In this document: positions 1 to 64,000 of the stretch, piece after piece
Layout of the letters: every line of letters starts with the position of its first letter
Numbering within the stretch: the stretch's first letter is position 1
Source: Flavobacteriales bacterium
Lineage (GTDB): Bacteria; Bacteroidota; Bacteroidia; Flavobacteriales; Flavobacteriaceae
Assembly (NCBI GenBank): GCA_011526365.1
Contig: WTIO01000059.1
Coordinates: forward strand, 50,791-114,790
DNA: 64,000 nt
Direction of reading: 5' to 3'
Position numbers and translations under genes: made by a program
The notes under the pieces: generated by a model
Seen by the model: the letters and a program-made list of their open reading frames with translations, nothing else
What the model was told of the DNA's origin: nothing
Database searches by the model: none

Positions 1-1323
1 AAACTTTTTCTTAAAGACCTAAGCAAAAAAAATGCCCCTTTAGTAGTAATGGCAGCTGACGATGAAAACGACCACTACCTCCTTGAGAGTGAAGGCAACA
101 CCCTATTTCTTGTAACCAATTACAAAGCACCCAATCAGCGACTGGTTAAGGTGTCAGCAAAAAATCCTGCCAAAGAAAATTGGAAGGATGTTATTCCCAA
201 TAAAGAACACGTACTCAGTGTGACTTCTGGAGGAGGGTATTTTTTCGCTGAATATATGATAGATGCAGTATCACAAGTCTATCAATACGATTTTGATGGT
301 ACTAATTTGGGTAAAATTGAACTCCCAGGCGTGGGATCTACTTCTGGGTTTTCAGGAAAAAAAGAAGATAACACCCTCTACTACCGCTTCACCAATTATG
401 CTACGCCTGGAGTAATTTATGCCTACACACCCAAAACTCAAGAAAGCAAGCTCTACTGGGAGCCCCCAATTGATTTTACCCCCAGTGATTATGTTTCTAC
501 TCAGGTGTTTTACACCTCTAAGGATGGTACTAAAGTACCAATGATTATCACCCACAAGAAAGGACTAAAACTAAACGGAAAAAACCCTACAATTCTGTAT
601 GGTTACGGAGGATTTAACGTCAGTTTAACCCCGCGATTTAGCACACAAAATGCGGTGTGGCTGGAACAGGGAGGAATTTATGCCGTGCCCAACCTCAGAG
701 GGGGTGGCGAATACGGAAAAGCATGGCATAAGGCCGGTACACAAATGCAAAAGCAAAATGTATTTGACGACTTTATTGCTGCTGCAGAATACCTAATTGA
801 AGAAAACTATACGTCATCCGACTATTTGGCCATTCGTGGGGGATCCAACGGGGGGCTTTTAGTGGGTGCCACAATGACGCAACGCCCCGAATTAATGAAA
901 GTAGCACTACCCGCTGTTGGTGTGCTCGATATGCTGCGCTACCACACCTTTACTGCTGGTGCAGGCTGGGCCTATGATTATGGTACAGCGGAGGGTTCAA
1001 AGGAAATGTTTGACTATTTAAAAGGGTATTCTCCTGTACATAATGTAACCCCCGGTGTGGCCTACCCTGCCACCCTAATTACCACAGGGGATCATGATGA
1101 CCGTGTGGTGCCAGCGCACTCCTTTAAATTTGCTGCTGAACTTCAAGACAAACATCAGGGAAGCAACCCTGTACTCATTCGCATTGAAACCAATGCCGGG
1201 CATGGGGCCGGTACTCCTGTAAGCAAACGCATTGAACAAGCAGCCGATATTTTTGGGTTTACCCTATACAATATGGGATTTCGCGTACTCCCCGAAAAGA
1301 CACAGGGAAAAATTAAGGGGTGA
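1..1323 (+). CDS. Prolyl oligopeptidase (S9A family), C-terminal part; gene starts left of the window
   Basis: Frame open from base 1 ([21 protein letters not shown]...); GGSNGGLL nucleophile motif, [23 protein letters not shown] and C-terminal GHGAGTP typical of prolyl endopeptidases. Confidence 0.93.
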
Positions 1324-1330
1324 TTAATTG

Positions 1331-2953
1331 CTAGGCGTACATCTTTTCCCGTAGGTCCTTCACTTTAGGGTCCTGCATATAATCGTCAAAGGTTGTGTAA
1401 CGGTCAATAGCGCCCTGAGGGGTCAGCTCTAAAATCCTGTTCCCCACGGTTTGCGCAAAAGCATGATCGTGTGTGGCACACAACAGTGTTCCCTTAAAGT
1501 TTTTTAAGCTGTTGTTAAATGCAGTAATGGTTTCCAAATCTAAATGGTTGGTTGGCTCGTCTAGCATGAGTACATTGGCCCGCGTCATCATCATACGCGA
1601 AAGCATGCAACGCACTTTTTCACCCCCAGACAGAACGTTAGATCCCTTGAGTGCTTCTTCCCCACTAAAAAGCATTTTCCCTAAAAACCCGCGTAAATAG
1701 ACTTCCTCGCGTTCTTCATCGGTTTTGGCCCACTGTCGCAGCCAATCCACCAAATTCATAGCGTCAGAAAAGTAATCGTCATGATTAAGAGGCAAGTAAG
1801 CGGTTTGTGTGGTCACTCCCCAATCTACTTTTCCTGTGTCGGGCTTTAATTGCTGGTTAATGATCTCAAAAAAAGCAGTTACAGCGCGGGAGTCTTTTGA
1901 AAATACAATCACCTTGTCCCCTTTGGCCAAATTGATGTTTACCTTGGAGAACAATTGTTCGCCTTCCATTGCATAGGAAAGAGATTCTACATTAAGGATT
2001 TGGTCTCCCGCCTGACGTTCCTGTTCAAAAATCAGTGCAGGATATCTTCTGCTGGAAGGCCGAATTTCCTCAATATTTAACTTTTCAATCATTTTTTTAC
2101 GGGAAGTAGCCTGTTTGGATTTTGCTACATTGGCGGAAAAACGAGCAATAAATTCCTGCAGCTCCTTCTTCTTTTCTTCAGCTTTTTTGTTTTGCTGTGC
2201 CCGTTGACGCGCCGCCAACTGACTGGATTCATACCAAAAGGTGTAGTTCCCCGAATAGTGATTGATTTTTCCAAAGTCGATATCAGAAATATGGGTACAC
2301 ACGGCGTCTAAAAAATGACGGTCGTGCGAAACAACAATTACCGTGTGCTCATATTGGGCTAAAAAGGCTTCCAGCCAATTGATGGTTTCATAGTCCAGAT
2401 CGTTGGTGGGCTCGTCCATAATCAACACATCGGGAGTACCAAACAGGGCTTGAGCCAAAAGTACACGTACTTTTTGTTTTCCGTCCAAATCGGACATTTG
2501 CCCATAGTGCAAACTTTCAGGAATTCCTAAATTGGACAATAAGGTGGCGGCTTCACTATCAGCATTCCAACCATTCATTTCTTCAAATTCTAACTGCAAG
2601 GCCCCCACACGTTCCCCATCGGTATCAGAAAAATCCTCCTTGGCATAAATGGCCTCCATTTCACTTTTAACACGAAACAGCTCGGCATTTCCCCGTAAAA
2701 CTGTCTCCAGTACAGGAAAGGCATCGCAGGCGTTGTGGTTTTGTTCCAACACCGACAAGCGTTTGCCGGGTTCTAGCTGGATGTTGCCCGAATTGGGCTC
2801 TAAAACACCCGAAAGCACTTTTAAAAAAGTGGATTTTCCCGCACCATTGGCGCCAATTATTCCATAGCAGTTCCCCGCAGTGAAAGTAATATTGACCTCG
2901 TCAAATAAAATGCGTTTTCCAAATTGGACAGAAACGTTGTTGGCTGTTAACAT
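1331..2953 (-). CDS. ABC-F family ATP-binding protein (YbiT-like)
   Basis: Two ABC domains (GANGAGKST, DEPTNDLD, LSGGEKVR, DEPTNHLD), no TM segments; first signature degenerate (MSDLDGKQKVRVLLAQALF) as in YbiT-type. Start taken at MLTANNVSVQFGKR rather than the ORF-track Met. Confidence 0.92.
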   Translation of the reverse strand: MLTANNVSVQFGKRILFDEVNITFTAGNCYGIIGANGAGKSTFLKVLSGVLEPNSGNIQLEPGKRLSVLEQNHNACDAFPVLETVLRGNAELFRVKSEMEAIYAKEDFSDTDGERVGALQLEFEEMNGWNADSEAATLLSNLGIPESLHYGQMSDLDGKQKVRVLLAQALFGTPDVLIMDEPTNDLDYETINWLEAFLAQYEHTVIVVSHDRHFLDAVCTHISDIDFGKINHYSGNYTFWYESSQLAARQRAQQNKKAEEKKKELQEFIARFSANVAKSKQATSRKKMIEKLNIEEIRPSSRRYPALIFEQERQAGDQILNVESLSYAMEGEQLFSKVNINLAKGDKVIVFSKDSRAVTAFFEIINQQLKPDTGKVDWGVTTQTAYLPLNHDDYFSDAMNLVDWLRQWAKTDEEREEVYLRGFLGKMLFSGEEALKGSNVLSGGEKVRCMLSRMMMTRANVLMLDEPTNHLDLETITAFNNSLKNFKGTLLCATHDHAFAQTVGNRILELTPQGAIDRYTTFDDYMQDPKVKDLREKMYA

Positions 2954-3057
2954 TTGGTAATTTTTTCGCAAAAGTAAACAAAACCACTGGAGTGCCATGA
3001 CTTTTTTTTACCTTCGAATGGTGTGCATAAGAACCCTTAGTATTTGATTGTAAGCCG

Positions 3058-4449
3058 ATGAAAAATAGCCAGATTTCAACTTTCACCTTTCTTCTTTTAG
3101 CCTTTTTTATTTTCGGTAGCAGCTGTACACGAACTACCAACGAAGGTTTATTCTTTGGCGGGCAAATCATCAATCCAACAGCCCCCTATGTTACCCTCTA
3201 CAAGGATAATGTTGCCATTGACTGCCTACTGCTCAATGAAGACAACCGATTTTTTAAGCAGTACGACAGTCTTGTGGACGGTATTTATACCCTAGAACAC
3301 ATCCCACACCACCAATCTATTTTTATAGAAAAAGGAGATAGTATGTGGGTGCGCATCAATACCAGTGCATTTCAGGAATCAGCAGTTTTTTCCGGTAAGG
3401 GGGCTCCAAAAAACAATTTCCTCATCGAATTGGAATTGCAGTTGGAACGGGAAAATGATTTTTTGGCAGGAATGTATTCTGAAAATCAGTTGGTTTTTAA
3501 GCGAATCATTGATTCATTAAAAGAAGAAAAACGCCTACTGTGGAAACAATTGGATAGTTTTAATGCGCAAACCACTTTTGCTAAAGACATCACCCGTTCT
3601 GCCTTCATTTATCCTTATGCTACGCGCTTGGAACGCTATGCCCTACTGCGTGGTACCCAATGGAATGCAGCGGAAGACAGTGTGTTTTTTGACTTTAGAA
3701 GTTCCTTAGACTTCAACGCCAACGATTTATCCTTTTTTGATCCTTACATTAATTACCTGCTCAATTACCTCAATCAGGAGGTGTTGGACAGTGGACAAAA
3801 CTATTTCCTTGCCCAACAAGAATCGGAGCACAATTACAAGCGAATGCAGTTGATTGACGCTGCAATTAAAGGGGAAGACCTGCGCAATAACTTGTCGCGT
3901 GCTGTAGCCCTGGAAGAAATCTTAAATTTTGAAAATCACAAGTTGCACAGTGACTTTTTGGATTTGTATTTCAAGATAAACAGTTCGCCTTCATATTTAA
4001 AAGAAGTTACTGCAATCCATAAGGACATTGATGACTTGCGCATTGGGGCGCAACTGCCCGAGATCGAATTACAAAACAGCAGCATGAAAAAGGTTAAAAG
4101 CAATTTGCTTTTTGATGGACGCCCAGTAGTCATTTACTTTTGGTCGCAAACCGAAATGAACCACTACAGAAAAACCATAGCGCAAACCCGAAAACTAAGC
4201 CAAAAATTCCCCCAATACCGTTTTATAGGGGTTTGCATTCAACCGTTTAATGCAATGGCACTGCAAGCCAACAATGTGATGGGCTTAAATGCTCAAGATC
4301 AGTTTGCAGCTTTTGAATTTGAAGAAATTAGTAAAAAATGGGTAATAACCTTACTCAATAAGGCGATAGTTACCGATGCGCAGGGAGGCATTATTGACGG
4401 CTTCGCCAATTATTTAGCCCCCAATTTTGAGGAGGTGCTCAACAACTAA
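3058..4449 (+). CDS. Lipoprotein with C-terminal thioredoxin-like fold lacking CxxC
   Basis: Signal peptide with lipobox-like SSC; C-terminal [16 protein letters not shown] region resembles TlpA/AhpC-type fold without catalytic Cys. Confidence 0.6.
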
Positions 4450-5099
4450 TTCCCTTTTTTATAATCGGCTAAGAATTTTTCTAAACCAATATCGGTCAAG
4501 GGGTGCTTCAATAAACCAGTGATAGCAGACAAGGGGCCTGTCATCACATCGGCTCCTGCATGGGCACAGGAAATGATATGCATCGTATGGCGAACAGAGG
4601 CCGCTAAAATTTCGGTTTCAAAGGCGTAATTGTCATAAATGTTACGGATATCCTCAATCAATTGGATGCCGTCGGTAGAAACATCGTCCAAGCGACCAAT
4701 GAATGGGGATACATAGGTGGCGCCCGCTTTTGCCGCCAAAAGTGCTTGCCCAGGAGAAAATACCAGAGTACAATTTGTTTTTATCCCTTTATCGGAAAAA
4801 TACTTTAGCGCCTTAACCCCTTCTTTAATCATAGGAATTTTCACCACAATTTGTGGGTGCAAGGCAGCCAGTGCCTCTCCTTCTTTTACCATACCTTCAA
4901 AATCTACAGCAATTACTTCTGCAGAAACATCTCCTTCCACAGCTTCACAAATGGACACATAGTGTTTGAGAATATGCTCATGTCCAGTGATACCCTCTTT
5001 TGCCATTAAGGAAGGGTTGGTGGTAACGCCATCAAGAATACCGAGGTCTTGGGCTTCCTTAATTTGATCGAGATTGGCGGTGTCAATAAAAAATTTCAT
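4446..5099 (-). CDS. Fructose-6-phosphate aldolase / small transaldolase
   Basis: [65 protein letters not shown]; 217 aa. Confidence 0.95.
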
Positions 5100-5110
5100 A
5101 AAGTATGGTG

Positions 5111-5917
5111 TTATAGTTTATAGTGATTGCGTAATAATTTTTCAAAAACTGTACTGGGTAAAATCCCTTTTAGAAAAATAGACAATTTTTGCATAAAAGG
5201 CCCCACGCGGTAATGAACTTTTCTTTTTTTAGTAGTGATGAGTTGTGCTATGACTTCAGCAACCTCCCTAGGGTCGTTGCCTTCGTCTACATGGGCATTC
5301 ATAGTATCTAAAGACCATTCATAGGCTTTAAAATAAGGAGATTCTTTTTTTAGGGGGCTATAATAGCGGCGGTCTGCAATGGCAGTAGCATAGTCTCCAG
5401 GGGCTAAAGTAACCACATCAATACCGAAGGCGCGTACTTCCATACGCAGGGCTTCAGACAGCAATTGTAGCGCCCCCTTTGAAGCACTATAAGCACCGCG
5501 AAAGGGTAGCCCCATAGAGGCACCAATGGAAGTAATATTAATAATTAGCCCTTGCTTTTTAGCACGCATCAGCGGCAGTACCTGCTGAATGACAGCCAAA
5601 GGGCCAAAGCAATTGGTATTAAAATGTGCTTGCAATGCCGCTTGTTCCAATTCTTCTACAGGACCAGTTATTCCTTGCCCTGCATTATTAATCAATACGT
5701 CCACACGGCCGTATTCTTTTTCCAAGCGCTGAACACAGCGCACAATACTTTTGGAGTCATTTAAATCTAAAGGCCAAAGGCTGTAGGAGTCCGGAGCGGG
5801 ATATTTTTTTGGGTCTCTACAAGTTCCAATTACGGTGTATCCTTTTTGGGCAAGGAAAGCCGCTGTAGATTTTCCCAATCCCGAGGAGGCGCCCGTAACG
5901 AATACTATTTTTGTCAA
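5111..5917 (-). CDS. Short-chain dehydrogenase/reductase
   Basis: [22 protein letters not shown] motifs; likely start TTG at 5917 ([13 protein letters not shown]) since the ORF-track start at 5938 runs into the SRP RNA. Confidence 0.88.
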
Positions 5918-5932
5918 TGGATAATTAAAAAT

Positions 5933-6029
5933 GGGCAAGCGATCTGTATCACACCGCTACAACCGCCTACCCTTGCTGCGTTCCCGCCCTGGGGGGATTC
6001 GGCAGGAGCTGGTTGTACAGGACTTGCCC
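5933..6029 (-). ncRNA. ffs: Bacterial small signal recognition particle RNA (4.5S-like)
   Basis: Minus strand GGGCAAGTCCTGTACAACCAGCTCCTGCCGAATCCCCCCAGGGCGGGAACGCAGCAAGGGTAGGCGGTTGTAGCGGTGTGATACAGATCGCTTGCCC: complementary ends (GGGCAAG/CTTGCCC), long rod, conserved GGGCGGGAACGCAGCAAGGGU apical domain. Confidence 0.92.
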
Positions 6030-6033
6030 AGCA

Positions 6034-6063
6034 CAAAAATACAGTTTTTAGCACGGGCCACAA
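6034..6063 (-). promoter_or_regulatory. Bacteroidetes-type promoter of SRP RNA (TTG-N19-TATTTTTG)
   Basis: Minus strand TTG at 6063-6061, 19-nt spacer, TATTTTTG at 6041-6034 (consensus TAnnTTTG), RNA 5' end 5 nt downstream. Confidence 0.75.
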
Positions 6064-6110
6064 AGATTGGATTACTGAAATTTATTAAATACCTTCGTTT
6101 AAAACTTGTG

Positions 6111-7130
6111 ATGAAATACACGCTCCTCTTCTTGCTTCCCTGGCTTTTTTTAAAATGCGGTGATGCAAAAATTCCTTCCTATAAATTGCGCCTTAAAAGC
6201 AGTGCAAAACGCTTGAGCGCTGGAGACACCCTGCGCCTGCAAGTCCCTGATAAAAAACAGGTAATCGATTCAATACATTATTATTGGGACAGCACACCTA
6301 TTGCGGCAGTATATGCAATTCCCAAACAAAACTTAGGATCGCATACCGTGAGCGCCAAAGTGTATGCCGAAGGAAAAGTTACCACTGTGGAAAAACCAGT
6401 ACAGCTCCATGCCAGTAGTGCACCAGAGGTGTATACCTATACAATTAAAAACAGCTTTCCCCACGACACCGAGGCCTACACCCAAGGTTTAGAGTTTTAT
6501 CGGGATACACTCTACGAAAGCACAGGTTTAAGAGGACAATCTACCTTGCGGAAAGTAGACTATATCACGGGAGAAGTGCTACAACAAGAAAATCTTAATA
6601 AGGTCTATTTTGGAGAAGGCCTCACCCTACTCAACAAGGTGGCCTATCAATTGACCTGGCAAGAAAATATCGCCTTTGTTTACAACCCCGAAACTTTAGA
6701 AACCCTGCGTTCATTTTCTTATGAAAACAGCAAAGAAGGTTGGGGGCTGTGCAATGATGGTACCTATTTATACAAATCCGATGGCACCAATAAAATTTGG
6801 AAGCTCGACCCCGAAACAGGAAAGGAATTGAGCCATATTGAAGTGATGACCAATAAGGCAGCCCTCAACAAACTCAACGAATTGGAATGGATAAATGGAA
6901 AGATTTATGCCAACACCTACCAGTTTAATAAAGAAGTAGCCGTAATTGTAAATCCTACTTCCGGAGCGGTTGAAGGGGTCATCGACTTTACGGGATTAAA
7001 AGAAAAGGTAGATCAAATCCCCACGTTAAATGTCCTTAACGGTATTGCCTACCACCCTAAAAAAAAGACCCTCTTCGTAACGGGAAAAAATTGGAGTAAA
7101 CTCTTTGAAGTGGTGCTCGAAAAGAAATAA
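6111..7130 (+). CDS. Glutaminyl-peptide cyclotransferase (glutamine cyclotransferase family)
   Basis: HDTEAYTQGLEFY, ESTGLRGQSTLRKVD, LNELEWINGKIYANTY, LNGIAYHPKKKTLFVTGKNWSKLFEV; start set at MKYTLLFLLPWLFLKCG because the upstream part of the ORF is antisense SRP RNA. Confidence 0.9.
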   Translation: MKYTLLFLLPWLFLKCGDAKIPSYKLRLKSSAKRLSAGDTLRLQVPDKKQVIDSIHYYWDSTPIAAVYAIPKQNLGSHTVSAKVYAEGKVTTVEKPVQLHASSAPEVYTYTIKNSFPHDTEAYTQGLEFYRDTLYESTGLRGQSTLRKVDYITGEVLQQENLNKVYFGEGLTLLNKVAYQLTWQENIAFVYNPETLETLRSFSYENSKEGWGLCNDGTYLYKSDGTNKIWKLDPETGKELSHIEVMTNKAALNKLNELEWINGKIYANTYQFNKEVAVIVNPTSGAVEGVIDFTGLKEKVDQIPTLNVLNGIAYHPKKKTLFVTGKNWSKLFEVVLEKK

Positions 7131-7531
7131 TGGCAGCACCCAAAATATTTCAACAAACCTTAAAGGTAACAGCAGCGCATATAGACGGACTACATCACGT
7201 AAATAATGTACAATACTTGTACTGGGTACAAGAAATTGCCAAGGCCCATTGGCGTGAAATCACCAATAACACCGTCATGGAAGGCGTGTGGGTGGTACGA
7301 CAACACAATATTGTTTACAAAAAACCTGCCTACGAGGGGGACATTCTAAAAATCAGCACTTTTGTTCGCTCTCTTAAGGGGCCACTATCGGAGCGGATAG
7401 TGCATATTCACAATACAGAAAACAATACCTTATTGGTGCAGTGTACAACCCAGTGGTGTTTTATAGAAGCCGCAACGCGTAAGGTGTTGCCCGCTCCTGC
7501 TCTTCTCAAAGAGTTTGTACTGCCAGAATAG
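7130..7531 (+). CDS. Acyl-CoA thioesterase, hotdog fold (4HBT family)
   Basis: 133 aa; LHHVNNVQYLYWVQEIAKAHW resembles the 4HBT motif. Confidence 0.85.
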   Translation: MAAPKIFQQTLKVTAAHIDGLHHVNNVQYLYWVQEIAKAHWREITNNTVMEGVWVVRQHNIVYKKPAYEGDILKISTFVRSLKGPLSERIVHIHNTENNTLLVQCTTQWCFIEAATRKVLPAPALLKEFVLPE

Positions 7532-7533
7532 TT

Positions 7534-8805
7534 TTAGACTTGAAATAATGGACGGTGCGACATAAAGGCATGCACTTCTTGTGCCACCGCTTCAATTGTG
7601 GCACTATCTTCAGCATTTTCAATTACCCGATCAACAAATGCTACCACTGTTTCCATATCTGCTTCAACTAAACCACGCGTAGTAATGGCAGCAGTTCCAA
7701 AACGAATACCCGAAGTCACAAATGGAGAGCGATCGTCAAAGGGTACCATATTTTTATTGGCGGTTATTTCGGCTTGTACTAAGGCCGCTTCGGCAGCTTT
7801 GCCAGTAATTCCTTTATTACGCAGGTCAATAAGCATCATATGATTATCGGTACCCCCAGAAATAATGTGGTAGTCTCGGGCCACTAGAGCTTTTGCCATG
7901 GCCTGTGCATTTTTTTGCACCTGTTCCATATAGCTTTTATATCCGGGCTGCAAGGCTTCTCCAAAAGCTACGGCTTTAGCGGCTACAACGTGCTCCAAAG
8001 GCCCCCCTTGATTGCCGGGAAATACAGCCAAATCTAATAAAGCAGACATTTTACGGAGACTGCCATTTTTTAAAGTAATACCAAAAGGATTGTCAAAATC
8101 CTGCCCCATTAATATCAACCCCCCACGAGGGCCACGTAAGGTTTTGTGGGTGGTGGTGGTCACCACATGACAATGCGGTAAGGGATTGTTGAGCAAACCC
8201 GTAGCAATTAGCCCCGATGGATGCGAAATATCTGCCAATAAGAAGGCGCCTATAGCATCGGCGATTTCACGAAAACGCTTAAAGTCAATATCGCGAGAGT
8301 AGGCCGACGCTCCTGCAATGAGCATTTTGGGTTGTACTTCTTCGGCGATTTTAGCAATCGTATCGTAATTTAAACGTCCTGTCTCTTTTTCTACCCCGTA
8401 AAAATGCGCTTTGTACAAACGTCCCGAAAAATTCACGGGAGACCCATGGGTTAAATGCCCTCCATGCGCGAGGTCAAAACCGAGGATTTTGTCACCAGGA
8501 TTTAAAAATGCATGGAACACTGCCGTATTCGCCTGAGATCCCGAATGGGGTTGCACGTTGGCATACGCAGCGCCAAAAAGTTCTTTTGCTCGGTCTATAG
8601 CAAGTTGTTCGATCTCGTCAACTACTTCACAACCACCGTAATACCGCTTCCCGGGATAGCCCTCAGCATATTTGTTGGTAAGTACCGAACCCGTAGCTTC
8701 CATCACTGCAGGGCTTGTAAAATTCTCAGAAGCAATAAGTTCTATACCATTGCGCTGTCGTTGATCTTCTTTTGCGATTAAATCAAAAACCAGGGCGTCC
8801 TTCAT
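7534..8805 (-). CDS. glyA: Serine hydroxymethyltransferase
   Basis: [53 protein letters not shown]. Confidence 0.98.
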
Positions 8806-8898
8806 CTAGTTCAAATTTTGTCAAAATTAGCAATTATCAACTTGTTGCACCCCGAAAAACGTCCCATTTTTATTAACTTATCCCAAATTAATTAACAG

Positions 8899-9110
8899 AT
8901 GCCCAAATCGTTATACCTACTAACACTATGCCTATGCTTTGGCTGTGTTACCGTTCAATCTACCCAAAAACAGCAGCGGTATTGGGTGTTTACATTTATG
9001 GGCGTGCTGCAGACAACTTTGTAAAACGCTATCCAAAACCCCTACTCGCCTCGGCCCTACACCCGATTTGCTCGCTCCCGTAATTCATGAGCTAGAACAG
9101 GACAATATGT
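8899..9110 (+). pseudogene. Possible decayed secreted-protein gene remnant
   Basis: ATG at 8899 gives signal peptide MPKSLYLLTLCLCFGCVTVQSTQKQQRYWVFTFMG..., stop at 9024; other frames stay open with protein-like text (GRAADNFVKRYPKPLLASALHP, PTPDLLAPVIHELEQDN), suggesting frameshifts and truncation. Confidence 0.35.
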
Positions 9111-9196
9111 CTTGATTTACAACATATTAACCGCCATTTCGACAGGTTTTTTCGGCTGGAATAGCTTTTGATTGCTTCCGAACAAAAAACAACCCC

Positions 9197-11806
9197 ATGA
9201 ATACAAACCAGTTTACCCTAAAATCACAGGAGGTATTGCAAAATGCACAGCTGTTAGCCCAAAAACAAGGTCATCAAGCAGTGGATGAAGCCCATTTAAT
9301 GCATGCTCTCCTCACCTCCGATGATACTGTTATACCTTTTGTTTTAAAGCAATTGGAAATCAAAAAAGAGCAATTGCTGGAGCAAACAGAAAAACTCCTA
9401 GCAACCTATCCTAAAGTCAGTGGTGCCCCCCAAAACATTTCCCAAAAAGCAGGGAATATCCTTTTAAGCGCTACTAAAACCGCCCAAAAAAATGGGGATG
9501 ACTACGTAGCCACCGATCATTTGTTTTTAGTGCTGTGCGAAAGTAAGAGCCCCTTGGCGGATTGGTTAAAACAACAGGGCGCAACTGTAAAAAATTGTGC
9601 CGCAGCAATAGCAAAATTGCGCCAAGGGGAAAAGGTGTCCTCAGCTTCTTCCGAAGACACCTTTAATGCCTTAGAAAAATATGCTGTAGACCTAACCAAA
9701 AGTGCCCGAGAGGGAAAGCTAGACCCCGTAATTGGGCGTGATGACGAAATTCGCCGTTTGCTGCAAATTCTTTCGCGTCGCACCAAAAACAATCCCATAC
9801 TTGTTGGGGAGCCCGGTACAGGTAAAACCGCTATAGCCGAAGGGTTAGCCCATCGTGTGATTGATGGAGATGTCCCAGAAAACCTCAAGGACAAGCGCAT
9901 TTTTTCCCTAGACATGGGCGCCCTAATAGCAGGAGCCAAATACAAGGGTGAATTTGAAGAACGTTTAAAAGGGGTGGTAAAAGAGGTCACTCAAAGTGAT
10001 GGCAGCATATTGCTTTTTATAGATGAAATACACACCCTAGTGGGTGCGGGTGGCGGTGAAGGCGCTATGGATGCCGCCAACATTTTAAAGCCTGCGCTAG
10101 CACGTGGCGAGTTGCGTGCTATTGGGGCTACCACCCTGGATGAATTTCAAAAGTATTTTGAAAAAGACAAGGCCTTGGAACGCCGCTTTCAAAAAGTAAC
10201 TGTAGACGAACCCAGTGTAGATGATGCCATATCTATTTTAAGGGGCATTAAAGAAAAGTACGAAACCCATCATAAGGTACGCATTAAGGACGAAGCCATA
10301 GTGGGGGCTGTGGCCCTCTCCCACCGCTATATTTCCAACCGCTTTTTACCCGACAAGGCCATCGACCTTATGGACGAAGCGGCTTCAAAACTGCGAATGG
10401 AAATCAATTCTAAACCAGAAGAATTGGATGCCTTAGACCGAAGAATACGCCAATTGGAAATTGAACTGGTGGCCATCACCCGCGAAAAAGACGAGAATAA
10501 AATTAATGCCTTAACCAAAGAATTGGCGGATTTAAAAGAGGAACGCAGCAGTATTGCCTCCAGATGGGAGTATGAAAAAGGACTTGTAGATAAAATGCAA
10601 ACGGCCAAACAAAACATTGAAACCTTTAAGCAAGATGCTTCACGAGCAGAACGCGAAGGGCGCTTTGATGCGGTGGCAGAACTGCGGTACGGGAAAATTA
10701 AGGATGCCGAACAAGAAATTGCCCAAATTCAAGAAGAATTAAACCGCATTGACAACCAAGAGGCCATGATTAAGGAAGAGGTAACCTACGATGATATCGC
10801 TGAGGTAGTTGCCAAATGGACGGGCATACCAGTGAGTAAAATGCTACAATCGGACCGAGAACGGCTGCTTCATTTAGAAACTCATTTACGCCAACGCTTA
10901 GTGGGGCAAGAAGAGGCTGTCCGAACGGTTAGTGATGCCATACGACGCAGTAGAGCCGGTTTGCAGGATCAAAACCGCCCCATTGGGAGTTTCTTGTTTT
11001 TAGGAACTACAGGGGTTGGAAAAACCGAATTGGCCAAAGCATTGGCGGAAGTGCTTTTTGACGATGCCAACAACATCACCCGTATTGATATGAGTGAATA
11101 CCAAGAACGGCACGCTGTAAGTAGATTAATTGGAGCTCCTCCGGGCTACGTGGGCTATGATGAAGGTGGACAACTTACCGAAGCAGTGCGAAGAAAGCCC
11201 TACTCTGTAATATTATTGGATGAAATTGAAAAAGCCCACCCCGACACCTTTAACATACTGCTACAACTTCTAGATGAAGGCCGATTAACGGACAACAAAG
11301 GACGTACGGCAGATTTTAAAAATACCCTAGTGATTATGACTAGTAACTTAGGGAGTGACGCCATTTTAGCTGCGTTTACACGGCACAAATCCTTTCAAAC
11401 AGCAGAAAACGAAGCTCGAAAAGCGGTACTTGAGTTATTGCAACAACGCATCCGCCCCGAGTTTTTAAACCGTATTGACGACATTTTACTGTTTTCGCCG
11501 CTAACACGGCAGGAAATCCAACAAATCGTTCAACTGCAATTTAACCGCATTGCAAGCAGCTTAAAAGCACAAAACATTACCATTCAAGCTACTCCAGCAG
11601 CTTTAGAACTATTGGCACAAAAAGGGTTTGACCCACAATACGGTGGACGACCAGTGAAAAGAACTTTGCAAAAAGAAGTGATTAACCCCTTGAGTAAGGC
11701 CATCCTGGCAAATGAATTGCATACGGACCAAACTGTGCTTGTAGCTGTTGAGGAAGACCGTATCGTGTTTAAAAACACACCAAAAGAACAGGAAAAAGAA
11801 AAATAA
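9197..11806 (+). CDS. clpB: ATP-dependent chaperone ClpB
   Basis: Clp N domain, GEPGTGKT and GTTGVGKT Walker A motifs, coiled-coil M domain, [27 protein letters not shown]. Confidence 0.98.
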
Positions 11807-12016
11807 TAATTTATTAAACAATCACTTCAAAAACTCTATTCAATACACTTATAATCAATATTTTGATATTTAAATATAAGAATTAATTATGGTGTCCCTA
11901 CAGCTGTTTTTACCGTCAAAACACACTATTACCCCCACCTTCTGCCCCAGGGATTTCGCAATGAACAACAAGCAGTTGGCAGTCGGCATACCTTAAAAAA
12001 ATTGTACCTTCGGCCT

Positions 12017-12475
12017 GTGCAAAAAGCCATAAACATACAAAACAAAAAAGCCCGTTTCGAGTACGAACTCCTCGATCAATACACCGCCGGAATTGTATTG
12101 ACGGGTACCGAAATCAAATCGATTCGGAACAGTAAGGCTTCCATTGCAGAGAGTTTTTGTGAATTTAACGAGAAACAAGAACTTTTTGTGGTCAATATGT
12201 ACATTGAAGAATACGCCTTTGGTGCGCGCTACAACCACCGCCCTAGAAGTACGCGTAAACTCTTGCTAAATAAAAAAGAATTAAAAAAACTCCACCGACA
12301 AGTACAGCTTAGTGGTCTTACCATTGTTCCACTAAAACTTTTCATCAATGCCAAGGGCTATGCGAAAATGATAATTGCACTGGCACGCGGAAAAAAACTA
12401 TACGACAAACGGGAAACAATTAAAGACCGGGACAACAAACGCAATCTGGAGCGCATTAAAAAAAATTTTAAGTGA
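12017..12475 (+). CDS. smpB: SsrA-binding protein SmpB
   Basis: NKKARFEYELLDQYTAGIVLTGTEIKSIRNSKASI, ARGKKLYDKRETIKDRD; likely GTG start at 12017 (MQKAINIQNKKARFEY). Confidence 0.96.
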   Translation: MQKAINIQNKKARFEYELLDQYTAGIVLTGTEIKSIRNSKASIAESFCEFNEKQELFVVNMYIEEYAFGARYNHRPRSTRKLLLNKKELKKLHRQVQLSGLTIVPLKLFINAKGYAKMIIALARGKKLYDKRETIKDRDNKRNLERIKKNFK

Positions 12476-12526
12476 TGCTGTAACCTTACTGTCAGCTTTT
12501 TCGTCTTAACAGTAAAACCTATTCTT

Positions 12527-14974
12527 ATGCATCTTCAACTGACCCTAAAAACCCTCTTTTTATTTTTCTTGCCCTGTATTGCCTGTAGTTTATACGGGCA
12601 GCTTACGGGAAACATCACCGATGCTAACGGACAACCCCTGCAAGATGTAAGTGTACACCTTGAAAACACCTTTATTGGCACAGTAAGCAACCGCGAGGGA
12701 ATTTTTTACCTCAATCCCAAAGGACAAACTAGCGGAACTATAATGTTCACTTATTTAGGCTATCAAAGACAAGCCTTCCCGTTTGACAGCACCACCGCTT
12801 CATTTGAGGTGGTACTGCAGCCTGAAATTGTTCAACTTGACGAAGTCACACTCAATGCGCAAGAAAACCCTGCACATGCCATCATTAGAGCAGCACAACG
12901 GGAACGAAAAAAGCATTTAGAAGAAAGCAAAGTGTATACTGCTGACTTTTATTCTAAAGGTATATTTGGCTTAGTAGACGTCCCCGAACGCTTTATGGGG
13001 CAAGAAGTAGGAGATTTAGATGGTGTTTTAGACAGTACCCGCTCAGGGATCCTCTACCTGTCGGAAACCAAATCGAAGATTTTTAGTGAACGTGGGAATT
13101 TTAAGGAGGTTGTGTATGCCTCAAAAGTAAGTGGAAACGACAATGGTTTTAGCTTTAATACTGCTGAAGATGCCGATTTTAATTTCTATAAAAACACCCT
13201 TGACTTCGGAAATCAATTGGTCTCTCCAATTGCTACCAATGCTTTTGCATATTACCGCTACACTTTGGAAGACAGCTTTTACACCAGTGACAGAAAATTA
13301 ATTAATCGCATTGCAGTACAGCCAAAAACAGCCACTTCCCCGGCATTTGAAGGCATCATTTACATCGTTGAAGACGACTGGACCCTATATGGCGTAGATT
13401 TAACCGTTGAAGGAAAACGGACCCAGTTGTTAGGACTTAACAGCATGCAATTACAGCAACAATACCTGTATAACTCCAACTCAGCGCAATGGCGCAAGGC
13501 CAACCAAGTGCTTGATTTTACCTTTGGTTTTTTAGGATTTAAAGGCGATGGTCGCTTTTCAGCCGTGTACAGCAATTACAATACGGCGCCACAATTTGCC
13601 CCTAAAACATTTAACAGAACCATTCAGACTATTGAATCCGGTGCCAATAAAAAAAGTACCGCCTACTGGGACAAACAACGCCCCATTCCCCTACTTGAAA
13701 AAGAAATTCAGGATTATGTGAAAAAGGACAGCCTACAACAATTGCGAAAATCTGAAGTCTATCAGGATTCCATAGATCGGAAAAACAACCGCTTTAAGTG
13801 GAGCGATATTATCCAAAAGGAAATTCAAAACTCAAAGAAAAACAGCCGGGTTAAAATTGAATTTCCCCTGGCAAGAGCTGGCTTTAACCCCATTCAAGGA
13901 GGGGCTTATGGTCTGGGTGTCTTTTTGAGACGGGATTGGGAGGAAAAAAAATCCTATGCTGAGTTTGGTATAGCCAATGATTATGGGGTAAGCGATAAAA
14001 AGCACTACCCCAAAATAAATGCCAGTTACCGCTTTAACAGCACCAACTACAACACCCTAATACTTTCCGCAGGACGCTATTTGGAGCAATTCAACAACCG
14101 TCCAGCGGTATCCAAAACCATCAATACGGTAGCCAGCCTTTTCTTTAAAGAGCATTATGCCCGCTATTTAGAAAAAGAAAAAATAGAACTTCAATGGAGC
14201 TTATACCCAGTGGAAGGGCTTTTTACCAGCTACAGTGTGGGCTACCAACAGCGGACACCTAGGGAAAACACAAGCAATTTTTCCTACCGTTTTAAGGACA
14301 GGGACTATCTTGAAAATACCCCGCGCAATTCAGCTGTTGATTTCGAACAACACAACCTACTGTTTCAACGTCTGCTAGTACGTTATGCCTTTGGATATAA
14401 ACTTTATAAAGAACCCAATAGAGTGTTTTATAATTTCGATAGCGCCTACCCCACCCTGCGCCTATTCCTGACCAACGGGAGTGGCAGCAGTGTTGAGCGG
14501 TATAATTTTACCAAACTCGATCTTCGTTTGTCCCATAAATTAAACTTTGGTGCACTAGGAAGCACTCGATATGCACTCCAAGTAGGAGGGTTTTTACAAA
14601 AAGAAAAACCCAGTTTTGATGATTTGCAACACTTTAACGGCAATGCAACACCCATTGCAAATGCTACCTACAGGGCATTTAACCTGCTGCCCTACTACGA
14701 ACGGAGTACGGCAGAGCATTATGCTACCTTCCATTTAACGCATGATTTTTACAAATGGGGTGTGGGCTCGTGGCCCTTGATAAAGCAATTGCAAGGATCG
14801 CTGATCGCTGGAATTCATGGGCTGGCCATTACTGGTTCACGTCCTTATAGGGAATTCAACATTGGATTGGGCAACCTTGGATTTGGTCAAATACGCGGCC
14901 TGAGCCTAAGCTATGTGAGGGCCTTTGGTGCTGTAGATCGTCCGGACGGTTTTTTTATAGGCTTTAAAATGTAA
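12527..14974 (+). CDS. DUF5686 family outer membrane protein with N-terminal carboxypeptidase-regulatory-like domain
   Basis: Signal peptide, GNITDANGQPLQDVSVHLENTFIGTVSNREGIFYL (CarboxypepD_reg-like), long beta-rich C-terminus ending in aromatic-type residues. Confidence 0.8.
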   Translation: MHLQLTLKTLFLFFLPCIACSLYGQLTGNITDANGQPLQDVSVHLENTFIGTVSNREGIFYLNPKGQTSGTIMFTYLGYQRQAFPFDSTTASFEVVLQPEIVQLDEVTLNAQENPAHAIIRAAQRERKKHLEESKVYTADFYSKGIFGLVDVPERFMGQEVGDLDGVLDSTRSGILYLSETKSKIFSERGNFKEVVYASKVSGNDNGFSFNTAEDADFNFYKNTLDFGNQLVSPIATNAFAYYRYTLEDSFYTSDRKLINRIAVQPKTATSPAFEGIIYIVEDDWTLYGVDLTVEGKRTQLLGLNSMQLQQQYLYNSNSAQWRKANQVLDFTFGFLGFKGDGRFSAVYSNYNTAPQFAPKTFNRTIQTIESGANKKSTAYWDKQRPIPLLEKEIQDYVKKDSLQQLRKSEVYQDSIDRKNNRFKWSDIIQKEIQNSKKNSRVKIEFPLARAGFNPIQGGAYGLGVFLRRDWEEKKSYAEFGIANDYGVSDKKHYPKINASYRFNSTNYNTLILSAGRYLEQFNNRPAVSKTINTVASLFFKEHYARYLEKEKIELQWSLYPVEGLFTSYSVGYQQRTPRENTSNFSYRFKDRDYLENTPRNSAVDFEQHNLLFQRLLVRYAFGYKLYKEPNRVFYNFDSAYPTLRLFLTNGSGSSVERYNFTKLDLRLSHKLNFGALGSTRYALQVGGFLQKEKPSFDDLQHFNGNATPIANATYRAFNLLPYYERSTAEHYATFHLTHDFYKWGVGSWPLIKQLQGSLIAGIHGLAITGSRPYREFNIGLGNLGFGQIRGLSLSYVRAFGAVDRPDGFFIGFKM

Positions 14975-14977
14975 CAA

Positions 14978-15619
14978 CTAATTCTTATCTTCCAATAAGG
15001 GCACAAAGCGAAAGACACCGAAGGTTTTTTTGTCAAAAGTAGTTTCTGAAGTACGCGTAAATCGAGTCATCACCTGCTCTTCAGCACCCACTGGAATCAC
15101 CAAATACCCCCCAAGGGCGAGTTGAGCCAATAAGGCTTGAGGCACTTTAGGAGCGCCTGCGGTAACTAAAATAGCATCATAGGGTGCTGCTGTAGCTAGG
15201 CCTTTGTAACCGTCTCCAAACACCTGTCGCTTTGGGCGATAGCCGTACTGCCGAAACAAGCGTTGGGTTTTTTTAAATAGGGTTTGCTGTCGTTCTACGG
15301 TATACACCGTTGCACCGAGTTGTAAAAGCACCGCAGTTTGATAGCCAGAACCTGTTCCAATTTCCAACACCTTTGCTCCTGGCTGCAATTCCAATAATTG
15401 CGTTTGAAACGCCACTGTGTAGGGCTGCGAAATGGTTTGATCAGCCGCTATGGGATAGGCCTTGTCTTCATACGCAAAGGCGGTCAAGCCTTTATCCATA
15501 AACCAATGGCGCGGCACAATTCCCATAGCTTCCAAAACCGCTGCATCCTTTATGCCTTTCTGTTGTAATAGTGCTACTAGTTGCTGTCGTAATCCACGAT
15601 ATTTCGGACTGTCCTCCAC
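14978..15619 (-). CDS. pcm: Protein-L-isoaspartate O-methyltransferase
   Basis: ISQPYTVAFQTQLLELQPGAKVLEIGTGSGYQTAVL, VPRHWF, GDGYKGL, DAILVTAGAP. Confidence 0.95.
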   Translation of the reverse strand: MEDSPKYRGLRQQLVALLQQKGIKDAAVLEAMGIVPRHWFMDKGLTAFAYEDKAYPIAADQTISQPYTVAFQTQLLELQPGAKVLEIGTGSGYQTAVLLQLGATVYTVERQQTLFKKTQRLFRQYGYRPKRQVFGDGYKGLATAAPYDAILVTAGAPKVPQALLAQLALGGYLVIPVGAEEQVMTRFTRTSETTFDKKTFGVFRFVPLLEDKN

Positions 15620-15665
15620 TCCATAAAAGTAGGAAGTCTTTTCTAGTATTTAAAAAGAAGAATTG

Positions 15666-15673
15666 TATTTTTG
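15666..15673 (+). promoter_or_regulatory. -7 box TATTTTTG of downstream Gfo/Idh/MocA gene
   Basis: TAnnTTTG match 13 nt upstream of ATG 15686. Confidence 0.5.
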
Positions 15674-15685
15674 AGAAAAACGCTT

Positions 15686-16654
15686 ATGCTTAAAGCAGGA
15701 GTCATTGGTGCTGGGCACCTCGGAAAAATTCACCTTAAATTGTTGGAGCAATCCGAAAAGTACGAATTGCTCGGTTTTTATGATACCGACACTAAAAGTG
15801 CCAAGGCATTGGAACACAGTGAAGGCTATACCGCCTTTGAGAGTTTAGAAGCTCTTTTTGCCGCAGTAGACGTCGTAGATATTGTGGCCCCAACCCTAGC
15901 CCATTTTGATCTTGCCAAACAGGTAATTGCTGCGGGGAAACACTTTTTTATCGAAAAGCCCATCACCCAAACCCTAGAAGAAGCGAAAACCCTAACAGCA
16001 CTAGCTGCTGCTCAAGGATGCATGGGACAAGTGGGACACGTAGAACGTTTTAATCCCGCCTTTAAAGCGGCAGCCCCTAGTATTACAAACCCCATGTTTA
16101 TTGAAACCCATCGCTTGGCGGAATTCAACCCTCGTGGCACAGATGTTCCCGTAGTACTCGATCTAATGATCCACGATATAGACATTATTCTAAGTGTTGT
16201 TCCCGCTCCAGTAAAAAACATCTCAGCTTCTGGCGTTGCCGTGATTAGTGAAACGCCTGATATTGCCAATGCGCGCATTGAATTTGAAAACGGTTGTGTG
16301 GCCAATCTTACCGCCAGCAGAATTTCGATGAAAAACATGCGTAAAAGCCGGTTTTTCCAAAAAGACGCCTACATCGCAGTGGACTTTTTGGCTAAAAATG
16401 TAGAAGTCGTTAAGATGAAGGATGCCCCAAAAAACCGAGAAGAATTCGCCATGATTCTTCAAAATGCTGAAGGCAAACAAAAACAGATTTACTTTGAAAA
16501 CCCTGAGATTAAAAGCTCCAACGCCATATTAGAAGAGCTGGAGTCCTTTGCTACTGCCATAGCAACTGCCACTACACCCATAGTGAGTTTACAACAAGGT
16601 ACAAACGCTTTAGAGGTCGCGCACCAAATTATTTCATCATATACCAATGCTTAA
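15686..16654 (+). CDS. Gfo/Idh/MocA family oxidoreductase
   Basis: AGVIGAGHLGKIHLKLL, HFFIEKPITQTLEEAKTL; start at MLKAGVIG. Confidence 0.92.
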   Translation: MLKAGVIGAGHLGKIHLKLLEQSEKYELLGFYDTDTKSAKALEHSEGYTAFESLEALFAAVDVVDIVAPTLAHFDLAKQVIAAGKHFFIEKPITQTLEEAKTLTALAAAQGCMGQVGHVERFNPAFKAAAPSITNPMFIETHRLAEFNPRGTDVPVVLDLMIHDIDIILSVVPAPVKNISASGVAVISETPDIANARIEFENGCVANLTASRISMKNMRKSRFFQKDAYIAVDFLAKNVEVVKMKDAPKNREEFAMILQNAEGKQKQIYFENPEIKSSNAILEELESFATAIATATTPIVSLQQGTNALEVAHQIISSYTNA

Positions 16655-17528
16655 AAACATAGTAGTTATAGGCGCAGGAAGTATGGGTAACGGAATTGCT
16701 CATGTTTTTGCGCAACATCAATTTTCCGTGACCCTAACCGATGTTAGTGCCACACAATTGGAAACAGCAAAAAATACAATCGCCCGAAATTTAGCACGAG
16801 GGGTAAAAAAAGAGCGCCTTACCGAAGCGGAAGCAGCAGCAATTTTAGCGGGAATACAGTATACTACCGATGCCAGTACCGCTTATAAAAACGCTGATCT
16901 TGTAATTGAAGCTGTTTCTGAAGATGAAGCCCTTAAAAAGATGATATTTAAGCAATTAGATGTATCATGTAAGGAGAATTGTATTTTGGCCAGTAATACA
17001 TCTTCCATTGCTATTCATCAACTGGCAGCCGCCACTACGCGCCCCGAAAGAGTCATTGGCATGCATTTTTTTAATCCGGTTCCAGTGATGCCGTTAGTGG
17101 AAATTATTCAAGGGGATGCTACAGCAACAGAAGTAGTGCACACCATTCAAAACCTTACGCAAGTCATAGGAAAAACAGGGGTGCTAGCACGAGATGTGTC
17201 GGGTTTTGTAGCCAACAGGATTTTGCTCCCCATGCTTAACGAAGCCATAGGAACACTGGACCAGGGCGTAAGTGACGTTACAGGCATCGACACGGTAATG
17301 AAACTTGGTATGGGGCATCCTATGGGGCCCTTAGAATTGGCAGATTTTATTGGCTTAGACGTATGTTTGTCTATTTTAGAAGTACTCTACACTTCTTTAG
17401 GGGAAGCGCATTACAAACCTCAGCCCTTACTAAAACGATTGGTAGCCAAAGGCCATTTGGGTAAAAAATCAGGGCGTGGGTTTTACGATTACGCTGGAGA
17501 AGATAAAGTGGCCCTACAATCCTTTTAG
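16647..17528 (+). CDS. 3-hydroxybutyryl-CoA dehydrogenase
   Basis: IGAGSMGNGIAHVFAQ, ASNTSSIAIHQLAAAT, GMHFFNPVPVMPLVEII, GHPMGPLELADFIGLD. Confidence 0.95.
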   Translation: MLKNIVVIGAGSMGNGIAHVFAQHQFSVTLTDVSATQLETAKNTIARNLARGVKKERLTEAEAAAILAGIQYTTDASTAYKNADLVIEAVSEDEALKKMIFKQLDVSCKENCILASNTSSIAIHQLAAATTRPERVIGMHFFNPVPVMPLVEIIQGDATATEVVHTIQNLTQVIGKTGVLARDVSGFVANRILLPMLNEAIGTLDQGVSDVTGIDTVMKLGMGHPMGPLELADFIGLDVCLSILEVLYTSLGEAHYKPQPLLKRLVAKGHLGKKSGRGFYDYAGEDKVALQSF

Positions 17529-17531
17529 GCC

Positions 17532-18656
17532 ATGGCATTATTTGGTCCCATTTCACTTTATTTGCCCAAAACTCCAGAAGCTTTAGTTATTCAAGCTTAT
17601 GCCAGTTATAGTAAGGAAAAGCGTGCCGTAGACCTCCAATTGCGCCCAAATTCATTTTTAACTATTCTACGCGCAGGCACTGAAGCCAACACCCAGGAGG
17701 CACAATGGCAACACATTGCCGAAGCTTTTCAAGCAGCTTGTAACGCCAAACGTTTTGTCGCCCATCCAGCAAACTATTGGGTGTTACGTCGCAAAAGTAA
17801 AAGAGGGGTATTTACAGGTTTAATTACTGGAATGACTGCCGCAGCAGTAAAAGCAGGGAAATTGCGCCCCCATGAAGCTACATTACCTGATCGGGCCGCT
17901 ACCCTAGGAGGCTATTTGACTGCCGTAAAAATTCAGGCAGAACCTGTGGTGGCGGCTTTTTCATCTGCCCCACCACTCCAAGATCTTTTGGAAGAAGCAA
18001 CACACCATTTGCCTTTGCATGAATTTAGCTATGATGCGGTAACCTACACGCTGTGGCCCCTAAATGCTCGTCAAAGTGCAGCATGCCATCACGCCTTAGC
18101 AGCAATAGACCACTGCGATTTGGTAGATGGCCATCATCGTGCGGAGGCGGTCATTCACTACTCAAATCAAACGGAGAATTCTTCAAATACCCAATTGCTC
18201 ACGCTTTTAGTTCCTACTGAGCAGATTCAATCCGAAAGTTTTTTTTGGTCGCTGCCTCAACTCCCATCGGAAATCTCTTTGGAGGCCTTATCTCGTTTAG
18301 GAAGCCTACAACCACTTCCAAAACAACTAGTCCCGACTAAAAAGCATCCCCTACTGCTTCTGTTAGAGGGTACACCCTACAGTCTACATCCCCATAATTC
18401 AACTTTAGACAGCTTACAAAAGCTGTATCAAATGATAAGTGCAACTGAGGTTCAGCTGCGTTACCATCCCAGAAAAAAGAACCAAGCGCTAACCGATTTT
18501 ACCGCTGTTACCCCCAGTGCGTTTTGTTGTAGCTATTTACCCCTCCCCTTTGCACTTGTGCAACAACTCACCGCCAACGGTAAAACTGTTCCTCCTAAAA
18601 CCACCTTCCTTCACCCTAAACTCCTTACGGGGCACCTTGTTCACCCAATGCAGTAA
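17532..18656 (+). CDS. DUF1015 family protein
   Basis: RPHEATLPDRAATLGGYLTAVKIQAEPV and DGHHRAEA motifs of DUF1015. Confidence 0.85.
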   Translation: MALFGPISLYLPKTPEALVIQAYASYSKEKRAVDLQLRPNSFLTILRAGTEANTQEAQWQHIAEAFQAACNAKRFVAHPANYWVLRRKSKRGVFTGLITGMTAAAVKAGKLRPHEATLPDRAATLGGYLTAVKIQAEPVVAAFSSAPPLQDLLEEATHHLPLHEFSYDAVTYTLWPLNARQSAACHHALAAIDHCDLVDGHHRAEAVIHYSNQTENSSNTQLLTLLVPTEQIQSESFFWSLPQLPSEISLEALSRLGSLQPLPKQLVPTKKHPLLLLLEGTPYSLHPHNSTLDSLQKLYQMISATEVQLRYHPRKKNQALTDFTAVTPSAFCCSYLPLPFALVQQLTANGKTVPPKTTFLHPKLLTGHLVHPMQ

Positions 18657-18755
18657 GACGTTTTAATTTAAAGCGCCCTAGGAGCGCAGGGAGAAAATAA
18701 AACAATGTCCATGGTAATCAGGTAGCCCTATGGCCAAAAAAACGCTGCTTTTCAA

Positions 18756-18763
18756 TACCTTTG
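18756..18763 (+). promoter_or_regulatory. -7 box TACCTTTG immediately upstream of YggS start
   Basis: TAnnTTTG match; ATG at 18769, so the transcript may be nearly leaderless. Confidence 0.55.
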
Positions 18764-18768
18764 TGGCC

Positions 18769-19413
18769 ATGAGTATAGCCCACAACCTAAATGAATTAAA
18801 ACACAGTCTCCCAAAGGCAGTAAGCTTGGTGGCAGTATCAAAAACCAAACCTGCTTCGGCCATTTTAGAAGCCTACGATACTGGTCACCGTATTTTTGGA
18901 GAAAATAAAGTACAGGAATTGGTGGGGAAATACGAAGAGCTTCCCAAAGATATCCAATGGCATATGATTGGGCATTTACAACGCAATAAGGTGAAGTACA
19001 TTGCACCCTTTGTAGCCCTAATTCACGGTGTGGACAGCGAACGCTTGCTATTAGAAATTAACAAACAGGGCATCAAACACCAACGAAAAATTCCCTGCTT
19101 ACTGCAAATGCACATTGCTACAGAAGCCACCAAATTTGGACTTTCTAATGAAGAATTGGAAGCCTTATTACCAAAGGCCGCAACTCTAGAGGGCGTTGCC
19201 ATTAAAGGGCTTATGGGCATGGCTACGTTTACCTCTAATGAACAACAAATTGAAGCAGAATTTAATGCCCTCCACGCCAGTTTTCAAAAGGCACAGGAAT
19301 CCCTACCCTTAGACATTCTTTCTATGGGCATGAGTGGGGACTACCCTATAGCACTCTCCTGCGGCAGTACCATGATCCGTGTTGGAAGTAAAATTTTTGG
19401 CGCTCGCCACTAG
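18769..19413 (+). CDS. YggS family PLP homeostasis protein
   Basis: VSLVAVSKTKPASAILEAYDTGHRIFGENKVQEL, WHMIGHLQRNKVKYI, LSMGMSGDYPIALSCGSTMIRVGSKIFGAR; start downstream of promoter box. Confidence 0.95.
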   Translation: MSIAHNLNELKHSLPKAVSLVAVSKTKPASAILEAYDTGHRIFGENKVQELVGKYEELPKDIQWHMIGHLQRNKVKYIAPFVALIHGVDSERLLLEINKQGIKHQRKIPCLLQMHIATEATKFGLSNEELEALLPKAATLEGVAIKGLMGMATFTSNEQQIEAEFNALHASFQKAQESLPLDILSMGMSGDYPIALSCGSTMIRVGSKIFGARH

Positions 19414-19416
19414 TCT

Positions 19417-20799
19417 ATGTACGCAGTTGTAGACATTGAAACCACAGGAGGGCGCTTTAACGAAGAGGCCATAACAGAAATTGCCGTTTACCGTTTTGAC
19501 GGTCACGAGGTGGTCGATCAATTTGCTTCGCTGGTAAATCCCGAGCGCCCCATTCAACCTTTTGTCCAAAAACTTACGGGGATCAATGAAAAAATGCTTC
19601 GCAATGCTCCGCGCTTTTTTGAAATTGCCAAACGGGTTATTGAAATTACTTCCGATTGTGTGATTGTTGCCCACAATGCAGAATTTGATTATCGCATGCT
19701 ACGTACTGAGTTTCAGCGACTGGGGTACACTTACGAGCGTGATTCTTTATGTACAGTGCAGCTTTCGGAACAACTATTGCCTGAACAGGAATCGTATAAG
19801 CTCGGAAAACTGGTCCGTTCCCTAGGGATTCCTATTAGCGACCGTCACCGCGCACATGGCGATGCCCGTGCCACGCTTAAATTGTTTCAAATGCTGCTAG
19901 AAAAGGACAGCAATAAATCCATAGTACAAACTCAAATTAAGACGCTATTTAAAAACAATTTAGCGGACAAACACCTAAAAATTCTGGAAGAAATGCCCAC
20001 TGCCACAGGGGTGTATTACTTTTACAACAAAGCCAAGGAACTGCTGTATATCGGAAAGAGTAAAAACATCCAAAAACGCGTACGAACCCATTTTACCAGT
20101 CCTAAGGGAAAAAGTTTAAAACTTCAAAAGCTGGTACACCAAGTACGTTTTGAAAAAACCGGTAATGAGCTTCTGGCCTTACTTAAAGAACAGAACGAAA
20201 TAAAAATCAATCGCCCTAAATTCAACTACGCCTTTAAATTTCGCTTGTTTCCTATGGGAATTCGCATAGAAACAGACAGTACTGGCTACCAGCAACTGCA
20301 CGTAGAACAAGCCCGACAAGAACAAGATTACCTGATGGTGTTTAAAAATAAAAAAGCAGCAGTAGGTCGATTGTTTCACTGGATAGAGCACTACCAACTG
20401 TGCCAAAATAAAACCTCTTTAGCAAATGGAAAAACAAGCTGCCCCACTTTTTCTTTAAAACAATGTGCCGGGGCCTGTACGGGGAAAGAAACGCCAAAAG
20501 CCTACAATGCTAAAGTAGAAACACTTTTAACGGACCTTTCTTTTCCACATCCTTCATTTTTACTCATTGATGAAGGCAGAACCAAAGGGGAGCAAAGTTT
20601 TGTGTGGGTGGAAGAAGAACGTTTTAAAGGCTATGGCTTTTTTGAACTGCACCATCAAATTAAAACTGTAGATCGCATAGCACAACGCTGTATTGCAGTA
20701 GAACACAACCCTGATTGTGCCGCCTTAATTCGAAGTTTTTTAGGCAAAAAGAAATACCAAAAACTGATTCCCCTCTCTCCCGATGGGGAACAAATTTAA
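19417..20799 (+). CDS. DEDD exonuclease (PolIII epsilon-like) fused to GIY-YIG nuclease (UvrC/Cho-like)
   Basis: AVVDIETTGG, HNAEFDYRML, HRAHGDARATL exonuclease motifs; GVYYFYNKAKELLYIGKSKNIQKRVRTHF GIY-YIG motif. Confidence 0.92.
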   Translation: MYAVVDIETTGGRFNEEAITEIAVYRFDGHEVVDQFASLVNPERPIQPFVQKLTGINEKMLRNAPRFFEIAKRVIEITSDCVIVAHNAEFDYRMLRTEFQRLGYTYERDSLCTVQLSEQLLPEQESYKLGKLVRSLGIPISDRHRAHGDARATLKLFQMLLEKDSNKSIVQTQIKTLFKNNLADKHLKILEEMPTATGVYYFYNKAKELLYIGKSKNIQKRVRTHFTSPKGKSLKLQKLVHQVRFEKTGNELLALLKEQNEIKINRPKFNYAFKFRLFPMGIRIETDSTGYQQLHVEQARQEQDYLMVFKNKKAAVGRLFHWIEHYQLCQNKTSLANGKTSCPTFSLKQCAGACTGKETPKAYNAKVETLLTDLSFPHPSFLLIDEGRTKGEQSFVWVEEERFKGYGFFELHHQIKTVDRIAQRCIAVEHNPDCAALIRSFLGKKKYQKLIPLSPDGEQI

Positions 20800-20815
20800 T
20801 TTTGTACCTTGAAAT

Positions 20816-21643
20816 ATGGATCCAAAGTCTCCACAACCTTGGCGCAATCGACTCCACGAAATTATTTATGAGGCCGACACCCCAAAAGGCAAAGTCTTTG
20901 ACGTGGTGCTACTTTTTTTCATCCTCCTCAGTGTGGTATTGGTGGCCTTGGAGAGTGTGCCTTCCATAAATTCTTCTTACAAGGATTTTTTTCATTGGGC
21001 CGAGTGGTGCATTACCATTTTGTTTTCTGTAGAATATTTGCTCCGCATCATTGCAGTAAAAAAACCCTGGCGCTACATCACTAGTTTTTATGGCATCATT
21101 GACCTGTTGTCTACACTACCAAAATATGTAGCTATTTTCTTTACAGGAACCCAATCCCTAATTGCGCTTCGGGCCTTGCGTTTACTTCGTGTTTTTCGCA
21201 TCTTAAAACTCACACGCTACATTGGAGAGTCCAACACTTTGGTACGCGCTCTAGTGGCTTCCAGAGCCAAAATTTTAGTCTTTATGTTTGGGGTATTAAT
21301 TTTGTGCATCATTTTTGGAACCATCATGTATTTGATAGAAAGTGACGCCAGTGGATTTACCAGTATCCCACGAAGTATCTATTGGTGCATAGTTACCCTT
21401 ACTACGGTGGGGTACGGTGACATTGCTCCTACCACCAATTTAGGGCAGTTTATTGCCGCAATTATTATGATTTTAGGCTATGGCATTATTGCTGTCCCTA
21501 CAGGCATTGTCACCGCCGAATTTGCCGACCAAAACCGAAATTTAGATACTAACACTCAAGCCTGTCCCGAATGCATGAACGACCAGCACAAAGACGAAGC
21601 GGTGTTTTGTCATGCCTGTGGCGCACGATTAAACCATGAATAA
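20816..21643 (+). CDS. Voltage-gated-type potassium channel with C-terminal zinc ribbon
   Basis: Six TM segments, S4-like LRALRLLRVFRILKLTRY, selectivity filter TTVGYGD, terminal CPEC...CHAC. Confidence 0.92.
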   Translation: MDPKSPQPWRNRLHEIIYEADTPKGKVFDVVLLFFILLSVVLVALESVPSINSSYKDFFHWAEWCITILFSVEYLLRIIAVKKPWRYITSFYGIIDLLSTLPKYVAIFFTGTQSLIALRALRLLRVFRILKLTRYIGESNTLVRALVASRAKILVFMFGVLILCIIFGTIMYLIESDASGFTSIPRSIYWCIVTLTTVGYGDIAPTTNLGQFIAAIIMILGYGIIAVPTGIVTAEFADQNRNLDTNTQACPECMNDQHKDEAVFCHACGARLNHE

Positions 21644-22529
21644 AACACTACTCTACATCGCAGGGCCTACAGCCTCGGGAAAAACTGCCGCAGCACTAAA
21701 AATAGCAACACATTTCAACACTGAAATTGTTTCCTGTGATTCGCGGCAATTTTATAAGGAAATGAAAATTGGCACTGCCCCACCTAGTCCCGAAGAACTC
21801 GCGCAGGTTCCACATCATTTTATCCACAATAAAAGTTTGGCTTCCCCCTATACGGTTGGCGCCTATGAAAAAGAGGCGTTCGCCTGTGTGGAACGTCTAT
21901 TTGAACACCAAGATGTGGTGGTGCTGGTAGGCGGATCGGGGTTGTATGCCGATGCGCTTATTGAAGGCCTAGATCAATTCCCAGAAGTACCACAAGCCCT
22001 TCGCGATCAACTGGAATTATTTTACCAACAGCACGGCTTAGAGGGCCTACAAGACCTGTTAAAGCAAAAGGATTTAAAGTACTATCAACAAGTGGATCGG
22101 AACAACCCGCGCCGTATGCTTCGTGCCTTGGGGGTGTGTATTGTCGCTGAGCAACCTTACTCCTCGTTTTTGCAACAAGAAAAGGTCCCGCGAAACTTCA
22201 CCACACGTTACCTTGTGCTTATGCCCGAAAGAGAAGAATTGTACCAGCGTATCAATAGCCGTGTAGACAGCATGCTCGATAATGGTTTGGAAGAAGAAGC
22301 TGCAGCTTTAGCCGATTATCAAAACCACCCAGCCTTTGCCACGGTAGGCTATCAGGAGTGGCTTCCGTTTTGGAATAGGGACTATGATCGGGACACGGCC
22401 ATAGAACGCATCAAGCGCAACAGCCGACGGTATGCCAAACGACAAATAACCTGGTGCAAACGCTATGGCGCAGCACATTTTTACACGCCGCCAATAGAGT
22501 TGGAGGCGGTGCTTAAAAAAATCTTCTAG
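21636..22529 (+). CDS. miaA: tRNA dimethylallyltransferase
   Basis: [59 protein letters not shown]. Confidence 0.97.
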
Positions 22530-23473
22530 TGTTTTTCCAAATAGGCCAACACATTTTGTTCTATTCGCTGGTGTAAGTTATTTATGGGGGCGGGAACAAA
22601 CGTTTCTCCTGTAATTTGCTCGTACAATTCTATATAACGCTGAGAAACTTTTTCGGTGAAGGCTGTAGTGATTTTGGGCAGCTGCTGACCTTCTAATCCT
22701 TGAAAACCATGTTGAATCAACCATTGGCGCACAAACTCCTTTGAGAGCTGCTTTTGTGGTTCACCTGCTGCTTGTCGCTCGGCATAACCCTCTGCATAAA
22801 AGTAACGCGATGAATCTGGGGTGTGAATTTCATCAATCAAAACGATACGTCCATCGGTGGTTTTTCCAAATTCGTATTTGGTATCTACTAAAATTAAACC
22901 GCGTTCCTTTGCTAAGGCAGTACCGCGTTCAAAAAGCGCTCGTGTATACTGCTCTAGTTGGATATAATCTGCAGCACTTACGATGCCTTGAGCAATAATT
23001 TCTTCTTTAGAAATATCTTCGTCATGGCCTTCTTCTGCCTTGGTGGCAGGCGTAATAATGGGGACAGGAAAAGCATCATTTTCACTCATACCCTCGGGCA
23101 TGGGAACACCGCATAGCAGGCGCTTTCCTGCCTTATACTCCCGAGCGGCATGCCCGCTCATATACCCACGAATTACCATTTCAACCTTAAAAGGGGTGCA
23201 GGCATGTCCTATAGACACATTAGGATCGGGGCTAGCCACAAGCCAATTGGGAACAGTATCCGCAGTTGCTTGCAGCATATGCTGTGCTATTTGATTGAGG
23301 ATTTGCCCCTTGTAGGGAATGCCCTTAGGCATCACCACATCAAAGGCCGATAGTCGGTCGGTGGCCACCATCACAAGGAGATCTCCTTCCAAACGGTACA
23401 CTTCCCGTACCTTGCCCTTATAATAGCTTTGTTGGCCAGGGAATTTAAATTCTGTGTGCATTAAGGTTTCCAT
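22526..23473 (-). CDS. purC: Phosphoribosylaminoimidazole-succinocarboxamide synthase
   Basis: [61 protein letters not shown]. Confidence 0.97.
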
Positions 23474-23477
23474 AGCC

Positions 23478-24431
23478 TTAGTTTTGATGTTCTATACGCT
23501 TGTAAGCCTCCACCACTTCTTTTACCAATTGGTGCCGAATAACATCTTTGTCATCCAAATATACCATGCCGATACCTTTGGTGGCTTTTAATATTAACAA
23601 GGCTTCTTTCAGTCCAGAAATCACCCGTCGGGGAAGGTCTATTTGCCCGGGATCCCCGGTGACTAAAAATTTGGCGTTGGGCCCCATACGGGTTAGAAAC
23701 ATTTTCATTTGAGCGTGGGTAGTATTTTGCCCTTCGTCTAATATTACAAAGGCATTGTCTAATGTACGGCCACGCATAAAGGCTAAGGGAGCTATTTGTA
23801 TGGTTCCCTTCTCCAAGTGTGTTGCGAGCTTTTCGTAGGGGATCATATCCCGGAGCGCGTCGTACAAGGGCTGCATGTAGGGATCTAATTTTTCTTTAAG
23901 GTCCCCAGGAAGGAAACCTAAATTTTCTCCGGCCTCTACCGCAGGACGCGTTAATATAATACGCTTGACTTGCTTTTCTTTAAGTGCCTTCACTGCCATA
24001 GCCACTCCTGTGTAGGTTTTTCCTGTTCCTGCTGGACCGATGGCAAACACCATATCGTTTTTCGATATTGCATCCACCAGCTTTGCTTGGTTAGGTGTTT
24101 TGGCTTTAATGATTTTTCCTCCAACACCGTGCACTATTACTTTCTCTGTAGCGCTATCAAAACCCAATTCGGCTTGGGTTTGGGCAGTAACAATACGTTC
24201 AATAATTTTTTCATCTAGGGTGTTGTATTTCCCCAGGTGTATTTGCATAAGGTCTACTCGTTTCTGAAATTCATCCAGCACCTCTGGAGCGCCATAAGCC
24301 TTAATGGTACTGCCTCTGGCTATAATTTTAAGTTTTGGATAGAAGGATTTGAGTTGTTCGATGTGGGCATTCTGCTGCCCAAAAAAATCTCGGGGGTTAA
24401 CCTCTTGAAGGTCTATTTTTATTTCGTTCAA
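23478..24431 (-). CDS. PhoH family ATPase
   Basis: [79 protein letters not shown]. Confidence 0.96.
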
Positions 24432-24526
24432 GTACTTTTTACTTTAAAATCCGTTAATTTACAGTGTTGGGGGTTTACTCAAAAATACATAAAAATTAAA
24501 TTTGCAGTGCGCTTTTTAAAAAAGCT

Positions 24527-25357
24527 ATGTCAATAATAACATTAACAACTGATTTTGGAAACAAAGACTACGCGGTAGGAGCTGTAAAAGCGGCCTTGAT
24601 TTCTGCCATTAGTCCACTACAAATTGTTGATATTAGCCATGAAATTAGTCCCTACAACCTGACGGAATGTGCCTATATTTTAAAAAATGCCTACCTCGTT
24701 TTTCCCAAAGGAAGCATTCATATTATTGGAGTAGAAAGTGAACAAACCCCAGAGAATAGGCACCTTGCCATGCGCTATAACAACCACTATTTTATTGGAG
24801 CTGACAACGGTATTATGGCCCTCCTCCTTGACCAACATCGCCCCGAAAAGGTGGTGGAAATAAACATTCACAACAATGTGGTCACCAGCTTTCCAGTACT
24901 TGATGTGTTTGTGAATGTCGCCGCACATATTGCACGTCAGGGGCAATTGGAAGTCATTGGAAAACCCATTACAGTCATTAAAGAAATAAAAGAACTACAA
25001 CCTGTTATTAATACCGAAAAAAATCAAATCTTGGGTGCAGTGATCTACATCGACAATTATGGCAACGTTGTGACCAACATCACTCAAAAACTCTTTGATG
25101 AAGTAGGGATGTCGCGCAATTTTACCATTTTTGCACGTAACGAAAAGTTTCGCCAAGTGTACACCGCTTACGGTGAAGCCATTGATTTTACAATTCCCGT
25201 TGGAAAACGTGCTGCTGATGGCAAAAAACTAGCGTTATTTAATGCTGCAGGTCATTTGGAAATAGCTGTATATAAAAGTAATCCCAACACCGTGGGTGGT
25301 GCCAACACCCTGTTTGGCTTGAGCTACAGGGATCCCATCACCGTGGTATTTGAATAG
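24527..25357 (+). CDS. SAM hydroxide adenosyltransferase (DUF62 family)
   Basis: ITLTTDFGNKDYAVGAVKAAL, IGADNGIMALL, YIDNYGNVVTNI. Confidence 0.93.
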   Translation: MSIITLTTDFGNKDYAVGAVKAALISAISPLQIVDISHEISPYNLTECAYILKNAYLVFPKGSIHIIGVESEQTPENRHLAMRYNNHYFIGADNGIMALLLDQHRPEKVVEINIHNNVVTSFPVLDVFVNVAAHIARQGQLEVIGKPITVIKEIKELQPVINTEKNQILGAVIYIDNYGNVVTNITQKLFDEVGMSRNFTIFARNEKFRQVYTAYGEAIDFTIPVGKRAADGKKLALFNAAGHLEIAVYKSNPNTVGGANTLFGLSYRDPITVVFE

Positions 25358-25358
25358 T

Positions 25359-26093
25359 ATGTGGACAATAGTTAAAAAAGACATCCTCGGAATTTTCAGT
25401 GTGCCTTCAGGCGTTCTTGCCTTGGCCTTGTTTTATCTTGTGAGCCTGCTTTTTTTATGGGTGTTTGAATCGCCGTTTAACATCATTAATTCAGGCTTTG
25501 CAGATTTAAATGTGTTCTTCAACCTTGCACCCTGGCTGTTGATGTTCCTAATTCCTGCCCTGAGTATGCGCAGCTTTGCTGAAGAAATCAAGTCGGGGAC
25601 TTTAGAAGTACTGCTGACCAAACCCATAAGTGTATGGCAGTTGGTGCTTGGAAAGTTTATGGCCATCGTTGTGGTGTTTACATTTGCTTTGCTTCCCACA
25701 ACCATACATCTTTGGGGCCTTCAAAAACTTATGCAAGCAGGAACTCCACTGGACTGGGGAAGTATCGTAGGCGGCTACCTGGGATTAGTGTTTTTGTGCA
25801 TCTGTTTTGCTTGCATCAGTAACTTTGCTTCTGCAGCTTCCAAAAATGCCGTCACTGCTTATCTTGGGGCCCTACTACTTTGCTTTTTACAATATTATGG
25901 TTGGGGGCAACTCGCGGTATTAATCCCTGATTTTGGATGGTTTGGTTTTATACGCGACTTGGGTATTGAAGCCCACTATATTGGCATTAGCAATGGGGTG
26001 GTACAGGTGTCAGACCTTGCCTATTATATTGGGCTTAGCCTTTTCTTTTTAGCCCTAACACAGCGTGCGTTACAAAAAATAAAAGCCCAATGA
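25359..26093 (+). CDS. gldF: Gliding motility-associated ABC transporter permease GldF
   Basis: ABC-2 type permease (FAEEIKSGTLEVLLTKPISVWQLVLGKF) directly followed by gldG. Confidence 0.88.
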   Translation: MWTIVKKDILGIFSVPSGVLALALFYLVSLLFLWVFESPFNIINSGFADLNVFFNLAPWLLMFLIPALSMRSFAEEIKSGTLEVLLTKPISVWQLVLGKFMAIVVVFTFALLPTTIHLWGLQKLMQAGTPLDWGSIVGGYLGLVFLCICFACISNFASAASKNAVTAYLGALLLCFLQYYGWGQLAVLIPDFGWFGFIRDLGIEAHYIGISNGVVQVSDLAYYIGLSLFFLALTQRALQKIKAQ

Positions 26094-27736
26094 AAAGAAA
26101 AAACACACTGTTTTGGACTGTTGGACTGGGGCTAATACTACTGCATTCTTATTTCCCTGGGCAAATAGATTTTACTGCAGATCAACGCTACACACTTTCA
26201 CCTACGGCCCTAAACACACTGGAAGTCACCACAACACCCCTGCGTGTTGATGTGTTTTTAAGCGGTGATTTGCCCAACAATTTTCAACGGCTTCGCCAAG
26301 AAACTCAAACCCTACTCGAGCAGATGGCCCGAAAACGCCCGCTGCTCCTCAACTATATCAACCCATTTGAAGACAGTGACAATGTGACCGCCATTGTAGA
26401 AGAAATGCTGCAATACGGACTACAGCCCCACAATGTAGTAAACGCAAACACCCAACGGATGGAACAAACAGTAGTTTTTCCCTGGGCGATTGTTAGTGAC
26501 GGTAGTCGTTCGGTACGCGTATCCCTCCTTAAAAAAACCTTGGGCGACAGCCCCGAACAACAACTCTTACGTTCCATCAGACAATTGGAATATCAGTTTA
26601 CCGATGCTATTATTCAATTGCAAACAACTACGAAGAAAAGCATTGCGGTATTAACCTCTCACAACACCAGTAGTGCCGCCAGTACAGCAGACTTATTGCA
26701 AAGTCTAAAACCGTACTACAACCTTGCCGCCTTTGATTTAAAAGCCTTGCAAAATGACCCCATCACAACCTTAAATAACCTGAAGCGTTTTGATGTATTG
26801 TTTATTTCGAATCCTAAAGCTCCCTTTACAGCTACAGAGAAATTAGTATTGGACCAATACCAAATGCATGGGGGCGCAAGTTTGTGGGCCATTAATACCA
26901 TACAAATCAACCGCGATAGCTTGTTTAATAGTTCCGGTAGTGCCTTAGCCTATCCTAACCCCCTTAATTTAGAAGACTATTTCTTTAAGCGCGGACTGCG
27001 TCTCAATAATAACCTGGTTAAAGACCTGTATGCAGCTCCTATTGTTTTGGCGCAGGGCAGCGGAAATCAATCGCAATACCTCCCCTACCCTTGGAGTTAC
27101 TATCCCTTGGTCCCTGCAACCACTTCACATCCCATAGCAGCAGGAGTAGGCAATGTGTGGTTGCGTTTTACATCGAGTATAGACACCTTAAAAAATGCTG
27201 CCAAAAAGCAGTTCTTGCTTACTTCATCTCCACTTTCAAAAGCTGTTACTGCGCCTTTTATTGTTCGTTTGGAAGAAGCTAACCAAGCGCCAAACCCAGA
27301 GGCCTATAATCAAGAAAGTTTGGGCACAGCAGTATTACTAGAGGGAGCTTTTGAATCCCTGTACAAAAATAGGGTGCTAAACGTAGACTCACTCCCCTTT
27401 AAGGCCAATGGAAACGCTAAAATGTTGGTGATCACCGATGGAAACATTGCAGAAAATCAGTTGGACAAAGGACAACCTGTGGAACTGGGCTACGATAAAT
27501 GGACCAACAATTTCTACAATAACAAAAGCTTTTTGCAAAACGCCTTCCATTATTTGATGGGAGAAGAAGCCCGTATCGCGCTACGTGCCAAAACCCTGCA
27601 AGTCGCCCTTTTAGATCTTCAACGCACTAAAGAAAACAGCACTTTAGTACGGCTTTTTGTCGCGTTAATCCCTCTGCTATTCTTAGGGGTATTAATAGTG
27701 TTCACGCGCTTTTGGCGTATGCGCATGTTGCGTTAA
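26090..27736 (+). CDS. gldG: Gliding motility-associated ABC transporter protein GldG
   Basis: N-terminal TM, RYTLSPTALNTLEVTTTPLRVDVFLSGDLPNNFQRLRQETQTLL typical of GldG; C-terminal TM. Confidence 0.9.
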   Translation: MKRKNTLFWTVGLGLILLHSYFPGQIDFTADQRYTLSPTALNTLEVTTTPLRVDVFLSGDLPNNFQRLRQETQTLLEQMARKRPLLLNYINPFEDSDNVTAIVEEMLQYGLQPHNVVNANTQRMEQTVVFPWAIVSDGSRSVRVSLLKKTLGDSPEQQLLRSIRQLEYQFTDAIIQLQTTTKKSIAVLTSHNTSSAASTADLLQSLKPYYNLAAFDLKALQNDPITTLNNLKRFDVLFISNPKAPFTATEKLVLDQYQMHGGASLWAINTIQINRDSLFNSSGSALAYPNPLNLEDYFFKRGLRLNNNLVKDLYAAPIVLAQGSGNQSQYLPYPWSYYPLVPATTSHPIAAGVGNVWLRFTSSIDTLKNAAKKQFLLTSSPLSKAVTAPFIVRLEEANQAPNPEAYNQESLGTAVLLEGAFESLYKNRVLNVDSLPFKANGNAKMLVITDGNIAENQLDKGQPVELGYDKWTNNFYNNKSFLQNAFHYLMGEEARIALRAKTLQVALLDLQRTKENSTLVRLFVALIPLLFLGVLIVFTRFWRMRMLR

Positions 27737-27803
27737 CAATTGTGAATAAGTTTCTTTCCGTAGTTGAGGCATTTCAAATATCTTTGGAAAAAGCGCATTA
27801 CCT

Positions 27804-28922
27804 ATGAAATTTATAGTCTCGAGTTCAGCCCTTTTAAAAGAATTACAAACTCTTGGCGGTGTTATTAATGCCACCAATACTCTACCCATCTTAGACAATG
27901 TTTTGTTTCAGCTCAATGAAAACAAGCTCAGTCTTACGGCATCGGATTTAGAAACCACACTGTCCACAGTAATTGCAGTAGAATCTACCGATACTGGACA
28001 AGTAGCCCTACCTGCACGACTGCTTACAGACATGCTAAAAACGTTCCCTGAGCAACCGCTTACGTTCATTAAAACCGACCAAAACACCTTTGAGATTAGC
28101 GCTAATAACGGGAAATATGCATTGGCTTATGTTGAAGCAGAAGAATTTCCCAAGGCACCCCACCTGCCCGATCCCTCTAAAACAGAATTACAGGGAGATG
28201 TGTTAGCAACCGCTATCAATGCTACCCTATTCGCATCTGGAAATGACGATTTACGTCCTGTGATGAGTGGCGTGTTTTTCCAATTCAGTACCGATGCCCT
28301 CACTTTTGTAGCTACAGATGCCCATAAGTTGGTGAAATACACACGTACAGACTTGACTGCCGCACAGAGTGCCGAGTTTATTATGCCTAAAAAACCCTTA
28401 CAGGTTTTGAAAACTCTTTTGGCAGGAACTACAGACACGGTTACTATCGAGTACAACGAAAGTAATGCACAGTTTAATTTTGGGGCCACGTGTCTTACCT
28501 GCCGTTTAATTGATGGAAAATACCCCAATTACGAAGCAGTAATACCAAAGGAAAACCCGAATGTAATGGAAATTGAACGCGGCACCTTTTTAAGCTCTGT
28601 TCGCCGTGTAAGTATTTTCTCTAATAAAACCACCCACCAAATTCGTTTAAAGCTCGCAGGAACTACTTTACAAATTTCTGCGGAAGATTTCGACTACAGT
28701 AATAAGGCCGAAGAACATCTGGATTGTGAATACAAAGGGGACGACATGCAAATTGGCTTTAACTCAAGGTTTTTGGTAGAAATGCTAAATAACCTAACCG
28801 CCAATCAAGTGCGCCTAGAACTATCGCTCCCCAACAGAGCAGGAATCATCACACCACAGGATGGCGGTGTAGAAGGTGAGCATATTACCATGCTCGTTAT
28901 GCCCGTAATGCTTAACGATTAA
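27804..28922 (+). CDS. dnaN: DNA polymerase III beta subunit
   Basis: MKFIVSSSALLKELQTLGGVINATNTLPILDNVLF; FLSSVRRVSIFSNKTTHQIRL; C-terminal LVMPVMLND. Confidence 0.97.
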   Translation: MKFIVSSSALLKELQTLGGVINATNTLPILDNVLFQLNENKLSLTASDLETTLSTVIAVESTDTGQVALPARLLTDMLKTFPEQPLTFIKTDQNTFEISANNGKYALAYVEAEEFPKAPHLPDPSKTELQGDVLATAINATLFASGNDDLRPVMSGVFFQFSTDALTFVATDAHKLVKYTRTDLTAAQSAEFIMPKKPLQVLKTLLAGTTDTVTIEYNESNAQFNFGATCLTCRLIDGKYPNYEAVIPKENPNVMEIERGTFLSSVRRVSIFSNKTTHQIRLKLAGTTLQISAEDFDYSNKAEEHLDCEYKGDDMQIGFNSRFLVEMLNNLTANQVRLELSLPNRAGIITPQDGGVEGEHITMLVMPVMLND

Positions 28923-30175
28923 TTGGTGCTTCCAACAGTTTTCGCAGCCATTTGATACACACCTTGCTCTAGTTTAGAACGTATTTGTGCAAAGGCATCT
29001 AGCGTAATTTCAATATCTTCCATAGTGTGTGAAGATGTTGGAATCAAGCGCAACAGGATAAGACCTTTGGGAATTACCGGGTACACTACTATAGAACAGA
29101 AAATACCGAAGTTTTCGCGCAAATCCTGAACCAGTGCCATAGCTTCTGGAATGCTTCCTTTTAAATACACGGGGGTAACACAGCTTTGGGTTTTACCGAT
29201 ATCAAAACCGTTGTCTTTTAATCCCTTTTGAAGTGCGTTTACGTTTTCCCATAGTTTGGCTTTTAACTCGGGCTGTGTGCGTAACATTTCCAAGCGCTTT
29301 AAGGCGCCAACAACCAATTGCATTTGCAAGGATTTTGCAAACATCTGGGAGCGCATATTGTATTTTAGGTAGTCTATGATTTCTTTATCTCCGGCAATAA
29401 ATGCACCTGTGGAGGCCATAGATTTTGCAAAGGTGGCAAAGTACACGTCAATTTCATCTTGTACGCCCTGCTCCTCTCCTGCTCCTGCACCGGTAGCACC
29501 TAGGGTACCAAAACCATGGGCATCATCTACCAGGAAGCGGAAGTTGTATTTCTTTTTAAGGGCTGCTATTTCTTTTAGCTTCCCTTGTTCACCACGCATT
29601 CCAAAGACCCCTTCAGAGATTACTAATATACCTCCTCCCGATTGTTCGGCCTGTTTGGTGGCACGTTGTAAGTTTTTTTCTAAGCTTTCGATGTCGTTGT
29701 GTTTGTAGGTAAAACGCTTTCCTAAATGCAAACGCACCCCATCAATAATACAGGCGTGAGCATCCACATCATACACTATAACATCATTTTTTGACACCAA
29801 AGTGTCTATAGTAGAAAGAATCCCCTGATATCCAAAATTTAACAGATAGGCGGCTTCTTTATTGACAAAGGCTGCCAACTCCTCTTGCAACTGTTCGTGC
29901 AGGGAGGTGTGCCCAGACATCATACGGGCGCCCATAGGATAAGCTGCACCATAAGCTGTGGCGGCTTCAGCATCCACCTTTCGCACCTCGGGGTGATTTG
30001 CAAGGCCTAAATAATCATTAACACTCCAGGTAATTACTTCCTTCCCTCTAAAGTGCATACGGTTGGAAATAGGCCCTTCGAGTTTAGGAAAAACAAAATA
30101 GCCTTCCGCTTGGTCGGCCCATTTTCCCAATGGCCCCTTGTTTTCAGTTATTCTATCAAATAAATCACGCATCAT
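28919..30175 (-). CDS. Alpha-oxoamine synthase family PLP enzyme; candidate cysteate-fatty acyl transferase (sulfonolipid) or serine palmitoyltransferase-like
   Basis: WSVNDYLGLANHPEV, GARMMSGHTSLHEQLEEEL-like region, VDDAHGFGTLG, FAKSMASTGAF; paired with a cysteine-synthase-like gene. Confidence 0.85.
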   Translation of the reverse strand: MMRDLFDRITENKGPLGKWADQAEGYFVFPKLEGPISNRMHFRGKEVITWSVNDYLGLANHPEVRKVDAEAATAYGAAYPMGARMMSGHTSLHEQLQEELAAFVNKEAAYLLNFGYQGILSTIDTLVSKNDVIVYDVDAHACIIDGVRLHLGKRFTYKHNDIESLEKNLQRATKQAEQSGGGILVISEGVFGMRGEQGKLKEIAALKKKYNFRFLVDDAHGFGTLGATGAGAGEEQGVQDEIDVYFATFAKSMASTGAFIAGDKEIIDYLKYNMRSQMFAKSLQMQLVVGALKRLEMLRTQPELKAKLWENVNALQKGLKDNGFDIGKTQSCVTPVYLKGSIPEAMALVQDLRENFGIFCSIVVYPVIPKGLILLRLIPTSSHTMEDIEITLDAFAQIRSKLEQGVYQMAAKTVGSTN

Positions 30176-30186
30176 ACTGTTTTCAA

Positions 30187-31215
30187 TTAGCTAATGAATT
30201 CCGTTGTTTTTGGAGATTTGGTATAGGTATTGTCAAAAAAGCCTTGGGCTTCCATCCATTGATCGTCATAAATTTTACTCATATAGCGCGAGCCATGGTC
30301 TGGAAAAATAATTACCACCTTACTATTGGCGTCAAAGTGCCCTTGTTCGTGGAGTTGTTTCACCGCTTGAAAAGCCGCTCCTGAGGTGTAGCCAACAAAC
30401 AAACCTTCTTGAAGGCTAATGGTCCGTGCGGTGTGTGCACTGGCTTCATCGGTTACTTTTTCAAAAAGGTCGATACTGTCAAAATCAGTAGCTGTTGGAA
30501 TAAGGTTTTTGCCTAAGCCTTCAATACGATAGGGATAAATTTCTTTGGTGTCCAATTCTCCCGTTTCGTGATATTTTTTTAAAACGGAACCATAAGCATC
30601 TACACCAAAAACTTTAATGTTGGGGTTTTGTTCTTTTAAATATTTAGCACAGCCTGAAATTGTTCCTCCTGTTCCACTACAGGCCACCAAATGAGTGATT
30701 TCTCCTTCGGTTTGTTTCCAAATTTCGGGACCTGTACTCAAGTAATGTGCCTCAACATTTAATGCGTTAAAGTATTGATTGATATAAATAGAATTTTCAA
30801 TCTCGCTGTGTAAACGCTTGGCCACTTGGTAGTAGGAACGCGGATCATCAGCCGCAACATTGGCAGGACACACATACACTTTAGCTCCCATCGAGCGCAG
30901 CATAGCAATTTTATCTTTTGATGATTTTGAACTAACGGCCAAAATACATTCATATCCCTTAATTAAAGATACCATGGCCAAGCTAAAACCAGTATTCCCA
31001 GAGGTGGTTTCTATAATGCAAGAATTGGGCTTTAATAACCCCTTTTGTTCTGCAATTTCAATGATATGAAGGGCAATACGATCTTTGGTAGACTGTCCGG
31101 GATTGAAGGCTTCAAATTTTGCAAAGTAGTTTCCCTTTAGGGATGCAGCAACTTTGTTTAGTTGAATTAATGGCGTATTGCCAATAAGTTCTAAAACGTT
31201 TTGATGGGCCTTCAC
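30187..31215 (-). CDS. Cysteine synthase / cystathionine beta-synthase-like PLP enzyme; candidate cysteate synthase
   Basis: [65 protein letters not shown]. Confidence 0.88.
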
Positions 31216-31257
31216 AAGAAGTTTTCAATGGTTTCTAGACGCTGCAAAGCTAAAAAA

Positions 31258-33402
31258 TTATTTCGACTTTGCCGCTGATTCCAGGGCTAAGAAAAAAGCA
31301 TACTCCCGTGCAATTTCCTTTAATGCCTCAAATCGACCTGATGCTCCACCATGCCCCGCTTCCATATTGGTGTGGAACAACAACACATTCGCATCGGTTT
31401 TGCTAACACGCAACTTTGCCACCCACTTTGCCGGCTCCCAATACTGTACCTGAGAGTCGTGATAGCCTGTAGTCACCAGCATATTTGGGTATTGCTGTGC
31501 GCGCACCTGATCATAGGGAGAGTACGACAGCATATAGTCGTAAAAATCCTTTTTATTAGGATTGCCCCATTCATCATATTCAGAGGTAGTTAGTGGAATA
31601 TCGTCATCCAGCATCGTGGTTACCACATCCACAAAAGGAACCGCAGCTACAACACCATTGTAAAGTTCTGGAGCCATATTAACCACAGCACCCATTAGTA
31701 GCCCCCCTGCAGAACCTCCCATTGCGTAAAGATGGTCAGCAGCTGTATATGCTTCGGCAATAAGGTGCTTAGAAGCATCGATATAATCGTAAAAGGTGTT
31801 TTTCTTTTTAAATAATTTTCCGTCCTCATACCAGTGACGCCCCAGGTACTGTCCGCCTCGTATATGAGCAATAGCAAAAATAAAGCCTCTGTTGAGCAAA
31901 CTTAAACGGGTGGAAGAAAACCTTGGATTGGTAATACTTCCGTAAGATCCGTAAGCATACAGCAATAAGGGCGTGTCCTTACTAGGCATTGTATTTTTGT
32001 GGTGGATGATAGAAATAGGTACCTTGGCACCGTCACGAGCTGTGGCCCAAATTCGCTTTTCCACATAATCTTTAACGGAAAATTCTCCTAAAACAGTTTG
32101 CTGCTTGAGTTGGCGTTGCTTTTGTGTGGCCATATCAAAGGCATATACCGTTGCTGGGGTGCGCAAAGAATTGAAGAAATAGCGCAATTCTGTAGTGTCA
32201 AATGCAGGGTTAAAGCCTATACTGGCACTATAGGTTTCTCCGTCAAAAGGCAAATAGTAATCCTCAGCTCCGTCCCAAGATACCACACGGATTCTAGTGA
32301 GCCCCTGCTCGCGTTCAGATACTACCCAATAGTCTTTAAACAATTCTAAATCCTGCAACAACACTTCGGAACGATGGGCTAAAAAGGGCTCCCAATGTTC
32401 TTGCGCTGGGGTACTTACAGCAGTTCGCATTAATTTGTAATTCTGTGCCTTGTCTTTATTGGTAAGGATATAAAAATGTTCCCCCATATGTTCGGCATAA
32501 TACTCCAGTCCGCGCTCCCGGGCTTGAAGTACCGTAAAACTACCTTTAGGATCATCGCGCTTTAAAAACTTTTGTTCTGAAGTAAGGGTACTGTAGGAAG
32601 AAATAAATAAATAGTCCTCTGATTTAGAAGTACTTATAGAAACAGAAAACGTCTCATCTTTTTCTTCAAAAACTAAGGTGTCTGGGGTTTTGGGGGCACT
32701 GAGGTCATGGCGATATATGGCTGCTGAACGCAGTGTTTGTGGATCTTTAAGCGTGTAAAACAAATGCTGATTATCGGCAGCCCATGCGCTGCTCCCTGTG
32801 GTGTTTTTAATTTTTGTGTCCAGTAGCTTTCCTGTGGATAGGTCTTTTATATACAGGGTGTATTGTCTTCGAGACACCGTATCTAAGCCAAAAGCAACCT
32901 TGGTGTTATCTGGACTCACACTAATGCCCACCAATCGGAAATACTCCATGTCTTTTGCCATTGCATTACAATCGAAAAGAATTTCTTCTGCAGCAGTTAG
33001 GCTGTCCTTTTTTCGTGTGTAAATAGGATAATCTTTGCCCGTTTCATAACGAGTAATGTACCAATACCCATTGTAAAAATAGGGTACTGTGGTGTCATCC
33101 TCCTTGATGCGGGACCGCATTTCTTGAAACAACTCCTTACGAAGCGGTTCTTGAGCGGTTGTCATCCCATCGAAATAGGCATTTTCTCGCTCGAGATAGT
33201 CAATAACTTCTGGATTATCGCGTTCTCGAAGCCAATAGTAAGGATCTACTCTAATATCGCCATGCGTTTTAATTTGATAGTGTTGACGATCAGCTATGGG
33301 CGGGGTTGTTGTCGTTTTGTCAGACATTTTTTTTGGTGGATTACAAGCGGCTACAAAAATAAAAGAAACCGAATGGAAAAAAAGGGAGATGGGAGATTTC
33401 AT
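31258..33402 (-). CDS. S9 family oligopeptidase B-like lipoprotein
   Basis: DPYYWLRERDNPEVIDYLERENAYF, AHIRGGQYLGRHWYEDGKLFKKKNTFYDYI, GGSAGGLLMGAV; N-terminal signal with AAC. Confidence 0.93.
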   Translation of the reverse strand: MKSPISLFFHSVSFIFVAACNPPKKMSDKTTTTPPIADRQHYQIKTHGDIRVDPYYWLRERDNPEVIDYLERENAYFDGMTTAQEPLRKELFQEMRSRIKEDDTTVPYFYNGYWYITRYETGKDYPIYTRKKDSLTAAEEILFDCNAMAKDMEYFRLVGISVSPDNTKVAFGLDTVSRRQYTLYIKDLSTGKLLDTKIKNTTGSSAWAADNQHLFYTLKDPQTLRSAAIYRHDLSAPKTPDTLVFEEKDETFSVSISTSKSEDYLFISSYSTLTSEQKFLKRDDPKGSFTVLQARERGLEYYAEHMGEHFYILTNKDKAQNYKLMRTAVSTPAQEHWEPFLAHRSEVLLQDLELFKDYWVVSEREQGLTRIRVVSWDGAEDYYLPFDGETYSASIGFNPAFDTTELRYFFNSLRTPATVYAFDMATQKQRQLKQQTVLGEFSVKDYVEKRIWATARDGAKVPISIIHHKNTMPSKDTPLLLYAYGSYGSITNPRFSSTRLSLLNRGFIFAIAHIRGGQYLGRHWYEDGKLFKKKNTFYDYIDASKHLIAEAYTAADHLYAMGGSAGGLLMGAVVNMAPELYNGVVAAVPFVDVVTTMLDDDIPLTTSEYDEWGNPNKKDFYDYMLSYSPYDQVRAQQYPNMLVTTGYHDSQVQYWEPAKWVAKLRVSKTDANVLLFHTNMEAGHGGASGRFEALKEIAREYAFFLALESAAKSK

Positions 33403-33413
33403 TGAGGCAACAT

Positions 33414-34439
33414 TTAGAACTTAAGCTCCTTCAATATACGCATAAAATAAGAATGCTGAGTGGCGGTATAATCCCTGTGTGTAACGATACGTAGCTTCCC
33501 TTTTCCTAATTGAATTATCCGTATACCTTTGGCCTCAAGCGCAGTAATAAATGCCATTTCGTCTATGGAAGATTGTACTGCAAAAATGATAATATTGGTA
33601 GACACGGGTTCCACATTCTCCACATAGGGCAATTGCAACAAGAGCTGTTCTAGTTCTTTTGCTTTTTTGTGATCCTCATTCAATTCCTTGCGGTGGTGCT
33701 GCAAGGCATAACGTGCTGCTGCAGCCAAATAGCCCACTTGGCGCATCCCACCGCCCAAAACTTTTCGTATTCGGAGTGCTGCTGACATCGTAGCTAAATC
33801 CCCTATTAGCATTGACCCAACGGGACAGCCTAAACCTTTACTAAAACACACAGAAATGGTGTCAAATACTCTACCGTAGTCTTTGGGAGTAGCCGAAGTA
33901 GCCTCCAAAGCATTCCACAACCGTGCCCCATCTAAATGCAGGCTCAGTTGGTGCTGCTCGCAAAGCGCCTTTATTTCTTGAATATTCTTAAAATCGTAGC
34001 AGGCGCCCCCCCCTTTGTTTGTAGTGTTCTCCAAGCTTACCAAACGCGTTTGCGGACTGTGATAAAAGTCTGGAGGATTTATAGCTTCTGCCACCTGTGC
34101 TGCTGTAATTCGACCACGATCTCCAGCAAGTAATTTACAGGACACCCCGCTGTTAAAGCTTACCCCACCTCCTTCGTAGTGATACACGTGGGAATAGTGG
34201 TCGCAAATTAACTGATCTCCGGGACGGGTATGCGCTTTAATGGCAGTTTGATTTGCCATGGTGCCCGATGGAAAAAACAAGGCCTTTTCCATTCCAAACA
34301 GGTCGGCCACCTCTTCTTCCAAGGCATTTACTGTGGGGTCTTCTTTAAAAACATCATCTCCAACAGGTGCCGCCTGCATGGCCGCTAGCATCCTCTCACT
34401 GGGCTGCGTTACTGTATCACTAATAAGATTTACTTCCAT
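33414..34439 (-). CDS. Low-specificity threonine aldolase
   Basis: NLISDTVTQPSERMLAAM, GDDVFKEDPTVNALE, LHLDGARLWNA, CFSKGLGCPVGSML. Confidence 0.94.
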   Translation of the reverse strand: MEVNLISDTVTQPSERMLAAMQAAPVGDDVFKEDPTVNALEEEVADLFGMEKALFFPSGTMANQTAIKAHTRPGDQLICDHYSHVYHYEGGGVSFNSGVSCKLLAGDRGRITAAQVAEAINPPDFYHSPQTRLVSLENTTNKGGGACYDFKNIQEIKALCEQHQLSLHLDGARLWNALEATSATPKDYGRVFDTISVCFSKGLGCPVGSMLIGDLATMSAALRIRKVLGGGMRQVGYLAAAARYALQHHRKELNEDHKKAKELEQLLLQLPYVENVEPVSTNIIIFAVQSSIDEMAFITALEAKGIRIIQLGKGKLRIVTHRDYTATQHSYFMRILKELKF

Positions 34440-36847
34440 AAAAGATCAAAATCACAAGCCATGCTTCCAATTGGAGAACCATCGGGGATTTTAGGCACTC
34501 CTAGGGCATCAATGGCACTTGCGGTTTGCAAATAATTTTCAATCATCATCTTAAAATAAGGAGCTTGTGCTACAGTTTTATTCTTGTTGAGGTGTTGGTG
34601 TAAGTTTTCTAAGCTACCATACACAGTTGCACGAACGGCACTGGGTACATTAGAGGCTTTACCCAACTGCATTAAATGTTCTAGCAAATTGGCCTGCACC
34701 GTTTGCTGTAAGCCTCCAGCATAGCCTTTTTGTTGTGGCCCCTTAAAATTGCGCGCCACCAACTGATCGATATATTGTGCGAGATTTAGCTGCTGTGTGT
34801 CCATATACCCCTGCTGTAGTATTCGGGTTGCCCGTTCGGGGTGAAGCATCATTCCCAATATAGCATTGGAAGTGGTGTGTGCTATGGCAAAGGGATCAAA
34901 GGTAACCCCAGTTTGCGACTGAAAACTTTCCCGTGTCCGTGGCGTATTAAACGCTCTGGGCGGAATACGTTCTAACAGTGTGGCAGGAATTTTTAACGCT
35001 TCAGGACTCAAGGTTTGGAGTAACGCCTGTGTAGCGGCTTTTTGTTCAGCGGCAGGCACGGCACGCACCTTGTAGGGTATCCCGCCTTTTACAGCGTAAT
35101 CATAGTCTTGCCCACCAATGAGTTTTACCACTGCTTCCACTTGATAGCGGTGCAGGAGGTACATGGGCACCAAACGATCTTCCAATTGTGAATAGGTTTC
35201 TTGGGCACGTAAATGGTCTAATGACAAATTGTTCATGGCCTTGTTACGAATTTGCATTAACTGCTTTAATTCGCCTACGGCAGAAGCTCCATTGTCCCAT
35301 AAATGTGCAATGGGATGTGCGCCACCAATTGGGCGGGCGTCACGATCCGAAATAAATCGAAAACCATCACGGGCACTTTGCTCGATAATTTTAGTTAGCG
35401 CTGCATCTTCATTTACGCCTTCTGGAAAGTCGCGATAACTGTACGCCACACTCACCTTATCCCAGTCTCCTATACCTGTATCATAGGCATTGGCATAGGA
35501 AATGTTGTCGCCATCAAGCGTTAATGTGGGATGGGGATAATCCATTACCGAAGCACGGTTTTTTGCACTTGCCGCAAAGTTGTGCGCAAAGCCAAGTGTA
35601 TGACCTATTTCATGAGCGGAAAGCTGTCGGATGCGCGCTAGGGCCATTTCCAAAGCATCGGCATTTGTTTTCGGATCCGCTGCAAAAGGTTGTTCGGTGA
35701 GTCCAAGGGCAATCATATAGTCCTGGCGAATACGCAAACTCCCCAAGCTTACATGCCCCTTAATAATTTCTCCAGTACGCGGGTCCACAACGCTGGCGCC
35801 ATAGCTCCAACCCCGTGTGGAACGATGTACCCATTGAATAACATTGTAGCGCACATCTAGCGGATCGGCATCATCGGGAAGTATTTTTACCTGAAAAGCA
35901 TTTTTAAAACCTGCAGCTTCAAAAGCCTGATTCCACCAACGCCCCCCTTCAAGTAAGGCCGAACGTACCGGCTCTGGAGTACCGTTGTCCAAATAGTATA
36001 CTATGGGCTCCACCGCTTCACTTAGGGCCGCATTGGGGTCCTTTTTTTCTAATCGGTGACGTACTACATATTGTTTTTTAGTGGGCTCACTCACAGGAGT
36101 GGTATAGTCGTAATAGGTGAAGGCGTTGGCACCACTTCTAGGATCAAAACGCCGTGGGGTATAGTTGTTGTCCGGTAGTGCAACAAATGAGTGGTGTTGG
36201 TGAACGGTAACTGCCTCGGGGCTGGGAGTTACAGAGCGAATGAGACCGCCTTTGGGTTGGCCCGTAAAGGTGAGCAATACATCAAATTCTACATTTTTTG
36301 GAAACGCCTTTGTACGTGGAAGGGAAATGGCAGAACGGCTTTTGTCCACACGATAATTCCCCTGTTGTGCCCGTGCCAAGCGTTGGGAAACCCCGTGGGC
36401 ATCCTCCATTAACATGGGAGTGAGATCTACAGTGATTCGTTCGTCCTTTTCTTCGACAATTGGAAAACCGTACAACACCGATTTGGCAAAGGCCTGTTCA
36501 ATTGACTGCTGCTCTAATGGGTTGGTAGAAGTTGAACGGTAGCGATAGTTGGGCTGCACCAGCAACACCTTATTCCCAGCACGCTGAAACTTTACAATAC
36601 GCTCATTGCCCAATTGGCCTCGGTCGAGACCGATATCATTGTTTCCTATCCCAGAACTCAAACTGTTGATATACAAAAACTCCTCACCCAAATTTGTAAT
36701 TTCTAGGTGAATTTTATCTGCGTCGGGCAAGTAGTGAAAATTAAAAAAGCCTGAATAAGGCTGAGGTGCTGAAGCTGTTGCCCACAGCGGGCTAATGCTT
36801 AACAACAATAAGGCAATACGGCCAATTATGCTTCTGGTAGTGTTCAT
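34430..36847 (-). CDS. Secreted zinc metalloprotease (DUF5117/DUF4953-type)
   Basis: Signal peptide; HEIGHTLGFAHNF zinc motif, VMDYPHP met-turn region; 805 aa. Confidence 0.9.
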   Translation of the reverse strand: MNTTRSIIGRIALLLLSISPLWATASAPQPYSGFFNFHYLPDADKIHLEITNLGEEFLYINSLSSGIGNNDIGLDRGQLGNERIVKFQRAGNKVLLVQPNYRYRSTSTNPLEQQSIEQAFAKSVLYGFPIVEEKDERITVDLTPMLMEDAHGVSQRLARAQQGNYRVDKSRSAISLPRTKAFPKNVEFDVLLTFTGQPKGGLIRSVTPSPEAVTVHQHHSFVALPDNNYTPRRFDPRSGANAFTYYDYTTPVSEPTKKQYVVRHRLEKKDPNAALSEAVEPIVYYLDNGTPEPVRSALLEGGRWWNQAFEAAGFKNAFQVKILPDDADPLDVRYNVIQWVHRSTRGWSYGASVVDPRTGEIIKGHVSLGSLRIRQDYMIALGLTEQPFAADPKTNADALEMALARIRQLSAHEIGHTLGFAHNFAASAKNRASVMDYPHPTLTLDGDNISYANAYDTGIGDWDKVSVAYSYRDFPEGVNEDAALTKIIEQSARDGFRFISDRDARPIGGAHPIAHLWDNGASAVGELKQLMQIRNKAMNNLSLDHLRAQETYSQLEDRLVPMYLLHRYQVEAVVKLIGGQDYDYAVKGGIPYKVRAVPAAEQKAATQALLQTLSPEALKIPATLLERIPPRAFNTPRTRESFQSQTGVTFDPFAIAHTTSNAILGMMLHPERATRILQQGYMDTQQLNLAQYIDQLVARNFKGPQQKGYAGGLQQTVQANLLEHLMQLGKASNVPSAVRATVYGSLENLHQHLNKNKTVAQAPYFKMMIENYLQTASAIDALGVPKIPDGSPIGSMACDFDLLWK

Positions 36848-36935
36848 ATCGTTCTAAGTTTTTTTAAAACTAAAAAATTAAATTGAATCATAGGAGGCGA
36901 AACTCCAAAACACTATTTTTGAAAAAATTATATCT

Positions 36936-38046
36936 ATGCTAAGCCACGAGCAACTGAAAGCACTAGTGGAACGCCTGGGCGCGTTGAGGAGGTATCTTTG
37001 ACATTGATGCCAAAAAAATAACTGCCACAAACAAAGAAGAACAGGCCGCTGCCCCAGATTTTTGGAACGATCCTAAGCAAGCAGAACAGCATATGCGCGA
37101 ATTGCGTAGCATTCAAAAATGGATTAACGAATACCATGCACTCGCTACACAACTAGACGATTTAGAGGTGCTGTTGAGTTTCTATAAATCGGGAGAAGCT
37201 GAGGAAACAGAAGTCACCGCCTTACACCAACAGGTAGAAGAAGCGTTTGAAAGTTTAGAGTTTCGCAACATGCTCTCTGAGGAAGGTGATGCCCTAAGCG
37301 CAGTACTTCAGATTACTGCTGGTGCTGGCGGTACAGAAAGTTGTGATTGGGCGCAAATGCTTATGCGCATGTACCTGATGTGGGGCGAAAAAAACGGCTT
37401 AAAAATTCGAGAACTCAACCACCAGCCGGGGGATGTGGCAGGAATAAAAACAGTTACTCTGGAGCTGGAAGGCGAGTTTGCATTTGGGTGGCTGAAGGGT
37501 GAAAATGGAGTTCACCGTTTGGTACGCATTTCCCCCTTTGATTCTAATGCGAAACGCCACACCTCGTTTGCCTCGGTGTATGTATATCCCTTAGTGGATG
37601 AAAGTATTGAAGTAGTAGTAAACCCTGCGGATATCAGCTGGGAAACCATGCGTGCCAGTGGCGCCGGGGGACAAAATGTCAATAAGGTGGAAACTGCAGT
37701 ACGTCTCCGCCACCACCCTACGGGAATTATGATTGAAAACTCAGAAACCCGTTCCCAATTAGAAAACAAAAACAAGGCCATGCAGCTGTTAAAATCGCAG
37801 TTGTATGAAATTGAATTGCAAAAAAAATTAGCAGCACGAGATGCCATTGAAGCTGATAAGAAAAAAATTGAATGGGGCTCTCAAATCCGAAACTATGTGA
37901 TGCATCCCTATAAATTGGTAAAAGACGTTCGTACACAAACCGAAACGGCAGACGTGGACGGAGTGATGAATGGAAATATCGACCTGTTCCTAAAAGGCTA
38001 CCTGATGGCTACAGGCCAAAAAGACAACGAAGAAAACAACTTATGA
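36936..38046 (+). CDS. prfB: Peptide chain release factor 2, programmed +1 frameshift: join(36936..36998, 37000..38046)
   Basis: ATG 36936 MLSHEQLKALVERLGALRRYL then in-frame TGA 36999-37001 in AGGAGG TAT CTT TGA C; +1 frame continues DIDAKKITATNKEEQAAAPDFWNDPKQAE...; RF2 SPF tripeptide and GGQ motif (SGAGGQNVNKVETAVRL). Confidence 0.97.
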
Positions 38047-38660
38047 CCACAGTAAAAAACATCATTTTTGACTTGGGTGGCGTACTCATCGACTGGAACC
38101 CTGAATATGTGTATTTGGACGTTTTTAATGGCGACCGTAAAAAGATGCAATGGTTTTTTGATGACATCTGCACCATGGATTGGAATGAAAACCAAGATGC
38201 AGGATACCCCCTAGCCCAAGCTACAGAGGATCGTGTGGCGCTATTCCCCCAATATGAGGAGTGGATTCGCATGTATTACGGCCGTTGGGAAGAAATGTTA
38301 GGAGATGCTATTGCGCCAACAGTGTCCATCTTACAGCAATTGGTTAAAGATCCACACTACCGTGTGGTGGCCCTCACCAACTGGAGTGCTGAAACTTTTC
38401 CAATAGCCCTGGACCGCTTTGAATTTTTACAATGGTTTGAAGGCATCGTAGTTTCTGGAGCAGAAATCACCCGAAAACCCTTTGCGGAAATCTACCAACT
38501 TACCCTGGATCGTTTTAAAATGCAGGCGCAGGAATGCCTTTTTATAGACGATAATTTAAGAAATGTTGAAGGAGCAAAAGCCTTAGGCATACAGGGCTAT
38601 CATTTTACTACTCCACAGCAATTGAAAGAAGATTTACTAAAAGAAGGCATTCTAAAGTAG
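38043..38660 (+). CDS. HAD family hydrolase (haloacid dehalogenase-like, subfamily IA)
   Basis: IIFDLGGVLIDWNP, ALTNWS, CLFIDDNLRNVEGAKALGIQGYHF. Confidence 0.92.
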   Translation: MTTVKNIIFDLGGVLIDWNPEYVYLDVFNGDRKKMQWFFDDICTMDWNENQDAGYPLAQATEDRVALFPQYEEWIRMYYGRWEEMLGDAIAPTVSILQQLVKDPHYRVVALTNWSAETFPIALDRFEFLQWFEGIVVSGAEITRKPFAEIYQLTLDRFKMQAQECLFIDDNLRNVEGAKALGIQGYHFTTPQQLKEDLLKEGILK

Positions 38661-38662
38661 TC

Positions 38663-38699
38663 GTCACTTCGACATGGTCACTTCGACAGGCTCAGTGAC
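38663..38699. repeat. Short repeated / palindromic element GTCACTTCGACATG-GTCACTTCGACAGG-CTCAGTGAC
   Basis: Two tandem copies of GTCACTTCGACA, and GTCACT...AGTGAC inverted arms, between convergent HAD and dsbD-like genes. Confidence 0.65.
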
Positions 38700-40623
38700 G
38701 GTTTAGTCCAGTTTTTAACCAGTTGTAAAAAGTTTCCTTATCTGTATATTGAATGGGGGTATTGAGTAAACGCCCGTCTGGGGTGAGAAACACATAAAAA
38801 GGTTGTGAAGCCGACTGGAAGTTGAGCAATTGAAAACTGGCCCACTTCTTCCCTATTGTATTAATAGTAATAACAGCTCCGTTGCTTTGTTCAAATTTAA
38901 ACTGCTCCTTTTTTGGTAGGGGTGTTCGATCGTCCACATAGAGGGACACCAACACCAATTCTTTATCCATCAACTTAAACACTTCTGGTGCCGACCAAAT
39001 GTTTTCTTCCATTTTACGACAATTGACACAAGCCCAACCCGTGAAGTCCAGTAGCATGGGTTTGTTATTTTCCTCGGCCACCGCTTTTCCTGTTTCATAA
39101 TCCTTGTAACAGTCAAGTCCTAAGGGACAATCGTTGGCCGTATCTTTAAGGCTGTAAAATTCTGGGGGTGGAAAGCCACTGAGGAACTTTAAACGGTTGT
39201 CCTCTGCCCATAAGCCTTGTACCAAATAAAGGCTAAACAGGGCCATTAAAACCCCAAATCCTTTACGTGTAGCAGAGATCCCCCCTTTCCCTTCGTGTGG
39301 GAAACGGTAAACCCCAAATAAATAAAGACAAAACAATAATGACAAGAGCAACCAAATTCCAACAAACACCTCGCGTTTGAGCAGGCCCCAATGCCCTACC
39401 AAATCTGCGTTGGAGAGAAATTTTAAAGCCAATGCTAATTCTAAAAAACCTAAACCTACTTTAAGCGTGGTCATCCATCCCCCTGATTTGGGCAAACGAT
39501 CTAAGGTTTTTGGAAACAGGGCAAACAATCCAAATGGCAAGCCTAGGGCCAAGCCAAAACCTAACATCCCAAAACTCAATTGTAAGGCACCTTGGGTGCT
39601 GCTGATGGACCCTGCCAACAGTGCCCCTAAAATAGGGCCCGTACAAGAAAAAGACACCAAGGCTAGGGTAAGCGCCATAAAGAAAATTCCAATGACCCCT
39701 TTCCATTGTGAGGCTTCATCAGTACGCTGCGACCATTTGCTAGGGAGCGTCAGTTCAAAATAGCCAAAGAAAGAAAAAGCAAATACCACAAACACTATAA
39801 ATAGCACGGTGTTTATAACCACATTGGTGGCCAATTGATTGAGTATTTGAGGACTTAAACCCTCTAGAAAATGAAATGGCAGACTTAATAAAAAGTAAAT
39901 TAAGACAATAAAAAAGCCATACAATAGGGCCTTTAAGGTACCCCGTCCCTTGGGGCCTTGCTGTTTGACGAAATAGGACACCGTAAGTGGTATCATAGGA
40001 AACACACAGGGTGTTAGGAGGGCTAAAAATCCACCAAACATTCCCAATAAAAACAAGGTCAGTAAGCCACCATCTTGTGCCTGCTGTTGTGTGGGGGCAT
40101 AAGCAGCGGTGTTTTTTAAATCTATCTTTAGGGCGGCGGCTTTAGCAATACTGGCGGCATCAATAGATTTTTCTGCTGCTTCACTTTTTCCATCCAGTGA
40201 AAAAGTGAAGGATTCCGTCCTAAAAATACACAGTTTATCATCACAAGCCTGATATTCAATTTCGCCGCTTATTTGTGTGCGTGTAGGATCAGTAACTTTA
40301 ATGCGTTGTTCAAAGGTGGCTTGCCCGTCAAAATACAGCAATTCCATTTCAAAAATGGGGTCAAAAGCGGTAATGGGTTCACTTTCTGTCACAGGGCCAA
40401 GGCGGTTGTAGCCCTCACCTTCAAATAAAAATACAGTGGGAAGCGGACCATCTTCGGGCAAATCCTGTCCATAGAGATGCCATTTTTCTACTATACTGGC
40501 TTTAAAGCGCAGTACATATTCGGCGTTTCCAACAGCTTCCAGCTCAAAATTCCACTTTACCGGATCGGGCTGCGCCCAGCTGAAAAGTGAAACAAGAAAT
40601 AGGGGTACTAAGAATTTATACAT
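38692..40623 (-). CDS. Thiol:disulfide interchange protein DsbD-like
   Basis: N-terminal DsbD alpha-like domain, multi-TM CcdA-like core with LLTPCVFPMIPLTVSYF, C-terminal thioredoxin with DFTGWACVNCRKME. Confidence 0.93.
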   Translation of the reverse strand: MYKFLVPLFLVSLFSWAQPDPVKWNFELEAVGNAEYVLRFKASIVEKWHLYGQDLPEDGPLPTVFLFEGEGYNRLGPVTESEPITAFDPIFEMELLYFDGQATFEQRIKVTDPTRTQISGEIEYQACDDKLCIFRTESFTFSLDGKSEAAEKSIDAASIAKAAALKIDLKNTAAYAPTQQQAQDGGLLTLFLLGMFGGFLALLTPCVFPMIPLTVSYFVKQQGPKGRGTLKALLYGFFIVLIYFLLSLPFHFLEGLSPQILNQLATNVVINTVLFIVFVVFAFSFFGYFELTLPSKWSQRTDEASQWKGVIGIFFMALTLALVSFSCTGPILGALLAGSISSTQGALQLSFGMLGFGLALGLPFGLFALFPKTLDRLPKSGGWMTTLKVGLGFLELALALKFLSNADLVGHWGLLKREVFVGIWLLLSLLFCLYLFGVYRFPHEGKGGISATRKGFGVLMALFSLYLVQGLWAEDNRLKFLSGFPPPEFYSLKDTANDCPLGLDCYKDYETGKAVAEENNKPMLLDFTGWACVNCRKMEENIWSAPEVFKLMDKELVLVSLYVDDRTPLPKKEQFKFEQSNGAVITINTIGKKWASFQLLNFQSASQPFYVFLTPDGRLLNTPIQYTDKETFYNWLKTGLNRH

Positions 40624-41920
40624 CGATCTGGGTTATTACAAGTTGTTCATTTGTAGATGAATTGGCTGCAAATCTGCGGTCACAACGTTTGCCTACCACC
40701 CAAACAATGGCGTCACCGGAACACAACAACCACTGGTTTTGTTTGGCATGGAAGGTGTATTTTTCGTCTTTAAAATACTTACTAAGCAATTTTTTACCTA
40801 TCATTCCAGTGGGGTAAAAGTAATCCCCTTTTTTCCATTTTCTAAGCTTTAAGGGATAGTTTAACATTTGTGCATCTAAAATTGCCTGTTGGGGCTGGTA
40901 GGTTTGAGTGTTCGCCTTTGATGCGCTACTGATTTCCAACTTTATGGGCTGTGTTATGGCTGTTGTGCCTGCGTGTATAACTACACTGTCATCTGCAGAC
41001 TGCAATACTTTTGGACGCAAAATCAACTGCTTCCGTTCTTTGTCCAACTGATGCGTGGCAGAAATCAATTGCTTCCCTGAGGTGGCCTGTAGTAATTTTT
41101 CAACTTCTACTGCGGCAAAGCCATAAGGGCTAAAAAGTTGGTGCAATCCAAACTGTGGGGGCTGCAGGGAGTTCAACGCCGACAGGGGAAAGTGCTGACC
41201 CGCAGCGTCTGTATGGGTATGTTCCTGCTTCCAGGCATTAAAATACTGTTGAACAAATAGCTCGGTTTGCTGCAAGTGCTTTAGCGTTTGCGCCATGCCT
41301 TGTTGGGCAGTAGGAATATGGGTAGTAAGCTCGGGGACTACGCTATTTCGAAGCGCATTGCGCAGGTAGGTGTTGGAGGTGTTGGAAGTGTCCTCTCGCC
41401 ATGAAATCCCCTCTTTTTTTGCGTATTGGAGCAATTGAACTTTGGTATAGTGCCGCAACGGGCGTAACCGCCGCTGTTGGGCGTTGGGAATACCCAATAG
41501 CCCTTTAAGGCCTGAGCCTCTTAAGGCGTTAATTAAAAAGGTTTCCATTTGATCGTCCAAATGATGTCCTGTTACAATCCAATCTATTTTATAGTGGGTA
41601 CACAGCTGTTCAAACCAGGTGTACCGCAGTTCTCTAGCCGCCATTTGAATGGACCCCCCCTGTAGCTTTGCAAAAGATGTAGTGGCAAAGCGGGTACTAA
41701 ATAACCGTATGTTGTTAGCCGCAGCCCATTGCTGTACGAAAGCTGCATCAGCAGTACTTTCTTCCCCACGTAACTGAAAATTAGCGTGTGCTAAAACGAT
41801 ATGATGCCCTGTATTGTGCATACAATGTGCCAGTACCATACTGTCTACGCCTCCACTTACAGCAACAAGATAGGTGGTTTTGGTAGTACCATTTTTAGGA
41901 AGATCCAATTGGAGCATCAC
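40616..41920 (-). CDS. tilS: tRNA(Ile)-lysidine synthase
   Basis: PP-loop VAVSGGVDSMVLAH, HANFQLRGEES, DWIVTGHHLDDQMETFLINALRGSG. Confidence 0.95.
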   Translation of the reverse strand: MMLQLDLPKNGTTKTTYLVAVSGGVDSMVLAHCMHNTGHHIVLAHANFQLRGEESTADAAFVQQWAAANNIRLFSTRFATTSFAKLQGGSIQMAARELRYTWFEQLCTHYKIDWIVTGHHLDDQMETFLINALRGSGLKGLLGIPNAQQRRLRPLRHYTKVQLLQYAKKEGISWREDTSNTSNTYLRNALRNSVVPELTTHIPTAQQGMAQTLKHLQQTELFVQQYFNAWKQEHTHTDAAGQHFPLSALNSLQPPQFGLHQLFSPYGFAAVEVEKLLQATSGKQLISATHQLDKERKQLILRPKVLQSADDSVVIHAGTTAITQPIKLEISSASKANTQTYQPQQAILDAQMLNYPLKLRKWKKGDYFYPTGMIGKKLLSKYFKDEKYTFHAKQNQWLLCSGDAIVWVVGKRCDRRFAANSSTNEQLVITQIDV

Positions 41921-41995
41921 CTCGACTTTTGGTACAAAAATAGGGATTTCTACGGGCTACAAACCCTACCAGAAATTACATTCTTTAAAAACTAT

Positions 41996-42026
41996 TTGTT
42001 GAAGTGAAGAAAAATGCAGTACTTTG
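41996..42026 (+). promoter_or_regulatory. Putative promoter of arginine operon leader (TTG ... TACTTTG)
   Basis: TTG at 41996-41998 or 41999-42001 and near-consensus TACTTTG at 42020-42026 (one nt shorter than TAnnTTTG), spacing 21 or 18 nt. Confidence 0.45.
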
Positions 42027-42031
42027 GAACA

Positions 42032-42115
42032 ATGAACGAAACACTGGTACATAACACACGTACTCCTAACGGACAAGCACCCAGCTTGCGCCGCCGCTTT
42101 CGTCGTCGCCCCTAG
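42032..42115 (+). CDS. Arginine-rich leader peptide of the arg operon: MNETLVHNTRTPNGQAPSLRRRFRRRP
   Basis: ATG AAC GAA ... TTG CGC CGC CGC TTT CGT CGT CGC CCC TAG; six Arg codons in seven directly before the Pro-stop, immediately upstream of a nine-gene arginine cluster; alternative in-frame ATG at 42014. Confidence 0.75.
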   Translation: MNETLVHNTRTPNGQAPSLRRRFRRRP

Positions 42116-42183
42116 GGGTGTTCTAATTTTTTAGGAGCACGGTGCGTCCGGCTCCCTTTCCACAACCGACTTTTCCTTTTTTT
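42076..42183 (+). promoter_or_regulatory. Putative transcription attenuator (competing RNA hairpins) for the arg operon
   Basis: Region 1 AGCACCC (42076-42082) pairs region 2 GGGUGUU (42116-42122); region 2 GUGUUCUAA (42118-42126) alternatively pairs UUAGGAGCAC (42131-42140); GGAGCACG (42134-42141) alternatively pairs CGU..GCUCC (to 42155); T-rich tract CTTTTCCTTTTTTT to 42183. Confidence 0.6.
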
Positions 42184-42201
42184 ATAACCAACTTTTTAAA
42201 G

Positions 42202-42810
42202 ATGGAGCTATTAATTGCTTCTGCTTCACATCGTATTTACGCCAAAGAAATAGCTGACTGTATTGCAGCCTCCGCTGCAGTGCGCGGTACCGGCATTGCG
42301 CGCCGAACTCCCGAGTATATTATTACTAAAATGGAAAATGGCAATGCCATCATTGCTTTGGACAACAAAAAATTTGTGGGCTTTTGCTATATCGAAGTTT
42401 GGGGCCACGGGAATTATGTTGCCCATTCAGGATTAATTGTCAACGAAGACTATCGGGGCCAAGGCATTGCTAAAAAAATAAAGAAAAAAACACTGGCCTT
42501 ATCCCTATCAAAATTTCCTAATGCCAAAATTTTTGGAATTACCACCGGTAAAGCCGTGCTTAAAATCAACACTGATTTAGGATATAAACCCGTTCATTTT
42601 TCGGAACTCACCGATGATCCAGAGTTTTGGAACGGCTGTCAGACCTGCAAAAATTACGATGTGCTAACGCGAACTTCAAGAACCATGTGTTTATGTACAG
42701 GGATGTTGTACGATCCTAAACGTGGAGCAACGAACACAAAAAAAACCGTTAAAGTCGCAACACATCTTCAATCCATTAAAAATCAATTCTTTTTAAAAAA
42801 AACCAAATGA
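42202..42810 (+). CDS. GNAT family N-acetyltransferase, candidate N-acyl-glutamate synthase (ArgA-like role)
   Basis: GNAT core VNEDYRGQGIAKKIKKKTLALS; first gene of arg operon; Cys-rich C-terminus GCQTCKNY...MCLCTGML; start at MELLIASASHRIY. Confidence 0.8.
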   Translation: MELLIASASHRIYAKEIADCIAASAAVRGTGIARRTPEYIITKMENGNAIIALDNKKFVGFCYIEVWGHGNYVAHSGLIVNEDYRGQGIAKKIKKKTLALSLSKFPNAKIFGITTGKAVLKINTDLGYKPVHFSELTDDPEFWNGCQTCKNYDVLTRTSRTMCLCTGMLYDPKRGATNTKKTVKVATHLQSIKNQFFLKKTK

Positions 42811-43991
42811 AAAAACTTGTTCTCGCTTATAGTGGAGGCCTAGACACCTCCTACTGTCTTAAAAAACTCAGTCAGGAAGGACATGAAGTACAGGCTGTAA
42901 CTGTTAATACAGGAGGCTTTTCGGCAGAAGAAATAGAATCCATGAAAGTAAAGGCGCTGCAACTGGGAGCAACACACTTTGAATGCATTCCCGCTGAGGA
43001 CCAATTTTACAAGCAGATTATTAAATACCTCATTTACGGGAATGTGTTGCGAAACAATACCTATCCTTTATGTGTGTCAGCAGAGCGTATTGTTCAGGCC
43101 TTGGCCTTAGTAGCATATGCCAAAGCAAATAAGGCTGATGGCATCGTACACGGCAGTACAGGGGCCGGGAACGATCAGGTGCGCTTTGACATGATCTTTC
43201 AAATTAAAGCCCCTGAAATTCCCATCATTACGCCCATACGTGACGGAAAACTCCAACGGGAAGAAGAAATTGACTACCTAAAATCTCAAGGTGTAGTAAT
43301 GCACTGGGACAAGGCAACCTACTCCATAAACAAAGGCCTGTGGGGAACCTCTGTAGGAGGAAAAGAAACCCTTACCGCTGATCAGCACTTGCCCGAAGCA
43401 GCCTATCCTTCTCCCTTATCAGCCATGGGCTCTCAAAACCTGTCAATACATTTTAAGCAGGGAGAACTTGTGGGCATAAACAACCAAAAAGGGGCACCCG
43501 TAACTTTAATCCAGAGTTTACAGGAAATAGCTTCTAAATACGCCATTGGTAGAGACCTTCACGTAGGCGATACCATAGTGGGCATTAAAGGACGCGTGGG
43601 CTTTGAAGCTGCTGCGCCACTAATTTTAATAAAAGCCCACCATTTATTAGAAAAGCACACCCTTAGCAAATGGCAACAGTTTCAAAAAGAACAGTTGAGT
43701 AGTTTTTATGGCATGCAACTGCACGAGGGGAATTACCTGGACCCTGTGATGCGTGACATTGAGCAGTTTTTAAGCAGCAGTCAAAAAACCGTTTCAGGTA
43801 CGGTTAAAGTCCAATTGGCCCCCTACCGCTTTGAATTGCTTGGCGTAAAATCAAAACATGATTTAATGCAATCCGATTTTGGCCAGTATGGGGAAGAAAA
43901 CACCCTGTGGACAGCCGCAGAAGCCAAGGGCTTTATAAAGGTACAAGCTACCACACAAAAAATCTATCAACAAGTCAATAACAAAGCATGA
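42807..43991 (+). CDS. argG: Argininosuccinate synthase
   Basis: KLVLAYSGGLDTSYCLKKL, HGSTGAGNDQVRFDM. Confidence 0.97.
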   Translation: MKKLVLAYSGGLDTSYCLKKLSQEGHEVQAVTVNTGGFSAEEIESMKVKALQLGATHFECIPAEDQFYKQIIKYLIYGNVLRNNTYPLCVSAERIVQALALVAYAKANKADGIVHGSTGAGNDQVRFDMIFQIKAPEIPIITPIRDGKLQREEEIDYLKSQGVVMHWDKATYSINKGLWGTSVGGKETLTADQHLPEAAYPSPLSAMGSQNLSIHFKQGELVGINNQKGAPVTLIQSLQEIASKYAIGRDLHVGDTIVGIKGRVGFEAAAPLILIKAHHLLEKHTLSKWQQFQKEQLSSFYGMQLHEGNYLDPVMRDIEQFLSSSQKTVSGTVKVQLAPYRFELLGVKSKHDLMQSDFGQYGEENTLWTAAEAKGFIKVQATTQKIYQQVNNKA

Positions 43992-44962
43992 CAACAGTAG
44001 GAATCATAGGAGGATCGGGGTATACTGGTGGTGAATTGGTACGCTTAGTACTACAACATCCAGCACTAGAATTAGAATTTGTTTACAGTCGTTCACAGGC
44101 AGGAAAAGCACTGCACGAGGTACATCCAGACCTTTATGGACAAAGTAGGTTGCATTTTACTCAAGAAATCAATGCAAACGTCAATGTCCTTTTCCTGTGC
44201 ATGGGACATGGGAAGTCTCGTGAATTTTTATCAAACCATCCCGTATCAACTAAAACCATCATCATTGATCTCAGTCAGGATTTTAGAAATGCACCAACCA
44301 ACGTTTACCAAGACAGAAACTTTGTTTATGGCCTCCCTGAATTGCAGGGCACTGAAATTGAAAACGCTACTGACATAGCCAATCCAGGTTGCTTTGCTAC
44401 TGCCATAGCATTGGCCCTACTGCCCCTAGCAAAAGCGAATGCATTGCAGCAACAAAGCGTCCATGTGCATGCCACCACAGGGAGTACAGGTGCTGGGGTA
44501 CTGCCGTCAGCAACGTCTCATTTCAGTTGGCGAACGGCAAATATGTCCTGGTATAAACCCTTTACACATCAACATTTAACCGAAATTCAAGCCACATTAC
44601 AGCAGGACACGGAAGCAATCGATTTGATTTTTCTTCCACACAGAGGGCCGTTTGCACGAGGCATATTTGCCACGGCCTACACCCTATATAATGGGACTTT
44701 AAAAGACGCCTACAGCTTGTATGAAAACTATTATGCACAGGCCCCTTTTACGCATGTAGTGCCAGCGCCAGTTCATTTAAAGCAAGTAACAGGCAGCAAC
44801 AATTGTATGTTGCACTTACACCTACACGACAACATTCTTCTCATTACCAGCGTAATTGATAACCTTATTAAGGGAGCCGCAGGCCAGGCCCTGCAAAACC
44901 TAAACCTCATCATGGGCTGGGAAGAACATTTAGGCCTTCAATTAAAAACCAACATCTTTTAA
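43988..44962 (+). CDS. argC: N-acetyl-gamma-glutamyl-phosphate reductase
   Basis: GIIGGSGYTGGELVRLVLQHP, NPGCFATAIALALLPL, HRGPFARGIFAT. Confidence 0.97.
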   Translation: MTTVGIIGGSGYTGGELVRLVLQHPALELEFVYSRSQAGKALHEVHPDLYGQSRLHFTQEINANVNVLFLCMGHGKSREFLSNHPVSTKTIIIDLSQDFRNAPTNVYQDRNFVYGLPELQGTEIENATDIANPGCFATAIALALLPLAKANALQQQSVHVHATTGSTGAGVLPSATSHFSWRTANMSWYKPFTHQHLTEIQATLQQDTEAIDLIFLPHRGPFARGIFATAYTLYNGTLKDAYSLYENYYAQAPFTHVVPAPVHLKQVTGSNNCMLHLHLHDNILLITSVIDNLIKGAAGQALQNLNLIMGWEEHLGLQLKTNIF

Positions 44963-44965
44963 ACT

Positions 44966-45760
44966 ATGAAAATTGCCATCATTGGGACCGGAAATTTAGG
45001 ATTGAGCATTGCCAAAGGCATCATGGATAACAAAAGTTTTACCACCTTGTATTTGACCAAACGCCAGCCGGAAACTTTAGCCCTCTACAAGGGAATCCCT
45101 AACCTACACCTTACTAGTTCAAACACGGAAGCAGCTGAGCATGCCGATATTTTAATTTTTGCTGTACAACCTCAAAATCTTGTCGCGGTAGTACTTGAAG
45201 TATTGGGTGTTTTACACGACAAACACGTGCTAATTTCCACCGCTACGGGAGTGAAAATTAAAACCATTGAAACCCTCACAGGAGCGAGTATCCCCATAAT
45301 TCGGGCTATGCCCAATACGGCTTCAGCAGTAAGTCGTTCGATGACCTGCTTGTGTGCCAATAGCGTTGGAGAAAAATACCTCCCCATAGCAGAAGCGATT
45401 TTTAACAATTTAGGAGAAAGCATCACCATAGAGGAGTCTTTGATGCAACCTGCCACCGTCCTGTGTGCCAGTGGCATTGCCTTTTGGATGCGGTGTATCC
45501 GTGCCTTTACTCAAGGGGGCGTACAAATGGGTTTTGATGCGGATAAGGCCCTGCAAATGACAGCACACACAGCACTGGGAGCTGCCGCCCTACTCCTAGA
45601 AGCAGGGACCCACCCAGAACAGGAAATTGATAAGGTAACCACCCCCAAAGGATGCACAATCACTGGACTGAATGAAATGGAACATCAGGGCCTAAGCACA
45701 GCCATTATAAAGGGGCTTGTGGCCTCTTACCACAAAATTAACAAGATCGCAGAAGTATGA
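44966..45760 (+). CDS. proC: Pyrroline-5-carboxylate reductase
   Basis: IIGTGNLGLSIAKGI, IRAMPNTASAVSRSMTCL, TPKGCTITGLNEME. Confidence 0.95.
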   Translation: MKIAIIGTGNLGLSIAKGIMDNKSFTTLYLTKRQPETLALYKGIPNLHLTSSNTEAAEHADILIFAVQPQNLVAVVLEVLGVLHDKHVLISTATGVKIKTIETLTGASIPIIRAMPNTASAVSRSMTCLCANSVGEKYLPIAEAIFNNLGESITIEESLMQPATVLCASGIAFWMRCIRAFTQGGVQMGFDADKALQMTAHTALGAAALLLEAGTHPEQEIDKVTTPKGCTITGLNEMEHQGLSTAIIKGLVASYHKINKIAEV

Positions 45761-46878
45761 AATTGTTTGATGTTTATCCACGCTATGCAATTGCCCCAGT
45801 TCGGGCAAACGATGTATTTGTATATGACGCTGAAGACCAGGCCTATTTAGATTTGTACGGCGGGCATGCCGTCATTTCTATTGGCCATCAACACCCGCAG
45901 TTTACTGCCGCTTTAAAAGCACAAATGGAACAATTGATGTATTATTCCAATGCAGTGGAAAATCCTTTGCAAGAGGAACTTGCCCAACGCCTAGACAGTG
46001 CCTGTGGAATGAAGGACTACCAGCTGTTCCTGTGTAGCACAGGAGCAGAAGCCAATGAAAATGCGCTTAAACTGGCTTCTTTTCACACTCAAAAAAGTCG
46101 TGTTGTGGCGTTTTACAACAGTTTTCATGGAAGAACTAGTGCTGCAGTAGCGGCCACCGATAGTCCCAAGCTTCGGGCGCCTATTAATACACATCATAAG
46201 GTAGATTTTCTTCCATTTAATGCCCCTCAAAAGTTAGAAGCCCTGCTTCAACAAGGGGATGTTGCCGCAGTAATTATAGAATGCATTCAAGGGGTGGGAG
46301 GCTTAGCACAACCCGAAACAGCATTTGTGCAACAACTGCAACAGCTGTGTTTAAAATACGACTGCTTACTCATTGCAGACGAAGTGCAAAGCGGATTTGG
46401 AAGAACGGGACACTTTTTTGCTTTTCAGGCCTATGGCATCCAACCCGATATTATTAGCATGGCCAAGGGTATGGGGAATGGCTTTCCGGTAGGGGGTGTT
46501 CTCATTCATCCAAAAATAACACCTTCCTATGGCTTGCTGGGGACCACCTTTGGGGGCAACCATTTAGCTTGTAGCGCAGTACTGGCTGTTTTAGAAGTAA
46601 TAATCGCTGAAGCCTTGATGGAAAACGCTACAGCTATGGGAGATTACTTTTTTACCAAAATGGAGAAATTCCCTCACCTTATTCCAAAAGGAAAGGGACT
46701 CATGCTGGGCATCGATTGTGGTACTCCTGTGGCTGAAATCCGAAAAGAATTGCTGTACAAACACAACATTTTTACTGGGGGAAGCAGCAATGCCAACCTC
46801 TTGCGTTTACTCCCCCCGCTTTCACTGAAAACCACCCACTGGGATCAATTTTTTTCTGCCTTAAAAAATGTTTTATGA
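45757..46878 (+). CDS. argD: Acetylornithine/succinylornithine aminotransferase family protein
   Basis: DLYGGHAVISIGHQHP, LIADEVQSGFGRTGHFFAFQ, SMAKGMGNGFPVGGVL; arg cluster context. Confidence 0.95.
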   Translation: MKLFDVYPRYAIAPVRANDVFVYDAEDQAYLDLYGGHAVISIGHQHPQFTAALKAQMEQLMYYSNAVENPLQEELAQRLDSACGMKDYQLFLCSTGAEANENALKLASFHTQKSRVVAFYNSFHGRTSAAVAATDSPKLRAPINTHHKVDFLPFNAPQKLEALLQQGDVAAVIIECIQGVGGLAQPETAFVQQLQQLCLKYDCLLIADEVQSGFGRTGHFFAFQAYGIQPDIISMAKGMGNGFPVGGVLIHPKITPSYGLLGTTFGGNHLACSAVLAVLEVIIAEALMENATAMGDYFFTKMEKFPHLIPKGKGLMLGIDCGTPVAEIRKELLYKHNIFTGGSSNANLLRLLPPLSLKTTHWDQFFSALKNVL

Positions 46879-47825
46879 AGCACTTTATACAACTTAACGA
46901 TATTGAAAATATGGACCGCTTTCTAGAGGGCATCCATCAATTAAAACAATCCCCTTTGGCACATCAGCATTTAGGAGCAAATAAAACATTGGGAATGCTG
47001 TTCTTTAATCCCAGCTTGCGCACGCGACTGAGTACCCAAAAGGCCGCACAACAATTGGGAATGCATAGTATGGTGATGAATTTTACCGGTGAAGGCTGGA
47101 AGCTAGAATTTGAAGATGGGGTCATTATGACTGGAAATGCGGCTGAACACATTAGAGAAGCGGCTGCGGTGGTGTCCCAGTACTTTGATGTATTGGCAGT
47201 TCGTGCTTTTGCTTCTCTAGAAGACAAAGAAAAAGACCTGGCAGAAACGGTGATCAAGGGCTTTCAAGACTACGGCAGCATACCCGTTATGAATTTGGAA
47301 AGTGCTACAGCACATCCGCTTCAAGCACTTGCCGATGCGGTAACCCTTCAAGAATTTCAAAAAGTAAAACGCCCCAAGGTCGTGTTGAGTTGGGCTCCAC
47401 ATCCCCGCGCCCTTCCGCATGCCGTAGCCAATTCTTTTGTGAAAATGATGCACTATTTGGAGGTAGATTTTAGTATTGCCCATCCAAAGGGGTATGCCCT
47501 AAACCCAAAACTCACCCAAGGAATTCCAATTGCTAACGATCAAGAAGCGGCCTTTGAAAATGCAGATTTTATTTACACCAAAAATTGGAGTGCTTTTGAT
47601 GCCTATGGGACACAGCCTCCGGTGGGGCAAGATTGGCAAATTACAGCAGCAAAAATGCAAGCTACCAACAACGCCTATTTTATGCACTGCTTGCCTGTAC
47701 GTCGAAATGTGGTGGTGGAGGCCAAGGTGTTAGACAGTCCACAATCTTTAGTTATTGCCCAAGCCAACAACAGAACTTATGCCGCACAGGCAGTGTTAAA
47801 AACACTTTTAGAGCATGCAACTTAA
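46875..47825 (+). CDS. argF': N-acyl (acetyl/succinyl) ornithine carbamoyltransferase, argF' type
   Basis: FFNPSLRTRLSTQKAA (carbamoyl-phosphate site), GWKLEFEDGVIM, HPLQALADAVTL, HCLPVRRNVVVEAKV; resembles Bacteroides succinylornithine transcarbamylase type rather than canonical OTC. Confidence 0.88.
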   Translation: MKHFIQLNDIENMDRFLEGIHQLKQSPLAHQHLGANKTLGMLFFNPSLRTRLSTQKAAQQLGMHSMVMNFTGEGWKLEFEDGVIMTGNAAEHIREAAAVVSQYFDVLAVRAFASLEDKEKDLAETVIKGFQDYGSIPVMNLESATAHPLQALADAVTLQEFQKVKRPKVVLSWAPHPRALPHAVANSFVKMMHYLEVDFSIAHPKGYALNPKLTQGIPIANDQEAAFENADFIYTKNWSAFDAYGTQPPVGQDWQITAAKMQATNNAYFMHCLPVRRNVVVEAKVLDSPQSLVIAQANNRTYAAQAVLKTLLEHAT

Positions 47826-48585
47826 TATTGTAAAAATTGGTGGTCCTGTTGTGGAAGATCCACAGTTACTTCCAGGAATTTTAAAAGATTTTGCCCGTTT
47901 AGAAGGACCAAAAGTTTTAGTACATGGTGGAGGTAAGGCCGCAAGTGAAGTGGCAAAACAATTGGACGTACCGGTACAAATGACCAACGGAAGACGCATT
48001 ACGGACACGGCAACCTTAGCCATTGCTACCATGGTGTATGCCGGAAAAATCAACAAGGAAATAGTGGCCCAGTTGCAGCAGTACAATTGTAATGCTATAG
48101 GTCTTAGTGGTGCAGATGCCAATGTAATTCGAGCCAAAAAACGTTCTCCCTCCCCTATTGATTACGGCTGGGTAGGAGACATTGAAGCGGTAAACACCAC
48201 GGTGTTAAATCACTTCCTCAATACCTTAAAACTTAGCCCAGTATGCTGTGCCTTAACCCACGACAAACAAGGACAATTGCTTAACACCAATGCCGATAGT
48301 ATTGCTGCAGCTTTGGCCATTGCTCTTCAACCCCATTTTGATGTAAGGTTACTGTTTTGTTCTGACACCCATGGGGTGTATGCCGACCTTAGTAATCCAG
48401 CATCTTTAATTCCCCAACTGGAGCATGCACACTACAAAAATTTAATTGAGCGTGGAGTTATAACGGCAGGAATGCTCCCCAAATTAGACAATGCCTTCAC
48501 CGCCTTGCAACAAGGTGTAAGTAGTGTTGCTATTGGTGGCCCAAAAAGTTTGTCTCCAAACGCAAAAAAAACACAACTCATTTAG
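47815..48585 (+). CDS. argB: Acetylglutamate (or succinylglutamate) kinase
   Basis: IVKIGGPVVED, LVHGGGKAASEVAKQL, GVITAGMLPKLDNAFTALQQGVSSVAIG. Confidence 0.95.
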   Translation: MQLNIVKIGGPVVEDPQLLPGILKDFARLEGPKVLVHGGGKAASEVAKQLDVPVQMTNGRRITDTATLAIATMVYAGKINKEIVAQLQQYNCNAIGLSGADANVIRAKKRSPSPIDYGWVGDIEAVNTTVLNHFLNTLKLSPVCCALTHDKQGQLLNTNADSIAAALAIALQPHFDVRLLFCSDTHGVYADLSNPASLIPQLEHAHYKNLIERGVITAGMLPKLDNAFTALQQGVSSVAIGGPKSLSPNAKKTQLI

Positions 48586-48588
48586 CTT

Positions 48589-49644
48589 ATGGAAAATCTT
48601 ATTGCCTCTAGTGTAGCACTATTACGACAACTCATTCACACGCCATCCTTTTCGGGGGAAGAACAACAAACTGCAGCACTAATAAAAGATTGGTTCCGCA
48701 ACCACAACATTCCAACAAAATCTATGGGAAATAGTGTATGGGCAAAAAATAAGCATTTTGATTCCACTAAGCCCACCCTCCTACTAAATTCACATCAGGA
48801 TACGGTGAAACCAAATGCTGCCTACACCCGCGATCCCTTTGATCCTGGAACAAGTGCTTCTGTTATCCAAGGGTTGGGGAGCAATGACGCCGGTGGTGCT
48901 TTGGTAGCTTTGATGGCGACGTTTGTACATTTTTACCACAAAGAAAATTTAAACTACAATCTCGTTGTGGTCGCTAGTGTAGAAGAAGAAACAGCAGGGG
49001 AAAACAGCTTGCGTGGCATCCTCCATAAGCTTCCTAAAATTGACGCGGCCATAGTGGGGGAACCTACCCAAATGCAACTGGCCATAGCAGAAAAAGGGCT
49101 TCTCGTATTTGACGGCTATATTCACGGTACCCCAGGTCATGCAGCACACCCAAATGCAGACAACCCCCTCTATAAAATTCCTGAGGTAATCGATTGGATT
49201 GCCAACTTTAAGTTTGAAAAAACAGGCCCTGCTTTAGGGCCTGTTAAAATGACCCTCACCCAAATAGCGGCAGGGACACAACACAATGTTATTCCTGCTA
49301 AAGTACATTTTGTGCTCGATGTTCGGGTTAATGACGGCTATACCAACAAAGAACTTGTAGCACTCCTACAAGCCCAAGCCCCCTGCGACTTGCAACCACG
49401 CTCAACCCATTTAAACTCCTCTTCTATTTCGAAAACCCACCCCTTGGTGGAAGCGGGAATAGCACTGGGCAGAGGAACTTATGGCTCTCCTACATTGTCG
49501 GATATGGCCGCCTTAGACTGTCCGGCCATAAAACTAGGACCCGGAAAATCTCAACGTTCACACCAAGCCGATGAATATATTTTGGTGGAAGAAATAGACG
49601 AAGCCATACGACTTTACACACAACTTATTCAAAACCTTAAGTAG
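48589..49644 (+). CDS. argE: M20 family N-acyl-ornithine deacylase
   Basis: LLLNSHQDTVKPN, GLGSNDAGGALVAL, EEETAGENS, IVGEPTQMQLAIAEKGLL. Confidence 0.92.
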   Translation: MENLIASSVALLRQLIHTPSFSGEEQQTAALIKDWFRNHNIPTKSMGNSVWAKNKHFDSTKPTLLLNSHQDTVKPNAAYTRDPFDPGTSASVIQGLGSNDAGGALVALMATFVHFYHKENLNYNLVVVASVEEETAGENSLRGILHKLPKIDAAIVGEPTQMQLAIAEKGLLVFDGYIHGTPGHAAHPNADNPLYKIPEVIDWIANFKFEKTGPALGPVKMTLTQIAAGTQHNVIPAKVHFVLDVRVNDGYTNKELVALLQAQAPCDLQPRSTHLNSSSISKTHPLVEAGIALGRGTYGSPTLSDMAALDCPAIKLGPGKSQRSHQADEYILVEEIDEAIRLYTQLIQNLK

Positions 49645-49647
49645 CTT

Positions 49648-50931
49648 ATGAAACTTTGGAATTCTGGTACAGTAGTACCACAGCAAATTGACTCATTTAC
49701 CGTTGGAAACGATCGGGAAATTGACATGCACCTGGCCGTTTACGACTGCCAAGCCTCGGCAGCACATGCCAAAATGCTAGCACATGTAGGACTCCTTGCC
49801 CAAGATGAAGCCGAACAGTTGGTAAATGCACTACAAAAAATTGAGGCACAGGCTACCGCAGGAGAACTTAGTATTGAAGAAGCATTTGAAGACATTCATT
49901 CTAAAATTGAATATGAATTGATACAGGCACTTGGGCCGCTGGGAAAAAAAATCCATATGGGACGCTCAAGAAACGACCAAGTGCTAACAGCCCTACAGCT
50001 CTACATTAAAGCCGAACTCAACGCAATAACCTCCCTGACGGAAGAACTTTTTAACGCCTTGCTAGAGTTAGCAGAAACACATCAAAAGGACTTAATGCCA
50101 GGGTACACCCATATGCAGGTGGCCATGCCCTCCTCCTTTGGCTTGTGGTTTTCGGCCTATGCCGAAGCACTAATAGATGACATCTACCTGTTGCAAGCAG
50201 CACATAAATTGGCCGATCAGAATCCTTTGGGCAGTGCTGCAGGCTTTGGAAGTAGTTTTGCTATAGATCGGGAAATGACTACAAAAACCCTTGGTTTTGG
50301 CGATTTGAGCTATAATGTGATCAAGGCCCAAATGGGGCGTGGGAAAGTAGAAAAAGCAACGGCCACAGGGATTTCCTACCTCGCCGCTACCCTTTCGAAA
50401 TTTGCTATGGACATTTGTTTATACATGGGGCAAGATTATGGCTTTATACGCTTTCCAGATGCGCTAACCACAGGATCTAGCATTATGCCACACAAAAAAA
50501 ATCCCGATGTTTTTGAGTTGATTCGAGGAAAGTGCAACCTGCTGCAGGGATTGCCCAATCAGTTGAGTTTGTTGTGCACAAATTTACCCAGCGGCTACCA
50601 CAGAGAACTTCAATTAACTAAAACTTTGCTTATTAACGGTATCAACGAGTTAAAATCCTGTTTGGAACTATTTCTCTGGTGCATTCCACAAATTGAGGTG
50701 CAAAAAAACTTGCTCGAGGCCTCAAAGTACGACAGCCTGTTTAGTGTGGACACCCTAAACGTTTGGGTACAAGAAGGGATGCCCTTTCGTGACGCCTACC
50801 AAAAAATGAAAACCGTAATCGCCTCGGGAGAATTTAAACCTAAAAAAGATATCCCCCACACCCATTTGGGGAGCAGGGGAAATTTAGCTCTGGCAGCGCT
50901 CCGCAAAAAAATGGCAGCAGCACTACAATAA
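49648..50931 (+). CDS. argH: Argininosuccinate lyase
   Basis: EDIHSKIEYELIQALG, HMGRSRNDQVLTALQLY, TGSSIMPHKKNPDVFELIRGK. Confidence 0.97.
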   Translation: MKLWNSGTVVPQQIDSFTVGNDREIDMHLAVYDCQASAAHAKMLAHVGLLAQDEAEQLVNALQKIEAQATAGELSIEEAFEDIHSKIEYELIQALGPLGKKIHMGRSRNDQVLTALQLYIKAELNAITSLTEELFNALLELAETHQKDLMPGYTHMQVAMPSSFGLWFSAYAEALIDDIYLLQAAHKLADQNPLGSAAGFGSSFAIDREMTTKTLGFGDLSYNVIKAQMGRGKVEKATATGISYLAATLSKFAMDICLYMGQDYGFIRFPDALTTGSSIMPHKKNPDVFELIRGKCNLLQGLPNQLSLLCTNLPSGYHRELQLTKTLLINGINELKSCLELFLWCIPQIEVQKNLLEASKYDSLFSVDTLNVWVQEGMPFRDAYQKMKTVIASGEFKPKKDIPHTHLGSRGNLALAALRKKMAAALQ

Positions 50932-50932
50932 G

Positions 50933-52333
50933 TTAAATATGCAAAGGACGAGCGTCCGTTGCGGCCAATGCCGCTTCTTTTACAGCTTCGGCATAGGTTG
51001 GATGCGAATGACTCATACGCGCAATATCTTCAGCGGAAGCTCTAAACTCCATAGCAGTAACCGCTTCGGCAATTAAATCTGCAGCACGAGCACCCACCAT
51101 GTGAACACCCAAAACTTCGTCGGTAGCAGCATCTGCCAATATTTTAACAAAGCCATCGGTATCCATACTCGCTCTTGCACGACCCAAAGCACGCATTGGG
51201 AACTGCCCCGATTTATAGGCTACTCCTTCTGCCTTTAGGGCTTCTTCTGTTTTCCCTACAGAAGCTACTTCGGGCCAGGTGTAAATTACATTAGGGATAA
51301 GGTTATAATCAATGTGAGGTTTTTGTCCTGCAATAATTTCTGCCACCATCACTCCTTCTTCTTCAGCTTTGTGCGCCAGCATTGCACCGCGAACCACATC
51401 ACCAATGGCGTATATATGGGGAGTCGCTGTTTGCAGCTGATCATTTACCTCTACCTGTCCACGCTCATTGCATTGTACACCGGCATTTTCAAGTTGTAAA
51501 GCTGCAGTATATGGACATCGTCCCACCGCCACAAGGCAGTAATCTCCTTCAAAACTTACTGTAGCCTCTTTTTTGTCCGTTGCAGTAACAGTTACGGTAT
51601 CGCCCTTACGGTTTACGGTATTCACCTTATGAGAGGTGTAAAATTTTACTCCTTGTTTTTTCATCACCTTGGTCAACTCTTTTGATACCGCGGCATCCAT
51701 CACTGGAGTAATACGGTCGGCATATTCAATCACAGACACTTCGGCCCCTAATCGACAGTACACCTGTCCGAGCTCTAAACCAATAACACCGCCGCCTATA
51801 ACAAGCATATGTTTGGGAATTTCTTTTAAACTCAAGGCTTCAGTAGAGGTAATTACACGCTCTTTGTCTAAGGAAATAAAGGGAAGGTTCCCCGGCTTTG
51901 AGCCTGTGGCAATAATGATGTTTTTTGCTGTAATGTCCTGCGCTTTTTCCCCTTCAACATGAATGGTGTTGGCATCTTTAAAGCTGCCTACTCCGTGCAG
52001 TACAGTGATTTTATTCTTGTCCATCAAATAATCGATGCCTTTGGTGGTTTGTTCTACCACCGAAGCTTTACGATCGATCATTTTTTTCAAATTCACCTTC
52101 ACACTTCCGTCAATTTCAATACCATGGGTTTCAAAATGCTTTATGGCATCCTCATAGTGGTGTGACGAATCTAAAAGAGATTTTGAAGGAATACAACCTA
52201 CGTTTAAACAGGTACCTCCGAGGGTGTTGTATTTTTCAATTAAGGCGGTTTTCATTCCCAATTGGGCACAGCGAATGGCGGCTACATAGCCTCCAGGGCC
52301 TGAACCAATTACTGCTACATCAAATGCTTCCAT
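50933..52333 (-). CDS. lpdA: Dihydrolipoyl dehydrogenase
   Basis: VIGSGPGGYVAAIRCAQLG, GGTCLNVGCIPSKSLL, HPTYAEAVKEAALAA. Confidence 0.97.
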   Translation of the reverse strand: MEAFDVAVIGSGPGGYVAAIRCAQLGMKTALIEKYNTLGGTCLNVGCIPSKSLLDSSHHYEDAIKHFETHGIEIDGSVKVNLKKMIDRKASVVEQTTKGIDYLMDKNKITVLHGVGSFKDANTIHVEGEKAQDITAKNIIIATGSKPGNLPFISLDKERVITSTEALSLKEIPKHMLVIGGGVIGLELGQVYCRLGAEVSVIEYADRITPVMDAAVSKELTKVMKKQGVKFYTSHKVNTVNRKGDTVTVTATDKKEATVSFEGDYCLVAVGRCPYTAALQLENAGVQCNERGQVEVNDQLQTATPHIYAIGDVVRGAMLAHKAEEEGVMVAEIIAGQKPHIDYNLIPNVIYTWPEVASVGKTEEALKAEGVAYKSGQFPMRALGRARASMDTDGFVKILADAATDEVLGVHMVGARAADLIAEAVTAMEFRASAEDIARMSHSHPTYAEAVKEAALAATDARPLHI

Positions 52334-52450
52334 AATTTATTTGGTATTCTGTGGTAAAATTACAAAATGTTTTGGGGGAAAAAATGACTTGAGAGAATAT
52401 TCCAATAATAATTAGTAAACTTGTAGCATAGCACCAACCAAATCACCAAA

Positions 52451-53884
52451 TTGATGACAAAAACCCCTCAGCTCCCCCTTCGAAGCGCTTTACTACCGGT
52501 TGTACTATTGGTCGTATTGTTGGCCTATAATGTATTTGTTTTTGGCGATGATGCGTTAAGTGGTTCCAATCAATTCATATTAATCATCGGGGGCACCATA
52601 GCAGCAGTGGTGGGCTATCGCCATAATGTTTCTTATAGTGCCATGCTCGATAAGGTGGCGGAAAATGTAAAGTCGGTTACTGGTGCCTTGTTGATTTTGC
52701 TGTTTGTAGGAGCGCTGGCAGGTACCTGGTTGGCCAGTGGAATTATCCCCGCAATGATTTATTATGGCTTACAGATTATTCATCCCTCGGTATTTTTACC
52801 AGCTTGTATTATTATTTGTGCCATAATTTCAATTGCTACTGGAAGCAGTTGGACGACCTCGGCCACTGTGGGAATTGCCCTCATTGGCATTGGTAGGGCG
52901 ATGGGAATTGACACCGGCATGATTGCTGGAGCAGTAATTTCGGGAGCCTATTTTGGGGATAAATTGTCGCCGCTGAGCGATACTACCAACCTTGCACCCG
53001 CAATGGCAGGAACAGATTTGTTTACCCACATACGCTACATGACCAATACTACGGTGCCCAGTATCATTATCACCCTAATAGCCTTTGGTTTTATAGGTTT
53101 CTTTCAAACCACCACCTCCTCCGCTGACCTTGGTGAATTATTAACTGCCATAGAGGAAAAATTTACCATCACGGGCTGGTTGTTTATTGTGCCTTTAATA
53201 GTGATTGTCTTAATTGTTAAAAAATTCCCACCCCTAATTGCACTCTTAATTGGAACCTTATTTGGGGGGCTGTTTGCAATTATTTTTCAACCTGATGTGG
53301 TACTATTTATCAGTGGAGAGACTACAGCTTCTTCCACGGCAACCTATAAAGGAATTTTAAACGCCATAACTGTAGAAACCAGTATTCCTACAACCAATCC
53401 TATGTTAAACGAATTGTTTACGGCAGGAGGTATGGTAAGTATGCTAGGTACCATTTGGTTGATATTAAGTGCCATGATTTTTGGTGGGGTGATGGATGCC
53501 ATTGGTGGTTTGCAAAGTATTAGTAATGCCCTATTAAAATGGGCAAAAAATACTTTTCAACTCTTCCTCAGCACTGTGGCTTCCTGTTTGGCCATCAATT
53601 TAACAGCTTCAGATCAGTATTTGGCTATTGTAGTCCCTGGAAAAATGTTTTCAAAAGCCTATGCCTCTCGAAAATTAGCCCCAGAAAATTTGAGTAGAAC
53701 GCTAGAGGATGCCGGTACAGTGACATCGGTGTTAGTGCCCTGGAATACATGTGGTGCCTACCAATCGGGGGTGTTGGGTGTAGGCGTTGGGGAATATTTT
53801 ATTTACGCCATCTTCAATTGGTTAAGCCCTTTAATGACGCTACTTTTTGCTGCACTAAACATAAAAATCAGAAGACTGCTGTAA
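52451..53884 (+). CDS. nhaC: Na+/H+ antiporter NhaC
   Basis: Multi-TM; GSSWTTSATVGIALIGIG, ISGAYFGDKLSPLSDTTNLAPAMAGTDLFTHI. Confidence 0.93.
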   Translation: MMTKTPQLPLRSALLPVVLLVVLLAYNVFVFGDDALSGSNQFILIIGGTIAAVVGYRHNVSYSAMLDKVAENVKSVTGALLILLFVGALAGTWLASGIIPAMIYYGLQIIHPSVFLPACIIICAIISIATGSSWTTSATVGIALIGIGRAMGIDTGMIAGAVISGAYFGDKLSPLSDTTNLAPAMAGTDLFTHIRYMTNTTVPSIIITLIAFGFIGFFQTTTSSADLGELLTAIEEKFTITGWLFIVPLIVIVLIVKKFPPLIALLIGTLFGGLFAIIFQPDVVLFISGETTASSTATYKGILNAITVETSIPTTNPMLNELFTAGGMVSMLGTIWLILSAMIFGGVMDAIGGLQSISNALLKWAKNTFQLFLSTVASCLAINLTASDQYLAIVVPGKMFSKAYASRKLAPENLSRTLEDAGTVTSVLVPWNTCGAYQSGVLGVGVGEYFIYAIFNWLSPLMTLLFAALNIKIRRLL

Positions 53885-53906
53885 GTTGTTTATAGCTTCA
53901 GGGCTA

Positions 53907-53938
53907 CAAGCGCAATTTGTGCTTCAGATGTGCGCTTG
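53907..53938. repeat. 8-bp perfect inverted repeat CAAGCGCA-N16-TGCGCTTG upstream of ftsK
   Basis: Direct reading; lies between nhaC stop and the ftsK -7 box TATTTTTG (53945-53952). Confidence 0.55.
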
Positions 53939-53968
53939 AATTTGTATTTTTGTTGGAAGCATTGCGCC

Positions 53969-56302
53969 ATGGCAAAAAAAAAACAAGGAGACACTACAAA
54001 TCCCGAAACCCTTCAACGTCAACGACAATTCCAAATTCTTTTTGGGGGTTTTTTGCTTTTGATAGCTGTCGTACTAACATTGGCATTCACCTCCTACCTC
54101 ACCAATTGGAAAGTAGATCAGAGTACGCTTGACGCCTTAGCAAACCGCGAAGTTATTGCAGAAAACATCTTCCGTAAAATTGGTGCTTGGGTCAGTCACC
54201 TTATTATTTCGGAGGGTATAGGATTGGCTGCCTATGTATTAGTGCTGCTCCTATTTCAAACTGGGCTTATTTTTTTTCTCAATCGTGCGAAGCACTCGCT
54301 TTGGAGTACTTGGGCATGGGGTTTTGTTTATATCCTTGGATTCGCACTTGGACTTTCGTTTGTTGTGGGTCAAGAACCTTATTGGGGCGGTACCCTGGGC
54401 ATTGAATTATTTGCTTTTCTGTCCGATTACATCGGTACACTAGGTATTGTAGCACTACTTGTGTTTTTAGTGTTGTGTATACTTATTTTTCAATTTAAGC
54501 TAACGCCAGAACACTTGTTACAGCGGTTTCAAAAAAAGGAAACACAGACGCCAGAGGAGGAAACAACTGCAGCTGATTATGAGAGCCATAGTACCGTAGC
54601 CACTGCGGAAGAAACTCCTGTTGCTGAAGTCCCTCAACCTATGGACCCCCCTATCGAAATGGAGCTTTCTAGTCCTGCTGAATCTGCAGATATAGCGCCT
54701 GCACAAAAGGAGGAATCAGTGGTGAAAATGGAAGTAAAGGCCGCTGAAAACGAAGAAACACTAGAAGATAATTTAGCCCAGCAATTGGTGGAAAAGCACG
54801 GCTTTTTTGACCCAACACTGGAGCTCAGTAAATTCCGCTTCCCTACTTTAGAATTATTAAAAGATTACGGCGAAGGGAACATTACCATCAATCAAGAGGA
54901 GTTGGAACGCAACAAAAACAAAATTGTTTCTACCCTTGAAAATTACAAAATTGGCATTGCACAAATTAAAGCCACCATTGGCCCAACAGTGACCCTTTAT
55001 GAAATCGTTCCCCAGGCGGGAATTCGCATTTCAAAAATTAAAAACTTAGAAGACGATATTGCCCTTTCACTTTCGGCTTTAGGAATCAGAATTATTGCTC
55101 CCATCCCCGGCAAAGGAACCATTGGTATTGAAGTCCCCAACCAATCGGCATCCATTGTTTCCATGCGATCGGTAATTGCTTCACCAAAATTTCAAAAAGC
55201 CGAAATGGAACTTCCCATAGCTCTGGGGAAAACCATTAGCAACGAAACCTTTGTAGTTGACTTGGCCAAAATGCCCCACCTGTTGATGGCCGGTGCCACT
55301 GGACAAGGAAAATCTGTAGGGATCAATGCCCTGCTCACTTCCCTACTCTACAAAAAACACCCCGCCGAAGTGAAGTTTGTTCTTGTGGACCCAAAAAAAG
55401 TAGAGCTTACTATTTATAATAAAATTGAGCGTCACTACCTGACCAAACTTCCAGATACGGAAGATGCCATTATTACAGACACAAACAAGGTCATTAATAC
55501 GCTAAATTCCCTGTGCATTGAAATGGACAATCGCTATGATTTGCTAAAAAATGCTTTGTGTAGAAATATTAAAGAATACAATAAGAAGTTTAAAGGACGC
55601 AAACTGAATCCCGAAGAAGGGCATCAATTTTTACCGTATATCGTTTTGGTGATTGATGAATTTGCTGACTTGATTATGACTGCTGGGAAGGAAATTGAAA
55701 CGCCTATCGCCCGATTGGCACAGCTTGCTCGAGCCGTAGGGATACACCTAATTATTGCCACGCAACGCCCCTCTGTAAATGTAATTACAGGTATCATTAA
55801 AGCCAATTTCCCAGCACGTATTGCCTTTCGTGTAACCTCAAAAATTGATTCCCGTACCATTTTAGATAGTGGCGGTGCCGACCAGCTTATTGGTAGAGGG
55901 GATTTGCTTTACACCCAAGGAAATGATCTCGTACGCATCCAATGTGCTTTTGTGGACACCCCAGAGGTGGATGAAATTGCCAACTATATTGGCAGTCAAA
56001 CCGGATACGCCTCGGCCCATCAATTGCCCGAATATGTGGGCGAAGGTGAAGGCAGCACCCTAGATGTTGACCCTTCCGATCGGGATGCGCTATTCCGCGA
56101 AGCTGCTGAGGTGATCGTTACAGCTCAACAAGGCTCTGCCTCTTTGCTACAACGAAAATTAAAGCTGGGCTACAATCGTGCCGGGCGCATCATCGACCAA
56201 ATGGAGGCCGCTGGGATCGTAGGCCCTTTTGAAGGAAGCAAAGCACGTCAAGTACTGGTCCCCGACCTTAATGCATTGGAACAACTACTCAATCAAGAAT
56301 AA
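53969..56302 (+). CDS. ftsK: DNA translocase FtsK
   Basis: N-terminal TM segments, acidic linker, MAGATGQGKSVGINALL, VLVIDEFADLIMTAGKE, C-terminal gamma winged helix (SLLQRKLKLGYNRAGRIIDQMEAAGIVGPFEGSKARQVL). Confidence 0.97.
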   Translation: MAKKKQGDTTNPETLQRQRQFQILFGGFLLLIAVVLTLAFTSYLTNWKVDQSTLDALANREVIAENIFRKIGAWVSHLIISEGIGLAAYVLVLLLFQTGLIFFLNRAKHSLWSTWAWGFVYILGFALGLSFVVGQEPYWGGTLGIELFAFLSDYIGTLGIVALLVFLVLCILIFQFKLTPEHLLQRFQKKETQTPEEETTAADYESHSTVATAEETPVAEVPQPMDPPIEMELSSPAESADIAPAQKEESVVKMEVKAAENEETLEDNLAQQLVEKHGFFDPTLELSKFRFPTLELLKDYGEGNITINQEELERNKNKIVSTLENYKIGIAQIKATIGPTVTLYEIVPQAGIRISKIKNLEDDIALSLSALGIRIIAPIPGKGTIGIEVPNQSASIVSMRSVIASPKFQKAEMELPIALGKTISNETFVVDLAKMPHLLMAGATGQGKSVGINALLTSLLYKKHPAEVKFVLVDPKKVELTIYNKIERHYLTKLPDTEDAIITDTNKVINTLNSLCIEMDNRYDLLKNALCRNIKEYNKKFKGRKLNPEEGHQFLPYIVLVIDEFADLIMTAGKEIETPIARLAQLARAVGIHLIIATQRPSVNVITGIIKANFPARIAFRVTSKIDSRTILDSGGADQLIGRGDLLYTQGNDLVRIQCAFVDTPEVDEIANYIGSQTGYASAHQLPEYVGEGEGSTLDVDPSDRDALFREAAEVIVTAQQGSASLLQRKLKLGYNRAGRIIDQMEAAGIVGPFEGSKARQVLVPDLNALEQLLNQE

Positions 56303-56310
56303 CTATTGCT

Positions 56311-56943
56311 ATGAAAAATTACTGGTGTATGCTATTGCTCTTTTGCAGCGCCGTACAGGCCCAAACTTCTATGGAAGCCAAACAACTGTTGGACAGGGTG
56401 GCGGAAAAAATGAAAACCTACGACAATCTCAGTTTTGATTTTACCTATGCCCTGGTAAATCAGAAGGAAAATATCCGCCAAGAAACCAAAGGCGTTATTA
56501 CCGTAGCTGGTGAAAACTACAGGTTGGAGATTCCAGAGGCCATTCAAATTTTTGATGGACAACAACGCTATACCATAGTGCCAGAAAACGAAGAAGTCAC
56601 CATTAGTGGCGCCGATTCAGAAGACGAAATGGTGATCAATCCAACAGAATTGCTGTTCTTTTATCAAGAGGGCTACGATTATCATATGGACATCCAGCAA
56701 AACGTTTCGGGCCGTCAAATTCAATATGTAAAACTCATTCCCGCCAATCAGGAGGAACAAATGGCCTACTTACTTTTAGGAATAGACCGCAGTAATTTGT
56801 CCATTTATCGTTTAATTGAAATTGGAACCAACGGCACCCAAACTACCCTAACCGTTAAAAACTTTAGCACCAATCAAACACTAGCTTCAAATTTGTTTAC
56901 TTTCGATGCCGCAGACTACCCCGAATATTACATCAACAACTAA
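56311..56943 (+). CDS. LolA-like outer membrane lipoprotein carrier protein
   Basis: Signal peptide; AKQLLDRVAEKMKTYDNLSFDFTYAL...; follows ftsK. Confidence 0.85.
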   Translation: MKNYWCMLLLFCSAVQAQTSMEAKQLLDRVAEKMKTYDNLSFDFTYALVNQKENIRQETKGVITVAGENYRLEIPEAIQIFDGQQRYTIVPENEEVTISGADSEDEMVINPTELLFFYQEGYDYHMDIQQNVSGRQIQYVKLIPANQEEQMAYLLLGIDRSNLSIYRLIEIGTNGTQTTLTVKNFSTNQTLASNLFTFDAADYPEYYINN

Positions 56944-58413
56944 ATGAAACGCATTGACCGGTATTTATTGAAAAGCTATTTGACACGATTGGTGGGAGTC
57001 TTTGCCATTTGTATGTTGATTTTTGTGGTACAAACCTTTTGGCTTTATGTGGATGAACTGGCAGGAAAAGGCTTGGATTTAAGTATCATCTTCCGCTTTT
57101 TAATGTATTACTCCCCAAAGCTGGTGCCCTTGGTATTGCCCCTTTCGGTACTATTAGCAGCACTAATGACTTACGGTACATTGGCGGAAAATTATGAGTT
57201 TGCAGCCATGAAATCGTCGGGTATTTCACTGTTTAGGGCCATGATTGCCCTGGTGTTTTTTCACATAGCCCTGGGAATAGGGAGTTTTTATTTTTCCAAT
57301 TATGTCATTCCCTATGGAGAAGTAAAATACTTTAACCTTAGAAAGAATCTAGCCAAACTAAAGCCCGCCTTAGCGATACGCGAAGGTATGTTTAACGATT
57401 TGGGCGACTATAATATCAAAGTCAACCGGAAATACGGGGATAATGAGCGTTTTTTAGAAGATGTTATTATACATGAAAAATCCCTCGACAAACGCAACAA
57501 CATTGTTATTAAGGCCAAACGAGGGGAACTAAAAAACGGCAGTTTCGAGTCTGTATTGCAATTGTTGCTGTTTGATGGCTACCGCTATGAAGAAGTGAAA
57601 CCGGACAAACCTCGTGATCAAGTCCGTTACCCCCACAACAAAGTGGCGTTTAAAGAGTACACCATGAATATCGACTTGTCACAGTTTAATAATGTGGATT
57701 TAGATGAGGAAAACTATACTTCTACCTACCGCATGCAACGCATTGTCCAGTTGAATAAAAGTATTGACACCCTAGAAACCAACTACAACGAAGAACGCAC
57801 CGTTTTTAGTGAAAACTTTTCTAAGGAAAGCTCCTTTAGTACGGTAAAGAGTTATAGCGCCAAACAAATACCTCCCGACAGTCTGCAAAAGGCTGATGTC
57901 CTTGATTTTGCAGCTACGGATGAAACTTGGCGCTATTTGGACATCGTAAAAAGTGGTATGGTGTACCTGCGGGGAGACATACGCGACTTGGAAAATAAAA
58001 AGCGCTTATTTTTTCTTAACCAAAAGCTGATCAACCTACACAAAATCACACGCGACGATAAATATGCGCTCATTTTTGCTTCATTGGTACTCTTTTTTAT
58101 TGGAGCCTCCTTGGGAGCCATCATTCGAAAGGGTGGCTTGGGGCTACCACTGGTATTGGCCATATTGATTTTTCTCACCTATCACTACATCGGTTTATTT
58201 GCCAAAAATGCCGCAGAAGACAATAGTATTGCCCCCACTTTAGCGAGTTGGTTGTCTACTCTCATTATGACGCCTTTTGCCCTTTACCTCACACGTCGAG
58301 CGACAGCTGACAAAGGCTTTTTTGATATTGACAGCTGGTTGTTGCCCCTCACCCAAGCCTACAAAAAAATTGTAGAAAAAACACCCTTAAAAAGATATGT
58401 CCGTAAAGTTTAA
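56944..58413 (+). CDS. LptF/LptG family permease (YjgP/YjgQ)
   Basis: MKRIDRYLLKSYLTRLVGVFAICMLIFVVQTFWLYVDELAGKGLDL; C-terminal TM segments. Confidence 0.92.
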   Translation: MKRIDRYLLKSYLTRLVGVFAICMLIFVVQTFWLYVDELAGKGLDLSIIFRFLMYYSPKLVPLVLPLSVLLAALMTYGTLAENYEFAAMKSSGISLFRAMIALVFFHIALGIGSFYFSNYVIPYGEVKYFNLRKNLAKLKPALAIREGMFNDLGDYNIKVNRKYGDNERFLEDVIIHEKSLDKRNNIVIKAKRGELKNGSFESVLQLLLFDGYRYEEVKPDKPRDQVRYPHNKVAFKEYTMNIDLSQFNNVDLDEENYTSTYRMQRIVQLNKSIDTLETNYNEERTVFSENFSKESSFSTVKSYSAKQIPPDSLQKADVLDFAATDETWRYLDIVKSGMVYLRGDIRDLENKKRLFFLNQKLINLHKITRDDKYALIFASLVLFFIGASLGAIIRKGGLGLPLVLAILIFLTYHYIGLFAKNAAEDNSIAPTLASWLSTLIMTPFALYLTRRATADKGFFDIDSWLLPLTQAYKKIVEKTPLKRYVRKV

Positions 58414-59524
58414 CACCATTCCCGAAGCCATAGCTGCCATTAAAAATGGTGAGGTTATTATTGTTGTGGATGATGAAAATAGAGAAAACGAAGGTGATTT
58501 TGTGGCTGCAGCAGAAAGCATTACTCCAGATGTTGTAAACTTTATGGCTACCCACGGGCGTGGACTCATTTGTACTCCCCTAACAGAAAGCCGCTGTACA
58601 CAACTACAACTCAATCGGATGGTACAACACAATACCGATCCTATGGAAACCGCTTTCACCGTTTCAGTGGATCTTAAAGGCAAAGGGGTAACCACAGGTA
58701 TTTCGGCACAGGATCGTTGTAAAACCATTCATGCCCTCACCGCAGGGGACACCCGTCCCAACGATTTGTCGCGGCCAGGGCACGTGTTCCCATTAATTGC
58801 AAAAGAAGGTGGTGTGCTTCGCAGAACAGGGCATACCGAAGCAGCCATAGACTTTGCGCGTTTGGCAGGAAAAAAACCCGCTGGTGTCATTGTGGAAATT
58901 ATGAATGAAGACGGGAGTATGGCCCGACTTCCAGATTTGATTAAGGTGGCAGAGAAATTTCAATTAAAACTAGTTTCCATTGAAGACCTCGTAGCCTACC
59001 GCATGCAACACGACAGTTTGATTGAGAAAAAAAATGATTTCAACATAAATACCATCTATGGCGATTTCCGCATGATTACCTTTCAGCAAACCACCAACCA
59101 ACAGGTGCATATTGCACTAGTAAAGGGAGGTTGGAAAGAAGATGAACCTATATTGGTACGCATCAATTCTACCCGTAATAACAACGACCTGCTGGGAGTT
59201 CTAACAGGCAGTAATTCCAATCATCTTGAAAAAGTGTGTCAACGTATCAATGAAGAAGGAAAAGGGGCCTTGTTATTTATCAACCAGCGACAACAAGCTG
59301 AAGATCTTTTAGCCCGAATTGAAGAACTCAAGCAACTGCAAGAAAAAGGCAACTTTAACAGCAGTCCTCCCCTGCGTATGGACATTCGGGATTTTGGAAT
59401 TGGAGCGCAAATACTCCACGAATTAAACATTAGTAAAATAAAAGTGATGAGCAATTCCAAACAATTGCCACGTGTAGGACTCACCGGTTATGGACTAGAG
59501 ATTTACAGTCACGAGCGCTATTAA
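58397..59524 (+). CDS. ribB: 3,4-dihydroxy-2-butanone-4-phosphate synthase with degenerate C-terminal GTP cyclohydrolase II domain
   Basis: VDDENRENEGDFVAAAE, HGRGLICTPLTE, GHTEAAIDFARLAGKKPAGVIVEIMNEDGSMA; C-terminal half lacks GCHII zinc cysteines. Confidence 0.94.
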   Translation: MSVKFNTIPEAIAAIKNGEVIIVVDDENRENEGDFVAAAESITPDVVNFMATHGRGLICTPLTESRCTQLQLNRMVQHNTDPMETAFTVSVDLKGKGVTTGISAQDRCKTIHALTAGDTRPNDLSRPGHVFPLIAKEGGVLRRTGHTEAAIDFARLAGKKPAGVIVEIMNEDGSMARLPDLIKVAEKFQLKLVSIEDLVAYRMQHDSLIEKKNDFNINTIYGDFRMITFQQTTNQQVHIALVKGGWKEDEPILVRINSTRNNNDLLGVLTGSNSNHLEKVCQRINEEGKGALLFINQRQQAEDLLARIEELKQLQEKGNFNSSPPLRMDIRDFGIGAQILHELNISKIKVMSNSKQLPRVGLTGYGLEIYSHERY

Positions 59525-60283
59525 TTAACTGTCGAAAAACCAGAGCTTAACGGCCATAATGCTCACCATAACAAGCAGTACTATTTTAATAAACCCATCG
59601 CCCTTTTTCACCGAAAATCTGCTGGACCACCAGGCGCCAAAGCTGGTTCCAAAGGCCATTGTGAAACCTTTAACCCAATCTACTTTTCCGTAAAAGGCGA
59701 ACAGTAACAGTGCCGCTGTGGAGTAAATGGTTACCAAAGCTACTTTAGTTGCATTGGTGCGAACCAATGACATACGGTTCACCTGGTTTAAAAACACCAT
59801 AATCATTATACCAATACCGGCATTTATAAACCCTCCGTATATTCCAAGAAAGAAAAACCCAACCAAGGCAATACCTAGGTATTTCCCAGTAATCCGCTCC
59901 GGCAAGTTTTGGGCTTTAGTTTTGGGTTTTAAAACAATTAATGATACAATTACTAGCATCAATATGGCGAGGATGCGCTTAAAAACCCCCTCGTCTATAG
60001 CCACGGCAATCTGGGCACCAATAAGGGCCCCAAAAAGTGCCGCTATACCTAAATACATATTAAATGGGTAGGTGGATACCCCTTTGCTGCGGTAGCCCAT
60101 GGTTCCAAAAATAGACTGAATGACAATCATAATTCTGTTGGTTCCGTTGGCAACGTTTGGCGGTAAGCCTAAAAAAATAAGCACAGGCAATGTAAACAAA
60201 GAGCCGCCACCCGCAAGGGTATTCACGATTCCTGCAATAAAACCCACAGCAATCAGAATACCGTACTCCATATAAATATTCAT
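59525..60283 (-). CDS. TauE/SafE family sulfite exporter-like permease
   Basis: VGFIAGIVNTLAGGGSLFTLPVLIFLGLPPNVANGTNR. Confidence 0.93.
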   Translation of the reverse strand: MNIYMEYGILIAVGFIAGIVNTLAGGGSLFTLPVLIFLGLPPNVANGTNRIMIVIQSIFGTMGYRSKGVSTYPFNMYLGIAALFGALIGAQIAVAIDEGVFKRILAILMLVIVSLIVLKPKTKAQNLPERITGKYLGIALVGFFFLGIYGGFINAGIGIMIMVFLNQVNRMSLVRTNATKVALVTIYSTAALLLFAFYGKVDWVKGFTMAFGTSFGAWWSSRFSVKKGDGFIKIVLLVMVSIMAVKLWFFDS

Positions 60284-60324
60284 GGTTTTAAAGATACAGT
60301 ATTCGGGAAAAGAATTACAAAATG

Positions 60325-60359
60325 GATGTTTTTTCGGTCAAAAAAACATCTTATATTTG
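60325..60359 (+). promoter_or_regulatory. Promoter region of tRNA-Ser: AT-rich perfect inverted repeat plus TATATTTG -7 box
   Basis: GATGTTTTTT-CGGTC-AAAAAAACATC (60325-60350) abutting TATATTTG (60352-60359), 9 nt before the tRNA. Confidence 0.6.
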
Positions 60360-60368
60360 CCATCGCAA

Positions 60369-60453
60369 GGAGAAATGGCAGAGTGGTCGAATGCGGCAGT
60401 CTTGAAAACTGTTGAGGGTCACACCTCCGGGGGTTCGAATCCCTCTTTCTCCG
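60369..60453 (+). tRNA. tRNA-Ser (UGA)
   Basis: GGAGAAA/TTTCTCC acceptor, anticodon stem-loop CAGTCTTGAAAACTG with TGA, long variable arm, GGTTCGAATCC T-loop, 85 nt. Confidence 0.96.
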
Positions 60454-60458
60454 CTTCT

Positions 60459-60500
60459 AAAACCCTATTTAGTTATAAAAATACTATCTAGGGTTTTTTT
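60459..60500 (+). terminator. Rho-independent terminator after tRNA-Ser
   Basis: AAAACCCTA ... TAGGGTTTTTTT hairpin ending in T tract. Confidence 0.75.
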
Positions 60501-60571
60501 ATTGATGCTTGGTTTTCAATTTGATATTTCATTTATTTAAGCTACTTTTAGGATAACAAACCATAAACAAA

Positions 60572-60946
60572 ATGAAGACTAACATCACACTTAGCCTGGT
60601 AGGAGGCTTAAATATCCTGCAAGCAATTGCCTATAGTGTCTTTGCCTCATCAGCAGTCCCGATGATGTTTAATATTGGGGAAGAAGCTACGCAAGTTGCT
60701 ATGTTATTCCAGTACGCGATTACTCCAGCATTCTTTATGATAGGACTGTTATTGTTGATGTCAAGGAACTTTGAAGTTGGTGCTGCAAAAAAAATTCTAT
60801 TGGCTGTCATCATTGGCTATCTCCCTGTTTTTGCGTCATTTTATTTCATGATACAATCTGAGTTGACTACCATGGGTATTCAAGATTTTGCCATAGATAT
60901 AATCATGTTTGGCTTGGTGGTATTTACCTATATTAAGCCAAGATAA
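60572..60946 (+). CDS. Small integral membrane protein, unknown function
   Basis: 124 aa with about four hydrophobic segments. Confidence 0.7.
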   Translation: MKTNITLSLVGGLNILQAIAYSVFASSAVPMMFNIGEEATQVAMLFQYAITPAFFMIGLLLLMSRNFEVGAAKKILLAVIIGYLPVFASFYFMIQSELTTMGIQDFAIDIIMFGLVVFTYIKPR

Positions 60947-60961
60947 CTTATTTATCGACTA

Positions 60962-63067
60962 ATGAATAAATTAAAGTTTTTTAAACTGTTTTTGGTTGTA
61001 CTTCTTTTCATTGATTGTGATACATCAAACAATAATAACCCCCTACTTCAAGCTTGGGAGGGTGATTATGGTGGTGTACCGTATTTTGATAAAATGGATG
61101 AAAAGTATATAGAGCAAGCAATGGAAGTAGGAATGCAAGCTCATCTTGATGAAATTGATGCTATAGTAACTAATCCAGCTGCTCCATCATTTGAGAATAC
61201 TATTGAAGCCTTGGAAGCATCTGGAAAAATTTTAGACCGTGTTTATCCATACTACGGTATTTTTAGTTCCAACAACGCTACAGCTGCTTTTCGAAAAATA
61301 CAACAAGAATTAGCTCCAAAATTGTCAGCCTATAGTTCTAAAATATATCAAAATGAGGGCCTTTTTCAACGTATCAAAGCTGTATACGAAGCAACTCAGA
61401 AGACTCCTCTAAATGGAGAAGCGCAACGTATAACCAAATTATGGTATCAACAGTTTGAAATGAGTGGTGCTAACCTTAACGTAGATGAAAAAAAACGTTA
61501 TGCAGCAATAAATCAAGAGTTATCGAAACTATACACTAATTTTTCTAATAATGTTCTTCATGATGAAGAGTCTTTAACCACATTTATAGATAAGAATCAA
61601 TTGGGAGGATTATCTGAGGCTTTTATTCAAACTGCAGCAAAAAAAGCTACAGAAATGGGAAAAGATGGTTTATACGCCATTATCAATACTCGTTCATCAA
61701 TGGATCCATTTTTAACGTTTTCAACTGAACGGAAACTTCGCGAAAAAGTCTGGCGAAACTATTACTCTCGAGCTGATAATGATGATGAATATGACAACAA
61801 AAATATTATTGCAGCAATCCTAAAGCTTCGTAAAGAAAGGGTGGCCTTGATGGGTTACGATAATTTTGCACAATGGCGATTACAAGACCGTATGGCTAAA
61901 AATCCTGAAAATGCAATGAAACTTATGGAAGCTGTTTGGCCGTCAGCAATAAAACGTGTGAATGAAGAAGTAGCTATGATGCAGAAAATTGCATCAGCAG
62001 ATAATATAACTATAGCTCCTTGGGATTATCGCTTTTATGCAGAAAAAGTTCGTAAAGCCCAATATGATTTAGATTCCGAAGAAGTAAAGCAATATCTTCA
62101 ACTTGAAAAACTCAGGGAGGCCATGTTCTTTGTTGCCGAAAGTATTTTTGGATTCAAATTTATTCCTGTACCTCCAGGAAGTGTTCCTGTTTTTCAGGAG
62201 GACGTTGAGGTTTGGGAGGTTCGTGACCTAGCTACCGATGTATTTATTGGACTTTGGTATTTAGATCCTTTTGCTCGTGCTGGAAAACGATCTGGCGCAT
62301 GGGCTACCACCTATCGTAGTCATAGCAATATTAAAGGAAAGCAAACGGTATTAGCTTCAAATAATTCTAATTTTATTAAGCCAGCAAAAGGACAAGCTTT
62401 GCTGATTTCTTGGTCAGATGCAGAAACGTTTTTTCATGAATTTGGACATGCCCTTCACTATTTTTCTTCACAGGTAAAATACCCCTCTTCAAATGGTGCA
62501 GTTCGTGATTATGTAGAGTTTCAATCGCAGTTGTTAGAACGTTGGTTATATACTGATGAAGTTATAAATAACTTTTTAATCCATCACGAAACGGGAGAAC
62601 CTATTCCAACCGAATTAGTAAATAAAATAAAAAAAGCAGCAACGTTTAATCAAGGTTTTGACACAACTGAATATCTCGCCTCAGCATTAATAGACATGAA
62701 AATACATTTAACTGACCCGAATAATATTGATGTTGCAGCTTTTGAAAAAGAAACCCTAAATGCATTAAATATGCCAAAAGAACTACCCATGCGTCACCGT
62801 ACACCTCATTTTAGTCATGTGTTTTCAGGTGAAGGTTATGCTACAGCATATTATGGGTATATGTGGGCAGAAGTTCTTACCGCTGATGCAGCAGAAGCTT
62901 TTGCAGAAGCACCTGAAGGATTCTATGATAAAATTTTAGCAGAAAAGCTTGTTACTTATTTATTCCGTGCACAAAATACAATGGATCCTGAAGATGCCTA
63001 CAAAAAATTTAGAGGTCGAGATGCTAATATTGAAGCCTTACTTCGAGATAGAGGATTCATAAATTAA
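60962..63067 (+). CDS. M3 family metallopeptidase (peptidyl-dipeptidase Dcp-like), putative lipoprotein
   Basis: FFHEFGHALHYF zinc motif, PSFENTIEALEASGKILDRVYPYYGIFSSNNAT, C-terminal FRGRDANIEALLRDRGF. Confidence 0.95.
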   Translation: MNKLKFFKLFLVVLLFIDCDTSNNNNPLLQAWEGDYGGVPYFDKMDEKYIEQAMEVGMQAHLDEIDAIVTNPAAPSFENTIEALEASGKILDRVYPYYGIFSSNNATAAFRKIQQELAPKLSAYSSKIYQNEGLFQRIKAVYEATQKTPLNGEAQRITKLWYQQFEMSGANLNVDEKKRYAAINQELSKLYTNFSNNVLHDEESLTTFIDKNQLGGLSEAFIQTAAKKATEMGKDGLYAIINTRSSMDPFLTFSTERKLREKVWRNYYSRADNDDEYDNKNIIAAILKLRKERVALMGYDNFAQWRLQDRMAKNPENAMKLMEAVWPSAIKRVNEEVAMMQKIASADNITIAPWDYRFYAEKVRKAQYDLDSEEVKQYLQLEKLREAMFFVAESIFGFKFIPVPPGSVPVFQEDVEVWEVRDLATDVFIGLWYLDPFARAGKRSGAWATTYRSHSNIKGKQTVLASNNSNFIKPAKGQALLISWSDAETFFHEFGHALHYFSSQVKYPSSNGAVRDYVEFQSQLLERWLYTDEVINNFLIHHETGEPIPTELVNKIKKAATFNQGFDTTEYLASALIDMKIHLTDPNNIDVAAFEKETLNALNMPKELPMRHRTPHFSHVFSGEGYATAYYGYMWAEVLTADAAEAFAEAPEGFYDKILAEKLVTYLFRAQNTMDPEDAYKKFRGRDANIEALLRDRGFIN

Positions 63068-63192
63068 ATTTTTCCTTAAGCTTTTTTAGCCCTTTTTATT
63101 CGTGGTTTTTTTATTTCAAAAGCAAAAACTCGATATGTTGGAAACATTAAAAAATTAAAGTATATTTAAGCAACCATAAATTAATTCACTTT

Positions 63193-63723
63193 GTGAAACG
63201 TTCCTTAAAAGACTATTGGGAAATTATCAAATACAATTACGAACAAATTCGTTTTGCTGAAATAAAGTCAAGCGTAATTGTATCAGCCTACAGTTTACTT
63301 TTCACATTTGCTTACACAATAGATATTCTTGATGATGAAAATGTTTATTCTTTTGAACCATCATCAATTCTAGATTACATAGTTTATAGTCTATTAATTC
63401 CAACGACTTATTTCGTTATCCTCTCTTTTATTAATTGTGTACGTTGTTTCCTGCCTCGCTTAAGTAAGTCTTCATTAAATTCACCTTTATTTTTTGGTGA
63501 TGTTGCATTAGGCTACAAGGATTTTGAATCATACAGTAAGGAGCTTGAGGAGGTCATGGGGGAGGATGAAGTCTATAAACAACATATGTCACATATGGTA
63601 TATGCAACAGGAAAAATTGCGTTTACAAAATTCATGCATGTTAATAAAGCAATTAAAGCATTAATAAAAGCTGTAATCTTTTTTGGATTATTTATCGTTT
63701 GTAATTATTTGAATAATTTTTAA
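63193..63723 (+). CDS. Putative Pycsar effector-like membrane protein (PycTM / DUF5706-like)
   Basis: EQIRFAEIKSSVIVSAYSLLFTF N-terminal helix plus TM, second TM, SPLFFGDVALGYKDFESYSKELEEV, HMVYATGKIAFTKFMHVNKAIKALIKAVIFFGLFI; family architecture match by eye. Confidence 0.6.
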   Translation: MKRSLKDYWEIIKYNYEQIRFAEIKSSVIVSAYSLLFTFAYTIDILDDENVYSFEPSSILDYIVYSLLIPTTYFVILSFINCVRCFLPRLSKSSLNSPLFFGDVALGYKDFESYSKELEEVMGEDEVYKQHMSHMVYATGKIAFTKFMHVNKAIKALIKAVIFFGLFIVCNYLNNF

Positions 63724-63749
63724 TCAGTCATAACAATAAACCATAAATC

Positions 63750-64000
63750 ATGAAAAATTTCCTTTTTATTTTTTCTCTATCCTGCCTCTTTTTTATTGTA
63801 GGATGTGAAAGCAAACAAGAAGTTAAAACATTTAATTATACAAGTACTTCTCAAGAAGCAAAAGCACTTATGGGTGAATTTTATAAAAATGTAGAAGAAC
63901 GAAAATGGTATTTAAATGAAAAACTAATGGATTCCATTTTAAACCTAGACCCAAATTTTAGTTTTGCACTAATTTGGAATGGTTTCGATGGTAAAGGAAG
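63750..64000 (+). CDS. Lipoprotein, N-terminal part; runs off the window
   Basis: MKNFLFIFSLSCLFFIVGCESKQEVKTFNYTSTSQEAKALMGEFYKN...; open to window end. Confidence 0.7.
   Translation, partial: MKNFLFIFSLSCLFFIVGCESKQEVKTFNYTSTSQEAKALMGEFYKNVEERKWYLNEKLMDSILNLDPNFSFALIWNGFDGKG

Follow-up and report, generated by a model that had tools for sequence, protein, structure and literature searches.

Arginine biosynthesis genes in the window, by which we mean the whole 64,000-nucleotide stretch of Flavobacteriales DNA analysed here, are probably preceded by a cis-acting leader-peptide attenuator that reads Arg codons, has an unconventional output, is specific to the arg operon and occurs as one clear copy per genome within the family. 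The element consists of a short Arg-rich ORF, a hairpin that overlaps its end (HP-A), and a second hairpin with a nearly invariant tip (HP-B) (Table 1). Comparison of the leader sequences of relatives establishes that the ORF, HP-A and HP-B are conserved; we infer that the ORF is translated and that ribosomes stall on it, as well as the direction in which control works and the form of its output. An initial annotation of this DNA had proposed an arginine-sensing attenuator with mutually exclusive hairpins. The Arg-sensing leader before the arg operon is supported, with hairpins under selection and ArgR not found, whereas the three-stem switch between antiterminator and terminator is not.

Table 1. 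Features of the arg leader and operon (window coordinates).
Feature	Position	Strand	Basis or remark
Promoter -7-like box TACTTTG (near TAnnTTTG)	42020..42026	+	Sequence; one base off consensus
Leader ORF MNETLVHNTRTPNGQAPSLRRRFRRRP*, 27 codons	42032..42115	+	Arg-rich ORF ends here in 187/191 HP-B-bearing leaders
Arg codon run CGC CGC CGC TTT CGT CGT CGC, proposed stall site	42089..42109	+	Sequence
HP-A: CGCCC (42107-42111) / GGGUG (42116-42120), -5.9 kcal/mol	42107..42120	+	Folding; relatives
U-rich linker, HP-A to HP-B	42121..42133	+	Relatives: 19-23 nt between GGGU and HP-B tip
HP-B: GGAGC (42134-42138) / GCUCC (42151-42155), bulge, tip GG-UGCGU-CC (42141-42149), -12.3 kcal/mol	42134..42155	+	Folding, covariation
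Spacer to first gene, T-rich CTTTCC and CTTTTCCTTTTTTT	42156..42201	+	Lacks a terminator-grade hairpin directly before a U tract
First gene, GNAT-type N-acetyltransferase	42202..42810	+	Label from reading of the sequence; no NCBIfam match
argG, argC, proC, argD, N-acetylornithine carbamoyltransferase, argB, argE/dapE-like deacylase, argH	42807..50931	+	NCBIfam names (genes 2-9)

Leader ORF and the conserved hairpins

The genome to which the window belongs (1.9 Mb, 82 contigs) is 84% complete, and its closest named relatives are Flavobacteriaceae and Flavobacteriia MAGs. The leader ORF ends with CGC CGC CGC TTT CGT CGT CGC CCC TAG, and a nine-gene arginine cluster starts 86 nt 3' of it. The NCBIfam names of genes 2-9 bore out the cluster as initially described, the GNAT label of gene 1 resting on our reading of its sequence. 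The ORF, its codons and coordinates, the gap of 86 nt and the quoted complementary segments were all present as claimed. Of 20,000 shuffles of the 280-nt intergenic stretch, run as a test of chance, 2 gave 6 Arg among the last 9 codons ahead of a stop. The start codon lies 5 nt 3' of the TACTTTG box, which would place the start of the leader ORF at the very 5' end of the mRNA or only a few nt from it. TAnnTTTG is given as the -7 box of Flavobacterium in PMC9723704. In relatives, it clusters ~100-140 nt (single leader) or ~260 nt (tandem leader) 5' of HP-B and, where found, typically stands 4-8 nt ahead of the leader ATG; it falls between HP-B and the gene in only 2 of 191 leaders. The divergent neighbour (window 40616-41920, minus strand) resembles tRNA(Ile)-lysidine synthase (TilS) in sequence.

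Leaders of the orthologous first gene were compared in two partly overlapping sets of 130 and 79 upstream regions, 209 in total. GGTGNGTCC or a close form of it lay within 200 nt of the gene in 115 of the 130 leaders of the first set, and a slightly wider form of the HP-B motif was present in 191 of the 209 leaders of both sets. The initial annotation had suggested looking in relatives for Arg-rich mini-ORFs and for compensatory changes in its stems. The mini-ORFs proved to be conserved: an Arg-rich ORF, usually ending RRP*, stops just before the HP-B motif in 187 of the 191 HP-B-bearing leaders. Compensatory changes were found in the HP-B stem, which covaries, and in a few versions of HP-A, but not in the proposed pairing of the linker with HP-B (regions 2 and 3).

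A covariance model of HP-A plus HP-B gave one clear match per genome. Clear matches came from 23 of 292 genomes of the order, all in the window's family, although the strict filters miss some members, so that absence from a single genome proves nothing. The in-family matches whose surroundings were read lie upstream of the GNAT-arg cluster. Among 396 genomes of the phylum, there was no convincing match outside the family; weak matches there, among them a CRISPR-like repeat (L186) and some unrelated sequence, were rejected as copies. As a general motif, GGUGNGUCC was likewise discarded: it has 29 copies in the window's own genome, with the stem, judged by eye, only at the arg copy. No Rfam relative, Bacteroid-trp and Flavo-1 included, was detected in the window at gathering level, in the window leader at E up to 10 or in six relatives at E up to 1.

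The minimum-energy fold of the whole window leader is exactly HP-A and HP-B. Among 31 relatives, both sides change in 6 of the 8 HP-B pairs, and the covariation score of the whole structure is 0.263, compared with 0.092 when shuffled and 0.027-0.061 when slid; in an all-against-all scan, the HP-B stem alone stands out. By covariation, HP-B is thus established as an RNA hairpin under selection. Across 186 leaders, the HP-B tip, A-GG-UGNGU-CC, hardly changes, in contrast to the freely variable stem; an otherwise fixed inner pair changes from G-C to A-U in L131, L180 and L182. The tip is kept in L022 and L143, where HP-A lacks GGG, and a different hairpin tip is found in L027 and L070. HP-B was also considered for its resemblance to the GUCCY-hairpin motif, which is listed in PMC2864571 and has no Rfam entry, and the AGGUG within it resembles a Shine-Dalgarno sequence.

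In HP-A, the last Arg codon lies within the stem and the TAG stop codon within the loop. A hairpin of the 1:2 type, overlapping the codon run and the stop as in his/trp attenuators, is therefore present; the conserved pairing, however, is CGCCC with GGGUG and not AGCACCC with GGGUGUU as initially annotated. Its inner three pairs are possible in 184-186 of 186 leaders. Compensated versions are few (for example, CGCAC/GTGCG in L174), and covariation support is much weaker than for HP-B because HP-A is nearly fixed, its 5' arm being dictated by the Arg and Pro codons. Counted from the first nucleotide of the final Arg codon, HP-B begins ~27 nt further on; a stalled ribosome would therefore not cover it. 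In relatives, the distance from HP-B to the gene ranges from 56 to 182 nt, whereas the spacing between HP-A and HP-B is nearly constant, which is consistent with control that acts before the gene is translated and not by hiding its start.

Tests for a terminator and an antiterminator

Textbook His-codon leaders precede hisG at 23 loci (L277-L303), whereas a His-run search found none in the window's own genome (L294). These his leaders of related genomes served as a yardstick: in 23 of 23, a stable hairpin (-10 to -20 kcal/mol) is followed by 6-8 U in 8 nt. By comparison, HP-B of the arg leaders is followed by a mean of 2.5 U in the next 8 nt, and by 6 U in only 1 of 191. On these numbers, HP-B was rejected as an intrinsic terminator for the family. 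The GC-rich hairpin of region 3, which had been annotated as the terminator, thus lacks a U tract across the family, as against the perfect tracts of the his leaders. The short T tract that the same annotation had named as its own weak point is indeed one, being CTTTCC in the window and also weak family-wide.

For the proposed 2:3 stem, GUGUUCU...AGGAGCAC is a possible pairing of -7.6 kcal/mol in the window, but HP-B is stronger (-12.3 kcal/mol) and relatives show no conserved competitor. Pairing of the linker with HP-B gained no support, with real linkers at -3.6 kcal/mol compared with -4.2 kcal/mol for shuffled ones and with no covariation. In a search for a competitor of the HP-B 5' strand in the ORF region or linker, swap and shuffle tests gave p > 0.37 throughout, as opposed to p ~1e-21 for the true 3' strand; these p-values ignore relatedness, which makes false positives, if anything, likelier. 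A mimic of the HP-B 3' strand within the ORF, of the kind apparently present in his leaders, gave no signal, and the all-against-all covariation scan revealed no conserved antiterminator. The three bases after GGGUG (42121-42123 in the window, and their equivalents in relatives) read YRY in 62 of 107 leaders, compared with 14.5% expected, a pattern that shows no covariation and was recognised post hoc, in the very data on which it was then tested. In this register, their partner would be the GUG in the HP-B tip, in a weak duplex of -0.8 to -4.0 kcal/mol.

Proposed mechanism and alternative readings

Arginine operons under ArgR control share the pathway and the signal with the operon described here. 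Flavobacteriales differ: a search with a single domain model (PF01316) found ArgR in 0 of 98 genomes, with Bacteroides and other controls positive. Sensing of arginine by a leader peptide is therefore plausible. We propose that transcription would begin beside the leader start codon. With charged tRNA-Arg in short supply, the ribosome would stall on the CGY run and cover the 5' arm of HP-A, which would stay open; when arginine is plentiful, the ribosome would end at the stop codon inside HP-A and leave, allowing HP-A to fold. HP-A lies a nearly constant distance upstream of HP-B, and whether it is open or folded would then determine if HP-B lowers expression of the arg operon. The sensor half of this scheme, an Arg-codon ORF that would be read by the ribosome and an HP-A that would be covered on stalling, is well supported by the sequence comparisons. 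The output would most likely be a premature loss of transcription elongation through a factor-dependent or a weak, atypical terminator, not a canonical intrinsic one.

Several other explanations were weighed against this attenuator. On its own, the window fold is unremarkable, being no more stable than shuffles (z = -0.36), so a single sequence would be unconvincing and conservation is the real proof; an Arg-rich ORF that lies beside unrelated hairpins by chance is refuted by conservation over many genera with covariation, and we give it virtually no credence. A textbook attenuator of the his/trp type, in which stalling would free region 2 to form an antiterminator with region 3 and HP-B would otherwise terminate intrinsically, has the expected short ORF rich in cognate codons ahead of the arg operon, and HP-A with its stop codon in the loop resembles the trp 1:2 hairpin. 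The 2:3 pairing of the window is also possible, and in every leader that has GGG, its GGGU can pair with the GUCC in the HP-B tip, with YRY, where it occurs, fitting GUG. Yet no competitor of the HP-B 5' strand covaries or beats shuffles, the GGGU-YRY duplex is weak and post hoc, HP-B outcompetes the 2:3 stem in the window, and the U tract seen in every his leader is missing, which leaves such a switch unlikely.

The two chief alternatives for the output involve Rho or decay and a factor that recognises the HP-B tip. Rho-dependent termination or mRNA decay, in which a ribosome on the Arg codons would expose or hide a Rho or RNase target near HP-B, is conceivable and somewhat easier to reconcile with the data, though we consider it doubtful. 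In Salmonella, the Arg codons of orf34 govern speF through Rho and RNase G, with no intrinsic terminator involved (PMC6386406), and the spacer 3' of HP-B appears mostly unstructured and A-rich, and C-containing too in one class of genera; on the other hand, a rut or RNase site is not recognisable from the sequence, and the spacer measures only ~50 nt in most genera. HP-B might instead be the recognition element of an arg-specific factor, a protein or a ligand, with the leader ORF merely modulating its exposure. This would suit a tip that is almost unchanging on a variable stem and persists in the two leaders whose HP-A lacks GGG, as well as the single clear match per genome and a stem confined, by eye, to the arg copy. 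However, no candidate factor is known, and L027 and L070 carry another tip; we regard this, too, as improbable. A broader version is offered tentatively, as a possibility that we do not favour: HP-B could be the receiver in a switch of a new kind, serving not as a terminator but as a hairpin recognised by RNA polymerase, the ribosome or an arg-specific factor, and coupled to an Arg leader peptide, or in many genera to two in tandem, in place of ArgR.

Tandem leaders and related systems

L004, L013, L016, L076, L103 and about 65 other leaders contain an additional, upstream Arg-rich ORF at -330 to -205 from the gene, for example MKNLKNKIRCTTPGLPVRNRRRF*. It sits inside a long AU-rich stem, AAAATAAAATACGT / ACGTAATTTTTATTTTTT, the 3' arm of which extends to the start of the second ORF. 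Base pairing joins the start regions of the two ORFs in some tandem leaders. The second ORF retains an ATG, GTG or TTG at its start position, as judged by eye. Two Arg-rich leader ORFs in tandem occur in many genera, and the arrangement suggests that they are coupled. The element is absent from some genera. The large genus g147 (L189-L193) lacks HP-A and HP-B and has another short ORF, MNKISLHITSLSRTNSPITSPEVRTLSL*, in which Arg codons are few (two CGG) and the start region of which can pair with downstream TTTATTCAT. Arg-rich short ORFs also precede the same gene in other families of the order (L026, L030), where they lack the HP-B tip; in L030, a hairpin is followed by TTTTATTTC.

Compared with his/trp/thr attenuators, including the his leaders of Flavobacteriaceae, the arg leader is alike in its cognate-codon ORF, its hairpin over the codons and stop, and its second hairpin before the first gene; it differs in having neither a U-tract terminator nor a conserved antiterminator and in the nearly invariant HP-B tip that it has instead. 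Leader-peptide Arg codons also sense arginine in Salmonella speF/orf34 (PMC6386406) and S. aureus rbfL (PMC13009471). The former controls a polyamine gene through Rho and RNase G, the latter controls biofilm genes by blocking a ribosome-binding site, and no architectural similarity to the arg leader was seen in either. For Flavobacterium psychrophilum, the main text of PMC9723704 presents strong indications that amino-acid operons are under leader-peptide attenuation, together with structured 5' regions, and reports that the pheA and hisG elements are conserved in other genera. Leader-peptide attenuation in Flavobacteria is thus already known as a kind from that text, which covers the same family as the arg leader and names no arginine element, although its supplement may. 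The arginine element, its nearly fixed tip and the absent terminator appear new relative to Rfam and to the literature searched, which included few subscription papers.

The leader offers an answer to how arginine synthesis may be controlled without ArgR in a large bacterial family, and it extends the range of operons that probably have a leader-peptide sensor to arginine biosynthesis. It also represents an RNA element that is widespread in this family, has an almost fixed tip and is absent from Rfam. The contrast with textbook his leaders in related genomes makes the terminator-less output of the proposed attenuator directly testable. Elsewhere in the window, Rfam identified a Bacteroidales small SRP RNA (5929-6036, minus strand) and a tRNA (60369-60453, plus strand).
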